Positions 1 to 64,000 of a DNA stretch of 64,000 nucleotides are shown here, piece after piece. Under the pieces are notes generated by a model, which saw nothing but the letters and a program-made list of their open reading frames with translations, searched no databases and was not told the origin of the DNA. This DNA is from Halalkalibacter oceani (lineage in GTDB: Bacteria > Bacillota > Bacilli > Bacillales > Bacillaceae_D): positions 310,001 to 374,000 of the forward strand of contig NZ_JAMBOL010000002.1 of the NCBI RefSeq assembly GCF_023715605.1. The letters run 5' to 3'. Made by a program: the position numbers and the translations under genes. Positions within the stretch are counted from its first letter, which is position 1. Every line of letters begins with the position of its first letter.

Positions 1-33
1 ATACGAAATCAGAATAAGAGGGTGATTGTATGA
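1..33 (+). CDS. 3' end of an upstream gene (partial)
   Basis: The first frame is open from the window edge and ends at a TGA (31-33). That stop overlaps the ATG of the next gene (30-32) in the ATGA arrangement typical of translationally coupled bacterial operons. Only about ten C-terminal residues (IRNQNKRVIV) are visible, so no family can be assigned. Two genes downstream lies the C-terminal half of a Rad50/SMC-type ATPase, so this could be the end of the matching N-terminal half or of a nuclease partner. That is inference only. Confidence 0.45.
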   Translation: MRNQNKRVIV

Positions 34-278
34 CAATCGAACAACAGCTCGCACAAATGAAAAAAGCGATCGATAAGGCGCGCGATATGCGGTATCGGGC
101 CGAAGCGAAGCTGGAAGAGCTGGAAAATCAGAAAAGCCGTCTTTTGGCTGAGCTGGAGGAGCTGGGAGTGAAGCCGGAGGAACTGGAACAGGAGATTCAG
201 CGGCTGGAGCAGGAAATAGACAGATCGCTAGCTGAGACATGGGAGCTGATTCCAAAGGAATTGGTTGAACATGAGTGA
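30..278 (+). CDS. small coiled-coil protein in ATPase operon
   Basis: An 82-residue protein, highly charged and almost wholly helical, with leucine-rich heptads and many Glu, Lys and Arg. It is probably one continuous coiled coil with no membrane segment. A ribosome site (AGAGGGTGATT) precedes the ATG, which overlaps the stop of the upstream gene by four bases. Its own stop overlaps the ATPase gene that follows by eight bases, so the three genes are probably made together. I do not recognise a named family. A structural or bridging role for the downstream SMC-like ATPase half is an inference from coupling and coiled-coil character. Confidence 0.7.
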   Translation: MTIEQQLAQMKKAIDKARDMRYRAEAKLEELENQKSRLLAELEELGVKPEELEQEIQRLEQEIDRSLAETWELIPKELVEHE

Positions 279-936
279 GCTTGCAGCACGTCTTGCGAGG
301 CTTGAGCAGCGGCAGAAGAAGGCGTACGACCAGTGGACGAGGCTTGATGCTGAGCGCGCCTTGCTGGAAGAGCAAATCAAAGCGAGACGGAAGGAACTCG
401 ATGGCTATCTGGACACGATCGATACATATGAAAAAGCGCGCGTGCTGTTGCAGCAGTCGGCCGAGTATGCGAGAGAGCAGGCCAAACAGCAGATTGAGAC
501 GCTGGTGACGAACGCGCTCCAATATGTGTTTGGTCCGCTTTTTTCCTTTCAAATTGAATTGGAAGAACACGGGAGCAAGGCGGTAGCTGAATTTTACGTT
601 GTCTCGGAATATGAAGGGGTCAAGGTGAAAACGAGGCCGCAGGATTCCCGCGGCGGCGGTGTCGTCGATATCGTGACGCTCGCTTTACGCGTCGCTTTGC
701 TTGAAACGGTCCAGCCGAAACGGTCAGGGTCTCTTTTGCTCGATGAGCCGGGCAAGCATGTTTCGGGTGAATATGTCCTTTATTTATATGAATTCTTAAA
801 ATCATTAAGCACGATGTTTAAGCGGCAGATTATCATGATTACGCATAACTACCACCTCGCCCAGTCCGGTGACAAAGCGTACGAGGTTGCGATTCATGAC
901 GGAATCAGCGCAGTCACTGAAATTGACAACACTTGA
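271..936 (+). CDS. SMC/Rad50-like ATPase, C-terminal half
   Basis: About 221 residues. The first 80 form a coiled coil. The rest resembles the C-terminal lobe of SMC/RecN/Rad50 ATPases: a signature-like stretch (DSRGGGVVDIVTLALRVAL), a Walker B segment (SLLLDEPG) and an H-loop-like ITHNYH. There is no Walker A, so the N-terminal nucleotide-binding lobe must be on another polypeptide, presumably upstream of the window. A TTG at 265 is in frame, but ATG 271 is preferred because it forms the usual short overlap with the preceding gene. The protein is probably a split DNA-repair or DNA-tethering ATPase. Its exact partner and role are unknown. Confidence 0.7.
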   Translation: MSELAARLARLEQRQKKAYDQWTRLDAERALLEEQIKARRKELDGYLDTIDTYEKARVLLQQSAEYAREQAKQQIETLVTNALQYVFGPLFSFQIELEEHGSKAVAEFYVVSEYEGVKVKTRPQDSRGGGVVDIVTLALRVALLETVQPKRSGSLLLDEPGKHVSGEYVLYLYEFLKSLSTMFKRQIIMITHNYHLAQSGDKAYEVAIHDGISAVTEIDNT

Positions 937-961
937 CATTGGACAGGGTGGGCTATAAAAT
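933..961 (+). promoter_or_regulatory. sigma-A promoter for rny
   Basis: TTGACA at 933-938, a 17-base spacer and TAAAAT at 956-961. The -35 box overlaps the stop codon of the ATPase gene. The promoter reads into a 137-base leader before rny. Confidence 0.55.
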
Positions 962-1098
962 TAAGTGGAATGCGGTAAATTTTTTGTGTCATATTTATCT
1001 TTTCCGCGATCATGTCTACATGTTCTAACGTTTTTAATTAATGAAAGTATGACAAATTTGAAACCCAACAATTAGATAGCAAGGGGAGGTGAAAGAGT

Positions 1099-2661
1099 AT
1101 GGATTATATATGGCTCATCTCCATTTTGCTTGTTGTCTCTGCAGGTAGTGCAGTTGTTGGATATCTTGTTCGAAAATCCATTGCTGAAGCAAAGATTTCC
1201 AGTGCGGAACATGCAGCAAAACAAATTGTTGATGATGCGAAGCGAGATGCCGAGGCGAGTAAGAAGGAAGCGCTCTTAGAAATCAAGGATGAGGCGCACC
1301 GTGCTCGAACTGAAGCAGAACGTGAGGTTCGTGAACGAAGAAATGAGATTCAAAAACAAGAGAATCGTTTGGTACAAAAAGAAGAGATTCTTGACCGGAA
1401 GAGTGAAACCTTAGATAAGAAAGAAGAGTCTTTGGAAAAAAGGGAGGAATCTCTCACCAAAAAACAACGACAAATTGAAGAGATGAATAGCAAAGTGGAG
1501 GAAATCTTGGCCAAGCAGCAAGCCGAGCTTGAGCGTATTTCCGGATTTTCTCGCGAAGAAGCACGTACCGCGATTCGTCACGAAGTGGAACAGGAGCTTG
1601 CGCACGAAACGGCTTTGCTTGTGAAGGAACGGTTCACACAGGCGAAGGAAGAAGCTGATAAAAAGGCGAAAGAAATTCTGTCACTGGCCATTCAACGCTG
1701 TTCGGCCGACCATGTCGCTGAAACGACTGTATCGGTCGTCACATTGCCGAATGATGAAATGAAGGGCCGGATTATTGGACGGGAAGGAAGAAATATTCGT
1801 GCGTTGGAAACATTGACGGGAATTGATCTTATTATCGATGATACGCCGGAAGCTGTTATTTTATCCGGGTTTGATCCGATTCGCCGTGAAATTGCCCGTA
1901 CAGCTCTTGAAAAACTCGTGCAGGATGGTCGGATTCATCCGGCCCGAATTGAAGAAATGGTCGATAAATCACGTCGTGAGGTCGATGAGGCGATTCGTGA
2001 GTATGGAGAGCAGGCAACCTTTGAAATGGGTATTCTTGGCTTGCATCCTGACCTGATCAAGATTCTTGGCCGTCTGAAATTCCGTACAAGCTACGGACAA
2101 AACGTGCTGAAGCATTCAATGGAAGTCGCTTATTTAACAGGACTGATGGCTGCTGAGCTTGGCGAAGATGTGAAGCTGGCAAGAAGAGCCGGATTGCTTC
2201 ATGATATCGGAAAAGCAATTGATCATGAAGTCGAAGGAAGCCATGTTGAAATTGGCGTCGAGCTGGCGACGAAGTACAAGGAACACCCGGTCGTCATAAA
2301 TTCGATTGCTTCCCATCATGGCGATACGGAGGCAACTTCGATTATTGCCACTCTTGTGGCAGCAGCGGATGCGTTATCTGCCGCCCGTCCTGGAGCGCGA
2401 AGAGAAACGTTGGAAACGTATATTCGCCGCTTAGAGAAGCTGGAAGAGATCTCGGAATCGTTTGAAGGTGTAGAGAAGACATATGCGATTCAGGCAGGTC
2501 GTGAAGTACGGATCATGGTTCGTCCTGATGTGGTCGATGATACCCTTGCGCATAAGCTTGCCAGAGATATTACGAAGAAAATTGAAGATGAACTTGAGTA
2601 TCCGGGTCACATCCGAGTCACTGTTATTCGGGAAACACGGGCTGTCGAGTATGCAAAATAA
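1099..2661 (+). CDS. rny: ribonuclease Y
   Basis: Endoribonuclease that starts mRNA decay at the membrane in Firmicutes. The 520 residues equal the usual length. Order: an N-terminal membrane anchor (about 3-24), a long charged coiled coil (about 30-195), a KH RNA-binding domain (about 210-275, with the [13 protein letters not shown] segment) and an HD domain whose His-Asp pair is at residues 368-369 ([12 protein letters not shown]). GGGGAGG precedes the ATG. The gene is followed by a hairpin terminator and then ymdB, as in Bacillus subtilis. Identification is very secure. Confidence 0.98.
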
Positions 2662-2690
2662 AGTGGCGGGTTTTCGCCACTTTATTTGTT
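2660..2690 (+). terminator. terminator after rny
   Basis: A perfect nine-base stem (AAAGTGGCG / CGCCACTTT) with a six-base loop, followed by a T-rich stretch. It begins inside the rny stop codon, so it may be leaky and leave ymdB partly co-transcribed. Confidence 0.75.
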
Positions 2691-2796
2691 TAACGGGCCG
2701 ATTCGGACAGTTGCACGTGATTTTGAAAAAAGCCGTTTGAAAAGACGCTCAACAAATCATACTAAGAGCGAAATGAAATGACTGGAGTATAAAGAT

Positions 2797-3591
2797 ATGC
2801 GAATTTTATTTATAGGTGATGTGGTCGGTTCGCCGGGGCGCAAGATGATCAAGGAATATACGATGAAGCTGAAGCAGGCGTACAAGCCGACGATTACGAT
2901 TATTAATGGTGAAAATGCCGCTTCCGGAAAAGGAATCACCGAAAAAATTTACAAAGGGTTTCTTGATGCGGGCGCACAGGTCGTGACGCTTGGCAATCAC
3001 TCGTGGGACAATAAAGAAATTTTTTCATTTATTGATGAAGCGAAAGCGTTAATCCGGCCGGCTAACTATCCAGAAGGAACACCGGGTAAAGGCTACACTC
3101 TCGTCAAAGTGAACCAGCTGGAGATTGCCGTTATCAATGCGATGGGACGAACCTTCTTACCGGCGATTGACTGTCCGTTTCGTAAGCTCGACGACATATT
3201 GGCAGAGGTACGGAAGCGGACGCCGTATATTTTCGTTGATTTTCACGCAGAAGCGACGAGCGAGAAGCAGGCGATGGGCTGGTACCTTGATGGCCGTGTC
3301 TCGGCTGTCGTTGGCACGCATACCCATGTCCAGACAGCGGATGAGCGGATTTTGCCAAAGGGGACCGCTTATTTGACAGATGTCGGGATGACCGGCCCTT
3401 ATGATGGCATCCTCGGGGTTGAGAAGGAACCGGTGCTGAAAAAATTTTTGACGACGCTGCCTGTCAGGTTTGAAGTCGCCGCAGGACGGGAACAATTAAA
3501 TGGAGTAGTGATTGATATTGATGCTAAAACGGGGTTAGCTACAGCAATCAAGCGAATCCAAATTAACGACGATCATCCATTTTATATGTAA
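2797..3591 (+). CDS. ymdB: YmdB metallophosphoesterase
   Basis: 264 residues, the normal length of the YmdB family (TIGR00282-type). In Bacillus subtilis YmdB is a 2',3'-cyclic nucleotide phosphodiesterase that affects biofilm and motility gene expression. Visible metal-binding motifs: GDVVGSPGR at the N-terminus, NGENAASGKG, GNHSWDN, DFHAEATSEK and GTHTHVQTAD, all expected for the calcineurin-like fold. It follows rny as in related genomes, which links it to RNA turnover. The start is ATG 2797. The Shine-Dalgarno is weak (ACTGGAG), which fits read-through coupling to rny. Confidence 0.96.
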   Translation: MRILFIGDVVGSPGRKMIKEYTMKLKQAYKPTITIINGENAASGKGITEKIYKGFLDAGAQVVTLGNHSWDNKEIFSFIDEAKALIRPANYPEGTPGKGYTLVKVNQLEIAVINAMGRTFLPAIDCPFRKLDDILAEVRKRTPYIFVDFHAEATSEKQAMGWYLDGRVSAVVGTHTHVQTADERILPKGTAYLTDVGMTGPYDGILGVEKEPVLKKFLTTLPVRFEVAAGREQLNGVVIDIDAKTGLATAIKRIQINDDHPFYM

Positions 3592-3753
3592 CAAGGTCAG
3601 TCTTCCAAATTAATTTGCTCTATTAGGCATATGGGCTGTAATGTTGAAATAAGATGAAGTAGAACTCGCATCTTGTACGATTGACGAATGCTAGTTGGCA
3701 TAGACAATCAATTCAGGGACAACCCACTTTTGTTAACAGAGGAGGTACTAGGA

Positions 3754-4014
3754 ATGGAAGTCTTAAAAGTTTCAGCAAAATCAACCCCTAACTCTGTTGC
3801 CGGGGCACTCGCAGGTGTCATTCGTGAACGTGGGGCAGCAGAAATACAAGCCATAGGTGCCGGCGCTCTTAATCAGTCAATCAAGGCGATTGCGATTGCC
3901 CGTGGCTTCGTGGCTCCAAGCGGCATTGACCTTGTTTGCATCCCAGCGTTTACGGATATTCAGATAGAGGGTGAAGAACGGACAGCGATGAAGCTGATTG
4001 TAGAACCGAGATAG
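3754..4014 (+). CDS. spoVS: stage V sporulation protein S
   Basis: 86 residues starting MEVLKVSAKSTPNSVAGAL, the exact length and start of the highly conserved SpoVS family (Alba-like fold). Loss of SpoVS in Bacillus subtilis blocks spore coat and cortex progress at stage V. GGAGG at 3741-3745 fixes ATG 3754; the longer open frame upstream has no ribosome site. In Bacillus subtilis the gene is sigma-H dependent. A GAAT at 3684-3687 could be part of a -10 box, but no convincing -35 is visible. Confidence 0.98.
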   Translation: MEVLKVSAKSTPNSVAGALAGVIRERGAAEIQAIGAGALNQSIKAIAIARGFVAPSGIDLVCIPAFTDIQIEGEERTAMKLIVEPR

Positions 4015-4019
4015 CGTTC

Positions 4020-4170
4020 GAGGGCTTGACGTCTTAGAAAAGTTGACGGTGCTGCTTTAGGTTAATCGTTTCAAGCGCCACAAGCCTGTTGGAAGAACTC
4101 ATTCACACCAGGCTTATTGCTTAGAGGCTAGGCAAAAGGGAAAGACGACCTTTTGCCTAGCCTCTTTTTT
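4020..4170. repeat. decayed copy C of the 117-bp intergenic repeat
   Basis: Opens with GGGCTTGACG, then carries GCGCCACAAGCCTGTTG, an inverted partner ending in AGGCTT, and ATTGCTTAGAGGCTAGGC. The order matches the near-identical copies at 44581-44697 and 52490-52606, including the hairpin that follows. Many substitutions and small gaps separate it from those two. Confidence 0.6.
4123..4170 (+). terminator. terminator after spoVS, part of repeat family
   Basis: A 17-base perfect stem (AGAGGCTAGGCAAAAGG / CCTTTTGCCTAGCCTCT) followed by TTTTTT. It belongs to the GGCTGGGCAAAAGG-type hairpin family seen repeatedly in this window. Confidence 0.85.
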
Positions 4171-4305
4171 GCGCAATTCTTTCCTGATGAACCGTTATGG
4201 ACAACAAAAGCCTTGCTTTTTCAAGTGAGAAGGACTATCATAATAGCATTTAAGAGTCTTTATTTCGTCAAAATGCAGTAAATCTAGTAAAATACTCGGA
4301 AATGT

Positions 4306-4343
4306 GCTAAGCTAATAGTATTTCAATAAGCGATCAGCTTAGC
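4306..4343. promoter_or_regulatory. inverted repeat upstream of korA
   Basis: GCTAAGCT (4306-4313) and AGCTTAGC (4336-4343) form a perfect eight-base inverted repeat with a 22-base spacer, about 30 bases before the korA start. It could be an operator or an RNA hairpin. No T-run follows, so it is not a terminator. The remaining sequence from 4171 to 4305 shows nothing else I can name. Confidence 0.35.
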
Positions 4344-4373
4344 GCGATGATACGTGATTAAGGGGTGGATAGA

Positions 4374-6113
4374 GTGAGAGAGCAGTTATCATGGAAAGTT
4401 GGGGGTCAGCAAGGCGAAGGGATTGAAAGCACGGGGGAAATCTTTGCCTCGGCGTTAAACCGGCTCGGCTACTATTTATACGGGTACCGTCACTTCTCTT
4501 CCCGAATTAAGGGAGGACATACGAACAATAAGATTCGTGTCAGCACCAGTCCATTAAATTCGATTTCAGATGATCTTCATATTCTTGTCGCCTTTGATCA
4601 GGAAACAATTGACGTTAATATTCACGAATTGGCCGCGGACGGGATTGTGATTGCCGATTCGAAATTCAACCCGGTTGTGACAGAGGGCTATGATGTTCAG
4701 CTTTTTGCCGTACCGTTTACGGAAATTGCGACAGAGCTCGGCACCTCATTAATGAAAAACATGGTTGCTGTCGGTGCAACGAGTGCGATTCTCGGGCTTG
4801 CCCCATCTCACTACCAGGATGTTGTTGAGGACATCTTTTTAAAGAAGGGCGCTTCCGTTGTGGAAAAGAATATGGAGGCGATTAAGGCCGGCGCCGACTA
4901 TTTCCGCAATGAGGCGGGAGCCAATATGCCGGATCTTCAGCTTGCTGAAGCGGATGGCAAGAAGCGGATGTTCATGATCGGAAATGATGCGATCGGCTTG
5001 GGCGCGGTAACGGCAGGCAGCCGTTTTATGGCCGCTTATCCGATCACCCCTGCTTCGGAAATTATGGAATATATGATTAAAAAGCTGCCTGAATTCGGCG
5101 GAACGGTTATTCAGACGGAAGACGAAATCGCCGCATGTACGATGGCGATCGGCGCCAACTATGCCGGCGTCCGGGCTTTCACCGCTTCAGCCGGTCCAGG
5201 CTTGTCGCTGATGGCCGAAGCAATCGGTCTTTCCGGTATGACCGAACAGCCTCTTGTCATTATTGACACGCAGCGCGGGGGGCCGAGTACGGGCTTGCCG
5301 ACAAAGCAGGAGCAATCCGACTTAATGGCGATGATCTACAGCACCCACGGCGACATTCCAAAAATTGTCATTACCCCAAGTACGGTGGAAGAAGCGTTCT
5401 ATGACACGGTCGAAGCATTTAACCTGGCGGAGGAATATCAGTGTCCGGTTATTTTAGTGACGGATCTCGCGCTGTCACTTGGAAAGCAGACGGTCGAACC
5501 GCTTGATTTCAGTAAGGTCGAGATCCGCCGCGGCGCGCTCCAGACGGATGAGATTCCGGCGCGGGAAGAGAAAGAATATTATAAGCGGTATGAAGTAACG
5601 GAATCAGGCGTTTCTCCGCGCGTTCTTCCAGGCACGAAAAACGGCATTCACCACGTGACAGGGGTGGAGCACGATGAAACCGGGAAGCCGTCGGAAAGTC
5701 CTGTCAATCGTCAAGCTCAAATGGATAAGCGCTTGAGAAAGCTGAGCAATCTTGAAGCGACGTTCAAGCAGCCGCTATTCGTTCATGCCGAGCATGATGA
5801 AGCAGATCTGCTCGTGATCGGGGTCAACTCAACGCGGGGAACGATTGAAGAAGCGATGCCGCGCCTTGAAGCGGACGGGATCAAGGTCAATCATGTCCAT
5901 ATCCGCCTGCTCCACCCATTCCCGACAGAGGCGCTCAAGCCTCATATCGACAGGGCGAAGAAGGTCGTTGTCGTCGAAAATAACGCAACGGCGCAGCTTG
6001 CCAATATTATTAAAATGAATGTGAATAGTGTTCAAATAGAAAATGTCCTGAAGTATGACGGAAATCCGTTTTTGCCGAATGAATTATATCAAGCATGCAA
6101 GGAGTTGGTCTAA
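4374..6113 (+). CDS. korA: 2-oxoacid:acceptor oxidoreductase, alpha subunit
   Basis: About 579 residues, a gamma-alpha fusion. Residues 1-190 form the gamma domain (GGQQGEGIEST near the start) and the rest the pyrimidine-binding and transketolase-C-like alpha domains, with YPITPASEIMEYM marking the family. With the next gene it oxidises a 2-oxoacid such as 2-oxoglutarate to the acyl-CoA and reduces ferredoxin. GTG 4374 is chosen because AAGGGGTGG (4360-4368) lies at correct spacing; GTG 4365 overlaps that ribosome site. The position between spoVS and miaB is typical of several Bacillus species. Substrate is inferred from family only. Confidence 0.93.
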   Translation: MREQLSWKVGGQQGEGIESTGEIFASALNRLGYYLYGYRHFSSRIKGGHTNNKIRVSTSPLNSISDDLHILVAFDQETIDVNIHELAADGIVIADSKFNPVVTEGYDVQLFAVPFTEIATELGTSLMKNMVAVGATSAILGLAPSHYQDVVEDIFLKKGASVVEKNMEAIKAGADYFRNEAGANMPDLQLAEADGKKRMFMIGNDAIGLGAVTAGSRFMAAYPITPASEIMEYMIKKLPEFGGTVIQTEDEIAACTMAIGANYAGVRAFTASAGPGLSLMAEAIGLSGMTEQPLVIIDTQRGGPSTGLPTKQEQSDLMAMIYSTHGDIPKIVITPSTVEEAFYDTVEAFNLAEEYQCPVILVTDLALSLGKQTVEPLDFSKVEIRRGALQTDEIPAREEKEYYKRYEVTESGVSPRVLPGTKNGIHHVTGVEHDETGKPSESPVNRQAQMDKRLRKLSNLEATFKQPLFVHAEHDEADLLVIGVNSTRGTIEEAMPRLEADGIKVNHVHIRLLHPFPTEALKPHIDRAKKVVVVENNATAQLANIIKMNVNSVQIENVLKYDGNPFLPNELYQACKELV

Positions 6114-6980
6114 ATGGCAACATTTAAAGATTTTCGCAATAAAGTGAAGCCAAACTGGTGCCCCGGCTGTGGCGACTTTTCGGTCCAGGCGGCGATCCAG
6201 CGCGCGGCGGGAAATGTCGGTTTAGAGCCGGACGACCTTGCAGTGATATCGGGAATCGGATGCTCCGGACGGATTTCAGGCTATATTAATTCATACGGCT
6301 TTCATGGTGTTCATGGACGCGTGCTGCCGATCGCCCAAGGGGTGAAAATGGCCAACCGCGATTTGACGGTTATTGCCTCCGGTGGAGATGGTGACGGTTT
6401 TGCGATTGGAATGGGGCATACCGTCCATGCGATTCGTCGCAATATTGACATCACCTATATCGTGATGGACAATCAAATTTACGGATTGACGAAGGGGCAA
6501 ACGTCACCGCGAAGCGATGTCGGCTTCAAAACAAAGAGTACGCCGGGCGGTTCGGTTGAATCAGCGCTCAATGTAATGGAAATGGCACTGACAGCAGGAG
6601 CCACCTTCGTCGCCCAAAGCTTTTCCAGCGATCTGAAGGAATTGACGGCATTGATTGAACAGGGGATCGCCCATAAAGGCTTCTCGTTAATTAATGTTTT
6701 CAGCCCATGTGTGACGTTCAATAAAGTAAACACATATGACTGGTTTAAGGAAAATATTACAAAGCTTGCCGATGTCGAGAATTACGATCCGGCCAACCGG
6801 ATGACAGCGATGCAAACATTGATGGAGCACAATGGTCTAGTAACCGGCTTGATTTATCAAAACAAAGAGCAGCCTTCTTACCAGGAGCTGATCTCCGGCT
6901 ATGATGAGCAGCCGCTGGCGAGTCAAGATCTACAATTAGATGAAGCGAAATTCAATGAAATGATGGCGGAGTTTATGTAA
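6114..6980 (+). CDS. korB: 2-oxoacid:acceptor oxidoreductase, beta subunit
   Basis: 288 residues, the thiamine-pyrophosphate-binding beta subunit. WCPGCGDFSV near the N-terminus supplies cysteines, GDGDGFAIGMGH is the TPP/Mg segment, and MDNQIYGLTKGQTSP is the family motif. It starts directly after the alpha-subunit stop with no gap, so the two subunits are translated in tandem at equal dose. The short form with few cysteines resembles the two-subunit enzymes rather than the four-subunit ones with an added ferredoxin domain. Whether 2-oxoglutarate or pyruvate is preferred cannot be read from the sequence. Confidence 0.94.
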   Translation: MATFKDFRNKVKPNWCPGCGDFSVQAAIQRAAGNVGLEPDDLAVISGIGCSGRISGYINSYGFHGVHGRVLPIAQGVKMANRDLTVIASGGDGDGFAIGMGHTVHAIRRNIDITYIVMDNQIYGLTKGQTSPRSDVGFKTKSTPGGSVESALNVMEMALTAGATFVAQSFSSDLKELTALIEQGIAHKGFSLINVFSPCVTFNKVNTYDWFKENITKLADVENYDPANRMTAMQTLMEHNGLVTGLIYQNKEQPSYQELISGYDEQPLASQDLQLDEAKFNEMMAEFM

Positions 6981-6988
6981 GCGATGCA

Positions 6989-7028
6989 GGCCGTTCCCGG
7001 GAAGAGCTCCCAGGGAACGGCCTTTTTT
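6989..7028 (+). terminator. terminator after korB
   Basis: GGCCGTTCCC paired with GGGAACGGCC, then TTTTTT. A classic strong intrinsic terminator that separates korAB from miaB. Confidence 0.9.
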
Positions 7029-7151
7029 CATCCTGTGAGCTTCGCAGGAAAACATTTACTTTCACGACTTCTCCAAATAACTTTTATTGTTTGCAGCGGA
7101 CAAAAAGTTTATAATTATTTATTGTATGATTTGCTTGAAAGGAGCTTTGGA

Positions 7152-8783
7152 ATGAATGAAGACCAACGATTAGGAAACGTAACAAATGCAGATGGAAAAA
7201 CAGCTACGCAGGACTTAAAATCCTCTGGCAGTAGCCAAAAAGATTACAGCAAATATTTTGATTTCAGTGACGCGAAAGTGGAAATCATGACAGATGGAAA
7301 GCAAAAGCTGCGGATTAAGGGCCGGGATATCATTATCAATGAGCAGCCGGATTACAAGCAGGGAAAAAGAAGAGGAAAGCAGGAAACGCAGGTGCTGCGC
7401 CCGGACAGCCTTATTCCCGAGGATATGAAGCAGATCGGTGCCGGAAAGACATTTTTAATCCGGACGTACGGCTGCCAAATGAACACGCATGACTCGGAAA
7501 ATATGGCCGGCTTGCTTCAGGAGATGGGCTTCACAGCGACGGAGGAAGCAGCTGATGCCGATGTGATTTTGCTCAATACATGTGCGATTCGCGAAAATGC
7601 GGAAAACAAAGTGTTTGGCGAAATCGGACACTTAAAAGCGTTAAAAAAAGAAAGACCGGAGCTGATTCTCGGCGTCTGCGGCTGTATGTCGCAGGAGGAA
7701 AATGTCGTCAATCAAATTATGCAAAAGCATCAGCATATTGATATGATCTTCGGCACCCATAATATTCACCGCTTGCCGGAATTGCTGCGCAATGCCCTTT
7801 ATGGCAAGGAAATGGTGATTGAAGTATGGTCGAAGGAAGGCGACATCGTTGAGAATATGCCGCGTGTCCGCCAGGGAAACACACAGGCGTGGGTCAATAT
7901 TATGTATGGCTGTGATAAGTTTTGCACGTATTGCATCGTCCCTTACACGCGTGGGAAGGAACGGAGCCGCCTGCCGGAAGACATTATCGCGGAAGTGCGT
8001 GATCTGGCCCGCCAAGGCTATAAAGAAATTACGCTGCTCGGCCAAAATGTGAATGCGTATGGCAAGGATCTTGAAGGACGCAGCTACGGCCTCGGCCATT
8101 TAATGGATGAGATTCATAAAATCGATATTCCGCGCGTGCGCTTCACAACAAGTCATCCGCGTGATTTCGACGATCATTTGATTAACGTGCTCGCCAAAGG
8201 CGGAAATCTCGTTGAGCATATTCACCTTCCTGTGCAGCACGGAAATTCTGATATTTTGAAGCTGATGGCGCGCAAATATACACGAGAGCAGTACGTCGAG
8301 CTCGCCCATAAAATCAAAATGGCGATCCCGAATGCTTCGTTCACAACGGATTTAATCGTCGGCTTCCCGAACGAAACCGAAGAGCAGTTTGAGGATACAT
8401 TGTCACTCGTGCGCGAGATTCAATTCGACAGCGCCTACACGTATATTTATTCGCCGCGCGAAGGAACGCCGGCAGCGAAAATGAAGGACAATGTGCCGAT
8501 GGAAGTAAAACGGGAGCGGCTGGCTCGTTTGAATGCGCTCGTCAATGAAATGTCAGCGAAGAAAAATCTCGCCTATCAGGATCAGGTCGTTGAAGTGCTC
8601 GTTGAAGGGGAAAGCAAAAAGAACCCTGATGTGCTGGCGGGGCGCACGAGAACGAACCGCTTAGTGAACTTTACAGCACCGAAATCCTATATCGGGGAAA
8701 TTGTCTATGTGAAAGTGACAGAAGCAAAGACGTGGTCACTTGACGGAGAAATGGTTGAATTAGCGGAGGTAAAAGGATCATGA
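7152..8783 (+). CDS. miaB: tRNA-2-methylthio-N6-isopentenyladenosine synthase
   Basis: 543 residues. Radical-SAM methylthiotransferase that adds the 2-methylthio group to i6A37 of tRNAs, acting after MiaA (also in this window). Order: an N-terminal low-complexity extension of about 90 residues, the UPF0004 domain starting at [14 protein letters not shown] with further cluster cysteines ([16 protein letters not shown]), the radical SAM CxxxCxxC ([13 protein letters not shown]), and a C-terminal TRAM domain. ATG 7152 follows AAAGGAG (7138-7144). The longer upstream frame runs through the korB terminator and is not coding. A terminal ATGA overlap couples it to ymcA. Confidence 0.96.
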
Positions 8784-9217
8784 CAAAATCAGCAATGTAT
8801 ACGCGTGAAGACATTCGACTACGGGCGAAAGAGCTGGCGAAAATGATGGCCGAAACGGAAGAAGTAGATTTTTTCAAGCGCGCTGAAAAGCAAATTAATG
8901 AGCATCTGCGCGTGCAGGAGCTGATCGCCCAAATTAAAAAGCTGCAAAAGGAAGCGGTCAATCTTCAGCATTATGGCAAGTCCGAAGCGTTAAAAGAGGT
9001 GGAAGCAAAGATCGACGCCTTGCATGAAGAAGTTGATGCGATTCCGCTCGTGCAGGAGTTCAAGCGCAGTCAGCTTGAAGTAAACAGCCTTTTGCAAATG
9101 GTGTCCAACACGATTTCCAAAACGGTGACCGACGAAATCATCACGTCAATGGGCGGAGATTTGTTAAAAGGAACAACAACGAAAAACCCTTATTTTGATG
9201 GCGGCTGCCAATCGTAG
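8780..9217 (+). CDS. ymcA: YmcA/RicA, Y-complex subunit
   Basis: 145 residues, mostly helical, YlbF/YmcA superfamily. In Bacillus subtilis YmcA, YlbF and YaaT form the Y-complex, which directs RNase Y cleavage and promotes Spo0A phosphorylation. Its start overlaps the miaB stop by four bases, with GGAGG upstream. Only one cysteine is visible, near the C-terminus (DGGCQS), so any iron-sulfur cluster would need ligands from partner subunits. The presence of RNase Y in the same window is consistent but not an operon link. Confidence 0.93.
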
Positions 9218-9256
9218 AAATGAAAGGGACTGGGCAAAAGTAAAATACAACCATCA

Positions 9257-9306
9257 AAAAGCTGCTGAAAAAGTACGATTTTCACTTTTTCAGCAGCTTT
9301 CTTACG
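9257..9306 (+). terminator. terminator after ymcA
   Basis: AAAGCTGCTGAAAAAGT pairs with ACTTTTTCAGCAGCTTT around a short loop. The same arm sequence recurs at 63181-63224. The rest of the 9218-9546 gap holds a partial single arm of the dispersed hairpin family (GGGACTGGGCAAAAG near 9226) and nothing else recognisable. Confidence 0.75.
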
Positions 9307-9546
9307 TTTAGACAAGTATCTTTCTGGATATTTTTTAGGATTTATGAAAAGGAGCTGCGTTAGTGCGTTGTTCGACATTTCAGACATACATATTAGTTGT
9401 GACTCAACTTCTGTGACGATTTTTAGCATGTCTTTCCCCACTCCGGCTTTTGCGAAAAAATTTTAGAGAGCGTGAAAAAATGCGCTTTAACAGGGGAGGA
9501 ATGGGGAATGAAGAGAGGTAGAGAGGAAAGGAGAGAGCATATACAA

Positions 9547-9777
9547 ATGCAACAGTATAAAGTGATTTTTTCATTAGTGAATGGGGAAAAAGAAACAGCT
9601 TATTTTACGGAAAATCCGATATCGCGCGTCAATGATTGGCTAGAACGCAATGACTGCGTCTGGGTCAGACTTGAGGATATGCGATTGAACCTCCAGCATG
9701 TCGTCTCGATCCAGGTCGGCAAATTGGCGGAGGCGAATGAACGGCCGGAAGAGGAGGAAGTCGTCGAATGGCTCTAG
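9547..9777 (+). CDS. small conserved-looking protein, unknown
   Basis: 76 residues from ATG 9547, beginning MQQYKVIFSLVNGEKETAYF. An AAAGGAGAG at about 9527-9535 precedes it. An alternative ATG at 9508 after GGGGAGGAATGG would add 13 basic residues, but these look like ribosome-site sequence, so the shorter form is preferred. The pattern (alternating beta residues, then an acidic C-terminal tail ending EEEEVVEWL) suggests a small soluble beta-rich protein. It lies between ymcA and cotE. I do not recognise a characterised family. Confidence 0.65.
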   Translation: MQQYKVIFSLVNGEKETAYFTENPISRVNDWLERNDCVWVRLEDMRLNLQHVVSIQVGKLAEANERPEEEEVVEWL

Positions 9778-9930
9778 CCGGCTGAAGAGAGTTACAACCA
9801 ACTGGTAAACGATCGGGATAGGGGGCGCGGTTCCGTTCTGGTAAGGAATGGCATGACAACCGCTACGCCACTTCATCCGCCGCTTCGACAGGACATGTGA
9901 AAAGGAAGCGCGCTTTCCACCCGCTGAACC

Positions 9931-9990
9931 GGGCCTGAGACAAAAGGGTAATGCAAACCTTTTGCTTCAGGCTCTCTTTGTCTTTTTTCT
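9931..9990 (+). terminator. hairpin of the repeat family upstream of cotE
   Basis: GCCTGAGACAAAAGG (from 9933) pairs imperfectly with CCTTTTGCTTCAGGC (to about 9972), and a T-rich run follows. It probably terminates the small gene at 9547. The rest of 9778-10172 shows no gene and no sporulation promoter that I can support. Confidence 0.6.
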
Positions 9991-10172
9991 GTACTAAACC
10001 CTTCGCTCAAGGCATATCGTGTTACAGATAGGATTTTGTTTTCATGATCTAGTTTCATGCACATTGGTTATTCGCCCTGCATAGGATGACAGTGAAGATT
10101 TTGACGAACCGCTTAGGCGTAAGCCGTGCCGTGCGTATGACGATGATATGAGAAAGAGGAGGGTTTAGTTTC

Positions 10173-10745
10173 ATGTCTCAGACAGAAAATGGGTTTAACT
10201 ATCGTGAGATTATTACAAAAGCGGTATGTGGAAAGGGTCGTAAATTCTCTGAAACGACTCATACGATTACCCCTGCACATAAACCGTCAAGCATTCTTGG
10301 CTGCTGGATCATTAACCATAAATACAGTGCTGAGAAAAAAGGTGAAAACGTAGAGGTAAAAGGCAGCTACGATATTAATGTGTGGTTTTCCTACAATAAG
10401 AATACAAAGACGGATGTCGCCACACAGACGGTCACGTATACAGATGTCATTGCACTTTCAATGAGAGATGAGAACGTATTATCAGCGGAGATGGACGTGA
10501 TTGCCCGCGCCGTTCAACAGCCAAATACACTGGAAGCGACGATTTCGAAAAACGGAGCTAACGTTGAAGTACAGGTGGAACGGGAATTTATCGTCGAATG
10601 TATCGGAGAAACAAAGGTGGCCGTAGCGGTCAATCCGGACGGCTTACTTGAAGAGTTTACCGAGGATGACTACGTCGACGAAGTAAGCGACGAGGAATAC
10701 GAGAACCTCGACCCGAACTTTCTCCATAAGGAATTTGAAAATTAA
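10173..10745 (+). CDS. cotE: outer spore coat morphogenetic protein CotE
   Basis: 190 residues; the Bacillus subtilis protein has 181. CotE forms a ring around the forespore and recruits most outer-coat proteins. The conserved segments are visible: [17 protein letters not shown] at the N-terminus, the [11 protein letters not shown] block, a central beta-rich body, and the very acidic C-terminus ([17 protein letters not shown]). GAGGAGG lies just before the ATG. The position between ymcA and mutS is the same as in Bacillus subtilis. In Bacillus it is transcribed by mother-cell sigma factors; I could not place those boxes confidently here. Confidence 0.97.
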
Positions 10746-10751
10746 TCAAAC

Positions 10752-10796
10752 GGACTGACTCAAAAGTCGACGAACTTGAGTCAGTTCTTTTTTTGA
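10752..10796 (+). terminator. terminator after cotE
   Basis: GACTGACTCAA pairs with TTGAGTCAGTTC, followed by TTTTTTT. Strong intrinsic terminator. Confidence 0.88.
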
Positions 10797-10843
10797 AAGC
10801 CGCGAAGAATCCACCGTGGATGTAAGAATCGTTCCAGCTATGT

Positions 10844-10849
10844 TATAAT
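10844..10849 (+). promoter_or_regulatory. probable -10 box of the mutSL promoter
   Basis: A perfect TATAAT at 10844-10849, 36 bases before mutS. The matching -35 (TGTAAG at 10821-10826, 17-base spacing) is weak. Confidence 0.4.
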
Positions 10850-10884
10850 AAAAACCACTGATCATGGAACGTGGAGGAACGAAG

Positions 10885-13494
10885 ATGGCACAGCTAACCC
10901 CAATGATGAAGCAATACTTGGAGATAAAGGCTCAATATAAAGATGCCTTTTTATTTTTTCGCCTTGGTGATTTTTATGAAATGTTCTATGAAGATGCCAA
11001 GCTGGCAGCCGAAGAGCTGGAAATTACGTTAACCGGCCGTGGCCAGGGGCAGGGTGAGGAACGAATTCCGATGTGCGGCGTTCCCTATCACTCAGCCGAT
11101 CAATACATATCCCGCCTGATTGAAAAAGGCTATAAAATCGCGATCTGCGAGCAGGTCGAGGACCCGAAGGAAGCAAAAGGCGTCGTCAAGCGCGAGGTCG
11201 TCAAGCTGCTGACGCCGGGCACGGTGATGGACGGCAATCAAATTAAAGAAAAAGAAAACAATTATTTAGTCGCGTTGACTTGCTTTGACGATCAAACATT
11301 CGGCCTTTCCCGCGCTGATTTAACGACCGGTGAATGCGCGGTGACGCTGATCGCAGATTTTGAGGAAGTGATCGCCGATATTACCGGCGCCCAGGCGAAG
11401 GAGCTCGTCGTTGCTGCCGACTTCTCGCCTGACTTACGCAAGCGGCTGGAGGAGAAGTGGCCGCTTACGATCTCCGTCGAGGAGAAAACCGAGCTTGAGC
11501 CGGAGTATGCCGACCTGTGCGCGGAGCTGTCTTCGGACAAGCTCGTTCAAAGTGTCGCAAGACTCGTAAACTATTTAATCCGCACGCAAAAGCGCTCCCT
11601 TGCTCATTTGCAGCGGGTCCGCTATTATGCGACGAATTCGTTTATGAAAATGGACACGCACACGCGCCGCAATCTCGAATTAACGGAATCGCTGCGGGAG
11701 AAAAAGAAGGCCGGTTCGCTGCTCGCCGTGATTGATCAGACAGTCACAGCGATGGGCGGGCGGCTTGTGAAAAGCTGGCTTGAGCGGCCGTTGCTGCAAA
11801 AGGAAGCGATTGAAGAACGGCTCGATGTCGTGTCAGCGTTTATTTCTGCCTACTTCGAGCGTGAGGAACTGCGCGAGCAGCTGCGCTATGTTTATGATCT
11901 GGAACGACTTTCCGGTCGGATCGCCTACGGAAGCGTCAATGCGAGAGAGCTTGTTCAGCTGAAGCGCTCCTTGCAAAGTATTCCGCTGATCAAGCAGACG
12001 ATTACAGCGATTGATCCAAAGCTGGCAGCGCGCTGGTTCCGTGAGGATGAATTCATTGAAAAGCTCGTTGATCTACTCGAAACGAGCCTCGTCGATGATC
12101 CGCCGATTTCCGTCACCGAAGGCGGGATGATCCGCGACGGCTTTCATCAGGAGCTCGATTCCTATCGCGATGCAAGCAAAAACGGCAAGCAGTGGATCGC
12201 CGAGCTGGAGCAGAAAGAAAAGCGCGAGACCGGAGTGAAGTCGCTGAAAATCGGCTTTAACCGCGTCTTCGGCTACTATATTGAAGTGACGAGAGCGAAC
12301 CTTCACCTGCTTCCGGAAGGGCGCTACGAGCGTAAGCAGACATTGACGAATGCCGAGCGCTTTATTACCCCTGAACTGAAGGAAAAAGAAGCACTTATTT
12401 TAGAAGCGGAAGAAAAAATGGAGCAGCTGGAATATGAACTGTTCGTCTCTGTCCGCGAAGAAGCGAAGCAGTACGTTACCGCGATTCAGGCGCTGGCCCG
12501 GGCGATCAGTGAAATCGACGCTCTTGCCGGCTTTGCCGCTGTCAGTGAAACACGGCGCTATACGCGGCCGCAATTTTCACCGGACCGTCGCATTCATATC
12601 GTCGCCGGACGGCATCCTGTCGTCGAAACGGTGATTCCGAAAGGGCAGTATGTCGCCAATGATGTCATCATGGAGGAAGGCCGTGAAATGCTGCTCATTA
12701 CCGGGCCGAACATGGCCGGGAAGAGCACGTATATGCGTCAGCTTGCTCTTTTGAGCATCATGGCGCAAATCGGCTGCTTTGTCCCGGCCGATCAGGCGGA
12801 ATTGCCGGTTTTTGACCAGATGTTTACGAGAATCGGCGCCGCTGACGATTTAGCGAGCGGGCAAAGCACATTCATGGTTGAAATGCTGGAAACACGGTAT
12901 GCGCTGACGAAAGCGACGGAAAACAGTCTGCTTCTGCTCGATGAAATCGGGCGCGGCACGTCAACCTATGACGGGATGGCTCTCGCTCAGGCGATCATTG
13001 AATACATTCATGATCATCTGCGGGCAAAGACGCTGTTTTCAACGCATTATCATGAACTGACCGCGCTTGAAAGCTCACTTGAGCATTTGACAAATGTCCA
13101 TGTCTCCGCAGTGGAAGAGGATGGAACGGTCGTATTTTTGCATAAGGTGGTCGATGGACAGGCGGATCGTAGCTACGGGATTTATGTCGCGCAATTGGCC
13201 GAGCTGCCGGAAGAGGTCATCTCAAGGGCGGACGACCTGCTGCGGGAGCTGGAAAAGGACGGTGGACAAGCATGGCAGAGGCCGTCGCCTCAGCAAGTTG
13301 GTGAACAGCTGTCTTTGTTCGCGGAAGCGGCAATCGAGGAAACAGCGGCGACGACGGAACGAAAGCGCAAGCCGTCACGCCATGCTGAGAAGGAAGAAGC
13401 GGTGTTAAAGCAGCTGCGTGAGAAGGATGTTCTTCATATGACGCCAATTGAAGCGATCAGTTTTGTAAACGAGATGCAACGTTTATTAAAGTAA
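10885..13494 (+). CDS. mutS: DNA mismatch repair protein MutS
   Basis: 869 residues. Recognises mismatches and small loops and, with ATP, recruits MutL. The N-terminal mismatch-binding domain contains FFRLGDFYEMFYEDA (the Phe-x-Glu wedge). Connector, core and clamp domains follow, then the ABC ATPase: Walker A GPNMAGKSTYM near residue 606, Walker B LLLLDEIGRGTSTYDG, and the FSTHYHEL segment. A helix-turn-helix dimer region and a beta-clamp-binding-like QLSLF (about residue 808) lie near the end. ATG 10885 is placed by GTGGAGG (10871-10877). It forms an operon with mutL 30 bases downstream. Confidence 0.98.
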   Translation: MAQLTPMMKQYLEIKAQYKDAFLFFRLGDFYEMFYEDAKLAAEELEITLTGRGQGQGEERIPMCGVPYHSADQYISRLIEKGYKIAICEQVEDPKEAKGVVKREVVKLLTPGTVMDGNQIKEKENNYLVALTCFDDQTFGLSRADLTTGECAVTLIADFEEVIADITGAQAKELVVAADFSPDLRKRLEEKWPLTISVEEKTELEPEYADLCAELSSDKLVQSVARLVNYLIRTQKRSLAHLQRVRYYATNSFMKMDTHTRRNLELTESLREKKKAGSLLAVIDQTVTAMGGRLVKSWLERPLLQKEAIEERLDVVSAFISAYFEREELREQLRYVYDLERLSGRIAYGSVNARELVQLKRSLQSIPLIKQTITAIDPKLAARWFREDEFIEKLVDLLETSLVDDPPISVTEGGMIRDGFHQELDSYRDASKNGKQWIAELEQKEKRETGVKSLKIGFNRVFGYYIEVTRANLHLLPEGRYERKQTLTNAERFITPELKEKEALILEAEEKMEQLEYELFVSVREEAKQYVTAIQALARAISEIDALAGFAAVSETRRYTRPQFSPDRRIHIVAGRHPVVETVIPKGQYVANDVIMEEGREMLLITGPNMAGKSTYMRQLALLSIMAQIGCFVPADQAELPVFDQMFTRIGAADDLASGQSTFMVEMLETRYALTKATENSLLLLDEIGRGTSTYDGMALAQAIIEYIHDHLRAKTLFSTHYHELTALESSLEHLTNVHVSAVEEDGTVVFLHKVVDGQADRSYGIYVAQLAELPEEVISRADDLLRELEKDGGQAWQRPSPQQVGEQLSLFAEAAIEETAATTERKRKPSRHAEKEEAVLKQLREKDVLHMTPIEAISFVNEMQRLLK

Positions 13495-13524
13495 TAGAGG
13501 GAAAACAAGAGAGGAGAGGGAGAG

Positions 13525-15429
13525 ATGGCGAAAATTATCAAGCTCGATGATGCCCTTGCGAACAAAATCGCCGCCGGGGAAGTTGTCGAGCGACCCGCTT
13601 CGATCGTGAAGGAACTCGTTGAAAACTCGCTTGACGCTGGCAGTACACATATTTTGATTGAAATTGAAGAGGGCGGCTTGAGCTCGCTACGCGTTGTCGA
13701 TAATGGGGAAGGCATACCAGAAGCAGACGTGGAAACAGCGTTTTTGCGTCATGCGACGAGCAAAATCAAAACAGATCGCGATTTGTTTCAGATTAAAAGC
13801 CTCGGCTTTCGCGGCGAAGCGCTGCCGAGTATCGCCTCTGTCTCCCATCTGACGTTGCAGACGAGCACGGGCGAAGGCGCGGGCGTGGAGCTGCGGCTTG
13901 AGGGCGGCGTGATCAAGCATAAAAAAGCGGCCCCGGCTCGAAAAGGGACCGACATTACGGTGACGAATTTATTTTACAATACACCGGCTCGGCTGAAGTA
14001 TGTCAAAACCGTTCATACAGAAGCGGGCAACATTAGCGATATCGTCAATCGGCTGGCCCTCGCCCATCCGGATGTCGCCTTTGAATGCTATCACAATCAA
14101 AAGGAAATGCTGAAAACAGCAGGGAATGGTGACTTAAAACAAGTAGTGGCGGCGATTTATGGACGGAATGTCGCCCGCAGCATGCGCCCGTTCTCCGGAG
14201 AATCACTTGATTACACGATCGAAGGATATGCCGGATTGCCGGAGCTGACAAGGGCTTCACGTCAATATATGTCGATCTTTGTAAACGGCCGTTTTATCCG
14301 CAATTATGCACTGGCGCGGGCGATTCAGGACGGCTACCATACGCTTCTGCCAATTGGCCGGTATCCAATTGCCGTTGTCGCGATTTCGATGGATCCGCAG
14401 CTGATTGATGTCAACGTCCATCCGGCGAAGCTTGAGGTGCGCTTAAGTAAAGAGGAAGAGCTGGGCGAACTTTTAACAAAAACGATCCGTGCCATCTGGC
14501 AAAAGGAGCAGCTGATACCCGCAGCTGATCTGAACAGACGCAGTGAAGTTACTCCGTCGAAGCAAAGTGAGCAGCTCGCGCTTCAGCTTGACTACAAGCA
14601 GCCTGAAGCACCAACTCAGGCGCAGCAGGCTCAACTGAACGGCGAAGCCCCGGCGCCGGAACGCCATCAGGCGGAAGCCGTGCGCGAAACGCCTGCTCCC
14701 CCGCCAGCGCTTTATTCAGAAGTGGAAGAGCAGCAGACGGAAGCAGCTGTCCACGCAGAGGAGGAAGAATTCGTTGAAGCGCCTTCCGCCCCGCCTCAGC
14801 AGGCAATGAGCAGCGAAGAAGAAGCTGTCACGCCGGAAGCACAGGAGCGCGTGCCGGTTTTATATCCGGTTGGACAAATGCATGGGACCTACATCGTCGC
14901 GCAAAATGATACAGGGATGTATTTGATCGATCAGCACGCCGCTCAGGAACGGATTAAATATGAATATTATCGCGACAAAGTCGGTGACATTACGCCGCAG
15001 GTTCAGGAGCTGCTTTTGCCGATTACGCTCGAATGCACTGCTCAGGAAAAGGAAATTTTAACGGAGCATAAAGAGGCGTTGGCCGAGGTCGGGGTTTTTC
15101 TTGAAATATTCGGCACACAGGCGTTTATTATCAGGTCTCATCCGACGTGGCTCCCAAAAGGAGCAGAGGAAGAGACGATCCGGGAAATTATCGATTATTT
15201 GCTGACGCATCGCAAGGTCGACATCGCCAAGCTGCGCGAGGAAGCGGCGATTATGATGTCCTGCAAAGCGGCGATTAAAGCGAACCGGCATTTGCGCCAG
15301 GATGAAATGTTTGCGTTGCTTGAAGCGCTGAGAGCATGTCAGGATCCATTTACATGCCCGCACGGACGGCCGATCATCGTCCATTTCTCGACCTATGCGT
15401 TGGAAAAAATGTTTAAGCGAGTGATGTAA
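13525..15429 (+). CDS. mutL: DNA mismatch repair protein MutL
   Basis: 634 residues. The N-terminal GHKL ATPase shows [33 protein letters not shown] and [17 protein letters not shown] long Gln/Ala/Glu-rich linker covers about residues 340-450. The C-terminal nuclease domain shows [14 protein letters not shown] (about 468-482), SCKAAIKA and CPHGRP, the metal-binding set of nicking MutL proteins outside the MutH-bearing enterobacteria. GAGGAGAGGGAGAG precedes the ATG. It follows mutS in one operon, and a methyltransferase and miaA follow at close spacing. Confidence 0.98.
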
Positions 15430-15450
15430 GGAAAGGAATGGAGTCAGGCG

Positions 15451-16248
15451 ATGATTGTTACTACCGTGGAGAGAAATGCGAGACATGTCAGCGAAAAAGC
15501 CGAACTGATCGGTCGTAAGCTGAACAGTCCATTTATCGGCCGGGGAAAAAGCTCGGTCGAGGACTTGACGAAGCGCTACCGGACAGATGTGCTCGTCGTC
15601 GGAAAGCAAAGACTGACCCTTTATCCGCAAGAAGGCGGAGAACCGTTTTATTATCATCCTAATTCGGCGATGTTTCGCGTCAAGCAGCTGCTTCGCTCCG
15701 GGCATGATCCGCTCGTTGAGGCGGCGGGCCTGCGGCCGGGGATGAGCGTGCTTGATTGTACGCTTGGACTGGCTGCTGACAGTCTTGTCGCCAAGGTCGC
15801 CGTTGGACGGGAAGGCTCGGTGACAGGTCTTGAAGCGAATCCCGTCCTCGCTTTGATTGTTGCCGAAGGACTGAGACATTGGCAGGAAGGGAGCGGGGAG
15901 ATGCTCGCGGCGATGAGAGAAGTCGACGTTGTTGCTGTTCATCATCTCGACTATTTACGTACCCTCCCCGATCAATCGGTTGACGTCGTCTATTTCGATC
16001 CGATGTTTGAAACGCATTTGCCGGCTTCAAGCGGGATCAGCGCACTGAAGCCCTTTGCCTGTCATGACGAGCTGACAGAGGCTGTGGTCGAAGAGGCCCT
16101 TCGGGTGAGCCGCTTTCGCGTTGTACTGAAGGATCATTGGCAGAGCAGCCGGTTCGCCCGCTTTTCTTTCCGTGTATGCAAAAGGCAGCATGCCGCTTTT
16201 CATTACGGTTACATTGAAAAAAGAAAAAGTGACACGAAGCACGTTTGA
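15451..16248 (+). CDS. RsmJ-like class I SAM methyltransferase
   Basis: 265 residues. The SAM-binding motif I appears as MSVLDCTLGLAADSLVAK, with an acidic loop (TGLEANPVLAL) and motif IV DVVYFDPMFE. The DPMF-type motif and the conserved start (YHPNSAMFRVKQLL) resemble the RsmJ/DUF548 family, which methylates guanine in 16S rRNA in gammaproteobacteria. The substrate in Firmicutes is not shown by the sequence. It lies between mutL and miaA, so transcription with an RNA-modification gene supports an RNA target. A good Shine-Dalgarno (GGAAAGGAATGGAG) precedes ATG 15451. Confidence 0.85.
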   Translation: MIVTTVERNARHVSEKAELIGRKLNSPFIGRGKSSVEDLTKRYRTDVLVVGKQRLTLYPQEGGEPFYYHPNSAMFRVKQLLRSGHDPLVEAAGLRPGMSVLDCTLGLAADSLVAKVAVGREGSVTGLEANPVLALIVAEGLRHWQEGSGEMLAAMREVDVVAVHHLDYLRTLPDQSVDVVYFDPMFETHLPASSGISALKPFACHDELTEAVVEEALRVSRFRVVLKDHWQSSRFARFSFRVCKRQHAAFHYGYIEKRKSDTKHV

Positions 16249-16272
16249 ATTTTGACAAACAGGGAGAAGATG

Positions 16273-17217
16273 ATGAAAAAGAAGCTAGTTGTCATAGTAG
16301 GTCCGACTGCCGTTGGAAAAACAGCACTCAGCATCAAGCTATGCCATAAATATAACGGCGAAGTGATCAGCGGTGATTCGATGCAGGTGTACAAAGGGCT
16401 TGACATCGGCACGGCAAAAGTGTCGACAGCCGAGCAGGAAGGCGTGCCGCACCATCTAATTGATATCAAGGACCCGTCGGAGCCGTTTTCCGTCGCCGAG
16501 TTCAAGGAACGCTGCGAGCCGCTGATTGAGCAGATTAACGCCGCGGGCCGCCTGCCGTTTCTCGTCGGTGGCACCGGCTTGTATGTTAATGCCGTCACAA
16601 AAGGCTACCAGCTTGAAACGCTGCCGGTCGACGAAGCTTACCGCAAGCAGCTGGAGGCGTTTGCTGAAGCTCACGGTAAAGAAGCGTTGCATGAGCGTTT
16701 GCGCAAGGCCGATGCCCGGGCAGCGGAGCTGATTCATCCGAACAACGTCAGACGTGTCATCCGCGCACTCGAAGTAACGAAGGTGACCGGCATACCGTTT
16801 TCAGCCCAGCAGCAGGACGAACGGCGTCACGATTCGCCTTATGAGCTGACCTATATCGGGCTGACGATGGAGCGGGAGCTGCTTTACAGGCGGATCAATC
16901 AACGGGTTGACCAGATGATCGCGGATGGGCTGGTCGAGGAAGCAAGGCGGCTTTATGAGACGGGGCTTAGAACGGGCCAAGCCGTTCAGGCAATCGGCTA
17001 TAAGGAGCTGTTTGCTTACTTTGACGGAGATTGCCCGTTTGATGAAGCGGTTGAGACGCTGAAGCAAAATTCACGGCGCTATGCCAAGCGGCAGCTGACA
17101 TGGTTTCGCAACAAATCAGAAGCGAGCTGGTTTGATATGACGGCTGGTTTAACAGATCAAGTTTTTCACGAAATTTGTACATTTGTTGAAGGAAATAATT
17201 CTTCGATAGCGAAGTAA
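16273..17217 (+). CDS. miaA: tRNA dimethylallyltransferase
   Basis: 314 residues, the same length as the Bacillus subtilis protein. Transfers dimethylallyl from DMAPP to A37 of tRNAs that read U-starting codons, giving the substrate for MiaB. The P-loop GPTAVGKTALS lies near the N-terminus, with ISGDSMQVYKGLDIGTAK, GGTGLYVNAV and the C-terminal LKQNSRRYAKRQLTWFRN. ATG 16273 is preferred over 16270 and the upstream TTG because AGGGAG (16261-16266) spaces best. hfq follows within 31 bases, as in Bacillus. Confidence 0.97.
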   Translation: MKKKLVVIVGPTAVGKTALSIKLCHKYNGEVISGDSMQVYKGLDIGTAKVSTAEQEGVPHHLIDIKDPSEPFSVAEFKERCEPLIEQINAAGRLPFLVGGTGLYVNAVTKGYQLETLPVDEAYRKQLEAFAEAHGKEALHERLRKADARAAELIHPNNVRRVIRALEVTKVTGIPFSAQQQDERRHDSPYELTYIGLTMERELLYRRINQRVDQMIADGLVEEARRLYETGLRTGQAVQAIGYKELFAYFDGDCPFDEAVETLKQNSRRYAKRQLTWFRNKSEASWFDMTAGLTDQVFHEICTFVEGNNSSIAK

Positions 17218-17247
17218 AGAGAGAGCCAATTAGAGGAGGACAATCCG

Positions 17248-17490
17248 ATGAAACAACAACCTATCAATATTCAAGACCAGTTTTTAAATCAATTGCGAAA
17301 AGATAATATTGCCGTAACCGTGTTTTTATTAAATGGCTTTCAGCTGCGCGGACAGGTCAAAGGATTTGACAACTTTACGGTCATTTTGGAAACGGAAGGA
17401 AAGCAACAGCTTGTTTACAAGCATGCGATTTCAACGTTTGCTCCTCAACGCAATGTCCAGTTGAAGTCTGAAGCAGACTCAACTCTTTAA
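17248..17490 (+). CDS. hfq: RNA chaperone Hfq
   Basis: 80 residues. Sm-fold RNA chaperone that forms hexameric rings. Sm1 contains [14 protein letters not shown] and [19 protein letters not shown]; Sm2 ends in the near-invariant YKHAISTF. The C-terminal tail is short, as usual in Firmicutes. GAGGAGG precedes the start. It is the last gene of the mutS-mutL-methyltransferase-miaA-hfq cluster. Confidence 0.98.
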
Positions 17491-17493
17491 CAT

Positions 17494-17528
17494 AAAAGGA
17501 GTATGCCAAAAGGCGGCATGCTTCCTTT
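17494..17528 (+). terminator. hairpin just after hfq
   Basis: AAAAGGAGTATGCC pairs with GGCATGCTTCCTTT with one bulge. No clear T-run, so termination may be weak; a stronger hairpin follows 140 bases later. Confidence 0.45.
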
Positions 17529-17667
17529 GAACACCTGCCGGAAGCAAGCTTCTTTTGTAAAGGAAGTTTCGACGCCGGTTAAAAGCTGTCTCAACTGTCT
17601 GGCTTCCCTTTTTTCGTTATGTAGTGCTGATTTTGCACGCCTTGCTCATGGCAAGGGCTTTTCAGTG

Positions 17668-17715
17668 ACCGTCTCAAAAGGTAGTATTACCCTTCTGAGA
17701 CGGTTTCTTTTTTCT
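17668..17715 (+). terminator. distal terminator after hfq
   Basis: ACCGTCTCAAAAGG pairs with CCTTCTGAGACGGT, followed by TTTCTTTTTTC on the plus strand. It overlaps the last codons of the convergent recombinase gene. Confidence 0.75.
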
Positions 17716-18679
17716 TTCTCGACATTTCCTCAACAGTTTGTAAATAACGCTTCAACGAGAGAGGGGACGTATAGCCGATTCGGCTGATCAATTCGTCGCT
17801 CGTCATCCCTTGGCGGAGCTGTTCCAATATATAGGTGTTTCGCAATGTTTGGGCACTGATTCCTTTGCGCAGTCCGGCCCGCTTGACTTCCATCCGCAGC
17901 ATTTTTTGCATGGCGATCACCGTCATCCGCTTCGGCTCGTCATCGTCATAGGACCAGTGAAAGGTCTTTCGTTTGAAATCAAACGCGACAAAGAAAGGAT
18001 CGGTACTATGGTAGCGTGGCCGCACCGGTTCGGGAATCGTTTGGAAATAGCGGTAAGCGAGCTGTTTATCTCCATCTTCAAGCGTCAGCCGGCGCGACGG
18101 CTCCTCGTAACGGACGAGGATGTCGTTCGCTTCAAATTTGACATCACGGATCGAGAGGTGATGAACCTCGCGCAGGGATAAGCCATATTTCAGCATCAGC
18201 AGGACGATCAATTGATTGCGTTCGCGATAAAAAGGGAAGGTTTCCAGCTGTTGCTCGGACAGACCGCGCTCGGAGGAGAGGGTGTGTAAGAGCTGGCTTT
18301 TTTCTTTCGCTGTCAGCCACTCATCCTCGCCGAGAGGGGTTTCCGCCAGATTCGGCGGTTCCAGCTCAAGCACAGGGCGTAAATGCGAACGGCCGAGACT
18401 TGCCTCATAGCGGGCGAGCTGGCGTAAGACGCTGTGAATACGGCGAATCGTCCGGGTGTGATAGCGGCGCTCATACAGAAGCTCATTGAAAAACAGTTCC
18501 AGTTCGGCAGCACTGACTTCCTTTTGTTCAAGGGGCAGCTTGTCCGCCCTCGTTGTCCTGATCCAGCTGCAAAAATCGAGCAGATCATAACGGTAACGCT
18601 TCAGGGTTGACGGTTTCCTTCCTTGAAACGCAAGATACTGTAAATACTCTTCCATATAGTGGGCGAGCTCTATCGTCAC
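17687..18679 (-). CDS. degenerate tyrosine recombinase-like protein
   Basis: 330 residues from GTG 18679, placed by GGAGGGAGG just upstream on the minus strand. The longer frame reaching 18793 lacks a ribosome site. The N-terminal half is a SAM-like core-binding domain (YMEEYLQYLAFQGRKPSTLKR), and the C-terminal half has the phage-integrase fold. The first arginine is kept (GLSLREV) and so are the box II arginine (QTLRNT) and the tyrosine (LKRYLQ). The usual box II HxLRHT has lost both histidines (Q and N), the LGH is IGY, and no beta-hairpin lysine is evident. It could be an active but divergent recombinase or a DNA-binding relic. There are no mobile-element neighbours. Confidence 0.8.
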   Translation of the reverse strand: MTIELAHYMEEYLQYLAFQGRKPSTLKRYRYDLLDFCSWIRTTRADKLPLEQKEVSAAELELFFNELLYERRYHTRTIRRIHSVLRQLARYEASLGRSHLRPVLELEPPNLAETPLGEDEWLTAKEKSQLLHTLSSERGLSEQQLETFPFYRERNQLIVLLMLKYGLSLREVHHLSIRDVKFEANDILVRYEEPSRRLTLEDGDKQLAYRYFQTIPEPVRPRYHSTDPFFVAFDFKRKTFHWSYDDDEPKRMTVIAMQKMLRMEVKRAGLRKGISAQTLRNTYILEQLRQGMTSDELISRIGYTSPLSLKRYLQTVEEMSRKKKETVSEG

Positions 18680-18739
18680 ATGCCTCCCTCCTCTCCCTTT
18701 TAAGTGTACTATCAGCTCCTCTTTTTGGAAAGAGAAGGT

Positions 18740-19007
18740 GTCGGCTTTTCTCATTTTCAGAAAAACGTCCACCTTCTTGTAACGGCTGCGCACATTGTTT
18801 CTAAGAAAGGGAAAGGGCGGCTTGCCACTTTTCTTAAAAGATAAGAATTTATAAAATTCAAGAGTCCCCTTTTCGTGGTTTCAAGCGAGTTGGAAAGCCT
18901 AATCAAAGAAGGGCGTCGGCTCTGCCCGTTACGCGTCTGTCTGAAAAACCCCCACTTTCAGACCTCCTCAAAAGATGGTAACGGCTTCGCGCGCCGCTTC
19001 TAAGAAA
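18740..19007. repeat. imperfect direct repeats upstream of the recombinase gene
   Basis: Two 30-base units at 18779-18808 and 18978-19007 share GTAACGGCT at one end and TTCTAAGAAA at the other, with 24 of 30 positions identical and equal internal spacing. Each is preceded by a GTCGGCT and a CTGAAAAAC/CAGAAAAAC element at differing distances. The 18680-19114 gap has no gene. The repeats could be recombinase sites or relics of a duplication. Confidence 0.5.
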
Positions 19008-19114
19008 AACCGTCAGCGCTTTTTCAATCATTACTCACATGTTCGCCCATTTTTGCGTATATTGTAAAAGAAGCTATTTGTCTTACGCTGTAGATGGAGC
19101 GAAGGGGTGACAGC

Positions 19115-20068
19115 ATGAATAACCCAGCACAGACAAGAAAACGTGGGCGCATCAATGTTGTGCTCAATCATAGAACGATCGACGCGAACGATCAAATTGA
19201 GCCGTTTTTTCAATCAAAAGAGGAAAGAGAGCAGCATGAAATTTTACTGAAATTTGAGCAGGAGCTAGGTCAGTATGTCGGGCTTGAGCAAGTAAAGCGG
19301 CTGATTAAGGAAATATACGCCTGGCTTTATATTAACCAATGCCGAAAAGAAAAAGGGTTAAAGACAAACAAGCAAGTGCTGCACATGATTTTTAAAGGAA
19401 ACCCTGGAACGGGTAAGACGACAGTTGCCCGGATTATCGCTTCTTTTCTCTTTGAAATGGAGGTGCTGACGAAAGGCCACTTTATTGAAGTAGAGCGGGC
19501 TGATCTTGTCGGGGAATACATCGGTCACACGGCGCAAAAAACCCGGGATGTCCTGAAAAAAGCCAACGGCGGGGTTCTGTTTATTGATGAAGCATATTCT
19601 CTCGCCAGGGGGGGCGAGAAGGACTTTGGCAAGGAAGCGATTGATACGTTAGTGAAAGCGATGGAGGATCATCAGCATGATTTCGTCCTGATTCTCGCCG
19701 GCTATTCGCGCGAGATGGACTACTTTCTTTCTTTAAATCCCGGACTGCCTTCCCGCTTTCCGATCGCGATTGACTTTCCGAATTATACGACAGACCAGCT
19801 GATGGAAATGGTGCACCGCATGCTGGAAGAGCGGGAGTATGAGCTGTCTAAGGACGGCGCTTATCACGTTAAGGAGCATTTGCGCAAAATTAGTCAGGAG
19901 CAGGAGCGAACGTTCAGTAACGGCCGCTATATTCGCAATATCATCGAGGAAGCGATACGCCTCCAGGCGGTGCGCTTATTGAGGGAACAGCGCTATGACC
20001 GGGAGGCGCTGACGCAAATTAAACGCGAGGATTTTCAATTTCATTCGTCTCATGTCAAGCTGACGTGA
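19115..20068 (+). CDS. spoVK: stage V sporulation protein K, AAA+ ATPase
   Basis: 317 residues (322 in Bacillus subtilis). A CbbX-type AAA+ ATPase needed for spore maturation in the mother cell. Walker A is GNPGTGKTTVAR, Walker B GGVLFIDEAYSLARGG, followed by sensor 1 (LILAGYSREM) and the arginine-finger region (LNPGLPSRFP). The start at ATG 19115 is set by GAAGGGGTGA (19101-19110). A mother-cell promoter is expected, but only a weak CGTATATT at about 19056 is visible. It follows the hfq region, as in Bacillus. Confidence 0.96.
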   Translation: MNNPAQTRKRGRINVVLNHRTIDANDQIEPFFQSKEEREQHEILLKFEQELGQYVGLEQVKRLIKEIYAWLYINQCRKEKGLKTNKQVLHMIFKGNPGTGKTTVARIIASFLFEMEVLTKGHFIEVERADLVGEYIGHTAQKTRDVLKKANGGVLFIDEAYSLARGGEKDFGKEAIDTLVKAMEDHQHDFVLILAGYSREMDYFLSLNPGLPSRFPIAIDFPNYTTDQLMEMVHRMLEEREYELSKDGAYHVKEHLRKISQEQERTFSNGRYIRNIIEEAIRLQAVRLLREQRYDREALTQIKREDFQFHSSHVKLT

Positions 20069-20082
20069 GGTGGCTGTTAAAG

Positions 20083-20118
20083 CAGGATTGCCGGAGAGCT
20101 GGCGGTCCTGTTTTTTTA
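20083..20118 (+). terminator. terminator after spoVK
   Basis: AGGATTGCCGG pairs with CTGGCGGTCCT, followed by TTTTTTT. Confidence 0.85.
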
Positions 20119-20230
20119 CATGGACAAGCATGACTTCCTGCCTGTTTTTGAATTCTTTCCTGAATGTCTACAGCGGTAAGCCAAGTTTTACATAGAAATA
20201 AAATATGGAAGCAAAAAGGGGTGAAAAGAA

Positions 20231-21244
20231 ATGAGCGAGGCACGAAAGGTGAAAATACTCGTCTTAATCAACAAGATTTGGGTTTATATAAAACACCGGC
20301 CGAAGATGGATATGATCCGCGCTCTCGAGAAATACGCCGATGTAAAGTACTGGCATGAAGAGGGAGATATCGAGGAAATTTTAGCCCGTTTGGATTTTCA
20401 GCCGGATTTTATTTTTCACTACGACATCGCTTGGAATTTCGGTTTAGCGCCAAAGATCACGGGCCTGGGACAAATCGATATCCCTAAAGGATGCTATGTG
20501 ATTGATGTTGATTGGAAACCGGAGGAGCGGCGGAACTATTTCGACGAAAACAAAGTCGATATTATTTTTTCCGCGACGAAGCACCCGTTTTTACACATGT
20601 TTCCCCAATACAGTGAGCGGCTTTGCTGGTGGCCGTGGGCAATCAATCCAGCTGTGATGAAGGATTGGAAAGAAAAGAAAGCTATTGATTCCTTATTAAT
20701 GGGGCTCGTTTATATCGAAGACAAAAGTCATTTGCCCGCTGACAAAGCTCCAAAAGCAATGCCTGTAAAGGGAAGATATGCGTTTCGTGATGCCGTATTT
20801 GAAAGAATGCGAACAGAACCAGGCTTTGTTTATCAGCCTCACCCGGGCCATCGAGTCGTCGCTTCATCAGGCGATGAGGAGATTTTGGTCAATGAACGCT
20901 ATGCGCGCGAATTAAATCGGGCCAAAATCTTTTATACATGTGGGAGCCGCAGCAGGGCAGGAGGAGTGGCGGTACTGAAGTTTTTTGAAGCGCTTGCCTG
21001 CAAAACATTACTATTGGCTGAAACGAATCAGGAAATTGCAGAGCTAGGTTTTGTCGATCAAGTTCATTATGTTGCCTGCACCGTCGATACATTTTATGAA
21101 AAAACCGAGTACTATTTAAAAAACGACGCAGAACGAAAGCGGATTAGTCAGGCAGGCTATGAATTTATTCACCGGCACCATACGATTGAGCAAAGAGCGA
21201 AACAGATGATTGAAGCGATTAAGGAAAAATGTCAAATCGGTTAA
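20231..21244 (+). CDS. CgeB-like spore glycosyltransferase
   Basis: 337 residues. Resembles the CgeB / glycosyl-transferase group 1 (PF13524-type) proteins: an N-terminal Rossmann half with FQPDFIFHYDIAWNFGLAPK and DVDWKPEERR, and a C-terminal half with GSRSRAGGVAVLKFFEALACKTLLLAE, where a sugar-nucleotide pocket and bad-monitor-type E-A-L-A segment are expected. It ends with the typical AGYEFIHRHHTIEQRAKQM. In Bacillus subtilis CgeB acts on the outermost spore layer. A ribosome site (AAGGGGTGAAAAG) precedes ATG 20231. It sits alone between spoVK and hflX, where Bacillus subtilis has no such gene, suggesting acquisition. Acceptor and sugar are unknown. Confidence 0.75.
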   Translation: MSEARKVKILVLINKIWVYIKHRPKMDMIRALEKYADVKYWHEEGDIEEILARLDFQPDFIFHYDIAWNFGLAPKITGLGQIDIPKGCYVIDVDWKPEERRNYFDENKVDIIFSATKHPFLHMFPQYSERLCWWPWAINPAVMKDWKEKKAIDSLLMGLVYIEDKSHLPADKAPKAMPVKGRYAFRDAVFERMRTEPGFVYQPHPGHRVVASSGDEEILVNERYARELNRAKIFYTCGSRSRAGGVAVLKFFEALACKTLLLAETNQEIAELGFVDQVHYVACTVDTFYEKTEYYLKNDAERKRISQAGYEFIHRHHTIEQRAKQMIEAIKEKCQIG

Positions 21245-21332
21245 TCAACTCGCCACTGCTCTCTCCTTCTGCTGCCGTTTCATGGTAAGATGAACAATGA
21301 TTGTCCATACTAAATGGAAGACTAGCTGAAGG

Positions 21333-22616
21333 ATGTGGAGTAGTGTGCAGGAAGTCCAGCAAAGGGAAACGGAAAAGGTTATTTTAGTCGGCTGTCAATT
21401 TACCGAGGATGATGACAGCTTTGCTCGTTCGTTGGATGAATTAGCAAGCCTCGTGAAAACAGCAAAGGGGACTGTCGTCGCGACCGTGACGCAAAAACGG
21501 CAGAAGGTCGAACCCTCCACTTACATTGGCCGGGGAAAGGTCGATGAAATTATCACATTAATTGAAGAAAAGCAGGCTGATACGATCGTCTTTAATGATG
21601 AACTGTCACCAAGTCAGGTGCGCAATATGCACGTTCGCACAAAGGTGACGATCATTGATCGCACGCAGTTAATTTTGGATATATTCGCCGCGCGGGCCCA
21701 ATCGAGAGAAGGGAAGCTGCAGGTTGAGCTGGCGCAGTTGTCGTATTTATTGCCACGCTTGGCTGGACAAGGGCTGGCCCTTTCACGGCAAGGTGGGGGG
21801 ATCGGCTCAAAAGGACCGGGGGAAACCCAATTAGAATCCGATCGCAGACATATCCGTCGCCGGATGGATGAGATCAAGCATCAGCTGGAAGCCGTCGTTG
21901 GTCATCGCCAGCGCTACCGCGAACGGCGAAAACAGAATGAGGTATTGCAAATCGCGATTGTCGGCTATACGAATGCCGGAAAGTCGACACTGTTAAACCG
22001 CCTGACAGCGGCGGATACACTGGAGGAAAATCAGCTTTTTGCGACGCTTGATCCAACGACAAGACAGTTTGTTTTGCCAAGCGGCCTGCAGGTGCTTTTA
22101 TCTGATACGGTCGGTTTTATCCAAGATCTGCCTACGACGCTTGTCGCCGCTTTTCGCTCAACATTGGAAGAGCTGCAGCACGCTCATTTGCTTCTGCATG
22201 TCGTCGACAGTTCCAATCCGGATTACCTCCAGCATGAGCGCACGGTGAGGACGTTAGTCGAAGAACTGGGGGCGGATAAGATTCCGCAGCTGTTGGTGTA
22301 TAATAAAGCCGACGAGCAAGTCGCGGATTTCTTTCCGACGCGAACAGAGGATTCGGTTGAGGTCAGCGCATTTGATCAGGAAGATGTGACTGAATTAAAG
22401 CATGTCATTGAAGAAAAGCTTGTTGAGCAGCTCATGCCTTATCGAGTTATGCTTTCTCCTGACGAGGGACGTTTACTTGCGCGCTGCAAACAGGAAACAT
22501 TGCGCAGTGTCCAGCAGTGGGATGAAGCGGAGGAGCGATACGAGGTAAGTGGCTATGTTAGCCAGCATACGGCATTAGGTCAAGAATTACGGAATCGGAT
22601 GAAAGATGAGGAATAA
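21333..22616 (+). CDS. hflX: ribosome-associated GTPase HflX
   Basis: 427 residues (YnbA in Bacillus subtilis). Binds 50S subunits and splits stalled ribosomes in other bacteria. The N-terminal HflX domain contains TYIGRGKVDEI and the glycine-rich GGIGSKGPGETQLE linker. The G domain has G1 GYTNAGKSTLL, G3 DTVGFI and G4 NKAD (LVYNKADEQ). The start is uncertain: ATG 21333 has no well-spaced ribosome site, and GTG 21345 is possible. ynbB starts six bases after the stop, so they form an operon as in Bacillus. Confidence 0.94.
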   Translation: MWSSVQEVQQRETEKVILVGCQFTEDDDSFARSLDELASLVKTAKGTVVATVTQKRQKVEPSTYIGRGKVDEIITLIEEKQADTIVFNDELSPSQVRNMHVRTKVTIIDRTQLILDIFAARAQSREGKLQVELAQLSYLLPRLAGQGLALSRQGGGIGSKGPGETQLESDRRHIRRRMDEIKHQLEAVVGHRQRYRERRKQNEVLQIAIVGYTNAGKSTLLNRLTAADTLEENQLFATLDPTTRQFVLPSGLQVLLSDTVGFIQDLPTTLVAAFRSTLEELQHAHLLLHVVDSSNPDYLQHERTVRTLVEELGADKIPQLLVYNKADEQVADFFPTRTEDSVEVSAFDQEDVTELKHVIEEKLVEQLMPYRVMLSPDEGRLLARCKQETLRSVQQWDEAEERYEVSGYVSQHTALGQELRNRMKDEE

Positions 22617-22622
22617 CAGAAC

Positions 22623-23885
22623 ATGTATAGTCAATTGCAACATCAAAAGCAGCTGAAAGAACTAACGGAAACGATTGAAAGAAACATTCATGCCCACCAT
22701 CAGGAAATAGAAGCCATCGCCTGTGAAAATCAGGCAAAAGTGATGCGTTCTTTTCGCGAACATCAAGTCGCTGATTTTCATTTTACTCCGTCAACCGGAT
22801 ACGGGTATGATGATAGCGGGCGTGATACGCTTGAGGCGATTTATGCAGATGTATTTGGAGGCGAGGCGGCGCTTGTCCGCCCGCAGATTATTTCAGGGAC
22901 GCATGCGATTGCGACGGCTTTATTTGGACTATTGCGGCCGGGGGACGAGCTTTTGTATATTACAGGAAAGCCGTATGACACGCTGGAGGAAATCGTCGGC
23001 ATTCGCGGAAACGGAAAAGGCTCGCTCAAGGATTTTCAAATTGAGTATGACGCGATTCCATTACTGGAGTCCGGCTGGATCGACGAACAACGAATTAAAG
23101 AAGCACTAAGCAACAAAACGAAGGTCATCGGCATTCAGCGTTCAAAAGGCTACGGCAACCGCCCCTCTTTTACGATCAGCCAAATCGAACAGATGATCAG
23201 CTTTATTCGCAGCTTAAAGAAAGACGCGATTATTTTCGTTGATAATTGCTACGGCGAATTTGTTGAAATGAAGGAGCCGTGTGATGTTGGCGCTGACATT
23301 ATCGCCGGCTCGCTTATTAAAAATCCAGGCGGTGGCATCGTAAAGACAGGAGGCTACCTCGTTGGCAAGCAGGAGCTGATCGAGCTTGCTTCTTATCGAC
23401 TCGCGGCTCCGGGAATTGGCGCGGAAGGCGGGGCGAGTTTGTACAGTTTGCTTGAGATGTACCAGGGCTTTTTCCTTGCGCCCCATGTCGTCTCGCAAGC
23501 GGTAAAAGGCGCTGTTTTCACCGCTGCGGCATTAGAAGCGCTTGGGATGGAAACGACACCGAGCTGGCAAACAAGGCGGACCGACCTGATTCAATCGGTC
23601 ACCTTTCCAACAGCGGAAAAAATGATTACATTCTGTCAGGCAATCCAGGCCGCTTCGCCCGTAAACGCCCACGTCTCGCCGCAGCCAAGTCCGATGCCGG
23701 GTTATCAGGACAAGGTCATTATGGCGGCCGGGACCTTTATTCAAGGAGCGAGCATTGAACTGACTGCGGACGGCCCGATCCGCCCTCCATATGTCGCGTA
23801 CATACAAGGCGGGCTGACGTATGAGCATGTAAAAATTGCCGTACTGCAGGCGATTGATTCGATAATCGAACATGAAATCGACTAG
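22623..23885 (+). CDS. ynbB: PLP-dependent methionine gamma-lyase-like protein YnbB
   Basis: 420 residues, the YnbB / aluminium-resistance family of fold-type I PLP enzymes. It shows STGYGYDDSGRDTLE, the cofactor aspartate region (IIFVDNCYGEFVE) and the Schiff-base lysine in GSLIKNPGGGIVKTGGY. Family members are annotated as cystathionine or methionine lyases, but the physiological substrate is not established from sequence. It sits between hflX and glnR, the same order as in Bacillus subtilis, and is likely co-transcribed with hflX. Confidence 0.93.
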   Translation: MYSQLQHQKQLKELTETIERNIHAHHQEIEAIACENQAKVMRSFREHQVADFHFTPSTGYGYDDSGRDTLEAIYADVFGGEAALVRPQIISGTHAIATALFGLLRPGDELLYITGKPYDTLEEIVGIRGNGKGSLKDFQIEYDAIPLLESGWIDEQRIKEALSNKTKVIGIQRSKGYGNRPSFTISQIEQMISFIRSLKKDAIIFVDNCYGEFVEMKEPCDVGADIIAGSLIKNPGGGIVKTGGYLVGKQELIELASYRLAAPGIGAEGGASLYSLLEMYQGFFLAPHVVSQAVKGAVFTAAALEALGMETTPSWQTRRTDLIQSVTFPTAEKMITFCQAIQAASPVNAHVSPQPSPMPGYQDKVIMAAGTFIQGASIELTADGPIRPPYVAYIQGGLTYEHVKIAVLQAIDSIIEHEID

Positions 23886-23919
23886 CAGGCGTCGTCTTAT
23901 GTAAAGAATGGCAATTTGA

Positions 23920-23936
23920 TGTCAACTAACCTGACA
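23920..23936. promoter_or_regulatory. GlnR/TnrA operator 1
   Basis: TGTCA-N7-TGACA at 23920-23936 is a perfect match to the TGTNA-N7-TNACA consensus of GlnR and TnrA. It lies just upstream of the glnR -35 box, where the first of the two autoregulatory sites lies in Bacillus subtilis. Confidence 0.85.
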
Positions 23937-23940
23937 TCTG

Positions 23941-23969
23941 TTGACACGGTATTTGACATCTAGTAGAAT
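23941..23969 (+). promoter_or_regulatory. glnR promoter with GlnR operator 2
   Basis: TTGACA (23941-23946), a 17-base spacer and TAGAAT (23964-23969). A second GlnR-type site, TGACA-N7-TGACA (23942-23958), has one mismatch to consensus and overlaps the -35 and spacer, so binding would block RNA polymerase. The two operators are centred 22 bases apart, about two helical turns. Confidence 0.8.
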
Positions 23970-23997
23970 AAAATAGAGAGCGAAGGAGGTTGCTGAC

Positions 23998-24393
23998 ATG
24001 AACGATAAAGTTCGTCGAAATATGCCTTTGTTTCCAATTGGAATTGTCATGCAGTTAACAGAATTAACAGCCAGACAGATTCGTTATTATGAACAGCACG
24101 GTCTCGTCGCACCGGCAAGAACGAAGGGAAACCAGCGTTTGTTTTCCTTTTACGATGTTGATAGATTGTTAGAAATTAAAGCTTTAATTGAACAAGGTGT
24201 CAATATTTCCGGGGTGAAGCAGGTTATCCAGATGAAGCAGCAGGCGCAGAACCATGCTGAATCGGAAAAGAAAACAGATAAAAGCATGAGCGACCGCGAG
24301 CTGAGAAAGCATCTGAAGAATGAGCTTGTCATGGCCGGCCGAATGGGACGTGCTTCCATTATCCAAGGTCAGCTGTCGCGTTTCTTTCATTAA
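23998..24393 (+). CDS. glnR: glutamine synthetase repressor GlnR
   Basis: 131 residues. A MerR-family repressor that, with feedback-inhibited glutamine synthetase, represses glnRA and other nitrogen genes. The N-terminal winged helix is clear ([21 protein letters not shown]), followed by a helical dimer segment and the charged C-terminal tail that glutamine synthetase relieves. AAGGAGG precedes the ATG, and the promoter contains two GlnR boxes, showing autoregulation. A 300-base gap separates it from glnA, unlike the short gap in Bacillus subtilis. Confidence 0.97.
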
Positions 24394-24693
24394 TTAAAAA
24401 GTTAAAAATAATTAAATAAATTAAATTAAATAAGATAATCCAAAAGCTAATTTAATTAAAGAAATAAATAGGGAAAATAGAAAGATCATAAGTTGCTTGG
24501 AATCGAGAAAATACTAAAAAGGGCTTTTTGATGCTAAGTCTGTGTGTGGATTTTAATTCAAGGCAAGAAATCACATTGTTTTCATGATTAACAAAGTAAA
24601 AATAATTGTTTGAACAGATTAAGAAAAAACAACGCCTTTTTAGCGAAGCGCTTGTTTTTCTAAATAAATGATTTTGAAAGGGGATTACATAGG
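24394..24693. promoter_or_regulatory. AT-rich 300-base glnR-glnA gap with possible GlnR/TnrA site
   Basis: This stretch is much more AT-rich than its surroundings and has no gene. TGTTT-N7-TAACA at 24577-24593 fits the GlnR/TnrA consensus with one mismatch. No T-tailed hairpin of normal strength separates the genes, so read-through from glnR remains possible, but glnA may also have its own promoter here. Confidence 0.35.
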
Positions 24694-26043
24694 ATGGCAA
24701 AGTATACGCAAGACGACATTATGCGCATTGCAAATGAAGAAAACGTCCGCTTTATTCGTCTTCAATTTACCGACTTACTAGGAATCATTAAAAACGTAGA
24801 GATACCGGTTGATCAATTGCCAAAGGCGCTTGACAACAAAATGATGTTTGACGGTTCTTCGATTGAAGGGTTTGTTCGTATCGAGGAGTCAGATATGTAT
24901 TTGTACCCGGATTTAGACACATGGGTCATCTTCCCTTGGACACCGGAAAAAGGGAAAGTAGCCCGTCTTATTTGTGACATTTATCAGCCTGGTAAACCAG
25001 GTGAAGAGCCAACTCCGTTTGAAGGAGATCCGCGCGGTATCCTTAAGCGGGTGCTGAACGAAGCGAAGCAGCTTGGTTTCACCGCGTTCAACATCGGGCC
25101 TGAGCCGGAATTTTTCCTTTTCAAAAATGATGAAAAGGGTGAGCCGACACTTGAACTGAACGACAAAGGCGGTTACTTTGACCTTGCACCAACTGACTTA
25201 GGTGAAAACTGCCGTCGTGATATCGTGCTTGAGCTTGAAGACATGGGCTTTGACATCGAAGCTTCCCACCATGAGGTAGCACCTGGCCAGCACGAAATTG
25301 ACTTTAAATATGCAGATGCGGTTACAGCTTGTGACAACATCCAGACGTTTAAGCTCGTTGTTAAGACGATTGCCCGCAAGCATGGTCTTCACGCGACATT
25401 CATGCCAAAGCCATTATTCGGCGTGAACGGATCAGGAATGCATTGTAACATGTCACTGTTCGACAAAGACGGAAATGTGTTCTTTGACGAATCAACAGAC
25501 AGTCAGCTTAGCGAAACAGCGATGCAATTTCTAGGCGGAATTCTTAAGCACGCGGAAGCTTTCACCGCGCTTACGAATCCAATCGTCAACTCATACAAGC
25601 GTCTTGTTCCAGGCTACGAAGCACCTGTCTATGTAGCATGGTCAATGCGCAACCGCAGTCCGCTTGTCCGGATTCCATCTTCACGCGGCGTAAGTACACG
25701 TATTGAAGTGCGCAGCCCGGACCCTGCGGCTAACCCTTATCTCGCAATGGCAGCAATGCTTGCAGCTGGTCTTGACGGCATTAAGAAGAAATTAACGCCA
25801 CCACCGGCAACAGACCGCAACATCTACGTGATGAGCAAGGAAGAACGCATCGAAGAAGGAATTAACGATCTTCCAGCTACTCTGAAAGAAGCGGTTGACA
25901 AGCTGATCAGCGACGAAGTGCTTGTTGAAGCTCTCGGCGAGCACGCAGTTGAGCACTTTGTGGAAGCAAAAGAAATCGAATGGGATATGTTCCGCACCCA
26001 GGTTCACCCTTGGGAGAGAGATCAATACCTGCAAAACTACTAA
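24694..26043 (+). CDS. glnA: glutamine synthetase, type I-alpha
   Basis: 449 residues, equal in length to the feedback-inhibited Bacillus enzymes (I-alpha), which lack the adenylylation site of longer enzymes. Makes glutamine from glutamate, ammonia and ATP and signals nitrogen state to GlnR and TnrA. Visible: [43 protein letters not shown], the [21 protein letters not shown]/glutamate region, and [16 protein letters not shown] precedes the ATG. Gene order and operators support the glnRA unit. Confidence 0.98.
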
Positions 26044-26050
26044 GATACAG

Positions 26051-26085
26051 AACCCTTGACGCTGTTGGCGTTGAGGGTTTTTATA
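26051..26085 (+). terminator. terminator after glnA
   Basis: AACCCTTGACGC pairs with GCGTTGAGGGTT, followed by TTTTATATTTT. Confidence 0.85.
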
Positions 26086-26095
26086 TTTTGGCTCT

Positions 26096-26281
26096 TTACT
26101 TGGATGGCGTTAGAGTGATGTCCGTTAAATGTCCGTTTGACACCTGAAATCGTGCTAATATGGTAGTAAACACATTACTGGTGAGGTTGATTTGCGTATT
26201 TCGTTGATGAGGACTTGCCTTTACCCTAATAAGTATCCATCCTTCTTTCTCGATCTGAGATGATGACGAGTACGATTTCAT
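26096..26281 (-). CDS. small protein, unknown, with strong ribosome site
   Basis: 61 residues from the ATG at 26281 on the minus strand. A good Shine-Dalgarno (GAAAGGTGA) lies seven bases upstream, and a TATAAT (26318-26323 on the minus strand) sits at promoter distance, but the -35 is weak. The product begins MKSYSSSSQ and has mixed beta-type composition with no membrane segment. I do not recognise the family. It lies in the low-GC gap between glnA and the first ger operon. Confidence 0.4.
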   Translation of the reverse strand: MKSYSSSSQIEKEGWILIRVKASPHQRNTQINLTSNVFTTILARFQVSNGHLTDITLTPSK

Positions 26282-26367
26282 TATGTTCACCTTTCTACTT
26301 CTATTACAGCACGTGTTATTATACGTGTAAAAGCGTGCTACAAGCACGAACGAATCTTAAGACGTAA

Positions 26368-26404
26368 AAAGCACCTTTCACATTTTATGTGCGAGGTGCT
26401 TTTA
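26368..26404. terminator. hairpin in the glnA-ger gap
   Basis: AAAGCACCT pairs with AGGTGCTTT, with an inner TTCACAT/ATGTGCG-like extension. It has A-rich and T-rich flanks, so it could act in both directions. Between 26405 and 26590 I see only very short frames. Confidence 0.6.
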
Positions 26405-26607
26405 ATAATTATATTTATTTTTTTAGGATGGATTGTTATGAAACCCTATGCTAAAAAATTTCGTAGATCAGTTGATGACAAAGTATAAAGTTCAGCCTGC
26501 CTTTGGCTCGTTAAACACGGCCTTCATTGAATGGACTGCCCACTTTCATTTCTTCGACTCGAAGGCATGCAGCGGATTGGCGGAATATCTATAAGGAGAG
26601 AACATGG

Positions 26608-26691
26608 ATGATTGATTTTATTTTGTCGAATATCATCTTTATCATTGTAGGAATACTAGTAATAATCGTTGTTTTAAGAAGAAGGAAGTAA
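26608..26691 (+). CDS. 27-residue single-span membrane peptide
   Basis: The product starts MIDFILSNIIF and is an almost wholly hydrophobic helix ending in the basic tail LRRRK, as in small bacterial membrane proteins and type I toxins. A perfect AAGGAGAG (26593-26600) precedes ATG 26608. An ATG at 26604 in another frame stops after three codons. A terminator follows at 26765. No antisense RNA or antitoxin is evident, so the toxin idea is only one option; a small sporulation membrane peptide is another. Confidence 0.5.
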   Translation: MIDFILSNIIFIIVGILVIIVVLRRRK

Positions 26692-26764
26692 GCGAGTGTT
26701 GAAGGGGAAAGGGATTTAAAATAGAACAGCTTATTGCAAAGCATTATGGCTGACAAACTGGAAG

Positions 26765-26796
26765 AAAAAGTGCTCAAAGATGAGTGCTTTTTCTTT
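26765..26796 (+). terminator. terminator after the small membrane peptide
   Basis: AAAAAGTGCTC pairs with GAGTGCTTTTT around a six-base loop, followed by TTTTTCTTT. It separates the small peptide gene from the ger operon. Confidence 0.8.
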
Positions 26797-26916
26797 ACGC
26801 CTAATTTCTCCCTTAAACAGAAATACGCCAAGACACTAGATCAAGTTTGGTTAAAAGAGTATATTCCGCAAAATGGGAAATGTTAAATAATAGCCAATAA
26901 ATCAAGGAAGGTTCCC

Positions 26917-28260
26917 ATGGACAAACAAGAGTCAATTAAGAAGAGTAAAGAGAAGATCACTGAGACATTCGCTGACGCCTTTGATGTCGTTTCGCGCAGC
27001 ATGCAGGCAGGGGATGCGAAAGCGCATTTGCTTTATATAAAAAGCTTGTGTGAAGAGTCTGCGCTAAAGCAATTTATCATGATTCCGATGTTTGAAACAA
27101 AAACGAAGTCTGACTATGAAACATATCTCCGTTCGTTTCCGGATAGCCTGGAGACAGATGATGTGGAGCTTATGATTCAAAGGGTTGTGGAAGGGCATAT
27201 TATTGTCTTTTTAGACGAGACGATCTTTCTGGTCGACCTGAAAAATGTTGAGGCGAGTCCGATTACCGATACGCAGTTGGAGCCGATTATTCAAGGGCCG
27301 CAGGATGCGTTTAATGAAAAGCTGATTACGAACTTGAACTTGATTCGCAACCGCTATCATTCTGTTCATTTGCAGGTTGATGTGCAAAAGATCGGAAAGC
27401 GGGCGCCATCTGATATCGCAGTTTTATATGATCACCAGCTCGTTGATAAAAAACTGCTGGCGCACGTAAAAGAAAAGCTTTCCCGAATGGATGTCGATAT
27501 GTTGCAATCGATCACCCAATTGCATAAATATTTGATCGATTATAAATGGAGCATCCTGCCGACCTTAGTGATAACCGAGCGGCCTGACCGCGTCGTGAAA
27601 AATCTGGCGGAAGGGAAAATCATCCTTCTTGATGAAAACAGTCCGACGGCGATGATTATTCCGTCGATTCTGTTCGATTTTTTGTCATCGATGGATGATC
27701 ACTACCAGCAGCTGGCCGTTCGCTTGTTTTTAACGTCGTTGCGTTATCTTGCTTTTTTGATCAGTACGTTTTTGCCGGGGCTCTACATTTTATTTGTGGC
27801 GTATAATCCTGAAATTACCCGCATTCAACTGACGTTGACGATCGCCGGAACGAGGCTGCCGGTTCCTTACCCGGCGATTGTTGAGATTCTTTTCATGTTA
27901 CTTATTCTTGAGTTTCTGATTGAAGCGAGTGCGAGACTGCCACGTACGATTGGTGATGCGGCTCCGACGGTTGGGGGGCTCATATTAGGGCAGGCAGCGT
28001 CTGAGGCCGGGCTTGTCAGCAATATTATGATTATTATTGTATCGGCGATTGCGATTTCGAGCTTTGTGATGCCGGTCAATGCGCTCGGTTTTTCGGTACG
28101 GATGATTAAATATTTCGTGATGGCGCTCACTTTTTTCTTCGGTTATATCGGGTTTATGATCAGCGTGCTCGGGCTGATTTTGTTTTTTGCCAATCATAGA
28201 AGTTTTGGGAAGCCGTTTTTTAAACTGTGGAACAAGGAGAAAGAGGTGCCTACTACTTGA
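26917..28260 (+). CDS. GerA-family germinant receptor, A subunit (operon 1)
   Basis: 447 residues. The A subunit of an inner-membrane spore germinant receptor. The soluble N-terminal half includes the family marker QGPQDAFNEKLITNLNLIR. The C-terminal half has four to five membrane spans, with AARLPRTIGDAAPT-like and GQAASEAGLVSN segments typical of GerA. AAGGAAGG precedes ATG 26917. Genes for B and C subunits follow with overlaps, giving an A-B-C operon. The germinant cannot be read from sequence. Confidence 0.95.
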   Translation: MDKQESIKKSKEKITETFADAFDVVSRSMQAGDAKAHLLYIKSLCEESALKQFIMIPMFETKTKSDYETYLRSFPDSLETDDVELMIQRVVEGHIIVFLDETIFLVDLKNVEASPITDTQLEPIIQGPQDAFNEKLITNLNLIRNRYHSVHLQVDVQKIGKRAPSDIAVLYDHQLVDKKLLAHVKEKLSRMDVDMLQSITQLHKYLIDYKWSILPTLVITERPDRVVKNLAEGKIILLDENSPTAMIIPSILFDFLSSMDDHYQQLAVRLFLTSLRYLAFLISTFLPGLYILFVAYNPEITRIQLTLTIAGTRLPVPYPAIVEILFMLLILEFLIEASARLPRTIGDAAPTVGGLILGQAASEAGLVSNIMIIIVSAIAISSFVMPVNALGFSVRMIKYFVMALTFFFGYIGFMISVLGLILFFANHRSFGKPFFKLWNKEKEVPTT

Positions 28261-29345
28261 GGGGAATTGGAGAGTCGCGCTTTTTTTATTATATGATCGT
28301 CCTAAATATGCTTGTCACGATGTTTTTAGTAGTTCCTTATTCAGTCATTCAGCATCGCTTCGAGGGGGCTCTGTTTTCAATGGGGCTTGCCTCGTTAATC
28401 GGGGTCGGGTTGCTATTTGTTTTTATGCGCTCGCTCAACCGCTTTCCGGGTCAAGATGTAACGGCGATTCTTACGCCCCATTTCCGCAAAGGAATTCGTT
28501 CGATCATTCTCTTATTTGTTGGATTGCTGATGACGATTTGGGGTCTCGTTGTTTTACTGCTTTTGGCACAGTTGATTACGATGTATTTAAACCACCAGCT
28601 CCCGCTTGCCTTCACAGCAGCGTTAATAAGCTTTTTTGTAGTGCTGGCGATGTATTCAAGACTATCTTCGCTTTTATACTCGCTGGAAATCGTCCTCCTG
28701 TTGATGGCTCCGTTGCTTATTATTATTTTTAGTAAGACATTTTACAACAAAAATATGAACGTCCATGCCATTTTGGAGATAGGGACACATCTAAACAGTT
28801 CTCCGGCCTGGAGTGTTGTAGGCGCGGCGTATGCCGTTTTTTCAGGGTTTGTTTACATGCTTGTTTTTAACGGTTACTTTAAGAAAAGGATTTCGCTTAC
28901 ACCTCTTTGGGTGACTGCTTTAGGGGGGCTGCTTGCTTTGGCGATGAGCCTGGCGGTTCCTGTCGGTTTGCACGGAACCTATAACGTCGCCCATTTTCTT
29001 TTCCCGTGGGCTGCGGCTACGGATTCCATGTACATGGAATTTTTCATTATTGAGCGGGTGATTTTTCTTTTTTTGCCGCTTCTTATTATGCTGGCGCTAA
29101 TGAACGCTGTTTTAGCCGCGTTCGTTGGATTCACTTTAGTGAAAACGGTAATCCCCGCAAAACAGACTCTCTTTATAGCTGGTTTTGGCGGCATATTTGT
29201 CTTGCTCGCTGTATTGGCCTCAATCAATTTGAATCAATATCAAACGATGGATCTGGCCGTCCTGTGGTTGAATATTCGCTTGCCCTGCGAAATCTTACTT
29301 GTGTTGCTACTTTTTTATACTGCTAGGAGGAAACGTACAGGATGA
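28257..29345 (+). CDS. GerB-family germinant receptor, B subunit (operon 1)
   Basis: About 362 residues, ten predicted membrane spans, in the amino acid/polyamine transporter fold of spore germination B subunits (GerAB in Bacillus subtilis binds L-alanine). TTG 28257 is chosen because AGAGGTG (28242-28248) is well spaced and the codon overlaps the A-subunit stop as TTGA; a GTG at 28227 has no ribosome site. The first span begins FFYYMIVLNMLVTMFLV. It is translationally coupled to both neighbours. Confidence 0.92.
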   Translation: MRGIGESRFFYYMIVLNMLVTMFLVVPYSVIQHRFEGALFSMGLASLIGVGLLFVFMRSLNRFPGQDVTAILTPHFRKGIRSIILLFVGLLMTIWGLVVLLLLAQLITMYLNHQLPLAFTAALISFFVVLAMYSRLSSLLYSLEIVLLLMAPLLIIIFSKTFYNKNMNVHAILEIGTHLNSSPAWSVVGAAYAVFSGFVYMLVFNGYFKKRISLTPLWVTALGGLLALAMSLAVPVGLHGTYNVAHFLFPWAAATDSMYMEFFIIERVIFLFLPLLIMLALMNAVLAAFVGFTLVKTVIPAKQTLFIAGFGGIFVLLAVLASINLNQYQTMDLAVLWLNIRLPCEILLVLLLFYTARRKRTG

Positions 29346-30436
29346 AGTTTTCAATTTGGCAATGTCTCGTGTGCACGCTTCTTTTTGCGTTCCTGCTAAA
29401 TGGCTGCGGCTATAAGGAAGTCGACAAACGTTCCTTTGCGACAAGCATTGGAATTGATAAAGGTTCTGAAGATCACCGCTTTAAAGTAAGTGTTAAGCTG
29501 GCGATCCCGCAATCGGAAGCAGAAAAGGTCGCGGAGGAGTTTCAGCTTATTACAAAGGAAGCGGATATGCTTTCGGAAGCCGTTCAGCAAATTGCCGCCG
29601 AAGTTGAAAAGACGCTTGACTTTGGCCATGTGAAAGTGATCGTCCTCGGCGAGCAGCTGAAGGCAGAGGATATTTTTGTCGTAAAGGACTGGCTGCAGCG
29701 GAGAAGGGATATTCAAAATATTTCCTTTGTCAGTTTAGGGAAACCAAGCGCGGAGGAAGTGCTGGCTTTTAAATCGCGCGGGGAAAACATCCCGGCTAAT
29801 GCGCTTATTTTAGCGATGGACTATGTAGGAAGTGAATCACAGTACATTCTGACGCAACATTTATTTGAATTTAGCAGCAAAATTGAAGAAACCGGACTGG
29901 ACCCGGTACTTCCTCTGATCGAAATCAAAAATGATACGTACAATATTAATCAGGCCGTGGTGTTTAAGCACCATCATAACGATATGCTGCTCTCCCCCGA
30001 AGAAACGAGGTATTTGCATTTGCTGACAAATGGATTAAAGGAAGGCGCCTTTAAAACGGAGCATGAAGAAACGATGCTGATGATGTCGATTGATAAAGCA
30101 GCCGCCCGTATTTCTCTTGAAGCTGATGATAGGGCGCTGATTAAAGTGGACGTGAAAGGAAAAGTGGAGGAACAAAGCTCTCCAAAGCTGATTCAAAGTG
30201 CCGATTTGTCCAAAATCGCTGAATCGATGGAGGAGAAGATCAAAAACGATCTCACCGATTTAGTCGAAAAACTTCAAGACAATGCTGTAGATCCACTCGG
30301 CTTTGGTCTGAAGTACCGGGCGAGACATTGGAACAGCACGAAAACCGAGGAAGAAGAATGGAAGAGGCTCTATCCTGAGCTGAAGTATCAGATCAATGTC
30401 GATGTTGATTTAAAAGCTCCGGCGGTTATCAGATAA
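29342..30436 (+). CDS. GerC-family germinant receptor lipoprotein (operon 1)
   Basis: 364 residues. A signal peptide ends in a lipobox (LLNGC, Cys about residue 22), so it is a diacylglyceryl-anchored lipoprotein on the outer face of the spore inner membrane. The GerAC domain start is typical (YKEVDKRSFATSIGIDKG). AGGAGG precedes the ATG, which overlaps the B-subunit stop by four bases. A terminator of the dispersed hairpin family follows. Family membership is certain; the ligand is not known. Confidence 0.94.
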   Translation: MKFSIWQCLVCTLLFAFLLNGCGYKEVDKRSFATSIGIDKGSEDHRFKVSVKLAIPQSEAEKVAEEFQLITKEADMLSEAVQQIAAEVEKTLDFGHVKVIVLGEQLKAEDIFVVKDWLQRRRDIQNISFVSLGKPSAEEVLAFKSRGENIPANALILAMDYVGSESQYILTQHLFEFSSKIEETGLDPVLPLIEIKNDTYNINQAVVFKHHHNDMLLSPEETRYLHLLTNGLKEGAFKTEHEETMLMMSIDKAAARISLEADDRALIKVDVKGKVEEQSSPKLIQSADLSKIAESMEEKIKNDLTDLVEKLQDNAVDPLGFGLKYRARHWNSTKTEEEEWKRLYPELKYQINVDVDLKAPAVIR

Positions 30437-30454
30437 AGAAAAGCCAATTGCATA

Positions 30455-30499
30455 AGGGCTGGGCAAAAGGTTATTTTCTTTCCCTTTTGCCCAGCCCCT
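30455..30499. terminator. terminator between gerC and tctC, repeat family
   Basis: AGGGCTGGGCAAAAGG pairs with CCTTTTGCCCAGCCCCT. It stands between convergent genes, so it may serve both. Sequence relatives lie near 4123, 42738, 44699 and 52441. Confidence 0.75.
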
Positions 30500-30512
30500 G
30501 AAAGTGTTTGTT

Positions 30513-31553
30513 CTATTGTTGTTCAGTATCGATTGAAGATAAAATTTCGGTAAACAGTTCGATGTCGTTTGTTAGTTTTTCATGGTATTCTTCTGAGCTG
30601 AGCCAACCTTCACGAAGATGCAAAAAGGCATTTTTCTCAAATTCTTTATACTCAGGTGAGTCGTAAATATCTTTCACGGTTTCTTCCAACAGCTCAATAA
30701 TTTCGTCCGGTACTTCATTGCGGATCATTAAACCGCGTTCTACGCCAGTCGTAATATCATAACCAAGTTCCACGCTTGTTGGAACATCCGGGAAATCGTC
30801 AATCCGCTCCTCGGCGAAGAACAGAATTGGCTCCATTTCTCCAGCCTCGATAGAAGAGGCGACAGGGCCGACTTCTTCCAGCATCGCGTCGATGTGGCCG
30901 CCGAGAAGCGCCGCGTGCATTTGACCGGCACCTTCAAACGGAATGAATTCAATCGCCAATTCCGTTTCTGCGTGAAGCATCGTAAAGACGATGTGATCGG
31001 TAGTGCCGATCCCTGTACCGCCGATCTTGATCGTGCTTGATTTCGCTTGCTCGAACAAATCCTCGATCGATTCAAACGTGCCTGGCTTGATCTGCAAAGC
31101 AAAGGTATCACTTTGCAGCCGGGCAATCGGGGTAAAGACATTTAATTGATTGTCGGTATTTGTTCCCATCGCCACTTGAATCGGCAGGGCGCCCGTGGCG
31201 ACAATCGTATAGCCGTCGGCCGGTTCGTTGGCGCCTATTTCCTTGGCGATCACGCCGCCCGCTCCTTCATGATTGATCACATTGACGTTTACCCCGAGTC
31301 TGTCTTCGAGACCGGCGGCAACCTGGCGGGAAAATGTATCCATTCCGCCGCCCGCCCCATGTCCGACTAAAATGACAATATCCCTCGTTGGATATTCCAG
31401 GCTTGCTGTTTCCTCCTTACTCGTCTCATCTGTCTGCTCGTCTTGATCCGCCGGACCTTCTGTAGCTGTCTGCTCGCTCTGCCCGCAAGCGACCAAACCG
31501 AAGAAAATTCCGATTGCGCATAAAAGAATCAATAATGGCTTTGGCTTTCTCAT
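30513..31553 (-). CDS. TctC-type tricarboxylate-binding lipoprotein (orphan)
   Basis: 346 residues from the ATG at 31553. The signal peptide ends in a lipobox (GLVAC), followed by a Glu/Thr-rich linker. The mature part fits the tripartite tricarboxylate transporter receptor family (Bug/TctC), with the typical IVLVGHGAGGGMDTFSR near its N-terminus and GGTGIGTTDHIV and VEERGLM-like segments. These proteins bind citrate or other carboxylates and deliver them to TctA/TctB membrane subunits, neither of which is in this window. It could serve a transporter elsewhere or act as a sensor. Confidence 0.9.
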   Translation of the reverse strand: MRKPKPLLILLCAIGIFFGLVACGQSEQTATEGPADQDEQTDETSKEETASLEYPTRDIVILVGHGAGGGMDTFSRQVAAGLEDRLGVNVNVINHEGAGGVIAKEIGANEPADGYTIVATGALPIQVAMGTNTDNQLNVFTPIARLQSDTFALQIKPGTFESIEDLFEQAKSSTIKIGGTGIGTTDHIVFTMLHAETELAIEFIPFEGAGQMHAALLGGHIDAMLEEVGPVASSIEAGEMEPILFFAEERIDDFPDVPTSVELGYDITTGVERGLMIRNEVPDEIIELLEETVKDIYDSPEYKEFEKNAFLHLREGWLSSEEYHEKLTNDIELFTEILSSIDTEQQ

Positions 31554-31734
31554 GTGTTCTCGTTCCCCCATCTGTGTTTGCTTATAAATCATACAAAACA
31601 ACTATGAATGATAAGTATTGTAATAATAGTATCATATTTCTGAAAAATGACAATGAATAATTTGATTTTTCTTTGTTTTACGACAGGCAAATCGGGAATA
31701 AGACAGGTAAACATCAAGAAAAGGAGAGAGCGAG

Positions 31735-31899
31735 ATGGAAAAAGACAATCTTGACATGAGCATGAGTAAGCAGGCGGCCGAAAGACGCAAACAGCTGGAG
31801 AAGGAATTGCGCAATCAATTTAAAAATCCGATTATTCATAAAGCGATCAAAAGCGACAAAGTATACGTTCCATTAAAAGTAGAGAAGCTTTGGGGCTGA
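31735..31899 (+). CDS. small basic protein, unknown (54 aa)
   Basis: 54 residues, mostly helical and charged (starts MEKDNLDMSMSKQAAERRK), ending VPLKVEKLWG. An excellent AAAGGAGAG lies seven bases before ATG 31735, and a bidirectional hairpin follows the stop. Several small spore proteins look like this, but I see no diagnostic motif, so the function is left open. Confidence 0.65.
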   Translation: MEKDNLDMSMSKQAAERRKQLEKELRNQFKNPIIHKAIKSDKVYVPLKVEKLWG

Positions 31900-31927
31900 A
31901 TATAAAAGAGGCACTAACAAATGAAAA

Positions 31928-31962
31928 AAACAGAAGTCGACAGCCTTTGTTGACTTCTGTTT
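31928..31962. terminator. bidirectional terminator
   Basis: AAACAGAAGTCGACA and TGTTGACTTCTGTTT form a nearly perfect stem with a five-base loop and A/T-rich tails on both sides. It serves the small plus-strand gene and the minus-strand membrane gene. Confidence 0.8.
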
Positions 31963-31963
31963 G

Positions 31964-32536
31964 CTATATCACCGGTTTCCTTTGTTTTAAGTATTTGAAC
32001 AAAGCCGTAAATGCATAAGCAGCATAAGCGACTAAAATGTCAATCAGAAATAAATAAAACAGATTCATTCCCTTGTGCATCGTAAGGAGGCCAATTAGCC
32101 TTGAAAATCCTGCAAGCCCAAAAGAAAAAAAGACGGAAACGAAAATGGCATAAAGGAAAAAGCTTTTCTGACGATTGCTGCAATATTGATACAACAACAT
32201 GAATGTTACCGGAAAGAGCACTGCAGTGATCGTGATTCCGGACGGCAGGACATACGTTAAGCGGTGAGGATGATCAATCAGGTTATACATCGAAAGCATT
32301 TGATCAATATTTGACCAGAGAACATGGGCGGTATAGCCATAAAATGATATTTCAAAAAATCTTGTCCGATCAAGCTTTTTATACAAATAAAAGAGAGGTA
32401 ATAGGATCGTCAGTAAATTAACCCAGAAGTACCAGGTGGAAAAGTCAGAGTATAAGTCCCAGTAATTTGAATTTAACTCGAGAAGTTTTTCTTTTGTCCG
32501 GTAAATTTCTGCATAAAGCTGTTGCTGTTCATTCAT
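31964..32536 (-). CDS. multi-span membrane protein, unknown
   Basis: 190 residues. A soluble helical start (about 1-30) is followed by five or so hydrophobic spans and a basic tail. An FSTWYFW segment opens the first span, and KLDRTRFFEI lies between spans. It resembles the uncharacterised CBO0543-type membrane proteins of spore formers, but this is a weak impression. GGAGGG sits eight bases before the ATG (32536). No function is assigned. Confidence 0.7.
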   Translation of the reverse strand: MNEQQQLYAEIYRTKEKLLELNSNYWDLYSDFSTWYFWVNLLTILLPLFYLYKKLDRTRFFEISFYGYTAHVLWSNIDQMLSMYNLIDHPHRLTYVLPSGITITAVLFPVTFMLLYQYCSNRQKSFFLYAIFVSVFFSFGLAGFSRLIGLLTMHKGMNLFYLFLIDILVAYAAYAFTALFKYLKQRKPVI

Positions 32537-32580
32537 ACTTTGCCCTCCTAAAAGTCAACAAGATGCAGCTGCCTTTTTTA

Positions 32581-32609
32581 TTGTTTGACTCAGGCTGTCA
32601 TCCTATACA
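32581..32609 (+). promoter_or_regulatory. possible promoter for the sda homologue
   Basis: TTGTTT (32581-32586), a 17-base spacer and TATACA (32604-32609), about 100 bases before the sda-like start. No clear DnaA box (TTATCCACA type) is visible, unlike the Bacillus subtilis sda promoter. Confidence 0.35.
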
Positions 32610-32706
32610 AAGCACTGCTTTCATGAGTGGAATTAGGAAAAAATTACGTTTTAAGAATGAAGATAGTGGGTATTTATCAGTAATAAATAAGGGAAGGATG
32701 AACGAC

Positions 32707-32859
32707 ATGTACATAACGTGCTACAACAAAAGTCTTGAAAAGCTGACTGATGATAAGTTGCAGGAAGCATTAGCCGAAGCGATCAAGTGTGGGTTAGAGC
32801 ATGATTTCATTGAAACGTTAAAAAATGAACTGAAAGTAAGAGAGCTGAAAAGTGTTTAG
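32707..32859 (+). CDS. sda: Sda-like sporulation kinase inhibitor
   Basis: 50 residues. In Bacillus subtilis Sda (46 aa) is a helical hairpin that binds KinA/KinB dimerisation domains and blocks sporulation after replication stress. This protein keeps the Sda pattern: LEKLTDDKLQEAL in helix 1, a turn, then LEHDFIETLKNELKVREL in helix 2. GGGAAGG (32691-32697) suits ATG 32707; an in-frame ATG at 32698 touches the ribosome site. A KinB-like kinase (47.4 kb) and SirA (37.6 kb) occur in the same window. Confidence in the family is good; regulation is inferred. Confidence 0.85.
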   Translation: MYITCYNKSLEKLTDDKLQEALAEAIKCGLEHDFIETLKNELKVRELKSV

Positions 32860-33014
32860 TAGCACCAGCCTTATAATAGATAGGATCGCTTCACCTTTTT
32901 ACATACTGGATACAGGATATGTCAAAGGGAAACCTTGGTCATATCCTCATTTGTTTTAAAGAAAAATCGTTTCAGCGAGCTGAAAAAGTTTAGATGAGAA
33001 AAGGAGGAAGGAAG

Positions 33015-33188
33015 TTGAAGCTGGCCAAAAAAGTAGAAGAAATGGAAAAGATGCTGGAGCAGCAGCTGGGCCGAAAGCTTACCCAAAAGGAAGTCGAATT
33101 TTTAAAATGGCTCGTTCATTCGGCAAAGTACAGAGAGGAAGGGTTTCCTTCTTTTTTTCAAAGCGAGAATAAAAAACGCTCGTTCTAA
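33015..33188 (+). CDS. small helical protein convergent with lexA
   Basis: 57 residues from TTG 33015, placed by AAGGAGG (33001-33007). Helical and charged, containing KLAKKVEEMEKMLEQQLG, LTQKEVEFLKWLV and a phenylalanine-rich tail. The convergent position just downstream of lexA hints at a stress-linked gene, but there is no SOS box in front of it. I do not recognise a characterised family. Confidence 0.6.
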   Translation: MKLAKKVEEMEKMLEQQLGRKLTQKEVEFLKWLVHSAKYREEGFPSFFQSENKKRSF

Positions 33189-33204
33189 TGAGAACAAAGC
33201 GCTT
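33171..33204 (-). terminator. lexA terminator
   Basis: On the minus strand AAGCGCTTTGTTCT pairs with AGAACGAGCG, followed by TTTTTT. It overlaps the end of the small plus-strand gene. Confidence 0.75.
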
Positions 33205-33223
33205 CAGCAATATATGGGTTTGC

Positions 33224-33847
33224 TTAGTGAATCGTCCGAAAAACGCCGATCACTTTTCCCAGAACCGTACAATCCTTTAATAAAATCGGGGCCATTGTTG
33301 AGTTTTCCGGCTGAAGGCGAATGTAATCCTTCTCGCGGAAGAAACGCTTCACGGTGGCTTCGTTTTCTTCTGTCATCGCAACGATAATATCCCCGTTGTC
33401 AGCCGATTGCTGCTGGCGGACAATGACCATATCTCCATCGAAAATTCCGGCTTCAATCATACTGTCCCCTTGAATCACAAGAACATATGTATTCTCATGT
33501 GAACCGAGATGATCAGGCAGAGGGAGGTAATCTTCAATATTTTCAACCGCGGTAATTGGATTCCCCGCAGTGACCTTTCCGATGATCGGAACATACGTCG
33601 TCTTTTGCTCCTTAACAGCTTGAACCTCATGATCCAAATGAAGAATCTCAATCGCTCTCGGCTTGGTCGGGTCCCGGCGGATGTAGCCTTTCTTTTCAAG
33701 GCGGGACAAGTGACCGTGTACCGTGGAACTGGAAGCGAGACCGACGGCTTCTCCAATTTCTCTTACAGAGGGCGGATATCCCTTTTTCCTTACCTCGTCT
33801 TTAATGTATTCCAGTATTTCAAGCTGTCTCTTTGATAGCTTTGACAT
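33224..33847 (-). CDS. lexA: SOS repressor LexA
   Basis: 207 residues. Represses DNA-damage genes and cleaves itself when RecA filaments form. The N-terminal winged helix has [21 protein letters not shown] (recognition helix at the end); the C-terminal protease has cleavage site Ala-Gly in GKVTAGNPI, the catalytic Ser in [12 protein letters not shown] and Lys in EATVKRF. ATG 33847 is preferred to 33850 because GGGGTG spaces better and it aligns with the Bacillus subtilis start. The divergent promoter region has four LexA-box-like sites, showing autoregulation. Confidence 0.98.
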
Positions 33848-33881
33848 CATGTCACCCCAATTCGCTTTCCTGTTTAGCTAA

Positions 33882-33910
33882 ATTGTACCATGCGAACATA
33901 TGTAATGCAA
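33882..33910 (-). promoter_or_regulatory. lexA promoter
   Basis: On the minus strand TTGCAT, a 17-base spacer and TACAAT. An SOS box (33893-33906) lies entirely in the spacer, so LexA binding would close its own promoter. Confidence 0.75.
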
Positions 33911-33980
33911 ACGTTAGTTCTAAAAAAAACTATTGACACAAACGCTTGTTCTTATTATTATAAAAGCGAACAGATATTCT
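33893..33980. promoter_or_regulatory. cluster of four LexA (SOS) boxes
   Basis: Sites close to CGAAC-N4-GTTCG: 33893-33906 (CGAACATATGTAAT), 33908-33921 (CAAACGTTAGTTCT), 33939-33952 (CAAACGCTTGTTCT) and 33967-33980 (CGAACAGATATTCT). Each has one good half and one imperfect half. The third lies in the spacer of the yneA promoter and the fourth over the likely transcript start. Confidence 0.75.
33933..33961 (+). promoter_or_regulatory. SOS-controlled promoter of the yneA-position operon
   Basis: TTGACA (33933-33938), a 17-base spacer and TATTAT (33956-33961). Flanked and overlapped by LexA boxes, so strong and damage-inducible by design. Confidence 0.8.
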
Positions 33981-33998
33981 TATTTGAGGTGAAGCGAA

Positions 33999-34897
<899 letters not shown>

Positions 34898-34968
34898 GCC
34901 GAGCGGCTTCTGTTGAAAGACGGGCTGTCTTCCTGTAAAGTTAGAAGAACATGGAGGTGGCTTTAGCG

Positions 34969-35208
34969 ATGCTATCAAAAGAAAAAATTGCAAGAATTAA
35001 TGAATTGGCCAAACGGGCGAAAACATCCGGGCTAACGAAATCCGAAGCGCAGGAGCAGCAGACGCTTCGAAATGAATATATCCAGACGTTCAGGCAGTCA
35101 TTTAAACAGCAGCTTCACAATGTGACGGTTGTGGATGGCAATGGAAATGACGTCACGCCTGATGCCCTTAAATTAAGCAAAGAAAATCAAAATAAGCGAC
35201 CTCATTAA
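34969..35208 (+). CDS. ynzC: YnzC, DUF896 protein
   Basis: 79 residues (77 in Bacillus subtilis), DUF896 family: a helical hairpin with KIARINELAKRAKTSGLT and EAQEQQTLRNEYIQTFR. Third gene of the SOS operon; molecular function unknown. GGAGGTGG (34953-34960) places the start at ATG 34969. A strong terminator follows. Confidence 0.95.
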   Translation: MLSKEKIARINELAKRAKTSGLTKSEAQEQQTLRNEYIQTFRQSFKQQLHNVTVVDGNGNDVTPDALKLSKENQNKRPH

Positions 35209-35227
35209 ATGAGCTGTCGCTTTTTTC
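35194..35227 (+). terminator. terminator after ynzC
   Basis: AAGCGAC with an inner CTCAT/ATGAG pair and GTCGC, then TTTTTT. Confidence 0.85.
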
Positions 35228-35393
35228 TTGCAGGTCTTTCTCTCTAAAGAATCGCTGCGCAGTTTTTCTTTTATGAAACAGAGCATTCTAACATAAAGCG
35301 AATCTTCAGAGAACACTTGTGAAAACACGGGAGAAAGTATATGATAAAAGGCGAAATGCTCGTTTTCACCTATTGGAAAGGATGGTTGTTAAG

Positions 35394-37391
35394 ATGGGAA
35401 ATAAAGTTGATGCGTTAGCGATTAATACGATTCGAACACTGTCGATTGATAGTATTGAAAAGGCGAATTCAGGACATCCCGGTATGCCGATGGGAGCGGC
35501 GCCGATGGCCTATAGTTTATGGACAAAATGGATGAACCACAATCCGGCGAACCCGAACTGGGCAAACCGTGACCGCTTTGTGTTATCAGCAGGACACGGT
35601 TCAATGCTGCTGTACAGCTTGCTTCATCTTGCGGGCTATGATCTTTCGCTTGAGGATTTAAAGCAGTTCCGTCAATGGGGAAGCAAAACTCCTGGACATC
35701 CGGAGTATGGTCATACGCCAGGTGTGGAAGCAACGACAGGCCCGCTCGGACAAGGGATCGCGATGGCGGTTGGAATGGCGATGGCTGAACGTCATTTAGC
35801 AAGTACATATAATAAAGATGATTTTCAAATCGTTGACCATTATACATATTCAATTTGCGGTGACGGTGATTTAATGGAAGGCGTTTCGGCTGAAGCCGCT
35901 TCGCTTGCCGGTCATTTAAAGCTGGGCCGCTTAATTGTTTTGTATGATTCAAACGATATTTCTCTCGATGGAGAGTTGCACATTTCTTTCTCCGAAAACG
36001 TAGAAGATCGCTATAAAGCGTATGGCTGGCAAGTGATTCGTGTCGAGGACGGTAATGACCTGGCAGAAATCAATCAGGCTCTTGAGGCGGCGAAACAAGA
36101 TGAACGTCCGACGCTAATTGAAGTAAAGACGGTGATTGGCTTCGGTTCACCAAATAAATCAGGGAAATCGGCTTCTCACGGGGCACCGCTCGGTAAAGAA
36201 GAGGTAGGCTTGACGAAATCAGCCTATAAGTGGGTATTTGAACAGGATTTCCATGTTCCGGATGAAGTACGTGAACATTTTGCTGCTATAAAAGAACAAG
36301 GCGGGCAAAAGGAACAAGAGTGGAACGAGCTGTTTGCGAAGTACAAGCAGGCTTATCCTGAGCTCGCTGCCCAATTTGAACTGGCGTTGCAAGGAGAGCT
36401 TCCAGAAGGCTGGGATGCGAATGCCCCGGTTTATGAGACTGGCTCCAAAGTAGCGACACGTTCATCTTCCGGCGAAGCGCTGAATGCTTTTGCGGCGACT
36501 GTGCCTCAGCTTTTCGGTGGCTCAGCCGACCTTGCTTCTTCCAATAAAACGATGATGAAAGGTCTTGGTGACTTCAGCCGTGATCATTACGAAGGCCGAA
36601 ACATCTGGTTCGGTGTACGTGAGTTTGCGATGGGGGCAGCGGTAAACGGAATGGCGCTTCATGGCGGCCTGAAAGTATTCGGCGCTACGTTCTTTGTCTT
36701 TTCTGATTACTTGCGTCCGGCGATCCGTCTCGCGGCGTTAATGAAGCTTCCGGTCATTTATGTCTTCACGCATGACAGTATTGCGGTCGGAGAGGACGGC
36801 CCGACTCACGAGCCGGTTGAACAGCTCGCTTCTCTTCGGGCGATGCCGGGGCTGTCTGTCATCCGCCCTGGTGACAGCAACGAAGCGGTTGCGGCCTGGA
36901 AGCTTGCGCTCGAAAGCAAGGATACACCAACGGCTCTCGTCTTGACGCGTCAAAACTTGACGACGATCGAGGGAACTTCCGAGCGTGCGTATGAAGGCGT
37001 GAAAAAGGGCGCATATGTCGTCTCGAAGGCAAATGGGCAAGCGGATGTTCTGCTGCTCGCGACTGGTTCCGAAGTGCCGCTTGCTGTTGAAGCACAATCT
37101 GCGCTTGAAAAGGAAGGCATTCATGCCAATGTTGTCAGCATGCCGAGCTGGGATCGTTTTGAAGCACAGTCTCAGGAGTATAAGGATGAAGTTCTTCCTC
37201 CGAGCATCAGCGTCCGACTTGGACTTGAGATGGGTTCTTCCTTAGGTTGGGCCAAATATGTCGGCTCGGCCGGCGATGTCCTGGCGATTGATCAATTTGG
37301 AGCATCGGCGCCGGGAGAGAAGATTATTGCAGAGTATGGATTTACTGTCGATAATGTTGTCGCCAAGGTAAAGGCCTTGCTACAAAAGTAG
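35394..37391 (+). CDS. tkt: transketolase
   Basis: 665 residues (667 in Bacillus subtilis). Thiamine-dependent transfer of two-carbon ketol units in the pentose phosphate pathway. Visible: the start [20 protein letters not shown], the TPP motif GDGDLMEG followed by the Mg-binding asparagine region ([11 protein letters not shown]), GHP-ELPVTD-type pyrimidine domain segments ([15 protein letters not shown]), and [18 protein letters not shown] 35394 is favoured by length and family start, though GGAAAGG lies 12 bases away. It follows the SOS operon, as in Bacillus subtilis. Confidence 0.97.
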
Positions 37392-37465
37392 CAGCAGGAG
37401 TATGTTAGCATCACAGCGTCTGTGATGGAAAATATCGCAGCGGCGAGACTGACTTGCCGCTAGGA

Positions 37466-37508
37466 GGAGTGTCAAAGGGGAAATCCCCCTTTTGGCACTC
37501 TTTTTTCG
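37466..37508 (+). terminator. terminator after tkt
   Basis: AGTGTCAAAGGGG pairs with CCCCCTTTTGGCACT, with a four-base loop and TTTTTT tail. Confidence 0.9.
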
Positions 37509-37601
37509 ACAAAACTAGTGGGGAAATTCGCTCTTGATTAGACAAGGAATTTTGTCACCTTTCTGTATACTAATAGAAATCAGTTTGAGGAAAGGGTGTC
37601 C

Positions 37602-38066
37602 ATGATGAGACATTATGAATTATTCATATTTGAAGAAAGTGTTGCTCGTCAGTATTACGGACAAGAGGCGAAATTATTTCATTTGTTTAAAGAGCATGAG
37701 CAGGCTAGGGGAGAAAAGCGTGAGCTGTTGAGTAAACAAATTGAATACATTACGAAACCCATTCCGGCCTTACTGTTGCAGCAAAAATTAAATGAAGCAT
37801 TTAGTTATGAGCGGGGTTACATTCAGCATAAAAACCGCTACTTTCTCGATTTGTTCAGCCGGGGCGCGAAGGCAGAATTGATGATTGAACGACGGGCGCT
37901 CTATTTGACCTCGGATGGCGAGGAAAGCACCGAGGCGGAGACGATGTTTTTTGAAGTGCTGCGGAAATGCGAACCGACTTTCTTTGCCCTTTCGCTTAAT
38001 GAACAGCGATTTGGCTGGCTGCGGCCAATCAAACAGCAATTTCCATTATCACAGTCTCATGGATAA
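37602..38066 (+). CDS. sirA: SirA, sporulation inhibitor of replication
   Basis: About 154 residues (YneE in Bacillus subtilis, 148). SirA binds DnaA domain I and stops new rounds of replication when Spo0A is active. Family-typical segments: RHYELFIFEESVARQYYGQE, QIEYITKPIP, ETMFFEVLRKCEPTFFAL and RFGWLRPIK. Two adjacent ATGs (37602, 37605) follow AGGAAAGG. The position between tkt and yneF matches Bacillus subtilis. Confidence 0.93.
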   Translation: MMRHYELFIFEESVARQYYGQEAKLFHLFKEHEQARGEKRELLSKQIEYITKPIPALLLQQKLNEAFSYERGYIQHKNRYFLDLFSRGAKAELMIERRALYLTSDGEESTEAETMFFEVLRKCEPTFFALSLNEQRFGWLRPIKQQFPLSQSHG

Positions 38067-38188
38067 GCAGACTCGTTAGCGATATTTTCCTTAAGTGCTT
38101 TTAAATCGTTTATCATTACGATATAATGGATTAGGTTGATTGGCGGTGTCCAATCGGTTTAATAGCACGAAGGAGGACGTTGGTACTT

Positions 38189-38404
38189 ATGTGGATTCAT
38201 ATTCTTGGTTATACACTGGCTGTCGTGGCTGGAATTGCGCTCGGCTTCTTTATTGCACGTAAGACGATGATGTCTTATTTGAAAAAGAATCCGCCGATTA
38301 ACGAGCAAATGCTCCGTGTCATGATGATGCAGATGGGTCAGAATCCATCCCAAAAGAAAATCAATCAAATGATGAAAGCGATGCAGAAGCAGCAATCGAA
38401 ATAA
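38189..38404 (+). CDS. yneF: YneF, UPF0154 membrane protein
   Basis: 71 residues. One N-terminal membrane span ([19 protein letters not shown]) followed by the family signature [20 protein letters not shown] and [21 protein letters not shown]0154 proteins are conserved in Firmicutes without a known role. AAGGAGGACG (38170-38178) suits ATG 38189 better than the TTG at 38180. A terminator follows, and then the Bacillus subtilis order is broken by a ger operon. Confidence 0.95.
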
Positions 38405-38480
38405 GCTTTATTCGCAACGGCTTCAAACAGGGTCTGTACGAACGGACAAGCTGTTTGCGCCGCTTGCTTACTCTTTCATC

Positions 38481-38527
38481 AAACCACTTTTTTCTGCTAC
38501 CTTGAGCAGGGAAAGGTGGTTTTTTTG
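38481..38527 (+). terminator. terminator after yneF
   Basis: AAACCACTTTTTTCTGCT pairs with AGCAGGGAAAGGTGGTTT with an inner loop, followed by TTTTTTT. Confidence 0.85.
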
Positions 38528-38664
38528 TTGCTGAAAAGCATGATTTTCCCTTGTCCAGTCGCTCGCCGATCATAGTAGCCTCGCTTCTGATTGCGTTCAA
38601 TTCCTGTATAAAAAGTCCAAAAAATCTAACACTACAAACAAAATACGGGACAGGAATAGAGTGG

Positions 38665-39756
38665 ATGATGAGAAGGAAAATTACGATTACCCAATTGTTT
38701 AGTATTTTTCTCTTAAGTACGGGCTTTAGTAATCATGTTATTTTAACCCCTTTATTAATTGGTTCGGCTGGCCGGGACTCCTGGCTCAGCGTGATTGCGG
38801 GTTATTTGTTCATGCTGCTGTTTTCCATTTTACTCGTTTATGTGATCCAGCGTTTTCAGGAAAAATCGTGTTTGGAATGGCTCTCGGCGAACGTGGGCAA
38901 AGCGACCAGCCGGCTCATTGCTTTTTTCTTACTCGTTTATTTATTTGTAACAGGCTGGACAAGCATTGAAGAAACGATCAACTGGACATCGGAAACCTAT
39001 TTATTCAATACGCCCGCGCTCGTTCTTGCGATTGGGTTTCTCTTGCCGTCTTTCTTTATTGCATACAATCACCTGAATGTTCTCGCGATTTGCGCCGGTA
39101 TGATCCTGCCATTCGTCATTTTATTGGGGGTGTTCGTCTCAATTGGAACGATGACGGATAAGAACTATGATCTGATTACCCCGATCCTTGTTGAGAATAA
39201 CTGGCAGGATGTGTTTCATGGTGCAGTTTATGTGATCGGCTCTGGCGTGGAAATCTTTTTGTTTATCTTCTTGCAGCACGAAATAAGGCGGAAAATTAAA
39301 TTTTTGCACCTCGTTTTGATGAATACCTTTCTGGCTGGATTAACTGCCGGTCCACTAATTGGAAGCATCGCGATTTTCGGCGTCCATGAAGCGAAGAATA
39401 TTCGATATCCTTCATTTTTTCAATGGCGGCTGCTAAGAATCGGCGATTATTTCAACCATGTCGACTTCCTGGCGATTTATCAATGGTCGGCCGGTAATTT
39501 ACTTCGGGTTGCCCTCGTTCTTTATCTCATAACACAGCTGCTTTCGATTAAAGAGAAAAAAAACCGGATACTCGTCCAGCTCTGCATCTGTCTTATGTTT
39601 ATTATTCTTATTTTACTGCCTATTTCGAATGAAACGTTTCTCTCATTTCTTCATCTTTATTACTTTATCGGAGCGGCGTTCGGCTGTTTGTTAACAGGAG
39701 GTATCGCATTATTCATTAAATTCTCAAGAAAAAGGATGAAGGAGAATGAAACATGA
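38665..39756 (+). CDS. GerB-family germinant receptor, B subunit (operon 2)
   Basis: 363 residues, the usual size of GerB proteins. About ten membrane spans beginning ITITQLFSIFLLSTGFSNHV, with the typical AGRDSWLSVIAGYLF segment after the first span. ATG 38665 follows AGGAATAGAG; the longer frame to 38551 has no ribosome site and would run into the preceding terminator region. This gene comes first, giving a B-A-C order, unlike operon 1. No forespore promoter could be placed with confidence. Confidence 0.93.
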   Translation: MMRRKITITQLFSIFLLSTGFSNHVILTPLLIGSAGRDSWLSVIAGYLFMLLFSILLVYVIQRFQEKSCLEWLSANVGKATSRLIAFFLLVYLFVTGWTSIEETINWTSETYLFNTPALVLAIGFLLPSFFIAYNHLNVLAICAGMILPFVILLGVFVSIGTMTDKNYDLITPILVENNWQDVFHGAVYVIGSGVEIFLFIFLQHEIRRKIKFLHLVLMNTFLAGLTAGPLIGSIAIFGVHEAKNIRYPSFFQWRLLRIGDYFNHVDFLAIYQWSAGNLLRVALVLYLITQLLSIKEKKNRILVQLCICLMFIILILLPISNETFLSFLHLYYFIGAAFGCLLTGGIALFIKFSRKRMKENET

Positions 39757-41194
39757 CCAGGAAATGAAAGACTTTTTAAAAAACCTTTTTCAGCAGTCAG
39801 CGGATATTACGATGGAAGAGCATGTTCTCGTTAAAGGGGAAGAGCGTAACAGCGTGCTTGTCTTGTTTTGCAATGGTCTCATTGATAAGAAAATGATTAA
39901 TGAAAATTTGCAGGAGTTTCAGCATGCTTATGCAGATAATGGAGTCCGCGGAATTGAATCTGTCCGCTGCTCGATACGACTCAATCTTGACGGGAAAAAG
40001 CGAAAAAAAGAAGCAGAGGAAACGTTACTGGATAAAGTGTACAGTGGCTATACCGCTTTTTTTATCGGACACAGGTGCTTTTTAAGCGATACGGTCAACC
40101 CTCCAGTCAGAACACCGGAAGAATCAACGACCGAAGTCTCTCTCCGTGGTCCAAGGGATGCTTTTGTCGAGGACATCCGTTCTAATGTAGCCTTGATTCG
40201 CAAGCGGCTCAAAACGAGAACCCTTGTCGCAAAGCAATTTGAAATCGGCAAAAGAAGTAAAACGAATGTCCAGCTCCTTTATTTGAGCGATGTGGTCAAT
40301 CAGGAGCTCATTGAAGAAGTAACGAGACGCCTAGAGCAAATTGACATCGATATTTTGGAAACCGATAATCAATTGCTTGCCCTTCTCTCAGACAATCAGC
40401 TTGCGCTATTTCCGTTACTGAAAGCGACGTCTCGTCCTGATGGCGTTGTCGCCAGCCTCGCGGTAGGCAGATGTGCGATCATGCTCGATAATGTGCCGAA
40501 TGTGCTTATTGCGCCGGCGAATTTGATCTTTAACTTAAAAACGCCTGAAGATCAGCACATCCCGTATTATTACGGGACATTTGAATTGCTTATCCGTTTT
40601 TTAGGCTTGTTCACCTCCTTGTTTTTGCCCGCTTTTTGGGTGGCGTTAACCTCTTTTAATGTCGAGCAGTTGCCTTTTTCACTTGTGGCGACAATTGGAT
40701 CTTCGAGACTCGGTGTACCTTTTAGCACCTCGGTTGAAATGTTATTGGTCATCGGGCTGTTTGAAATATTTCGTGAAGCAGGGGTGCGGCTCCCGAAAGC
40801 GGTCGGACAAACAATTGCTGTCGTTGGCGGGCTCATTGTCGGTGATGCTGCGATCCGGGCGGGGCTCACTTCACCGACGATGTTAGTCGTTTCGGCGATG
40901 ACCGCTGTTTCAACGTTTACTCTTGGAAATCAGGCTTTATACGGCACGGTGTCCATTTTACGGATTTTGGCGATATTGCTCTCTTCCATACTTGGAATGC
41001 TCGGTTTTTTTAGCAGTGTCTTTCTCGTTCTCGGCTATTTAGCGAAATTGGAATCTTTCGGCCTGCCTTATTTAAGCCCGATTTCACCTTTCGATAGGAA
41101 CGATGTGATGAAGGCGCTGTTTAAGCTTCCTGTTGTTTCCGTCAAAGAGCGGGCACAGACGCTTAATGTCAATGATCCTGATAGAAAGGAATAA
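39746..41194 (+). CDS. GerA-family germinant receptor, A subunit (operon 2)
   Basis: 482 residues, longer than the A subunit of operon 1 (447). The family marker is SLRGPRDAFVEDIRSNVALIRKR, followed by the membrane half with GVRLPKAVGQTIAVVGGLIVGDAA. It overlaps the B-subunit gene by 11 bases. The Shine-Dalgarno (AAGGAG) lies very close to ATG 39746, so ATG 39764 could also be used. The two receptors in the window differ clearly, so they are not a recent duplication. Confidence 0.94.
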   Translation: MKHDQEMKDFLKNLFQQSADITMEEHVLVKGEERNSVLVLFCNGLIDKKMINENLQEFQHAYADNGVRGIESVRCSIRLNLDGKKRKKEAEETLLDKVYSGYTAFFIGHRCFLSDTVNPPVRTPEESTTEVSLRGPRDAFVEDIRSNVALIRKRLKTRTLVAKQFEIGKRSKTNVQLLYLSDVVNQELIEEVTRRLEQIDIDILETDNQLLALLSDNQLALFPLLKATSRPDGVVASLAVGRCAIMLDNVPNVLIAPANLIFNLKTPEDQHIPYYYGTFELLIRFLGLFTSLFLPAFWVALTSFNVEQLPFSLVATIGSSRLGVPFSTSVEMLLVIGLFEIFREAGVRLPKAVGQTIAVVGGLIVGDAAIRAGLTSPTMLVVSAMTAVSTFTLGNQALYGTVSILRILAILLSSILGMLGFFSSVFLVLGYLAKLESFGLPYLSPISPFDRNDVMKALFKLPVVSVKERAQTLNVNDPDRKE

Positions 41195-41198
41195 GAAG

Positions 41199-42335
41199 AT
41201 GAACTTTTCGTATAAAGGTGGACTTGTGCTTTTATTCTTCCTTCTCCTCTCGGGATGTTGGAATGCGAAGGAGCTGGGGGAAGAAAGCTATGTGACGGCG
41301 ATCGGGATTGATTTTCACGATGGTCGCTATACGATTTATACCCAACTGCTCGATTTCTCAAGTATTGTTACTCAGGAAAATAATAAAGCTGCCGAGCCGA
41401 TTCCATTATATATTGGGGAAGTAAGCGGCCGGACAATTAATGATGCGATTTTTGATTTGTACCGGACTTCGCAAATTCCGATCAACTGGGCTCATATCGG
41501 GACGATTGTTTATTCTGAATCTGTCTTGGAGCATGGGCTGGAGGAAGTCCATGAATCCCTGCAAAAAAACGGGGAATTCCGCTATACCCCTTGGGTGTTT
41601 GGCACGAAAAACTCCATACGTGAGATTTTGACGATCACCGGGTTTTTTCAGCTTCCTCCTTTGTATACGATTTTGTACAGTCCGGAAAAAATGTTTGATA
41701 TGAACTCGTATATTGAGCCGAAACGACTCCACACCTTTATCGCCGAATACAAGGAAGCGGGAAAAATCAGCCTGCTGCCGTCCATTTCAATCAATAAAAC
41801 GCAATGGTCCCAATCGGCGAAAGCTCTTGAGCCGAAAAACACGTTAATCATCGATGGAGCCTTTCCAATTGACAGCCAGAAAGGCCTCGCCAAAGAGTGG
41901 CTGTCATTCGCCGAATTAGTGGGGAAAAGATGGCTGCTGGATACAGCCGATAACATCCCGCTCGATTTTTATGAAGGGGGAGAAATTAAAGGATCGGTCA
42001 ATGTGACAGACACAAAAGGCGAAGTGGAAGTGACAACAAACGGGAATAAAGCTGAGTTTACGGTTACCGTAAAAGCATCCGGCTCGCTGACCGATTTGGA
42101 AGAAGACTTATCTCTAGACACGATAGAACAACTTATCACAAGACAGATTGAAGAGGAAATCAGACAGACATACAATAAAGCAATTGAAAAAGAAGCTGAT
42201 GTCTACTACGTGAAAAACAAACTGTTTCATCAAGGGACAAAGCCGGACAAGTTGAACGAATACATGCTAGATAATGATTCTTTAAAACAGATCACGGTCG
42301 ACTTTCACTTAAGGAGTAAGGGGCCTTATAATTAG
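41199..42335 (+). CDS. GerC-family germinant receptor lipoprotein (operon 2)
   Basis: 378 residues. Lipobox LLLSGC at about residue 22, then the GerAC start (WNAKELGEESYVTAIGIDF). AAAGGA (41184-41190) suits ATG 41199; the open frame from 41133 lies inside the A-subunit gene. Completes a B-A-C operon. It contains a long beta-rich C-terminal domain (VNVTDTKGEVEVTTNG). Confidence 0.94.
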   Translation: MNFSYKGGLVLLFFLLLSGCWNAKELGEESYVTAIGIDFHDGRYTIYTQLLDFSSIVTQENNKAAEPIPLYIGEVSGRTINDAIFDLYRTSQIPINWAHIGTIVYSESVLEHGLEEVHESLQKNGEFRYTPWVFGTKNSIREILTITGFFQLPPLYTILYSPEKMFDMNSYIEPKRLHTFIAEYKEAGKISLLPSISINKTQWSQSAKALEPKNTLIIDGAFPIDSQKGLAKEWLSFAELVGKRWLLDTADNIPLDFYEGGEIKGSVNVTDTKGEVEVTTNGNKAEFTVTVKASGSLTDLEEDLSLDTIEQLITRQIEEEIRQTYNKAIEKEADVYYVKNKLFHQGTKPDKLNEYMLDNDSLKQITVDFHLRSKGPYN

Positions 42336-42375
42336 AGGTGTTAGATTTGCACCACAATTTTTTGATGGGAGAAAA

Positions 42376-42597
42376 GTGAACGAAATCATTGCCAGTCCTT
42401 CAAACTATATATTTGTCGTCGTAACAGATGATAAGGAGCAGCTCATCAGAATTGATAGAAGCAGTAATTCAGTAGGGATTTTTCCATTAACATTCAGCAC
42501 CTATCCCAATTACAAGAGTGGTACAGAAATTATAAAAAGGAAGCGAATGATTGAGGGGGCTTGCAAGAGTAGTCAGGTAAACCCCTTCTGGACTTAA
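42376..42597 (+). CDS. possible small gene or remnant, unknown
   Basis: 73 residues from a GTG after GGGAGA. Mixed composition with an FVVVTDDKEQLIRIDRSSN strand-turn-strand pattern. It lies in a 483-base gap between the second ger operon and mnmH with weak ribosome and promoter signals. It may be a true small gene, a fragment, or chance. I see no family. Confidence 0.25.
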   Translation: MNEIIASPSNYIFVVVTDDKEQLIRIDRSSNSVGIFPLTFSTYPNYKSGTEIIKRKRMIEGACKSSQVNPFWT

Positions 42598-42737
42598 ACG
42601 GCGGCGTATGGTATATTTTATTCAGTGAAAAACCTGTACGGAGAATGATGAAAGTCTGATGCATCAACGGTTTGACGTAGATGGGGAATCCTTTCCAGCG
42701 GTTTGGAAGAGCAATGGAACTAATCGTTGGATGGACA

Positions 42738-42786
42738 GGGGGCTGGGACAAAAGGTAGTTTTTTTACCTTTTGCCCAGCCCCTCCG
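42738..42786 (+). terminator. hairpin of the repeat family before mnmH
   Basis: GGGGGCTGGGACAAAAGGTA pairs with TACCTTTTGCCCAGCCCCT around a T-rich loop. Same family as the hairpins at 4123, 30455, 44699 and 52441. Confidence 0.75.
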
Positions 42787-42818
42787 TGTTCCCTCTGAAG
42801 AGAAAAGGAGAATGTCGT

Positions 42819-43886
42819 GTGTCTAATGTTCAAATTGAAACGGTTACCCGTAAGCAGCTCTGTTATGAGAGCGATTTATACATTGATGTCCGTTCGCCGG
42901 CTGAATTCGCGGAGTATCGTCTGCCAGGTGCGGTGAATCTTCCTTTGTTTACAAATGAGGAGAGAGCGAAGATCGGCACGATTTATAAGCAGCAAAGCCG
43001 GGAAGCGGCAATTGAAGCCGGGGTGGCGATTTACGCGCCGAAATGGCCGGATTTCTTTGCGAAGGCGAAAGAGCTACAGCAGCAAGCTCCCGATAAAAGA
43101 ATGGTCGTCTATTGCTGGCGCGGTGGAATGCGCAGCAAGACGGTTGCTGCTACATTGGCGTTGCTTGGGATCGAATGTTACCAGCTGGAGGGAGGGATCC
43201 GTTCCTTCCGTCAGTATGTTCAGCAATCGCTCGCCGAGCAGGCGGAAAAAAAGCGGGACTATCTCGTGATTGCCGGTCATACGGGGACAAGAAAAACAGA
43301 AATCCTTTCACGGCTGGCTGAAAAAGGCTATCCGGTTGTTGATTTGGAAGGACTGGCCGGTCATCGCGGCTCTGTCTTCGGCCATATCGGTCTGGCACAA
43401 AAAAGCCAAAAGCAGTTTGAATATGAGCTGATGGCGCGTTTGCAGGAGCTTGATGATTCAAGCTATCTCATCATTGAAGCGGAAAGCAAGCGAATCGGCC
43501 ATATTGTCCTGCCCGAATTCATCATTGAAGGGAAAAAACGGGGGACGAGAGTCGAGCTTGTGTATCCATTTTGGAAACGAGTTGAGCATATTTACAACAC
43601 CTATCAGCCGGAACAGTATGCAAGCGAGATTTGGGAAGCGGTCGAGAAAATCAAGAAATATCTCACACCTCAGCTGTATAAAGAGCTTGAAGCGTTGCGG
43701 GAGCAAGCTGATTATCAAAAGATGTTTGCCACCTTGCTTGAATTCTATTATGATCCACGCTATGCGCATGCTGCGAAGCAGTATCCTTCCAAGGCGGAAG
43801 TGCTGGAGTACAGCGAAATCGATACTGCGGTTGACAAGCTTATCTCCTTGATTGAACAATGGAAAGAGCAGGAAGTGGCCCGGTAG
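42819..43886 (+). CDS. mnmH: tRNA 2-selenouridine synthase (MnmH/SelU)
   Basis: 355 residues. Converts 2-thiouridine at tRNA wobble position 34 to 2-selenouridine through a geranylated intermediate, using selenophosphate. The N-terminal rhodanese domain carries the catalytic cysteine in VVYCWRGGMRSKT; the C-terminal P-loop domain has GHTGTRKTEIL (T-R-K-T rather than the common S-G-K-T). GTG 42819 is set by AAAGGAG (42804-42810). Selenophosphate synthetase (selD) is not in the window; without it the enzyme would stop at the geranylated form. Confidence 0.95.
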   Translation: MSNVQIETVTRKQLCYESDLYIDVRSPAEFAEYRLPGAVNLPLFTNEERAKIGTIYKQQSREAAIEAGVAIYAPKWPDFFAKAKELQQQAPDKRMVVYCWRGGMRSKTVAATLALLGIECYQLEGGIRSFRQYVQQSLAEQAEKKRDYLVIAGHTGTRKTEILSRLAEKGYPVVDLEGLAGHRGSVFGHIGLAQKSQKQFEYELMARLQELDDSSYLIIEAESKRIGHIVLPEFIIEGKKRGTRVELVYPFWKRVEHIYNTYQPEQYASEIWEAVEKIKKYLTPQLYKELEALREQADYQKMFATLLEFYYDPRYAHAAKQYPSKAEVLEYSEIDTAVDKLISLIEQWKEQEVAR

Positions 43887-44053
43887 GATAACGGATTTAT
43901 TGATGCAAGCCGTGTCTGGATGAGGGGGATGGCGGACGCATTTCAATAAAGCGAATATAGTGGGATGACGGAAAGCGATTGAATCCTTGTCCGCTTTCAT
44001 GTATCTTTAAATAGGTGGCAAACGCGTTGTTGCCTTAGAAAGGAGTGGGCAGC

Positions 44054-44563
44054 TTGCAGGACAGTTATATTTGGATCTCGACCATCGGAGCTGCGATAAT
44101 GGCCATACTCGCGATTTTTATTCGGCTGAAAGCGACAAAAAAACCGGCCAGTGTCAAAAAAATTATTTTACCGCCGGTCTTTATGTCTACTGGTTTTTTT
44201 ATGTTTTTATATGAGCCGGCACGGCCTGACTTTTTACAAGTAGTCGAGGCGCTTGCCGTTGGGATGTTTTTTTCGATTTTCCTAATTAAAATGTCGAAGT
44301 TTGAAATTAGAGCAGACCGGATTTACTTAAAGCGTTCAAAGGCATTTGCCTTTCTGTTAATCGGCTTATTGCTCGTGCGGATCGTGTTTAAAGTACTGAT
44401 TGGTGATGCGATTGATGTCGAAGAGTTGGCCGGAATGTTTTTCCTGCTCGCTTACGGTATGATTTTGCCGTGGCGGATTGCGATGTTTTTCCGCTTCAAA
44501 AAAGTGGAAAAACAGCTCGAAACAAAGCCGAAATCAAAGTGGGTTGTGCCTGTTCAAACGTAA
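44054..44563 (+). CDS. ccdC: CcdC-like membrane protein (YneJ, DUF1453)
   Basis: 169 residues from TTG 44054, placed by AAAGGAG at about 44039-44045. Five to six spans with FIRLKATKKPASVKKIILPP after the first and the closing RIAMFFRFKKVEKQLETKPKS. In Bacillus subtilis yneJ (ccdC) lies in the yneF-ccdA-yneI-yneJ-yneK cluster; here ccdA and yneI are absent from the neighbourhood. The name reflects its proposed link to cytochrome c biogenesis, for which Bacillus subtilis evidence is limited. Confidence 0.85.
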   Translation: MQDSYIWISTIGAAIMAILAIFIRLKATKKPASVKKIILPPVFMSTGFFMFLYEPARPDFLQVVEALAVGMFFSIFLIKMSKFEIRADRIYLKRSKAFAFLLIGLLLVRIVFKVLIGDAIDVEELAGMFFLLAYGMILPWRIAMFFRFKKVEKQLETKPKSKWVVPVQT

Positions 44564-44580
44564 CGTAAAAATGAAAGGGG

Positions 44581-44697
44581 CTTGAGACAAAACTAGCTTT
44601 GGATCTACTGGCAATGGCTTCACACGCCACAAGCCCGTTGTGAGAAACCCACTCACAACGGGCTTTAAAAGATCGTGGCGGTTCCGCTCATTGCTTA
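44581..44697. repeat. 117-bp intergenic repeat, copy A
   Basis: Starts CTTGAGACAAAACTAG and ends TTCCGCTCATTGCTTA. It contains an internal stem, AGCCCGTTGTGAG with CTCACAACGGGCTT. Copy B at 52490-52606 is its reverse complement, with 115 of 117 positions the same. It is followed by a terminator hairpin in the same arrangement. Confidence 0.95.
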
Positions 44698-44698
44698 A

Positions 44699-44748
44699 AG
44701 GCTGTGACAAAAAGGTTAAAAAACAACCTTTTGTCACAGCCCCTCTTT
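44699..44748. terminator. terminator hairpin joined to repeat copy A
   Basis: AGGCTGTGACAAAAAGGTT pairs with AACCTTTTGTCACAGCCCCT, then CTTT. It lies between convergent ccdC-like and DUF2621 genes and can terminate both. Confidence 0.8.
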
Positions 44749-44750
44749 GG

Positions 44751-45188
44751 TCAGGATGAGCTTTTTTCAAGCAAATGCTGATAAGGACTCAAATCGACTT
44801 GCTTTTCGTTCAGCTTCTTGATTAAAAACTTATGGTCGCGCTTTGGTGTCGCCAAAATATAGCCTCTAATAATATACTCCTGCGATAATTCCTCAATGTT
44901 GTCCTCAAGTGCCAGTTCGCCGATTTTGCCGGCGATTTTTCCTTTCGCGACATCGCGGAACAGCTCAGGTACCGGTTCAACAAGCTCATTGAGCAGCTTT
45001 TTATCGTCGTCGCTCCACAAATGCAGCGTTTTTTCAATATAATAGTCCTGCCAATCAAGGATGGATTTCCCGTCTTCTTTGGGCAGACGCTTCAGAAATT
45101 TGCGGAACATAAAATATCCGCCGATAAACATCACGGTAATTAGAAATATCGTCCAGAAGACAATAAACCACATAAACCAGGTAGGCAT
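44751..45188 (-). CDS. yneK: YneK-like DUF2621 protein
   Basis: 145 residues. One N-terminal membrane span (FMWFIVFWTIFLITVMFIGG) then a soluble helical domain with DWQDYYIEKTLHLW and FRDVAKGKIAGKIGELAL. This matches the DUF2621 family, to which YneK of Bacillus subtilis belongs, and it lies convergent with the ccdC-like gene as yneK does with its neighbours. GGGGTGA precedes the ATG at 45188. Function unknown. Confidence 0.82.
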   Translation of the reverse strand: MPTWFMWFIVFWTIFLITVMFIGGYFMFRKFLKRLPKEDGKSILDWQDYYIEKTLHLWSDDDKKLLNELVEPVPELFRDVAKGKIAGKIGELALEDNIEELSQEYIIRGYILATPKRDHKFLIKKLNEKQVDLSPYQHLLEKSSS

Positions 45189-45286
45189 CTTTCTTCACCC
45201 CATTTTTTTCTCCATTTTATCCTAACACAAAAAAAGATTTGCCGCTATGAATTCAAGATGTATGATGATAGGGGAGGTGAAGCAAT

Positions 45287-45700
45287 ATGGGGTATTTAGT
45301 GAGCTATGGCATTCATGTGCTTGTGTCTGTCGTGTTTTTTCTGCTGATTCCTTTTTCATACTTAGTGAAAGGCAGTCTGTTTGATGGACAGGCGCGGCTG
45401 TTGCAGGTGCTTCGTATTTATAGATGGATCTTTCGCGCCGGTCACGGAGCGATTGTGATTTCTTTCGTAAGCGGCTTGTTTTTGAATGTCGAATGGACGA
45501 GCGTCTGGTTTCTTGTCGTGCTGCTTCTTTGGATCGTTATCGCGACGTGCTTAGGACTTGCGAGCAAAATGACGCGACACATTATTGAAAAGAATGGAGA
45601 AGCGGATGAGGAGCTTGCCAAGCTGAGAGTGTATGGCTTATTTTTAATGCTGAGTGTGCTGGCGATGTTCGCGGTGAAATTCCTGCGCTATTTTGTCTAA
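45287..45700 (+). CDS. four-span membrane protein, unknown
   Basis: 137 residues with four predicted membrane helices (starting GYLVSYGIHVLVSVVFFLL) and a charged loop (KMTRHIIEKNGEADEELAK) between the last two. AGGGGAGGTGAAG precedes ATG 45287. The short size and His/Arg residues near membrane faces (RAGHGAIVIS) resemble small heme- or copper-linked membrane proteins, but there is no diagnostic motif. Left as unknown. Confidence 0.75.
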   Translation: MGYLVSYGIHVLVSVVFFLLIPFSYLVKGSLFDGQARLLQVLRIYRWIFRAGHGAIVISFVSGLFLNVEWTSVWFLVVLLLWIVIATCLGLASKMTRHIIEKNGEADEELAKLRVYGLFLMLSVLAMFAVKFLRYFV

Positions 45701-45833
45701 GTAAATAATTTCCATTGTTTTTGTGAAAACTAACAAATGAAGGTCTCCAATTTTTAACATGAGCACAATGTCCGGGCAAGGTAGAAAGGCTTATACTGAC
45801 AATAGGACATGAAGAGAAAAGGAGGAAATGAAG

Positions 45834-46949
45834 ATGCGAGTAGGAGTGCCGAAAGAAATCAAAAACAATGAGAATCGAGTAGCGATGACGCCGGCCAGTG
45901 TGATGAGTCTTGTTCAGGCCGGGCATCAGGTGACCGTCGAAACAAATGCGGGACTTGGTAGCGGCTTTGACGATGAGGCGTACCGTCAGGCCGGAGCCGA
46001 AATTGAAGAGGACCGTGCGCTCATTTGGGAAAAGGCCGATATGATCATGAAAGTGAAAGAACCGCTTCCGAGTGAGTATCGCTACTTTCGTGAAGGGCTC
46101 GTGCTGTTCACCTATCTTCATTTAGCAGCGGCTCCTGAATTAACGAAGGCGCTTGTCGAAAGCGGCGTGACGGCCATTGCCTATGAGACGGTGCAAGTTG
46201 GCCGGACGCTGCCGCTCTTGACGCCGATGAGTGAAGTGGCCGGGCGGATGTCGGCGCAAATCGGTGCACAATTTCTTGAAAAGCAGTACGGCGGCATGGG
46301 AATTTTATTATCCGGTGTTCCAGGCGTCTCGCGGGGAAATGTAACCGTGATCGGCGGAGGCGTTGTCGGGACAAATGCTGCTAAAATTGCGATGGGGCTT
46401 GGCGCGAATGTGACGATTATTGATTTGAGTCCGGAACGCCTGCGCGAGCTCGATGATTTGTATGGTTCCGATATTCAGACGTTAATGTCGAATCCGCTGA
46501 CGATCGCTGAAGCGGTGGCGAATTCCGATCTTGTTATTGGAGCGGTGCTGATTCCCGGGGCGAAAGCGCCGAAGCTCGTGACGGAGGAAATGATTAAGCA
46601 GATGCGCCCGGGCTCTGTCGTCGTCGATGTGGCGATTGACCAGGGGGGCATTATTGAGACTGTCGACCGGATTACGACTCATGATGAGCCGACGTATACG
46701 AAGCATGATGTCGTCCATTATGCGGTTGCCAATATGCCGGGAGCAGTGCCGCGGACGTCGACGATTGCCTTAACAAATGTCACGCTGCCGTACGCCCTGC
46801 AAATTGCCAACAAAGGGGCTGAACAGGCTCTGCTTGAAAACAAAGCGCTTCAGCTCGGATTAAATATTGCAAAAGGTCATGTCACCTACGAGGCCGTTGC
46901 ACGTGACTTAGGCTATTCCTATGTAGCGGCAGAGCAGGCTTTCTCTTAA
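45834..46949 (+). CDS. ald: alanine dehydrogenase
   Basis: 371 residues. NAD-dependent reversible deamination of L-alanine to pyruvate and ammonia, important for sporulation on alanine in Bacillus. Substrate residues: [17 protein letters not shown] (Arg and Lys contacts) and [11 protein letters not shown] Rossmann motif [18 protein letters not shown] with [10 protein letters not shown]; late segment [16 protein letters not shown] 45834 is preferred over 45828 because AAAGGAGG (45818-45825) spaces better. It stands as a single gene with its own terminator. Confidence 0.97.
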
Positions 46950-46978
46950 AAAAACAGTGTAATGATTCTTTCCCACAG

Positions 46979-47034
46979 CGGGATGTCTTTAGAAGGTCAT
47001 GGCTCATGACGATTCGAGGCATCCTTTTTTCGTG
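46979..47034 (+). terminator. terminator after ald
   Basis: GGGATGTC and GGCATCC form the outer stem, with an inner GTCATG/CATGAC stem, followed by TTTTTT. Confidence 0.7.
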
Positions 47035-47132
47035 TGGAGCGAGAAAAAAATCATCATCACTTTTCCTTGGCACCTATGGTAAAATCAAGGGAGAAAGTGG
47101 ATAAGATTTTTACGGAAAAGGTAGTGAATGCA

Positions 47133-47327
47133 ATGGAAACAAAAGACGCTGAGATGATATTGAACCAGCTTCGTCAAGGAGAGATTGAAGCTTACCGCGT
47201 AACGAAAGCGGATTTTCTGTCTTTTCGGGCTGTGTTGACGAATCAGGAAGATTTTTTGCATTTTCGGGGAAATGCCCAGCATGGCGGCGAGACGATCTAT
47301 ACCTATGAGCCTGGCTGGACGAAATAA
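47133..47327 (+). CDS. small soluble protein, unknown
   Basis: 64 residues from ATG 47133 (alternative GTG 47124), after GGAAAAGG. Sequence such as ILNQLRQGEIEAYRVTKADF followed by FRAVLTNQEDFLHFRG suggests a compact alpha/beta fold. It lies just upstream of the KinB-like kinase gene and may share its transcript. I do not recognise a characterised family. Confidence 0.65.
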   Translation: METKDAEMILNQLRQGEIEAYRVTKADFLSFRAVLTNQEDFLHFRGNAQHGGETIYTYEPGWTK

Positions 47328-47366
47328 AAAGCTGGCCGTATTTTAAAAGAGAAAGGTGTTACGACA

Positions 47367-47399
47367 ATGTATGTTAGAGAAGAAGAGCTGAAGACTTAA
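47367..47399 (+). CDS. 10-residue leader ORF coupled to the kinase gene
   Basis: Reads MYVREEELKT and then TAA. A good ribosome site (AGAAAGGTG, about 47350-47357) precedes its ATG. Its stop overlaps the kinase start as TAATG (47397-47401), and the kinase itself has only a weak Shine-Dalgarno. This is the classic form of a translationally coupled leader peptide. Its four consecutive charged residues give no obvious attenuation codon run. Confidence 0.5.
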   Translation: MYVREEELKT

Positions 47400-48649
47400 T
47401 GTTCATAGAGTTATTATTGCAGATGATTTATATTTTCTTCCCTATATTATTCTATTATTCGTTGTTGCGCCATTATCCGCGACTTAAGCGCTATCATTCT
47501 ATTTTAATTGGGATTATATGCGGAATTTCGATCTGGCTTTGTATGACATTTCCGATTACATTTCTCACTGGCGGGCTGCTCGATGTTCGCAGTGTGCCGT
47601 GGTTTGCCTCATTCCTGTACGGCAATTTCACGGTCGGGACGATCTTAACGGTTCTGATGATCGCCTATCGCCTGACGCTTGGCGGTATGGGATTCTATGT
47701 CGTCCTGCTTGCCTATGTGTTATCCTATATTCTTATTTTCGTCTTTTTTAAAAATTATTTGCAATTCAGCTTTCGGAAGAAGATCCAATCGACGTGCTTG
47801 TTTATCGTCGTTCATTCGTTTTTAATTGTGCTGTTTATTCAACTCATCTTTCCGGCTTTACTGGATGAAATGATATGGTTTTATCTGTTTAATATCGGCT
47901 TGCATCTTGTGATGATGTGGGTTGTCGTATATATGATTGAGACGTTCCGTGAGAATGATTATCTACATATGGAAATGCAAAAATCAGAAAAGCTGTATAT
48001 TATCGGACAAATGGCGGCAAGCGTCGCCCATGAAATTCGCAATCCGATGACGGTAGTCAGCGGTTTTATGCAGATTCTCTCCAGGTCGGACGAATTGCCG
48101 GCCAAGCATAAAGAGCATATTTCGATTATGACGAATGAATTGGAGCGGGCTCAAATGATTATTAATGATTATTTGACATTGGCCAAGCCTCAAGTCGATA
48201 AGGCAGAAAAGATTGATTTATGCAAGGAAATGGAGCTGATCAGCCAAACTTTGTCTTCCTATGCTTTAATGAACGGCGTGGAGCTTCGATTTGAAGGACA
48301 GGACGGCCAGAGCTTGACGACTTATGGAAGTCGTGAGAAGCTGCAGCAAGTGCTGATTAATATGATTAAAAATGCAATCGAGGCGAGCCCTGCTCACGGG
48401 GAAGTCACGATTTCGCTTTCAAAAGCGAGAGAGTGGGTGTACATTCGGATTATTGATAAAGGAGTCGGTCTGTCGGAGGATCAGCTTGCCCAAATTGGAA
48501 CGCCTTTTTACTCGACGAAGGAAAAAGGGACAGGGCTTGGCTTAACGGTCTCTTTCAGTATTATTCGCAGCATGAACGGAACGATTGAAGTGACAAGTAA
48601 AAAAGGAGCAGGAACGACCTTTACGATCAGGCTCCCAGCTCATAGCTAG
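47399..48649 (+). CDS. KinB-like sporulation histidine kinase
   Basis: 416 residues. The N-terminal 180 residues hold five to six membrane spans of the 5TMR-LYT type, followed by a HisKA domain with phospho-acceptor His211 in VAHEIRNPMTVVSGFMQIL. The ATPase domain has an N box (NMIKNAIEAS), G1 (DKGVGLS) and G2 (GTGLGLT). The H box and architecture match KinB-like kinases that feed the Spo0F-Spo0B-Spo0A relay. There is no response-regulator gene beside it, as for other sporulation kinases. Start ATG 47399 is coupled to a 10-codon leader ORF. A terminator follows. Confidence 0.92.
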   Translation: MFIELLLQMIYIFFPILFYYSLLRHYPRLKRYHSILIGIICGISIWLCMTFPITFLTGGLLDVRSVPWFASFLYGNFTVGTILTVLMIAYRLTLGGMGFYVVLLAYVLSYILIFVFFKNYLQFSFRKKIQSTCLFIVVHSFLIVLFIQLIFPALLDEMIWFYLFNIGLHLVMMWVVVYMIETFRENDYLHMEMQKSEKLYIIGQMAASVAHEIRNPMTVVSGFMQILSRSDELPAKHKEHISIMTNELERAQMIINDYLTLAKPQVDKAEKIDLCKEMELISQTLSSYALMNGVELRFEGQDGQSLTTYGSREKLQQVLINMIKNAIEASPAHGEVTISLSKAREWVYIRIIDKGVGLSEDQLAQIGTPFYSTKEKGTGLGLTVSFSIIRSMNGTIEVTSKKGAGTTFTIRLPAHS

Positions 48650-48685
48650 AGCTGTCTCCGGATGATGGCGGAGCGCTGTAAGCCT

Positions 48686-48722
48686 AAAGCAAGCAGGCAA
48701 AAAGGCTCCTGCTTGCTTTTTC
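48686..48722. terminator. terminator after the kinase gene
   Basis: AAAGCAAGCAGG pairs with CCTGCTTGCTTTT around an eight-base loop. It lies between the kinase and the convergent binding-protein remnant. Confidence 0.8.
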
Positions 48723-48738
48723 AGCTATGCGCTCCTGC

Positions 48739-49178
48739 TTACTGCTTGCTAAGTAAAAATGCGGCGGTTTCATCCAGTTGCTGTTCAAGGGCGATCGGAT
48801 CCTGGAAATAAAAAGAGTCCAAATCATATTCCATGACGCAGCCGGCCTGCACAGCAGGAAGGTTCTTCCATAACGGGCTGTTCTGAATGTCTTTCTTGTT
48901 CTCCTCTCCCAACTCCCGTACGCCAAGAAGAAGATAATCGGCTTCTGCAAGATACTCTGGTAAAACTTCAAGCGTCATCCCGGCCCAGCCAGCTTCAAAA
49001 GCTATCTCCTCAACCTTGACCGGAGCGCGTAAGCCCAGCTCATTATATATGATTTCGTCACCGCGCCATAGGAGGTGCCGTACAAGAACATTTCTTTTTC
49101 GCTGATTTCTAAAATGACGACTTTTTCATTTTTTCTATCACGGATGCAAGCTTTTTTTCTTTTTGTCCACTGTTTCAT
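48739..49178 (-). pseudogene. remnant of a siderophore-binding protein gene
   Basis: On the minus strand a start-proximal piece (from about 49178) includes EKVVILEISEKEMFLYG. After a frameshift near 49060-49065 the other frame continues GDEIIYNELGLRAPVKVEE and AGMTLEVLPEYLAEADYLLL, and ends with SPLWKNLPAVQAG and DPIALEQQLDE. These are the C-terminal segments of FhuD/YfiY-type iron-siderophore binding lipoproteins. The N-terminal half (signal peptide, lipobox and first lobe, about 150 residues or more) is missing, and a Fur box lies only about 24 bases upstream. So the gene has suffered both an internal deletion and a frameshift. It was the divergent partner of the permease operon. Confidence 0.85.
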
Positions 49179-49201
49179 CGAAAGCAGCGAGCCATTAGTT
49201 T

Positions 49202-49220
49202 GATAATGATAATCGTTATC
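49202..49220. promoter_or_regulatory. Fur box 1 (toward the binding-protein remnant)
   Basis: GATAATGATAATCGTTATC matches the 19-base Fur consensus at 18 of 19 positions. It now lies almost against the truncated binding-protein remnant. Confidence 0.9.
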
Positions 49221-49296
49221 GCAACATTGAATGAAGTATACCGACGGTAAGCTGATCTGGCCAGAGCTACTTGCTTGACTATATATAAGAAAGTTA

Positions 49297-49347
49297 TTGC
49301 GTGAAAGAAACAAGTACGGTACACTTATGATAATGATTTTCATTATC
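49297..49347 (+). promoter_or_regulatory. Fur-controlled promoter of the siderophore permease operon
   Basis: A Fur box at 49329-49347 (GATAATGATTTTCATTATC, 17 of 19). A possible promoter, TTGCGT-N17-TACACT (49297-49325), lies just upstream, so Fur would bind over the transcript start. Confidence 0.75.
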
Positions 49348-49387
49348 GTATTAGTGTTGCTGCAACTGGAAAAGGATTGAGAACCGA

Positions 49388-50452
49388 ATGAAAAAGAGAA
49401 AAGACGGAGCTGCTGGAAATGAACAGCTTACTGATGGAGAAGCAGGCAAGGCAACCGGAAGGCCCGTTGTTTCAGTCGTGGTATTTGTTACCGGGCTGAT
49501 CCTGCTGCTTGTTTCGTTAGCTGCCTCCATTTCGTTAGGAGCGGCTGAAATTGATTTTATCACTGTTTGGGAAGCGGTCTTTGCTTTTCAGCCTGATGTT
49601 ACCGCACACCAGATTATTTATGAGCTGCGAATTCCGCGCTCGCTTGCGGCGCTGTTCGTTGGCGCTTTTTTGGCCGTCTCGGGAGCGATCATGCAGGGAA
49701 TGACGCGAAATCCGCTTGCGTCCCCTTCGATCATGGGGGTGACCGATGGCTCGGCATTTGCGATTGCGCTTGCCTTTGCTTTCTTTCCAGGAACAAGCTA
49801 TTTGGGGCTCTTGACCTGGTCTTTTGCCGGAGCAGGGCTTGGTGCGCTGATCGTCTTTGTCATTGGCAGCTTTTCGAAAAACGGCTTAACGCCGGTGAAG
49901 CTTGCCCTTGCCGGAGCGGCGGTCGGTGCTTTGCTAAGTGCGCTGTCCTCGGCAATTGCCATTCATTTTAACGTTGCGCAGGATATCAGCTTCTGGTATG
50001 CCGGGGGTGTGGCCGGTACGAAGTGGATCAGCATCCAGCTTTTAGTCCCGGTCGCGGTTATCGGGTTTGGCCTGGCGCTGCTTATCTCACGCTCCGTGAC
50101 GGTGCTCAGTTTAGGAGAAGATGTAGCAAAGGGACTTGGGCAGCGGACATTTGTTGTGAAAACAATAGGCGTTCTCGTTGTTGTGCTGCTTACCGGAGCA
50201 GCTGTTTCGGTCGGAGGAGCGATTGGTTTTGTCGGACTTATCATCCCTCATTTGACCCGTTTTTTAGTGGGGGTTGATTATCGTTATATTATTCCGTGCT
50301 CCGCGGTGCTTGGGGGCTTGCTGCTTGTCCTTGCCGATATCGGTGCAAGAATGCTCAATCCTCCCTATGAAACACCTGTAGGCGTGATTACTGCCCTTAT
50401 CGGCGTTCCTTTTTTCCTTTACCTTGCTCGTAGTGGAAGGAGGGGATTGTAG
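49388..50452 (+). CDS. FecCD-family siderophore permease 1
   Basis: 354 residues, about nine to ten membrane spans, of the BtuC/FhuB/FecCD type. The N-terminus is hydrophilic (about 30 residues) before the first span. Typical segments: RIPRSLAALFVGAFLAVSGA, MTRNPLASPSIMGV (a coupling-type loop) and GLIIPHLTRFLVG. It resembles YfiZ/FhuB-like permeases for hydroxamate or citrate-type siderophores. It is preceded by a Fur box and overlaps the next permease gene by one base. Confidence 0.92.
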   Translation: MKKRKDGAAGNEQLTDGEAGKATGRPVVSVVVFVTGLILLLVSLAASISLGAAEIDFITVWEAVFAFQPDVTAHQIIYELRIPRSLAALFVGAFLAVSGAIMQGMTRNPLASPSIMGVTDGSAFAIALAFAFFPGTSYLGLLTWSFAGAGLGALIVFVIGSFSKNGLTPVKLALAGAAVGALLSALSSAIAIHFNVAQDISFWYAGGVAGTKWISIQLLVPVAVIGFGLALLISRSVTVLSLGEDVAKGLGQRTFVVKTIGVLVVVLLTGAAVSVGGAIGFVGLIIPHLTRFLVGVDYRYIIPCSAVLGGLLLVLADIGARMLNPPYETPVGVITALIGVPFFLYLARSGRRGL

Positions 50453-51471
50453 TGAAAGGAACGGCGAATAAAAAAGCGTTGATCACAGTCGGGGCGATTG
50501 TCATCAGCATCATGCTTGTTTTTATCATTAGTCTAAATCTAGGGGTGATCCGGATTTCGCCTGGCGAAGTGTTTCGGACATTGCTCGGGGCAGGGACGGA
50601 GCAGCAGGCTCTTGTTCTGTTTGAATTCCGGCTGCCGCGGATGGTGATTGCTCTTTTAATTGGTGCGGGGCTGGCTGTGTCAGGAGCGATTTTGCAAGGC
50701 GTGTCACAGAATGGTCTTGCCGATCCGGGTATTTTAGGAATTAATACCGGTGCCGGCTTTGCTGTCGTGATGTTTATCTTTTTCTTCGAAGGAGATATGG
50801 GCGGTCTTGGCACGCTGTCTATTTTTATCATGCCGTTGTTTGCGCTTGCTGGAGCTGCGCTTGCCGCCTTCCTCATTTATGTGATTGCTTGGAAGGATGG
50901 CGTAACACCGATCCGTCTGATTCTTGTCGGGATCGGGATTAATGCCGCTTTTTCCGCGCTGCTGATTTATTTTCAGCTGAAGATGAATCCGAACGACTTT
51001 ATGAGAGCGACGATCTGGCTTGCCGGTCAGATTTGGGGGACGGATTGGCGCTATGTGCTGGCACTGCTGCCGTGGATCGCGATTTTGATTCCACTCACCT
51101 TTTACAAAGCGCGCTATTTAAACGTGCTGCAGCTTGGTGATACGCTTGCTACCGGACTTGGCGCAAAGGTGGAAAAGGAAAGAAGGCTCCTGCTGTTTAT
51201 TGCCGTGGCACTGGCCGGGGCGTGCGTCGCCGTCGGCGGCGGTATTGCTTTTCTCGGCTTAGTCGCTCCTCATTTGGCGAGGAGGCTTGTCGGTCCAAAG
51301 CATCAATGGCTCATTCCGACATCTGCCTTACTGGGAGCCTTGCTGCTGCTCGTGGCTGATACGCTCGGGCGCAATTTGCTTGCCCCTTCGGAAGTTCCGG
51401 TTGGGATTGTCGTTGCGATTCTTGGGGCGCCGTATTTTATTTACTTATTAATGAAAACGAATGATGCATAA
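50452..51471 (+). CDS. FecCD-family siderophore permease 2
   Basis: 339 residues, the partner half of a heterodimeric permease. Shows RLPRMVIALLIGAGLAVSGA, GVSQNGLADPGILGINTGAG and GLVAPHLARRLVGPKH. GTG 50452 shares its first base with the preceding stop and has AAGGAGG about ten bases upstream. YfhA/FhuG-like. Confidence 0.92.
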   Translation: MKGTANKKALITVGAIVISIMLVFIISLNLGVIRISPGEVFRTLLGAGTEQQALVLFEFRLPRMVIALLIGAGLAVSGAILQGVSQNGLADPGILGINTGAGFAVVMFIFFFEGDMGGLGTLSIFIMPLFALAGAALAAFLIYVIAWKDGVTPIRLILVGIGINAAFSALLIYFQLKMNPNDFMRATIWLAGQIWGTDWRYVLALLPWIAILIPLTFYKARYLNVLQLGDTLATGLGAKVEKERRLLLFIAVALAGACVAVGGGIAFLGLVAPHLARRLVGPKHQWLIPTSALLGALLLLVADTLGRNLLAPSEVPVGIVVAILGAPYFIYLLMKTNDA

Positions 51472-51486
51472 GGAGGATCAGCACAG

Positions 51487-52311
51487 ATGGGAAAGCTAGA
51501 AACGAAGGATCTGGGCATTTCATATGGAGAGATTGAGATCGTCAAACAGCTGAATATTACAATACCGGAAGGCCAGGTCACGACGATTATTGGGCCGAAT
51601 GGCTGCGGGAAGTCGACGATCTTAAAAACGATGTCCCGTTTGCTGAAGGCAAAGGATGGGGCTGTTTATCTTGACGGGAAAGCGATCCACCAGACGCCGA
51701 CGAAGGAGCTGGCGCAGAAGATGGCGATCCTCCCGCAAACCCCGGAAGCACCGAATGGACTTACGGTTTACGAGCTAGTGTCATACGGCCGCTTTCCTCA
51801 TCAGAAAGGGTTCGGTAAGCTGAAGGCAGAAGACAGACGCGTGATCGAATGGGCAATTGACGTAACGGGAATGAACGAATTTGCCGACCGGACGATCGAT
51901 GCCTTGTCAGGGGGGCAGCGTCAGCGCGTATGGATTGCGATGGCGCTCGCTCAGGAGACCGATTTGCTGCTGCTTGATGAGCCGACGACATATCTTGATT
52001 TGGCCCACCAGCTGGAGGTTCTTCAATTGCTGGAACGTCTGAACAAAATTGAAGGGCGGACGATCGTGATGGTCATTCATGATTTGAACCATGCGGCCCG
52101 CTTCGCTCATTATATGATTGCCTTAAACAAAGGAACGGTCATTAAAGAAGGGACAGCCAATGAAGTGATGACTTCTGATGTGCTGAGAAAGGTATTTCAA
52201 ATTGATGCGGAAATCGTCACCGATCCCCGGACAAATAAGCCGGTTTGCCTGACCTATGACCTTAGCCACGAGCAGGAAGACGTACGGCTCGCTACGCCTG
52301 TTTTGGCGTAA
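51487..52311 (+). CDS. siderophore ABC transporter ATPase
   Basis: 274 residues. Walker A IGPNGCGKSTILK, Q-loop LPQTPEAP, signature ALSGGQRQRVWIAM, Walker B LLLLDEPTTYLD and H-loop MVIHDLNHAAR, all intact. FepC/FhuC/YusV class. AAGGAGG sits 11 bases before the ATG. It completes an operon of two permeases and an ATPase with no binding-protein gene that works; a binding protein from another locus would be needed. Confidence 0.95.
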   Translation: MGKLETKDLGISYGEIEIVKQLNITIPEGQVTTIIGPNGCGKSTILKTMSRLLKAKDGAVYLDGKAIHQTPTKELAQKMAILPQTPEAPNGLTVYELVSYGRFPHQKGFGKLKAEDRRVIEWAIDVTGMNEFADRTIDALSGGQRQRVWIAMALAQETDLLLLDEPTTYLDLAHQLEVLQLLERLNKIEGRTIVMVIHDLNHAARFAHYMIALNKGTVIKEGTANEVMTSDVLRKVFQIDAEIVTDPRTNKPVCLTYDLSHEQEDVRLATPVLA

Positions 52312-52327
52312 TGAAGCATGAAAGGTC

Positions 52328-52362
52328 TCGGCTTGTGAGGCTGGGGCAACCAATGTGGTTTT
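52328..52362 (+). terminator. weak hairpin after the ABC ATPase gene
   Basis: GGCTGGGGCAACCA pairs with TGGTTTTGTCCC around ATG. A further, more decayed relative of the dispersed hairpin family. Confidence 0.5.
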
Positions 52363-52440
52363 GTCCCGGATGCAGCGTTGATATTGGAAAAAGAGGTAGG
52401 GATTGGATAGTGAAACGAGGAGGAAACCTCGTTCATGTTT

Positions 52441-52487
52441 TGGGAGGCTGGGAAAAAGGTTGTTTTTTGACCTTTTTCCCCAGCCTC
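52441..52487 (+). terminator. terminator hairpin joined to repeat copy B
   Basis: GAGGCTGGGAAAAAGGT pairs with ACCTTTTTCCCCAGCCTC. It is the counterpart of the hairpin at 44699-44748, placed at the same end of the repeat. Confidence 0.8.
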
Positions 52488-52489
52488 TC

Positions 52490-52606
52490 TAAGCAATGAG
52501 CGGAACCGCCACGATCTTTTAAAGCCCGTTGTGAGTGGGTTTCTCACAACGGGCTTGTGGCGTGTGAAGCCATTGCCAGTAGGTCCAAATCTAGTTTTGT
52601 CTCAAG
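52490..52606. repeat. 117-bp intergenic repeat, copy B (inverted)
   Basis: Reverse complement of copy A (44581-44697), with two mismatches over 117 bases. With copy A it flanks an 8-kb segment holding DUF2621, ald, the kinase and the iron-transport genes. Confidence 0.95.
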
Positions 52607-52640
52607 CTTTTTTCTTTTACCTTTTTATCCTGTTGTGCTT

Positions 52641-52646
52641 TATAAT
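52641..52646 (+). promoter_or_regulatory. probable -10 box for fabHF
   Basis: A perfect TATAAT, 33 bases before fabH. The -35 (TTTTAC-like around 52616) is poor, and no clear FapR palindrome is visible. Confidence 0.4.
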
Positions 52647-52679
52647 GTTAACATACGATAGGCAAAGTAGGGTGGTTAC

Positions 52680-53624
52680 ATGAAGGCTGTTGGGATTACG
52701 GGGGTAGGCGTTTATCTACCGGAAGAAGTGGTAACGAATAAAGATTTGGAAGAAATGGTTGAAACGAGTGATAAATGGATTCAAACGCGGACAGGAATAA
52801 GGGAAAGAAGGGTGGCGAACAGGGAAACCGATACATCCGACATGGCGATTTCAGCGGCAAAACAGGCGCTTAATGATGCCGGGCTGGCGGCTAAGGAGAT
52901 TGATTTCATTATTGTTGCTACAGCGACACCTGATCATGCTGTTCCGTCCGTTGCTTGTCTCGTGCAGCAGGCACTCGGGATTGAGGATGTGCCGGCAATG
53001 GATGTCAGCGCAGCATGCTCGGGCTTTATTTATGCCCTTGTGACGGGCAAGCAGTTTATCGAAACGAATACATATGAGCACGTTCTTATTATCGGAAGTG
53101 AAAAATTTTCTAAAATTGTCGACTGGACGGACCGCAATACGTGTGTCTTATTTGGAGACGGGGCCGGGGCTGTGATTTTAAGTGAAGTGTCGGCGGGCAA
53201 AGGGATTTTATCATTTGAGCTTGGCGCTGACGGCCGAGGGGCGGAGCATTTGCTCGTGTCTTCGGAAAGCGGCTATGTCGAAATGAAAGGCAGGGAAGTG
53301 TTCAAGTTCGCAGTAAGGCAAATGCCTGAATCGAGCCTTGAGGTCGTAAGGCGCGCTGGACTGACGAATGAGGATGTTGATTTTCTCGTGCCGCATCAGG
53401 CGAATCTCCGCATTATTGAGGCGGCAAGAGAGCGGCTGAGCCTCGCGCCGGACAAGGTGGCAGCGACCGTGAAATGGCACGGCAATACATCGGCAGCTTC
53501 GATTCCGCTCGCTTTGTTCGCAGAGCTGCAGGCTGGCAAGATTAAGGATGAAGATATTGTCGTCATGGTAGGGTTTGGCGGAGGACTTACGTGGGGAGCC
53601 GTCTGTTTAAAATGGGGGAAATGA
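52680..53624 (+). CDS. fabH: 3-oxoacyl-ACP synthase III
   Basis: 314 residues. Condenses acyl-CoA (branched primers in Bacilli) with malonyl-ACP to start fatty acid synthesis. The Cys-His-Asn triad is present: Cys113 in [13 protein letters not shown], His in [10 protein letters not shown] and Asn in HGNTSAAS. The C-terminal [15 protein letters not shown] is typical. AGGGTGG precedes the ATG. fabF follows 17 bases later. Confidence 0.97.
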
Positions 53625-53641
53625 ACGAAAGGAGCATAACG

Positions 53642-54880
53642 ATGAAAAAACGAGTAGTTGTAACAGGAATAGGCGCCGTCAGTCCACTCGGACATGATGC
53701 GGCTACAACATGGGAACAGATCAAAAACGGAAAATCCGGTGTCGCGCCAATAACGCGAATTGATACGGAACATTTCCAGGTGAAAGTGGCAGGAGAAGTG
53801 AAGGATTTTCAACCCGAGCAGTTTATCGACAGCAAGGAAGCAAGACGAATGGGACGCTTCACGCAATTCGCGATCGCCGCCAGTAAAATGGCATTGGAGG
53901 ATGCGCGCGTTCAAATCGGGAATAATGTCTCGCCGGAGCGGATCGGCGTTTGGATCGGTTCAGGGATTGGCGGGCTTGATGCGTTTGAAGAACAGCATAA
54001 GCGCTATTTAAGCAAAGGACCGAAACGGGTAAGTCCATTCATCATTCCGATGCTAATTCCTGATATGGCCTCGGGACGCGTTTCGATTGAAGTCGGAGCG
54101 AAGGGCATTAATAATTGCTCGGTCACGGCCTGCGCCTCAGGAGCCAACTCGATTGGCGATGCGTACCGGGCGATACAAAATGGCGAAGCGGATATGATGA
54201 TCACAGGGGGAACTGAGGCGGCGATCACCGAAATGACGATAGCCGGTTTTTCAAACATGACAGCGCTCTCGACGAACCCTGATCCAGAGCAGGCCAGCCG
54301 GCCGTTCGATAAAGAGCGGGATGGCTTTGTCATCGCCGAGGGGGCGGGTGTGCTCATCCTTGAGGAACTGGAGCATGCCAAGGCAAGAGGAGCGAGCATT
54401 TACGCTGAACTCGGCGGCTATGGGGCGACCGGTGACGCCTATCATATTACGACCCCTGCCCCGGCCGGGGAAGGCGGTCAGCGCGCCATACGAAAAGCGT
54501 TCGCCGATGCCGGCCTTCAGCCTGAAGAGGTTCAGTACGTTAATGCGCACGGAACATCCACTTATTATAATGATCTTTATGAAACGATGGCGATCAAGGA
54601 AGTGTTTCAAGATCATGCTTACAAGCTTGCCGTCAGCTCGACCAAATCGATGACCGGGCATCTGCTCGGAGCAGCCGGCGCCCTGGAAGCGATTTTTTCC
54701 GTATTGACGATCAGGGATGGGATCATTCCACCAACGATTCATTATCAGACACGAGACCCCGAGCTTGATTTGAATTATGTGCCAAACGAAACGATCAATC
54801 AGTCAGTCACTGTCGCCATCTCGAATTCATTTGGCTTTGGCGGCCATAATGTGACGTTACTCTTTAAGCAGTTTCAATAA
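53642..54880 (+). CDS. fabF: 3-oxoacyl-ACP synthase II
   Basis: 412 residues (413 in Bacillus subtilis). Elongating condensing enzyme. The Cys-His-His triad is visible: Cys164 in [14 protein letters not shown], His in [11 protein letters not shown] and His in [19 protein letters not shown] sets ATG 53642. It forms the usual Firmicute fabH-fabF operon. Confidence 0.98.
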
Positions 54881-54889
54881 GTGATTAAC

Positions 54890-54920
54890 GGGGCTGGGAC
54901 AACTTTTTGTCTCGGCCCCT
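54890..54920 (+). terminator. hairpin after fabF, repeat family
   Basis: GGGGCTGGGACAA pairs with TTGTCTCGGCCCC around CTTT. No T-run. The remainder of the 54881-55207 gap holds a GAATATTCC/GGGATATTC inverted repeat near 55090-55135 and no gene that I can support. Confidence 0.65.
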
Positions 54921-55207
54921 AAGTCATGTAGTCAGCCGGATAAAACGGTTCGCAGGGGTCATTTTAGGATGTGGACGGGATATTCTGAGCGGAGTCAGCA
55001 TAGCAATAAGAATGAAAAAAGAAGGGAAACACCGGGTGGAGACCGAAGAGTACGGGGAGAGCTTTAAAAGGGACGGAGACGAACGAGAGAAGAATATTCC
55101 AAACTTGCCAATCAATTTTTTTGGGATATTCTCTAAAATAATGGTTTAAATGTGGTTTAATAAGGGTATCGATGTAAGCGTAACATGATACAAGGGAGGG
55201 TAGATAG

Positions 55208-55927
55208 ATGAGATTGCGAAGCAGATCAGCAGTGGGCTACGGTAAAAAAACAGGCCTTTTTCTCACATTGTTTGCCGCTCTTGGAATTGCGATGAATGGA
55301 TCGACGATTTACGGCTTTGATGAAAAGAAGGAAAAAGATGAGGATGCTGTGCTGTATTATTCATCTTCTACGATTCATAAAATAACGGAGGCGCAGACAA
55401 GTCATCAGGATGATCCCTCGGCCTTTTTCCCTGTTACAGCAGACGGATACCAGGAAGGAATCGAAACATATTTACAGGCGGCGACTGAAAATATGATGCA
55501 TAGTCAAAAAAACTTTCTGGTTGAAGATTACTTATTTTTATATACAGAAAGCGAAGCGAGCAAGCGGGAGCTTCTCGACCAATACTTAAAAAGCATTCAA
55601 AGTGGTTCAGAAGTGTGGTGTATTTTAACAGCTGCCGACACTTATCTAGGCAAGGAAGTAAGGGAGCTTACGGTGGAAGAAACGGCCATGCTCGTCGGCC
55701 ATGTTATCGCTGATGGAGAACAGCCAATGCCAGCAGCGGAAAACAGCTACGCATCGGAACCAACAAATGCAGGCTTTCGCTTTGGAGGCGTGGAGCCGAT
55801 TTCAAACGTGCAGCAAATTTCCAGTATGGCTGAAGCCGAAACAATGAAAAAGCTGACAGCGCCCCTCACCTTTCCACAGACTGATGTTCCTTTTCCAGCA
55901 AAACGCTCTACTCTCGATACATTATAA
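55208..55927 (+). CDS. membrane-anchored degenerate GT51-like protein
   Basis: 239 residues. A basic N-terminus and one hydrophobic segment (about 13-32) act as signal or anchor. Residues about 121-165 follow the tail of the peptidoglycan glycosyltransferase (GT51) domain of class A penicillin-binding proteins: ELLDQYLKSIQSGSE, AADTYLGKEVRELTVEE, then TAMLVGHVIADGEQP. The upstream part where the catalytic Glu motif (EDxxFxxHxG) should lie is not recognisable, and there is no transpeptidase domain, so enzyme activity is unlikely. It may be a regulator or scaffold derived from a PBP, or a decayed gene under selection for other reasons. CAAGGGAGG precedes the ATG. Confidence 0.7.
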   Translation: MRLRSRSAVGYGKKTGLFLTLFAALGIAMNGSTIYGFDEKKEKDEDAVLYYSSSTIHKITEAQTSHQDDPSAFFPVTADGYQEGIETYLQAATENMMHSQKNFLVEDYLFLYTESEASKRELLDQYLKSIQSGSEVWCILTAADTYLGKEVRELTVEETAMLVGHVIADGEQPMPAAENSYASEPTNAGFRFGGVEPISNVQQISSMAEAETMKKLTAPLTFPQTDVPFPAKRSTLDTL

Positions 55928-55961
55928 AAAGGGTTGTCGACAGGCTGTCGCTCAACCCTTT
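55926..55961 (+). terminator. terminator after the GT51-like gene
   Basis: AAAAGGGTTGTCGAC pairs with GTCGCTCAACCCTTT around a short loop; it overlaps the stop codon. Confidence 0.75.
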
Positions 55962-56013
55962 CTAAATGACTCATCCCCCTCACATTCCACAAAAATCCGT
56001 TTAACAGCTGAAA

Positions 56014-56655
56014 CTATATACGCTGCTGGAGCTTGTTCCGCCAATGCTCTGCCAGTTCAGGCACCGTCAGAAGACGTTCGAGCGCGTCACGGGGAACGTT
56101 GCGCTGCAAATAGACTTCGTTCGCTTCAAGCACCGAGACACGATGAGCGTTTTCTTCAAGCAGCTTCAAATCTGAGTCGGCGCGGACGGTTCCTTCTTCC
56201 AATACACGGCAAAGATAGCCGGTGTAGCCGGTTTGCACGAGCCGTTTGAGCAACCCGCGCACGGCGGTGTGCTTTTCGATTGTATGGCATGGCTCTCTTC
56301 CCTGCGTCACTTGAATGACCGCTTCCCCAAGCTGATAAATATCGCCGATATACACATCGCGTTCAAGCCGGTTTTTAACGGTAATATTTTCTCCAAAGGC
56401 GGAAGCCGGAAGCGAAGTGGAGAATTCCTCATTCCACTTTGCATAATGTTCCGCCGGGTAAAGACAGACCGCCCGGTCGCGGCCGCCATGATGCTTTTTA
56501 TCAGCGACATCATCTCCGTTGAAGCCGTCTTTTGTTAAAAAAACCTCTGACACAAATTGTTTTGCGATCCCAGTATACAGTTCTTTGTCTTGCCCGTAAA
56601 CGAGTTGTTTAGGCGGAGCTACGGCGACGTTTGTGATTTCAAAGCTTTTCGACAT
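56014..56655 (-). CDS. MOSC domain protein (YiiM/YflK-like)
   Basis: 213 residues. MOSC plus 3-alpha domains as in YiiM and YflK, which bind a molybdenum cofactor and reduce N-hydroxylated compounds in enterobacteria. Motifs: DKKHHGGRDRAVCLYPAEHY, FGENITV and the cofactor cysteine in QGREPCHTIE. AGAGGGAAG precedes the ATG (56655). No molybdenum-cofactor genes are nearby. Possible role in detoxifying hydroxylamine derivatives, from the family. Confidence 0.93.
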   Translation of the reverse strand: MSKSFEITNVAVAPPKQLVYGQDKELYTGIAKQFVSEVFLTKDGFNGDDVADKKHHGGRDRAVCLYPAEHYAKWNEEFSTSLPASAFGENITVKNRLERDVYIGDIYQLGEAVIQVTQGREPCHTIEKHTAVRGLLKRLVQTGYTGYLCRVLEEGTVRADSDLKLLEENAHRVSVLEANEVYLQRNVPRDALERLLTVPELAEHWRNKLQQRI

Positions 56656-56812
56656 ATGCTTCCCTCTTTCAAATGTTTCGTGCCTACAGTCAGTTTACCA
56701 TAGCTGACTGCCTGAATGGTTCCACATTTAGTAGGAAAAAGCGATAGCCGCTGTACGCGTTCCCGTGTTATCGTAAAAGGAATATCATATTTTTTCGGAA
56801 AGAGGGATCAGA

Positions 56813-57799
56813 ATGAAGCAAAAGGTTCTTTCCTATATGAGAGTCGATGAGCGTGTGCTGGCTGAGCTGGAAAAGGAATTTGACGTGACATCATTTCAAA
56901 ACCATGAGTATGTCGGAGATCCGCGCTTTGATCAGGCTTTAAAAGAAGCGGACGGCATTATCGGCCTTGCCCTTAAGGTGACGAAGGAGCTGCTCGAGCT
57001 CGCTCCGAATGTGAAAATCGTTTCCAACGTCTCTGTCGGCTATGACAATCTTGATTTAGAAGAGCTGACAAAGCGCCAGATTATGGCGACCAATACGCCG
57101 AATATTCTTGATGATACGACAGCCGATGCGATGTTCGGCCTGCTGTTGGCCACTGCCAGACGTATTCCTGAGCTCGATCACTATGTGAAAGCCGGGCAAT
57201 GGACAGTTTCCTTGCAGCCGGAGCAATACGGGATCGATGTTCATCATAAAACATTAGGGATTATCGGCATGGGCAATATCGGCACGGCGATCGCCAAGCG
57301 GGCTCACCTCGGATTTGATATGAAGATTTTATATCATAATCGTTCGCGCCGGACTGAAGCGGAGGAACGGTTCCAGGCGACCTATTGCGAACTTGATGAA
57401 CTGCTTGAACGTTCTGACTATGTCTGTCTCATGGTTCCCGCTTCCAAGGCTACGAAGCATTTGATTGGAAAAGCGGAATTTCAGCGGATGAAGCGAACAG
57501 CGATTTTTATTAATGGCTCACGCGGACAAAATATCGATGAAGAAGCGCTTTATGAGGCACTTGTACAAGGAGAGATTCGCGCGGCCGGAATGGATGTTTT
57601 CACCGAAGAGCCGACCCGGCCCGACAATCCGCTCTTGTCGCTTTCAAATGTAGTGACATTGCCGCATATCGGCTCGTCGACGATCGAATGTGAATATCAG
57701 ATGTCGAAGCTGGCCGCAGACAATTTGCGAAAGGGATTACAAGGACAAAAGCCGCCAACCCTGATTAACGAGGAAGTCTGGAACAGGCGGGAACCATAA
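56813..57799 (+). CDS. D-2-hydroxyacid dehydrogenase (glyoxylate/hydroxypyruvate reductase-like)
   Basis: 328 residues. The NAD(P) motif LGIIGMGNIGTAIAKRA and the catalytic set Arg (NGSRGQNIDE), Glu (DVFTEEPT) and His (LPHIGSST) are intact. The closest remembered family is YvcT / GhrB-type 2-ketogluconate and glyoxylate/hydroxypyruvate reductases. AGAGGGATCAG precedes the ATG. It lies upstream of the GntR-kinase-enolase operon but is separated by a terminator, so a shared pathway (glycerate metabolism) is only a suggestion. Confidence 0.92.
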   Translation: MKQKVLSYMRVDERVLAELEKEFDVTSFQNHEYVGDPRFDQALKEADGIIGLALKVTKELLELAPNVKIVSNVSVGYDNLDLEELTKRQIMATNTPNILDDTTADAMFGLLLATARRIPELDHYVKAGQWTVSLQPEQYGIDVHHKTLGIIGMGNIGTAIAKRAHLGFDMKILYHNRSRRTEAEERFQATYCELDELLERSDYVCLMVPASKATKHLIGKAEFQRMKRTAIFINGSRGQNIDEEALYEALVQGEIRAAGMDVFTEEPTRPDNPLLSLSNVVTLPHIGSSTIECEYQMSKLAADNLRKGLQGQKPPTLINEEVWNRREP

Positions 57800-57879
57800 A
57801 TCTCCCTGGCAAGGCTGATAGTGCCGACTAGCTCTGCTGAACAGTCACATTCAGAAACGTATTCATACACTCCACCATC

Positions 57880-57915
57880 GCAACCTTATGAGGCTTTCTC
57901 TGAGGTTGCTTTTTG
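57880..57915 (+). terminator. terminator after the dehydrogenase gene
   Basis: GCAACCT-type arm pairs with AGGTTGC, with an inner TATGAG/CTCTG extension, followed by TTTTTG. Confidence 0.8.
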
Positions 57916-57931
57916 TTTGTTGAAAAAACGA

Positions 57932-57960
57932 TTGAAAAGTCTGACCATTCATTATATAGT
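57932..57960 (+). promoter_or_regulatory. promoter of the GntR-kinase-enolase operon
   Basis: TTGAAA (57932-57937), a 17-base spacer and TATAGT (57955-57960). Confidence 0.55.
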
Positions 57961-57971
57961 AAAAGTAATAA

Positions 57972-57991
57972 GTTAATTATTAATTGTTAAC
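57972..57991. promoter_or_regulatory. palindromic operator candidate for the GntR regulator
   Basis: GTTAA (57972-57976) and TTAAC (57987-57991) with an AT-rich centre form a 20-base inverted repeat starting 12 bases after the -10 box. A repressor bound here would block early transcription. GntR-family operators are often short AT-centred palindromes, so autoregulation is likely but not shown. Confidence 0.5.
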
Positions 57992-58015
57992 ATTTTAGCG
58001 AGGGAGGAGGCAGTC

Positions 58016-58690
58016 GTGACGGAGCTTCTTTTTGCTGAGCAGATCAAGCAAGCGACACATGTTAAAGTCGCGAATTACATTCGAAAAGGCATACTCACCG
58101 GGAAATGGGCTTTTCGCGAGCACTTGAATGAAAAATTGGTCTCGGAGGAGCTCGGCTTAAGCAGGGGACCTGTCCGCGATGCGATTAAACAGCTACATAT
58201 CGAAGGGTTGATTGAGATTCCGGGCAATGGCAGACCTTATGTCGTCGGTTTTTCAGACAAAAGCTTCGCGGACTGGTGCAGGATAAGAACGTATTTAGAA
58301 ACACTGGCGATCCAGGAAAGCGTGGAAGCAGGTGACAGCCGGGCTTATCATGAAATGACCGAGATCGTAAAGGCGATGGAATCCGTCGCCGCCGCTGAGC
58401 GTGAGCCGTATATTTGGCTGGATCTTTATTTTCACCGCCGGCTCGTGGAAAGCAGTCAGAACCGGGCATTATGCAAGCTGTGGGAAACGTTGTCGCCCTG
58501 CTTGTATACGCTGCTGGAGCTAATTGCGGAGCGCTATGATACGCAAAAACAAATCGGCATGCATCAGGAGATTCTTGCTCATCTGCAGCGCGGAGAGAGC
58601 CGGCAGGCGATTGACTGTCTGACGACGCATATTCAAGCTGGCAAGCAGACGGTGGAACAGGTAGTGCTATTTTCGTCCGGACGGGGATAA
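58016..58690 (+). CDS. GntR-family regulator, FCD type
   Basis: 224 residues. N-terminal winged helix with LVSEELGLSRGPVRDAIKQL as the recognition region, then a helical FCD ligand domain with metal-binding-like residues (Asp in LDLYFHRRLVE and His in HQEIL / CLTTHIQ). FCD regulators mostly sense small carboxylates such as glycolate, lactate, gluconate and citrate. GTG 58016 follows GGGAGGAGG. It heads an operon with a kinase and an enolase paralogue and probably responds to their substrate or product. Confidence 0.92.
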   Translation: MTELLFAEQIKQATHVKVANYIRKGILTGKWAFREHLNEKLVSEELGLSRGPVRDAIKQLHIEGLIEIPGNGRPYVVGFSDKSFADWCRIRTYLETLAIQESVEAGDSRAYHEMTEIVKAMESVAAAEREPYIWLDLYFHRRLVESSQNRALCKLWETLSPCLYTLLELIAERYDTQKQIGMHQEILAHLQRGESRQAIDCLTTHIQAGKQTVEQVVLFSSGRG

Positions 58691-58702
58691 AGGGGGAGCA
58701 AG

Positions 58703-59731
58703 ATGATTGATATTAATAATAAGGAGAGCCTGCATAGCTATTTGCTGGATCGCCATTTGATTCAAACGGGAGAACATGTTCAGTACACTTCGTTAACGGG
58801 TGGTGTTTCCTGCAAGGTCGTCAGGGTCGAGCGAAAGAAAAGAAGCTTCGTTGTTAAGCAGGCATTGTCAAAGCTCAACGTGAAGGATGACTGGTTTTCC
58901 GATATTCGCCGCATTTTGATTGAAAAAGACTGTCTGATTGCGCTTAACGAGCTGATTCCCGAAGCGGTGCCTGATTTTGTCCATAGTGACGACGAGCAGT
59001 ATCTTTATGTGATGGAGGCGGCCCCGCTTGAGGCAGAGGTGTGGAAGCAGCAATTATTAGCAGGGCGGCTTGATTTTCAAGTAACAGAGCAAATTGCAAT
59101 TGCGCTCGCCACTGTCCATCAGCATGCGGCAAAAAGTAAGCGTTTCCATGAGCGGTTTGCCAATCAGCAGATTTTTAAAGAGCTGCGGATTTCTCCCTAC
59201 CTGGAGACGGTCAAAGAAAAGCATCCGTCCTTACAAGCGATGATTGACGAGACGATTGCTCTCCTGCTTGAGCAGCGGCTGACGCTTGTCCATGGCGACT
59301 TCAGCCCGAAGAATATTCTCGTTACGAAAAAACGGTTGTATCTTCTTGATTATGAGGTCGCTCACATCGGTCATCCAGCATTTGACCTCGCCTTTGTGAC
59401 GACGCATTTTCTGTTGAAGTCGATCAACGAAAAGAAATGGGCGCCGGCCTATTTGCATCTGATGCAATGCTTTATCGCCAGCTATTTCAAGCATATCGAC
59501 TTTATCGACCGGCAGCAGCTGGAGCGCGAGACGGTCAGATTGCTCGCCTTTTTGTTTCTCGCCAGAGTCGACGGCAAATCACCTGCCGAGTATATCACGG
59601 CAGCTGAAGATAAAGCACTAATTCGTGAGCTCAGCTACGAGATCATCAGCTCCGCTGTCACGTTTCGCGATGTTCAGCACGTCATGTTAAAAAAACGAGG
59701 AGGCTCTTATGAATCCATTTGCGATTACTGA
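58703..59731 (+). CDS. APH/choline-kinase-fold small-molecule kinase
   Basis: 342 residues. Aminoglycoside phosphotransferase fold: VVKQ lysine near residue 51, Brenner motif LVHGDFSPKNILV (catalytic Asp and Asn) and metal Asp in LLDYEVAHIGHPAFDLAF. Length and layout resemble 5-methylthioribose kinase and homoserine/choline kinase relatives, but typical MtnK context (mtnA) is absent. It lies 12 bases after gntR and overlaps the enolase-like gene by 23 bases, so it likely makes the phosphorylated substrate that the enolase paralogue uses. The true substrate is unknown. Confidence 0.88.
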   Translation: MIDINNKESLHSYLLDRHLIQTGEHVQYTSLTGGVSCKVVRVERKKRSFVVKQALSKLNVKDDWFSDIRRILIEKDCLIALNELIPEAVPDFVHSDDEQYLYVMEAAPLEAEVWKQQLLAGRLDFQVTEQIAIALATVHQHAAKSKRFHERFANQQIFKELRISPYLETVKEKHPSLQAMIDETIALLLEQRLTLVHGDFSPKNILVTKKRLYLLDYEVAHIGHPAFDLAFVTTHFLLKSINEKKWAPAYLHLMQCFIASYFKHIDFIDRQQLERETVRLLAFLFLARVDGKSPAEYITAAEDKALIRELSYEIISSAVTFRDVQHVMLKKRGGSYESICDY

Positions 59732-61007
59732 AATAAAAGCACGCCAGGTTTTTGATTCCCGCTCTGTTCCGACAGTCGAGGTTGATGTCCATTTAGCCGG
59801 AGGAGGCTGGGGACGGGGGACGGTTCCGTCAGGCGCGTCAACCGGAAAATTCGAAGCACTGGAGCTGCGCGACGGAGACGCTGGCTCATTTCAGGGGAAG
59901 GCGGTCTATCAGGCGATCGGGCATGTCGAGTCGATTATCGCTCCTGCTTTGCTCGGTTTAGATGCGACCGACCAGGTGGCGATTGATCAATTGTTGTGCC
60001 AGCTCGATGGAACGGAAAATAAGTCACGGCTCGGAGCGAACAGCATACTTGCCGTTTCGATGGCGGTCGCCTGGGCCGCAGCGCGCGGAAGCAACGTCCC
60101 GTTATACCGCTATTTAGGCGGAGCGAATGCGAAGCAGCTGCCGCTGCCGATGATTCAAATTATCGGCGGCGGCGCCCATGCGAGAGCGACAACCGACCTC
60201 CAGGATTATCTCGTCATTCCGGTCGGCTCAACGAGCTTTTCACAGGGCTATGAAATGGTCGTCAATGTGTATCAGGCAACGAAAAAAGTCTTCGAAAGAC
60301 ATGGGAAGCCTTTAGCGACGGCCGACGAAGGCGGCTTTTGGCCGACGGGCTTCAGCACGAATGAAGAAGGCTTGCAGCTACTAGTGGAAGGAATTGAAGA
60401 AGCGGGCTATCAGCCGGGCAAAGAGGTGGCGATTGCGCTCGATATCGCCTCGAGTGAGTTTTACGAGGAGGATGGCAGCTACCGTCTTGCTTTAGAGAAT
60501 CGTTCCTTTACGCGTGATGAGTTTATTGATTATCTGTGTGATTTGGCTGATCGCTATCCGATTATCTCGATTGAGGACGGGATGGCGGAAACAGACTGGG
60601 AAGGCTCACGCAAGCTGACGGAAAGAATCGGTAAGCGGCTGCAGCTGATCGGTGATGATCTGTTCACGACATCAGTTCCCCGCATTCAAAAAGGAGTCCG
60701 GCAAGGTGTCTATAATTCGGTTCTGATTAAAATGAATCAAATCGGCACAATTACGGAAACGTTGGATGCGATTGAGTCGACGAAAAGCGCCGGGTACTTG
60801 CCCGTTATTTCTGCCCGTTCAGGGGAGACGGAGGATGCAACAATCGTTCATTTGGCAATTGCGACAAATGCCGGTCAGCTAAAGGTTGGTTCGGTCGCGC
60901 GATCTGAAAGAACGGTGAAATGGAATGAAGTGCTGCGGATTGAAGAGGAGCTTGGAGCTGCTGCGCACTATGCCGGGAAGGATATTTTTAAGAGGATTTT
61001 AAGCTGA
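59709..61007 (+). CDS. enolase paralogue with altered substrate site
   Basis: 432 residues. Clear enolase family along its whole length. Kept: loop SGASTG (41-46), Glu207 (ADEGG), metal ligands Asp245, Glu289 and Asp316, the general base Lys341 (LIKMNQIGT), Arg370-Ser371 and Lys392. Changed against glycolytic enolases: the metal-loop DSRGNP is DSRSVP, GGEHADNN is GGAHARAT, the QEFM glutamate is Asp166, and the SHRSGE histidine is Ala369. These residues position 2-phosphoglycerate, so the enzyme probably abstracts a proton from a related phosphorylated acid. GAGGAGG precedes ATG 59709. The housekeeping eno is expected elsewhere. The product is unknown; a low-activity enolase is the alternative. 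Confidence 0.9.
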   Translation: MNPFAITEIKARQVFDSRSVPTVEVDVHLAGGGWGRGTVPSGASTGKFEALELRDGDAGSFQGKAVYQAIGHVESIIAPALLGLDATDQVAIDQLLCQLDGTENKSRLGANSILAVSMAVAWAAARGSNVPLYRYLGGANAKQLPLPMIQIIGGGAHARATTDLQDYLVIPVGSTSFSQGYEMVVNVYQATKKVFERHGKPLATADEGGFWPTGFSTNEEGLQLLVEGIEEAGYQPGKEVAIALDIASSEFYEEDGSYRLALENRSFTRDEFIDYLCDLADRYPIISIEDGMAETDWEGSRKLTERIGKRLQLIGDDLFTTSVPRIQKGVRQGVYNSVLIKMNQIGTITETLDAIESTKSAGYLPVISARSGETEDATIVHLAIATNAGQLKVGSVARSERTVKWNEVLRIEEELGAAAHYAGKDIFKRILS

Positions 61008-61159
61008 CAGTTTGCGAGAATGGCAAAAGAGGCTTTCAGAGAAAGCGAACAGTGCCGAGCGTTTCGCTTTAGAGGACCTTCCTTTTGACAGAACGCTATG
61101 TTTTCAGCTCCATTATTGGTATACTTACTGGGAAAACGTCTGGAGAAGGAAGGTCAACG

Positions 61160-62326
61160 ATGTCAGAGGAAACGATTACGAGAATATCTCAAGATGGCAA
61201 GGAATTTATTCTAGTTGGAACGGCTCACGTCTCAAAAAAAAGCGCGGAGCAGGTCAAAGAAGTAATTGAAACAGAGCGTCCGGACGCTGTTTGTGTCGAG
61301 CTGGATCAGCAGCGGTTTGAAACGATCCAAAACCAGGATCGCTGGAAGGAAATGGACATTTTTAAAATTATGAAGGCGAAGAAAACAACGTTTCTATTAA
61401 TGAATCTCGTCATCTCTTCCTTTCAAAAGCGGATCGCCAAGCAATTCGGCATTCAGCCGGGGCAGGAAATGATCCAGGGAATCGAGTCGGCCAAAGAAGT
61501 AGGCGCCGAACTTGTTCTGGCTGATCGCAACATACAAATCACCTTTGCCCGCATTTGGCGCAACGTCGGCTTTTGGGGCAAGGCGAAGCTGTTGACGCAG
61601 ATGATTGGCAGCATTTTTACAAATGAAACGATCTCGGAAGAAGAGCTGGAGAAAATGAAATCTCAGGATATGCTTAACGCCACGCTTCAGGATTTTTCTG
61701 CTTCCTTTCCGCGTTTAAAGGTTCCGCTCATTGACGAGCGAGATCAATATTTGGCGCAGAAGATCAAAGAAGCACCAGGCAAAAAGGTCGTGGCGGTGCT
61801 TGGCGCGGCCCACGTGCCGGGAATTACGGAGGAAATCAAAAAAGAACAGGATTTACAGGCGTTAACGAAACTTCCTCCAAAATCGAAGCTGCCGAAGATC
61901 ATTGGCTGGGCGATTCCGATTATGATTCTGGCCGTTATCGCCTACACGTTCATCGCCAACCCATCAGCTGGACTCCAGCAGACGATTAGCTGGATACTGT
62001 GGAACGGATCATTTGCCGCCCTTGGAGCGGCGATTGCCTTTGGTCATCCGTTAACGATTTTGACCGCCTTTGTCGTCGCGCCGATCAGCTCGCTCAATCC
62101 GTTAATTGCCGCGGGCTGGTTTGCCGGATTTGTACAAGCTTATTTCCGCCGGCCGAATGTCGGTGATCTGGAGAGCCTTGCCGATGATGTCGTTTCTGTC
62201 AAAGGCTTCTGGCAAAATAAAGTGACGCGCATTTTGCTGATTATTATTTTTACGAACATTGGCAGCACGCTTGGCACGGTCGTCGGCGGTACGGATGTCA
62301 TTCGTGTCTTTCTTGAAAATTTGTAA
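61160..62326 (+). CDS. TraB/PrgY family membrane protein
   Basis: 388 residues. The N-terminal soluble TraB domain has LVGTAHVSKKSAEQV, the conserved VCVELDQQRFE and LGAAHVPGI (two GTAHV/GAAHV histidine motifs of the family), and three to four C-terminal spans starting IIGWAIPIMILAVIAYTF. PrgY of Enterococcus limits pheromone activity; the fold is related to Tiki/EreA-type metalloproteases. GAAGGAAGG sets ATG 61160. It lies 152 bases after the enolase paralogue, possibly on the same transcript. The peptide or protein target is unknown. Confidence 0.92.
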   Translation: MSEETITRISQDGKEFILVGTAHVSKKSAEQVKEVIETERPDAVCVELDQQRFETIQNQDRWKEMDIFKIMKAKKTTFLLMNLVISSFQKRIAKQFGIQPGQEMIQGIESAKEVGAELVLADRNIQITFARIWRNVGFWGKAKLLTQMIGSIFTNETISEEELEKMKSQDMLNATLQDFSASFPRLKVPLIDERDQYLAQKIKEAPGKKVVAVLGAAHVPGITEEIKKEQDLQALTKLPPKSKLPKIIGWAIPIMILAVIAYTFIANPSAGLQQTISWILWNGSFAALGAAIAFGHPLTILTAFVVAPISSLNPLIAAGWFAGFVQAYFRRPNVGDLESLADDVVSVKGFWQNKVTRILLIIIFTNIGSTLGTVVGGTDVIRVFLENL

Positions 62327-62329
62327 CGT

Positions 62330-63076
62330 CTATTGGTTCACGCCGAGGACGGCGACGTATTGATTGCCGAACGCCGGTGTAAACGCTGTGCCGTCCCAAC
62401 TAAGCGGCGTTTGGACAAGCCCGAGACCATCGGCATTATACTGGCCGATAATGCGCTGCAGCGCATACAGCTCATAGACGCCGTCTCCGTCGAAGTCAAT
62501 CGGATAGAGCTGGTTCAACCCGGAAACAGACCCCTCCAGAGGGGTCTTTAATGTGCCGTCCGGATGATAAAGATCTGCCAGGTAGTCACGGGCACGGTTG
62601 CTAATGTCGATGACGAAGGAAAGATGCAGCGTCTTGTTTGTCACCTCGATTCGGTAGTCGTTTTTGTAGATCACCTCATAGTCATATAACCGGTCAAAAG
62701 CGTCATAGTCAAATAAAAGCACAGGCTCATTCTCGTAAAACGAATAGAGATAATAATAGCCGTAGCCGCCGCTTCCGCCTGAATCCATGCTGATCAAAAT
62801 ATCATCGACATTCGCCCGTGAAAACGGGGCAAGGAACAGGCGCGGCTCGTAGCCTTGATCGGTCGAAAGGGCGACGCTGTGAAATTGATTCGTCCTTCCG
62901 TCCTGAATCACGAGCGTGACAGACGTGCTGTACGGACTGTCGTCGGACCGCTGCCCGATTAAATAAACATAGTCGACGATAAAGTCTCCATTCACATCCC
63001 CTTCCGCATACGAAAAAACAAACGATTCACGCTGTTCGTTAGATTCGGTAGTAAATACCGGGAAATTGCTCTTCAT
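62330..63076 (-). CDS. FG-GAP/VCBS-like protein with calcium-type loops
   Basis: 248 residues from the ATG at 63076 (AAGGAGAG upstream). Two EF-hand-like calcium loops of the FG-GAP/VCBS kind are visible: GDVNGDFIVDYVYL near the start and DFDGDGVYELYAL near the end, with a GGSGGYGYYYLYSF segment between. There is no signal peptide or membrane segment, so it is cytoplasmic or spore-associated. It is convergent with and only three bases from the TraB gene. Function unknown. Confidence 0.8.
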   Translation of the reverse strand: MKSNFPVFTTESNEQRESFVFSYAEGDVNGDFIVDYVYLIGQRSDDSPYSTSVTLVIQDGRTNQFHSVALSTDQGYEPRLFLAPFSRANVDDILISMDSGGSGGYGYYYLYSFYENEPVLLFDYDAFDRLYDYEVIYKNDYRIEVTNKTLHLSFVIDISNRARDYLADLYHPDGTLKTPLEGSVSGLNQLYPIDFDGDGVYELYALQRIIGQYNADGLGLVQTPLSWDGTAFTPAFGNQYVAVLGVNQ

Positions 63077-63180
63077 GCTTCCATCTCTCCTTACGCATCT
63101 TTCCGCTATTCTATGCGTCTGACGAGGAAGAGGGCCGCTTTTTTGTAAAAAAAGAGAGCCGCCGAAAAATGTCATAACGA

Positions 63181-63224
63181 AAAAGCTGCTGAAAAAGGAT
63201 GATTTCCCTTTTCAGCAGCTTCGC
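63181..63224. terminator. hairpin upstream of the FG-GAP gene
   Basis: AAAAGCTGCTGAAAAAGG pairs with CCCTTTTCAGCAGCTT. Shares its arms with the ymcA terminator at 9257-9306. On the minus strand it would end the DUF2188 transcript. Confidence 0.7.
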
Positions 63225-63254
63225 CATTTTGATGTGCCGGCAACTCCCATACGT

Positions 63255-63452
63255 CTAATACTGTCTTTCTTCAATGATTTGATGCTGCTGATCAAGAATC
63301 AGAACCCGGCTCGGCTGATTTTCCCGCGCCAGCTCCTCCGCTGCCCGTATCGCTTCATCCTTTGAGGTGAAGCTGTCTTCAGGAGCGACATCCTCCAGCT
63401 TGACGAGCCAGCGCGATGCATCGGCATTTGGGGCCACGCTAAATTGCTTCAT
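63255..63452 (-). CDS. DUF2188 protein
   Basis: 65 residues. Pattern of the DUF2188 family: a tryptophan-containing first strand (SRWLVKLEDV), a helix rich in Ala and Glu (SKDEAIRAAEELARENQPS) and a last strand (RVLILDQQHQIIEERQY). The fold is a small beta-alpha-beta unit, role unknown. AAAAGGAGG lies upstream of the ATG at 63452. Confidence 0.85.
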   Translation of the reverse strand: MKQFSVAPNADASRWLVKLEDVAPEDSFTSKDEAIRAAEELARENQPSRVLILDQQHQIIEERQY

Positions 63453-63522
63453 CTGATCGCCTCCTTTTCTGTTCCGTTTCTGTCACCTTTCCCGGTGGCG
63501 CTCCTTCATAAACGTAGTCGCC

Positions 63523-63960
63523 TTACTCGACGATCAGATAGGCGATCATTGGTCCGTTATTTTCGATATTGCTGTGAGCGGTGCAAATAAGGCGGTAGAC
63601 GCCAGGCTCTGAAAAATGCAAATTAATCAGCGTTTCTTCTCCTTTTTTGACCGTTCCTTTTATGTCGGTTCCTTCCACATAAAAAGGATGCTCCATCCCA
63701 TTCACCCCGTAAATGCGCAAGGTGATGTCCTTGTCTTTTGGAATATACAATGTGCCAGGGTCCCAGCGGTACGCCTCGAGCTCATGTCCGTCCTCTGTCG
63801 TTGACTTAATTTCACTTGTCACCATATGGAGCTCAAAGATTTCACCAGCCCGTCCTGCGGTTTCAACTGAAGAACGGTCCTGCAGCACGTACCATAACAC
63901 ACTTGAGACGACGACCGCGAGCGCAAGCAGCAGCCAGCTTTTGCGTAAACGAATTACCAT
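63523..63960 (-). CDS. membrane-anchored cupredoxin
   Basis: 145 residues. An N-terminal signal anchor (about 8-26) followed by a cupredoxin domain like the CuA-type subunit II of heme-copper oxidases. Copper ligands: a His in MEHPFYVEG and the cluster CTAHSNIENNGPM (Cys, His, Met). It has a single Cys in the loop, so a mononuclear (type 1 or red) copper site is more likely than binuclear CuA. AAGGAGAATG precedes the ATG at 63960. Likely role in extracytoplasmic electron transfer or copper handling; no oxidase subunit is next to it within the window. Confidence 0.85.
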   Translation of the reverse strand: MVIRLRKSWLLLALAVVVSSVLWYVLQDRSSVETAGRAGEIFELHMVTSEIKSTTEDGHELEAYRWDPGTLYIPKDKDITLRIYGVNGMEHPFYVEGTDIKGTVKKGEETLINLHFSEPGVYRLICTAHSNIENNGPMIAYLIVE

Positions 63961-64000
63961 CTTTCATTCTCCTTTCTTAAACAAGCCCTGCTCTATACAT

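Follow-up and report, generated by a model that had tools for sequence, protein, structure and literature searches.

A conserved gene pair for an APH-fold kinase and an enolase paralogue as a possible phosphorylation-dependent dehydratase of sugar acids

The window analysed here is a stretch of 64,000 nucleotides from Halalkalibacter oceani, in which three genes follow each other closely on the plus strand. The first, gntR (58016..58690), has a GTG start and encodes a GntR/FCD transcription factor of 224 amino acids whose FCD (63 bits) and GntR (36 bits) domains both score above their family cut-offs. The gene of an APH-fold small-molecule kinase (58703..59731, 342 aa) begins 12 bases past the end of gntR, and the start of the third gene (59709..61007), which encodes an enolase paralogue of 432 amino acids and has AGGAGG just upstream, overlaps the kinase gene by 23 bases. 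The order, gap and overlap given in the initial annotation are therefore borne out by the gene coordinates. FCD GntR genes were also found near the kinase-enolase pair in three other loci (L117, L118 and L124).

Upstream of the operon, on the same strand, lies a GhrB-like D-2-hydroxyacid dehydrogenase gene (56813..57799), whose product matched PF02826 (2-Hacid_dh) with 210 bits and the GhrB model with 386 bits, below the cut-off of 492. It ends 216 bases ahead of gntR and also adjoins the operon in locus L023; it is possibly an upstream partner of the operon, and possibly one that is transcribed separately. A sigma-A-like promoter, TTGAAA-17-TATAGT, is predicted on the plus strand at 57932..57960 with 10 of 12 positions matching; five promoter-like sites were found in the region, compared to 2.9 expected by chance. 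It is followed on the same strand by the near-palindromic 20-mer GTTAATTATTAATTGTTAAC (57972..57991), which coincides with a conserved alignment block ahead of gntR and is a candidate binding site of the GntR protein. Both the promoter-like site and the near-palindrome recur in conserved form at L023 and L004; these two apparently belong to the same genome and therefore count as one independent comparison.

The kinase matched PF01636 (APH) with 57.4 bits, above the gathering score of 23.2, and belongs to the APH superfamily, within which it forms a conserved set of its own. Its closest folds were the MtnK structures PDB 2olc and 2pyw (16-18% identity, TM about 0.8 by query), and its best curated NCBIfam family was TIGR01767 (MtnK). 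The initial annotation had named an MtnK identity, combined with normal turnover of 2-phosphoglycerate by the paralogue, as a finding that would speak against its proposal; the MtnK identity was rejected, since the TIGR01767 score of 67.3 bits lies below the cut-off of 275. The catalytic HGD, SPKN and DxE residues were retained in 28/28 aligned kinases. None of the glycerate kinase classes I-III was among the seven Pfam matches of the kinase.

As for the third gene, its product matched Enolase_N and Enolase_C (179 and 328 bits) and, over its full length, TIGR01060 'eno' (564 bits, cut-off 300), whereas PF13378 of the MR/MLE group reached 20.3 bits, under its gathering score of 29.4. By TIGR01060 this is the score of a plain enolase, which we counted against the dehydratase function proposed below. 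The genome carries one other enolase, the housekeeping copy G000:C113, which adjoins an ORF that reads by eye as a phosphoglycerate mutase, and the label of paralogue given earlier to the window copy is therefore correct.

Comparison of active sites separated the two kinds of enolase. D166 and A369 of the window paralogue correspond to positions 168 and 373 in yeast numbering (E168D and H373A). Position 168 was Asp and position 373 was Ala or Gly in all 25 non-redundant variants, whereas Glu168 and His373 were unchanged in 72/72 normal enolases; the plasmid records with enolase matches (330 and 341) lay outside this signature screen. Asn155, Gly207 and Ala213 were altered in most variants, and one sub-branch differed at further active-site positions (S155, A/S/G213 and D383). 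Lys345, Arg374, Ser375, Lys396, His159 and the metal ligands were retained in 30/30 of the sequences compared and Glu211 in 29/30, so that the metal, base and phosphate/carboxylate residues checked are kept; for Ser39 the evidence comes from a pattern that missed some of the sequences. The window paralogue keeps the metal ligands D246, E295 and D320, the base K345 and the acid E211. Variant and normal enolases parted on a single branch with support 100/99 in a tree whose root was not placed, and which three enolase-matching plasmid records entered as non-variants, one of them (L140) itself unusual. Given this signature and the separate branch, a plain enolase duplicate is unlikely. Positions 168 and 373 are presumably located on the C3-hydroxyl side of the active site, as judged from known structures, and mutations of C3-hydroxyl-side residues are expected to impair turnover of 2-phosphoglycerate. 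In PMC4450660, E211 is described as the general acid for loss of hydroxide and K345 as the base. The earlier suggestion that the kinase makes a phospho-acid which the paralogue dehydrates is in part supported, in that residues that would serve a 2-phospho-acid are kept and the usual C3-side pair is lost.

Conservation of the pair in other genomes was a check named beforehand, and the enolase paralogue was present at 36/37 opened kinase loci, on the same strand and at most 150 bases away in 29 of the 37. In L154 the kinase lay beside MR/MLE genes, with no enolase. The pair spans five bacterial phyla and Halobacteria, and the active-site change is alike in nearly all places where it occurs, from gut bacteria to salt-loving archaea. 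When 80 related enolase loci were compared, the kinase was a neighbour of 9/9 variant and 0/71 normal enolases. Kinase and enolase distances correlated (r=0.78, 0/9999 permutations). With the pair kept together in several phyla and the distances of its two proteins correlated, the objection that it might not be conserved does not apply. A close orthologue was detected in 2/13 genomes of the window's genus and in 2 of 60 relatives, and, at a threshold of E<=1e-30 and with the centre genome included, the kinase was found in 2/394 and 1/391 sampled genomes of the order and class of G064, 4/101 and 1/247 of the family and phylum of G063, 1/380 of the class of G1174 and 4/383 of the class of G000. 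There were 34 plasmid records with a kinase match, of which 20 were opened with 9 kb flanks and one with 1.5 kb flanks; two of the remainder are annotated mtnK and the other 11 were left unopened. None of 26 pattern matches in viral contigs was confirmed.

Judging from the genes around the pair, its product class is probably that of the 2-keto-3-deoxy sugar acids. In a Flavobacteriaceae locus (L048) the genes overlap in the order kinase, enolase, DgoK (DGOK, 203 bits) and KDPG-type aldolase (KDPG/KHG aldolase, 132 bits; TIGR01182, 168.8 over a cut-off of 156), and no dehydratase was found among the neighbour genes tested. The Paracoccus operon comprises the kinase, the enolase, a diketo-deoxy-acid-hydrolase-like gene, SDRs, a sugar ABC transporter and a XylB-like SDR (332 bits, cut-off 400); the closest solved relative of the hydrolase is L-2,4-diketo-3-deoxyrhamnonate hydrolase (276 bits, the next 184). 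By annotation, gene order in Roseibium is that of Paracoccus, and its hydrolase reaches 342 bits against the same NCBIfam model for this enzyme (cut-off 500). HpcH/HpaI (GarL-like) aldolases adjoin the pair in L028, L117, L118 and L121. In 14 genomes, with several short contigs among them, a search that covered the IlvD/EDD and MR/MLE dehydratase families gave no gene other than the enolases above its family cut-off within 20 kb of the pair. MR/MLE genes do lie close to the pair in Haladaptatus, Halomarina and L155, which, like the arrangement in L154, we counted against the replacement of a dehydratase.

Taken together, we propose, with a probability of slightly under one half, that the two enzymes of the pair act together as a phosphorylation-dependent dehydratase whose substrates are 2,3-dihydroxy acids of the aldonate type, larger than glycerate. 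The kinase would add a phosphate to the C2 hydroxyl of the acid; in the paralogue, with its C3 side opened, Lys345 would take the C2 proton and Glu211 would expel the C3 hydroxyl, with the enol-phosphate of a 2-keto-3-deoxy acid as the product. The pair would in this way take the place of a sugar-acid dehydratase. Depending on the host, the keto acid would pass to an aldolase, to a keto-deoxy-acid kinase and aldolase, or to a 4-dehydrogenase and diketo hydrolase. The enol phosphate would need a consumer, and it speaks against this proposal that no gene for one was consistently linked to the pair across loci. In the window, the GhrB-like dehydrogenase may convert a 2-keto acid into the hydroxy acid, with the FCD protein as a possible sensor of a small acid.

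The main competing explanation, which we regard as unlikely, is that the kinase represents a fourth class of glycerate 2-kinase, of the APH type, and works with the paralogue as an enolase dedicated to 2-phosphoglycerate, perhaps its L form, so that PEP is formed. PMC2063504 describes the three known classes of glycerate kinase as mutually unrelated, so that a fourth is possible. Genes of the hydroxypyruvate or 2-hydroxyacid reductase type would suit such a module, and seven loci (L117, L120, L122, L125, L128, L144 and L146) have a D-2-hydroxyacid dehydrogenase gene next to the pair or no more than 7 kb away; clostridial and spirochaete loci contain CdaR-type regulators and a GntP permease, and the aldehyde dehydrogenase gene immediately ahead of the kinase in Persicobacter fits glycerate-like acids. 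PEP carboxylase genes, which suit PEP itself as the product, occur in three Rhizobium clusters (L120, L122 and L133) and about 18 kb from the pair in Rhodococcus (L138). That this carboxylase has been repurposed was considered and provisionally set aside: the three copies tested matched signature patterns 1 and 2, the glycine loop and QGE, although our own patterns for R699 and R713 gave no match. The aldolase and hydrolase neighbours could also yield glyceraldehyde or glycerate. However, both C3-hydroxyl-side residues are altered in the variants, which should impair 2-phosphoglycerate turnover. Moreover, the housekeeping enolase would suffice for this reaction, and its gene in G061 is located at a distance of about 8 kb from the pair; L155 already encodes a glycerate kinase of the ordinary kind, 5.5 kb away from its enolase; and DgoK and the aldolase of L048 should produce glyceraldehyde-3-phosphate rather than glycerate.

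Several clusters have a different surrounding. In Rhizobium, Rhodococcus, Sphingobium and Paraburkholderia, an HpaD-like dioxygenase (272 bits in L120, cut-off 321, with relatives in L130 and L144) occurs with cupin, FAH hydrolase and medium-chain alcohol dehydrogenase genes, as in an aromatic-type pathway, and L146 carries O-demethylase-like and C1 genes. These genes, and the enolase sub-branch with further active-site differences, would agree with substrates that are specific to each clade and form no single class, an explanation that we consider improbable because the core signature of D168 and A/G373 is common to the clades. One type of reaction may act on different side chains in different clades, which is compatible with the dehydratase proposed above.

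A few loci bring sulfur genes close to the pair and raise the possibility that the C3 leaving group is sulfite, with the kinase making 2-phospho-3-sulfolactate and the paralogue expelling sulfite to give PEP. A TauE-type exporter directly follows the L115 enolase, with a second one farther on as read by eye; L116 has a Sulf_transp gene (52.7 bits); and for a dehydrogenase in L028 the top-scoring model is that of L-sulfolactate dehydrogenase (274 bits, cut-off 500). A gene pair annotated as UxaA-type, for which NCBIfam gave no match at 1e-40, lies 6 to 14 kb past the Paracoccus operon together with a sulfate-exporter gene and genes of hydroxyacid and Ldh-type dehydrogenases, and we read this group as a sulfolactate cluster; yet Paracoccus would then already possess a sulfolactate lyase. 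The L116 gene adjoins an AIRS-type gene and may, we presume, belong to selenium metabolism, and casual reading revealed no sulfur genes at most other loci. We rank sulfite elimination lowest, as highly improbable, because Glu211, which helps hydroxide leave, is retained in 29/30 of the sequences compared; with an acid still at 168, the negative sulfonate would adjoin acids.

Returning to the dehydratase, we suggest more tentatively that C2 phosphorylation followed by C3-hydroxyl elimination in the enolase family is a widely scattered kind of sugar-acid dehydration, reaching across haloarchaea and five or more bacterial phyla and carried out by a clade of enolase proper rather than by MR/MLE enzymes. 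Because the product would be an enol phosphate, ATP could be recovered by a pyruvate-kinase-like step or by the same kinase acting in reverse. If the dehydratase proposal holds, enolase proper comprises a second clade that works outside glycolysis and has a kinase of its own, sugar-acid catabolism gains a phosphorylated dehydration route, and the Asp168 and Ala/Gly373 signature would help to tell the two clades apart in genomes. In public records many variant genes carry the label phosphopyruvate hydratase, which hides them in glycolysis maps. The variants also allow the influence of the C3 pocket of enolase on substrate size to be tested cleanly. No description of the pair or of the route was found in the open-licence full-text literature, from which subscription journals are mostly absent.

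Compared with known systems, the paralogue shares with enolase (TIGR01060) the full-length match, the metal ligands, Lys345, Glu211, Arg374, Ser375 and Lys396, and differs in the residues at 168 and 373, its separate branch and its kinase partner. MtnK (TIGR01767) is the best curated family and closest fold of the kinase, which nevertheless scores below its cut-off and is partnered with an enolase. Carboxyphosphonoenolpyruvate synthase, the enolase homologue of phosphinothricin biosynthesis, likewise has a non-glycolytic role in the enolase family; unlike the pair, it belongs to secondary metabolism, and we know of no such kinase partner for it. As with glycerate kinase and enolase, the kinase of the pair is proposed to form a 2-phospho-acid on which the enolase then acts, but here the kinase is of the APH type and the C3 side is remodelled. 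In Halorubrum (L140), an enolase-family gene adjoins a DUF4147 gene, which we take to be of the MOFRL glycerate kinase family. The De Ley-Doudoroff galactonate pathway consists of DgoD, DgoK and DgoA; in L048 the genes next after the pair encode a DgoK-like kinase and an aldolase of the KDPG type, whereas the kinase and enolase of the pair occupy the place of the dehydratase, which is missing among the tested neighbours. The LRA-type diketo-hydrolase pathway degrades L-rhamnose and L-fucose, and the Paracoccus operon, like that of Roseibium by annotation, shares with it the SDRs and an LRA6-like hydrolase; in Paracoccus, however, the operon is without a sugar-acid dehydratase and it is the kinase-enolase pair that precedes the hydrolase.

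The three genes of the operon lie on the plus strand at the positions of the initial annotation, and Pfam and NCBIfam agree with its identities: gntR, encoding an FCD/GntR regulator (58016-58690), an APH kinase (58703-59731) and an enolase paralogue (59709-61007). The gap of 12 bases between gntR and the kinase gene and the overlap of 23 bases between the kinase and enolase genes were also as described. The paralogue is indeed a second enolase, as the same genome encodes one additional enolase elsewhere, with normal residues. Upstream of gntR lies a gene for a GhrB-like D-2-hydroxyacid dehydrogenase (56813-57799, plus strand), which is present too in L023, a Halalkalibacter oceani locus whose enolase is 94% identical to the window paralogue. 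A promoter-like site and a near-palindrome 5′ of gntR were both kept in L023 and in locus L004, which count as one comparison because they seemingly come from the same genome (identical coordinates in assemblies G007 and G060). The flanking YiiM/MOSC gene (56014-56655, minus strand) and TraB/PrgY-family gene (61085-62326) do not look tied to the operon.

MtnK was the closest relative of the kinase by profile (72 bits) and the closest fold to its predicted structure (model pLDDT 86.6), with a query-based TM of about 0.8 at 16-18% identity. The kinase fell far short of the curated MtnK cut-off, and we rejected this identity, which the initial annotation had named, together with housekeeping-like turnover of 2-phosphoglycerate by the paralogue, as speaking against its proposal of a phospho-acid made by the kinase and used by the enolase paralogue. 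Since the HGD, SPKN and DxE residues are all intact, the kinase should be active.

Residues of 25 non-redundant variants of the paralogue's kind were compared with those of 72 normal enolases, in columns numbered after the housekeeping protein, where residue 371 corresponds to yeast 373. All 25 variants carry Asp in place of Glu168, and yeast position 373 is Ala in 23 and Gly in two. Position Asn155 is Gly (20/25) or Ser (5/25), Gly207 is Ala in 24, and Ala213 and Asp383 are Trp and His, respectively, in 20 each. Glu168 and His373 are presumably placed near the C3 hydroxyl. In contrast to these two replacements by smaller residues on the C3 side, the checked phosphate, carboxylate and metal residues and the acid for hydroxide loss are kept: the metal ligands, Lys345, Arg374, Ser375, Lys396 and His159 were unchanged in 30/30 variants, and Glu211 was retained in 29/30, being lost in L132 from Enterobacter. 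According to PMC4450660, Lys345 of enolase is the base, Glu211 is the general acid aiding hydroxide departure, and Glu165 and Glu206 of the enzyme studied are among the 2-PGA contacts; these two we took as equivalents of Glu168 and Glu211.

From 175 related loci, the best 80 were analysed. The kinase adjoins the enolase in all nine of these with an Asp168 and Ala/Gly373 enolase, of which the L028 enolase has an in-frame stop. At E<=1e-25, no kinase was detected in the flanking DNA of the 71 loci with a Glu168 and His373 enolase, a few of these absences being weak because flank lengths vary and some contigs end early. Starting from the kinase, 36 of 37 opened loci contained an enolase, near relatives included (3 Rhizobium, 2 Haladaptatus, 2 Enterobacter and 2 Rhodococcus that share one cluster). 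Both genes share a strand in 30 loci (kinase first in 27, enolase first in 3), lying within 150 bases in 29 and overlapping in 21, and are on opposite strands in 6. Asp168 and Ala/Gly373 were read in 35/36 linked enolases, and Asp168 alone in L135. The remaining kinase locus, L154, had no enolase in the stretch opened and contained MR/MLE genes and a broken SDR. The observation is thus confirmed and widened from one operon to a family.

In an unrooted tree, a single branch parted 30 variants from 20 other enolases (100/99; 200/200 bootstrap trees), and L132 and the Halorubrum protein L140 had very long branches. Kinase and enolase pairwise distances correlated over 28 loci (r=0.78, 0/9999 permutations; 0.80 without L132). 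The kinase family is sparse among sampled genomes yet spread over phyla, a distribution that suggests transfer of both genes together.

Since the binding residues and the acid are kept and the residues on the C3 side are smaller, the substrate would be a 2-phospho-acid from which hydroxide is still the leaving group, departing from a C3 that carries a side chain. The pair would then make a 2-keto-3-deoxy acid in the form of its enol phosphate. We give this class of mechanism, phosphorylation followed by elimination, a probability of roughly 0.48. A serious rival, which we consider rather unlikely, is glycerate metabolism, with a glycerate 2-kinase and a dedicated enolase for 2-phosphoglycerate. 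A weak point of phosphorylation and elimination is that no phosphatase or pyruvate kinase was linked consistently to the pair at the loci examined; our guesses are that phosphate would be handled by the housekeeping pyruvate kinase, which is present in the window's genome, or by the kinase in reverse. We found no description of the pair in open-licence full-text literature, which mostly leaves subscription journals outside.

In 14 genomes with the pair, no IlvD/EDD or MR/MLE gene over cut-off lay <20 kb from it, the enolases themselves excepted, in a search that covered these dehydratase families and included several short contigs. The nearest were at about 30, 38, 46 and 69 kb (G549, G513, G066 and G064). 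In genome G061, a weak MR/MLE match at a distance of about 8 kb is the housekeeping enolase (Glu168, His373; L157, 749-2044, contig C13), and both enolases therefore share one neighbourhood there. Counter to this gap, MR/MLE genes occur near the pair in L155 and in haloarchaeal loci. In L155 (7147-8995), a truncated enolase paralogue is directly followed by an MR/MLE gene remnant, an arrangement that looks like the product of a deletion fusing two enolase superfamily enzymes.

Other loci were unusual. The Enterobacter plasmids L132 and L135 (about 7193-9918) encode a very divergent enolase-like 'hypothetical protein', whose gene is divergent from a kinase gene of the family described here. Lys replaces Glu211 in L132, where U32 peptidase, aminotransferase and MFS genes lie beyond, perhaps a biosynthetic cluster; an IS1 transposase gene overlaps the kinase gene end in L135. 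The enolase-family protein of L140, a Halorubrum plasmid (1492-2754), has Glu at position 373 and further changed residues, and its gene adjoins DUF4147 and aldehyde dehydrogenase genes.

In haloarchaeal loci L121, L125 and L134, cupin, MR/MLE and KARI-like genes accompany the pair; L121 and L134 also carry a gene of aldolase type. Rhizobium, Rhodococcus, Sphingobium and Paraburkholderia loci carry genes for an HpaD-like dioxygenase, a cupin and a D-2-hydroxyacid dehydrogenase-type protein, FAH genes being found in the last three genera and a PEP carboxylase gene in three Rhizobium loci and L138. A conserved aromatic-type set surrounds the pair in L120, L122, L133, L138 and L144 (Rhizobium, Rhodococcus, Paraburkholderia): HpaD-like or VOC dioxygenase, cupin, medium-chain alcohol dehydrogenase and 3-hydroxybutyryl-CoA dehydrogenase, with PEP carboxylase in 4/5.

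In three contexts, clostridial/spirochaete, L048 and Paracoccus/Roseibium, a 2-keto-3-deoxy acid is used and the enzyme producing it is absent as far as seen. An MtaA-like URO-D gene lies near the pair in 7/10 clostridial or spirochaete loci (L025, L026, L027, L116, L117, L118 and L119, the last on another contig of the L029 genome). CdaR-type regulators occur in L025, L026, L027 and L119, GntP in L025 with ORFs matched by size alone in L026, L027 and L116, HpcH/HpaI aldolases in L028, L117 and L118, LarA-like genes in L024 and L115, and FCD GntR genes in L117 and L118. Locus L048, from Flavobacteriaceae bacterium CP2B, is a run of overlapping genes for the kinase (6995-8008), the enolase (7995-9281), a DgoK-like protein (9278-10282) and a KDPG/KHG aldolase (10246-10917), and no dehydratase was found among the neighbour genes tested. 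In the Paracoccus locus L137 (1035-8666), a UxaA-type pair is accompanied by genes for hydroxyacid and Ldh-type dehydrogenases, for a tripartite transporter and for a sulfate exporter, a set that we take to resemble a sulfolactate degradation cluster. On the Paracoccus seriniphilus plasmid, the order is kinase, enolase, FAH hydrolase, SDRs, sugar ABC transporter and XylB-like SDR, with a divergent LacI; Roseibium aggregatum has a similar order by annotation, with FAH and one SDR tested. The Paracoccus seriniphilus FAH hydrolase is closely related to 2,4-diketo-3-deoxyrhamnonate hydrolase.
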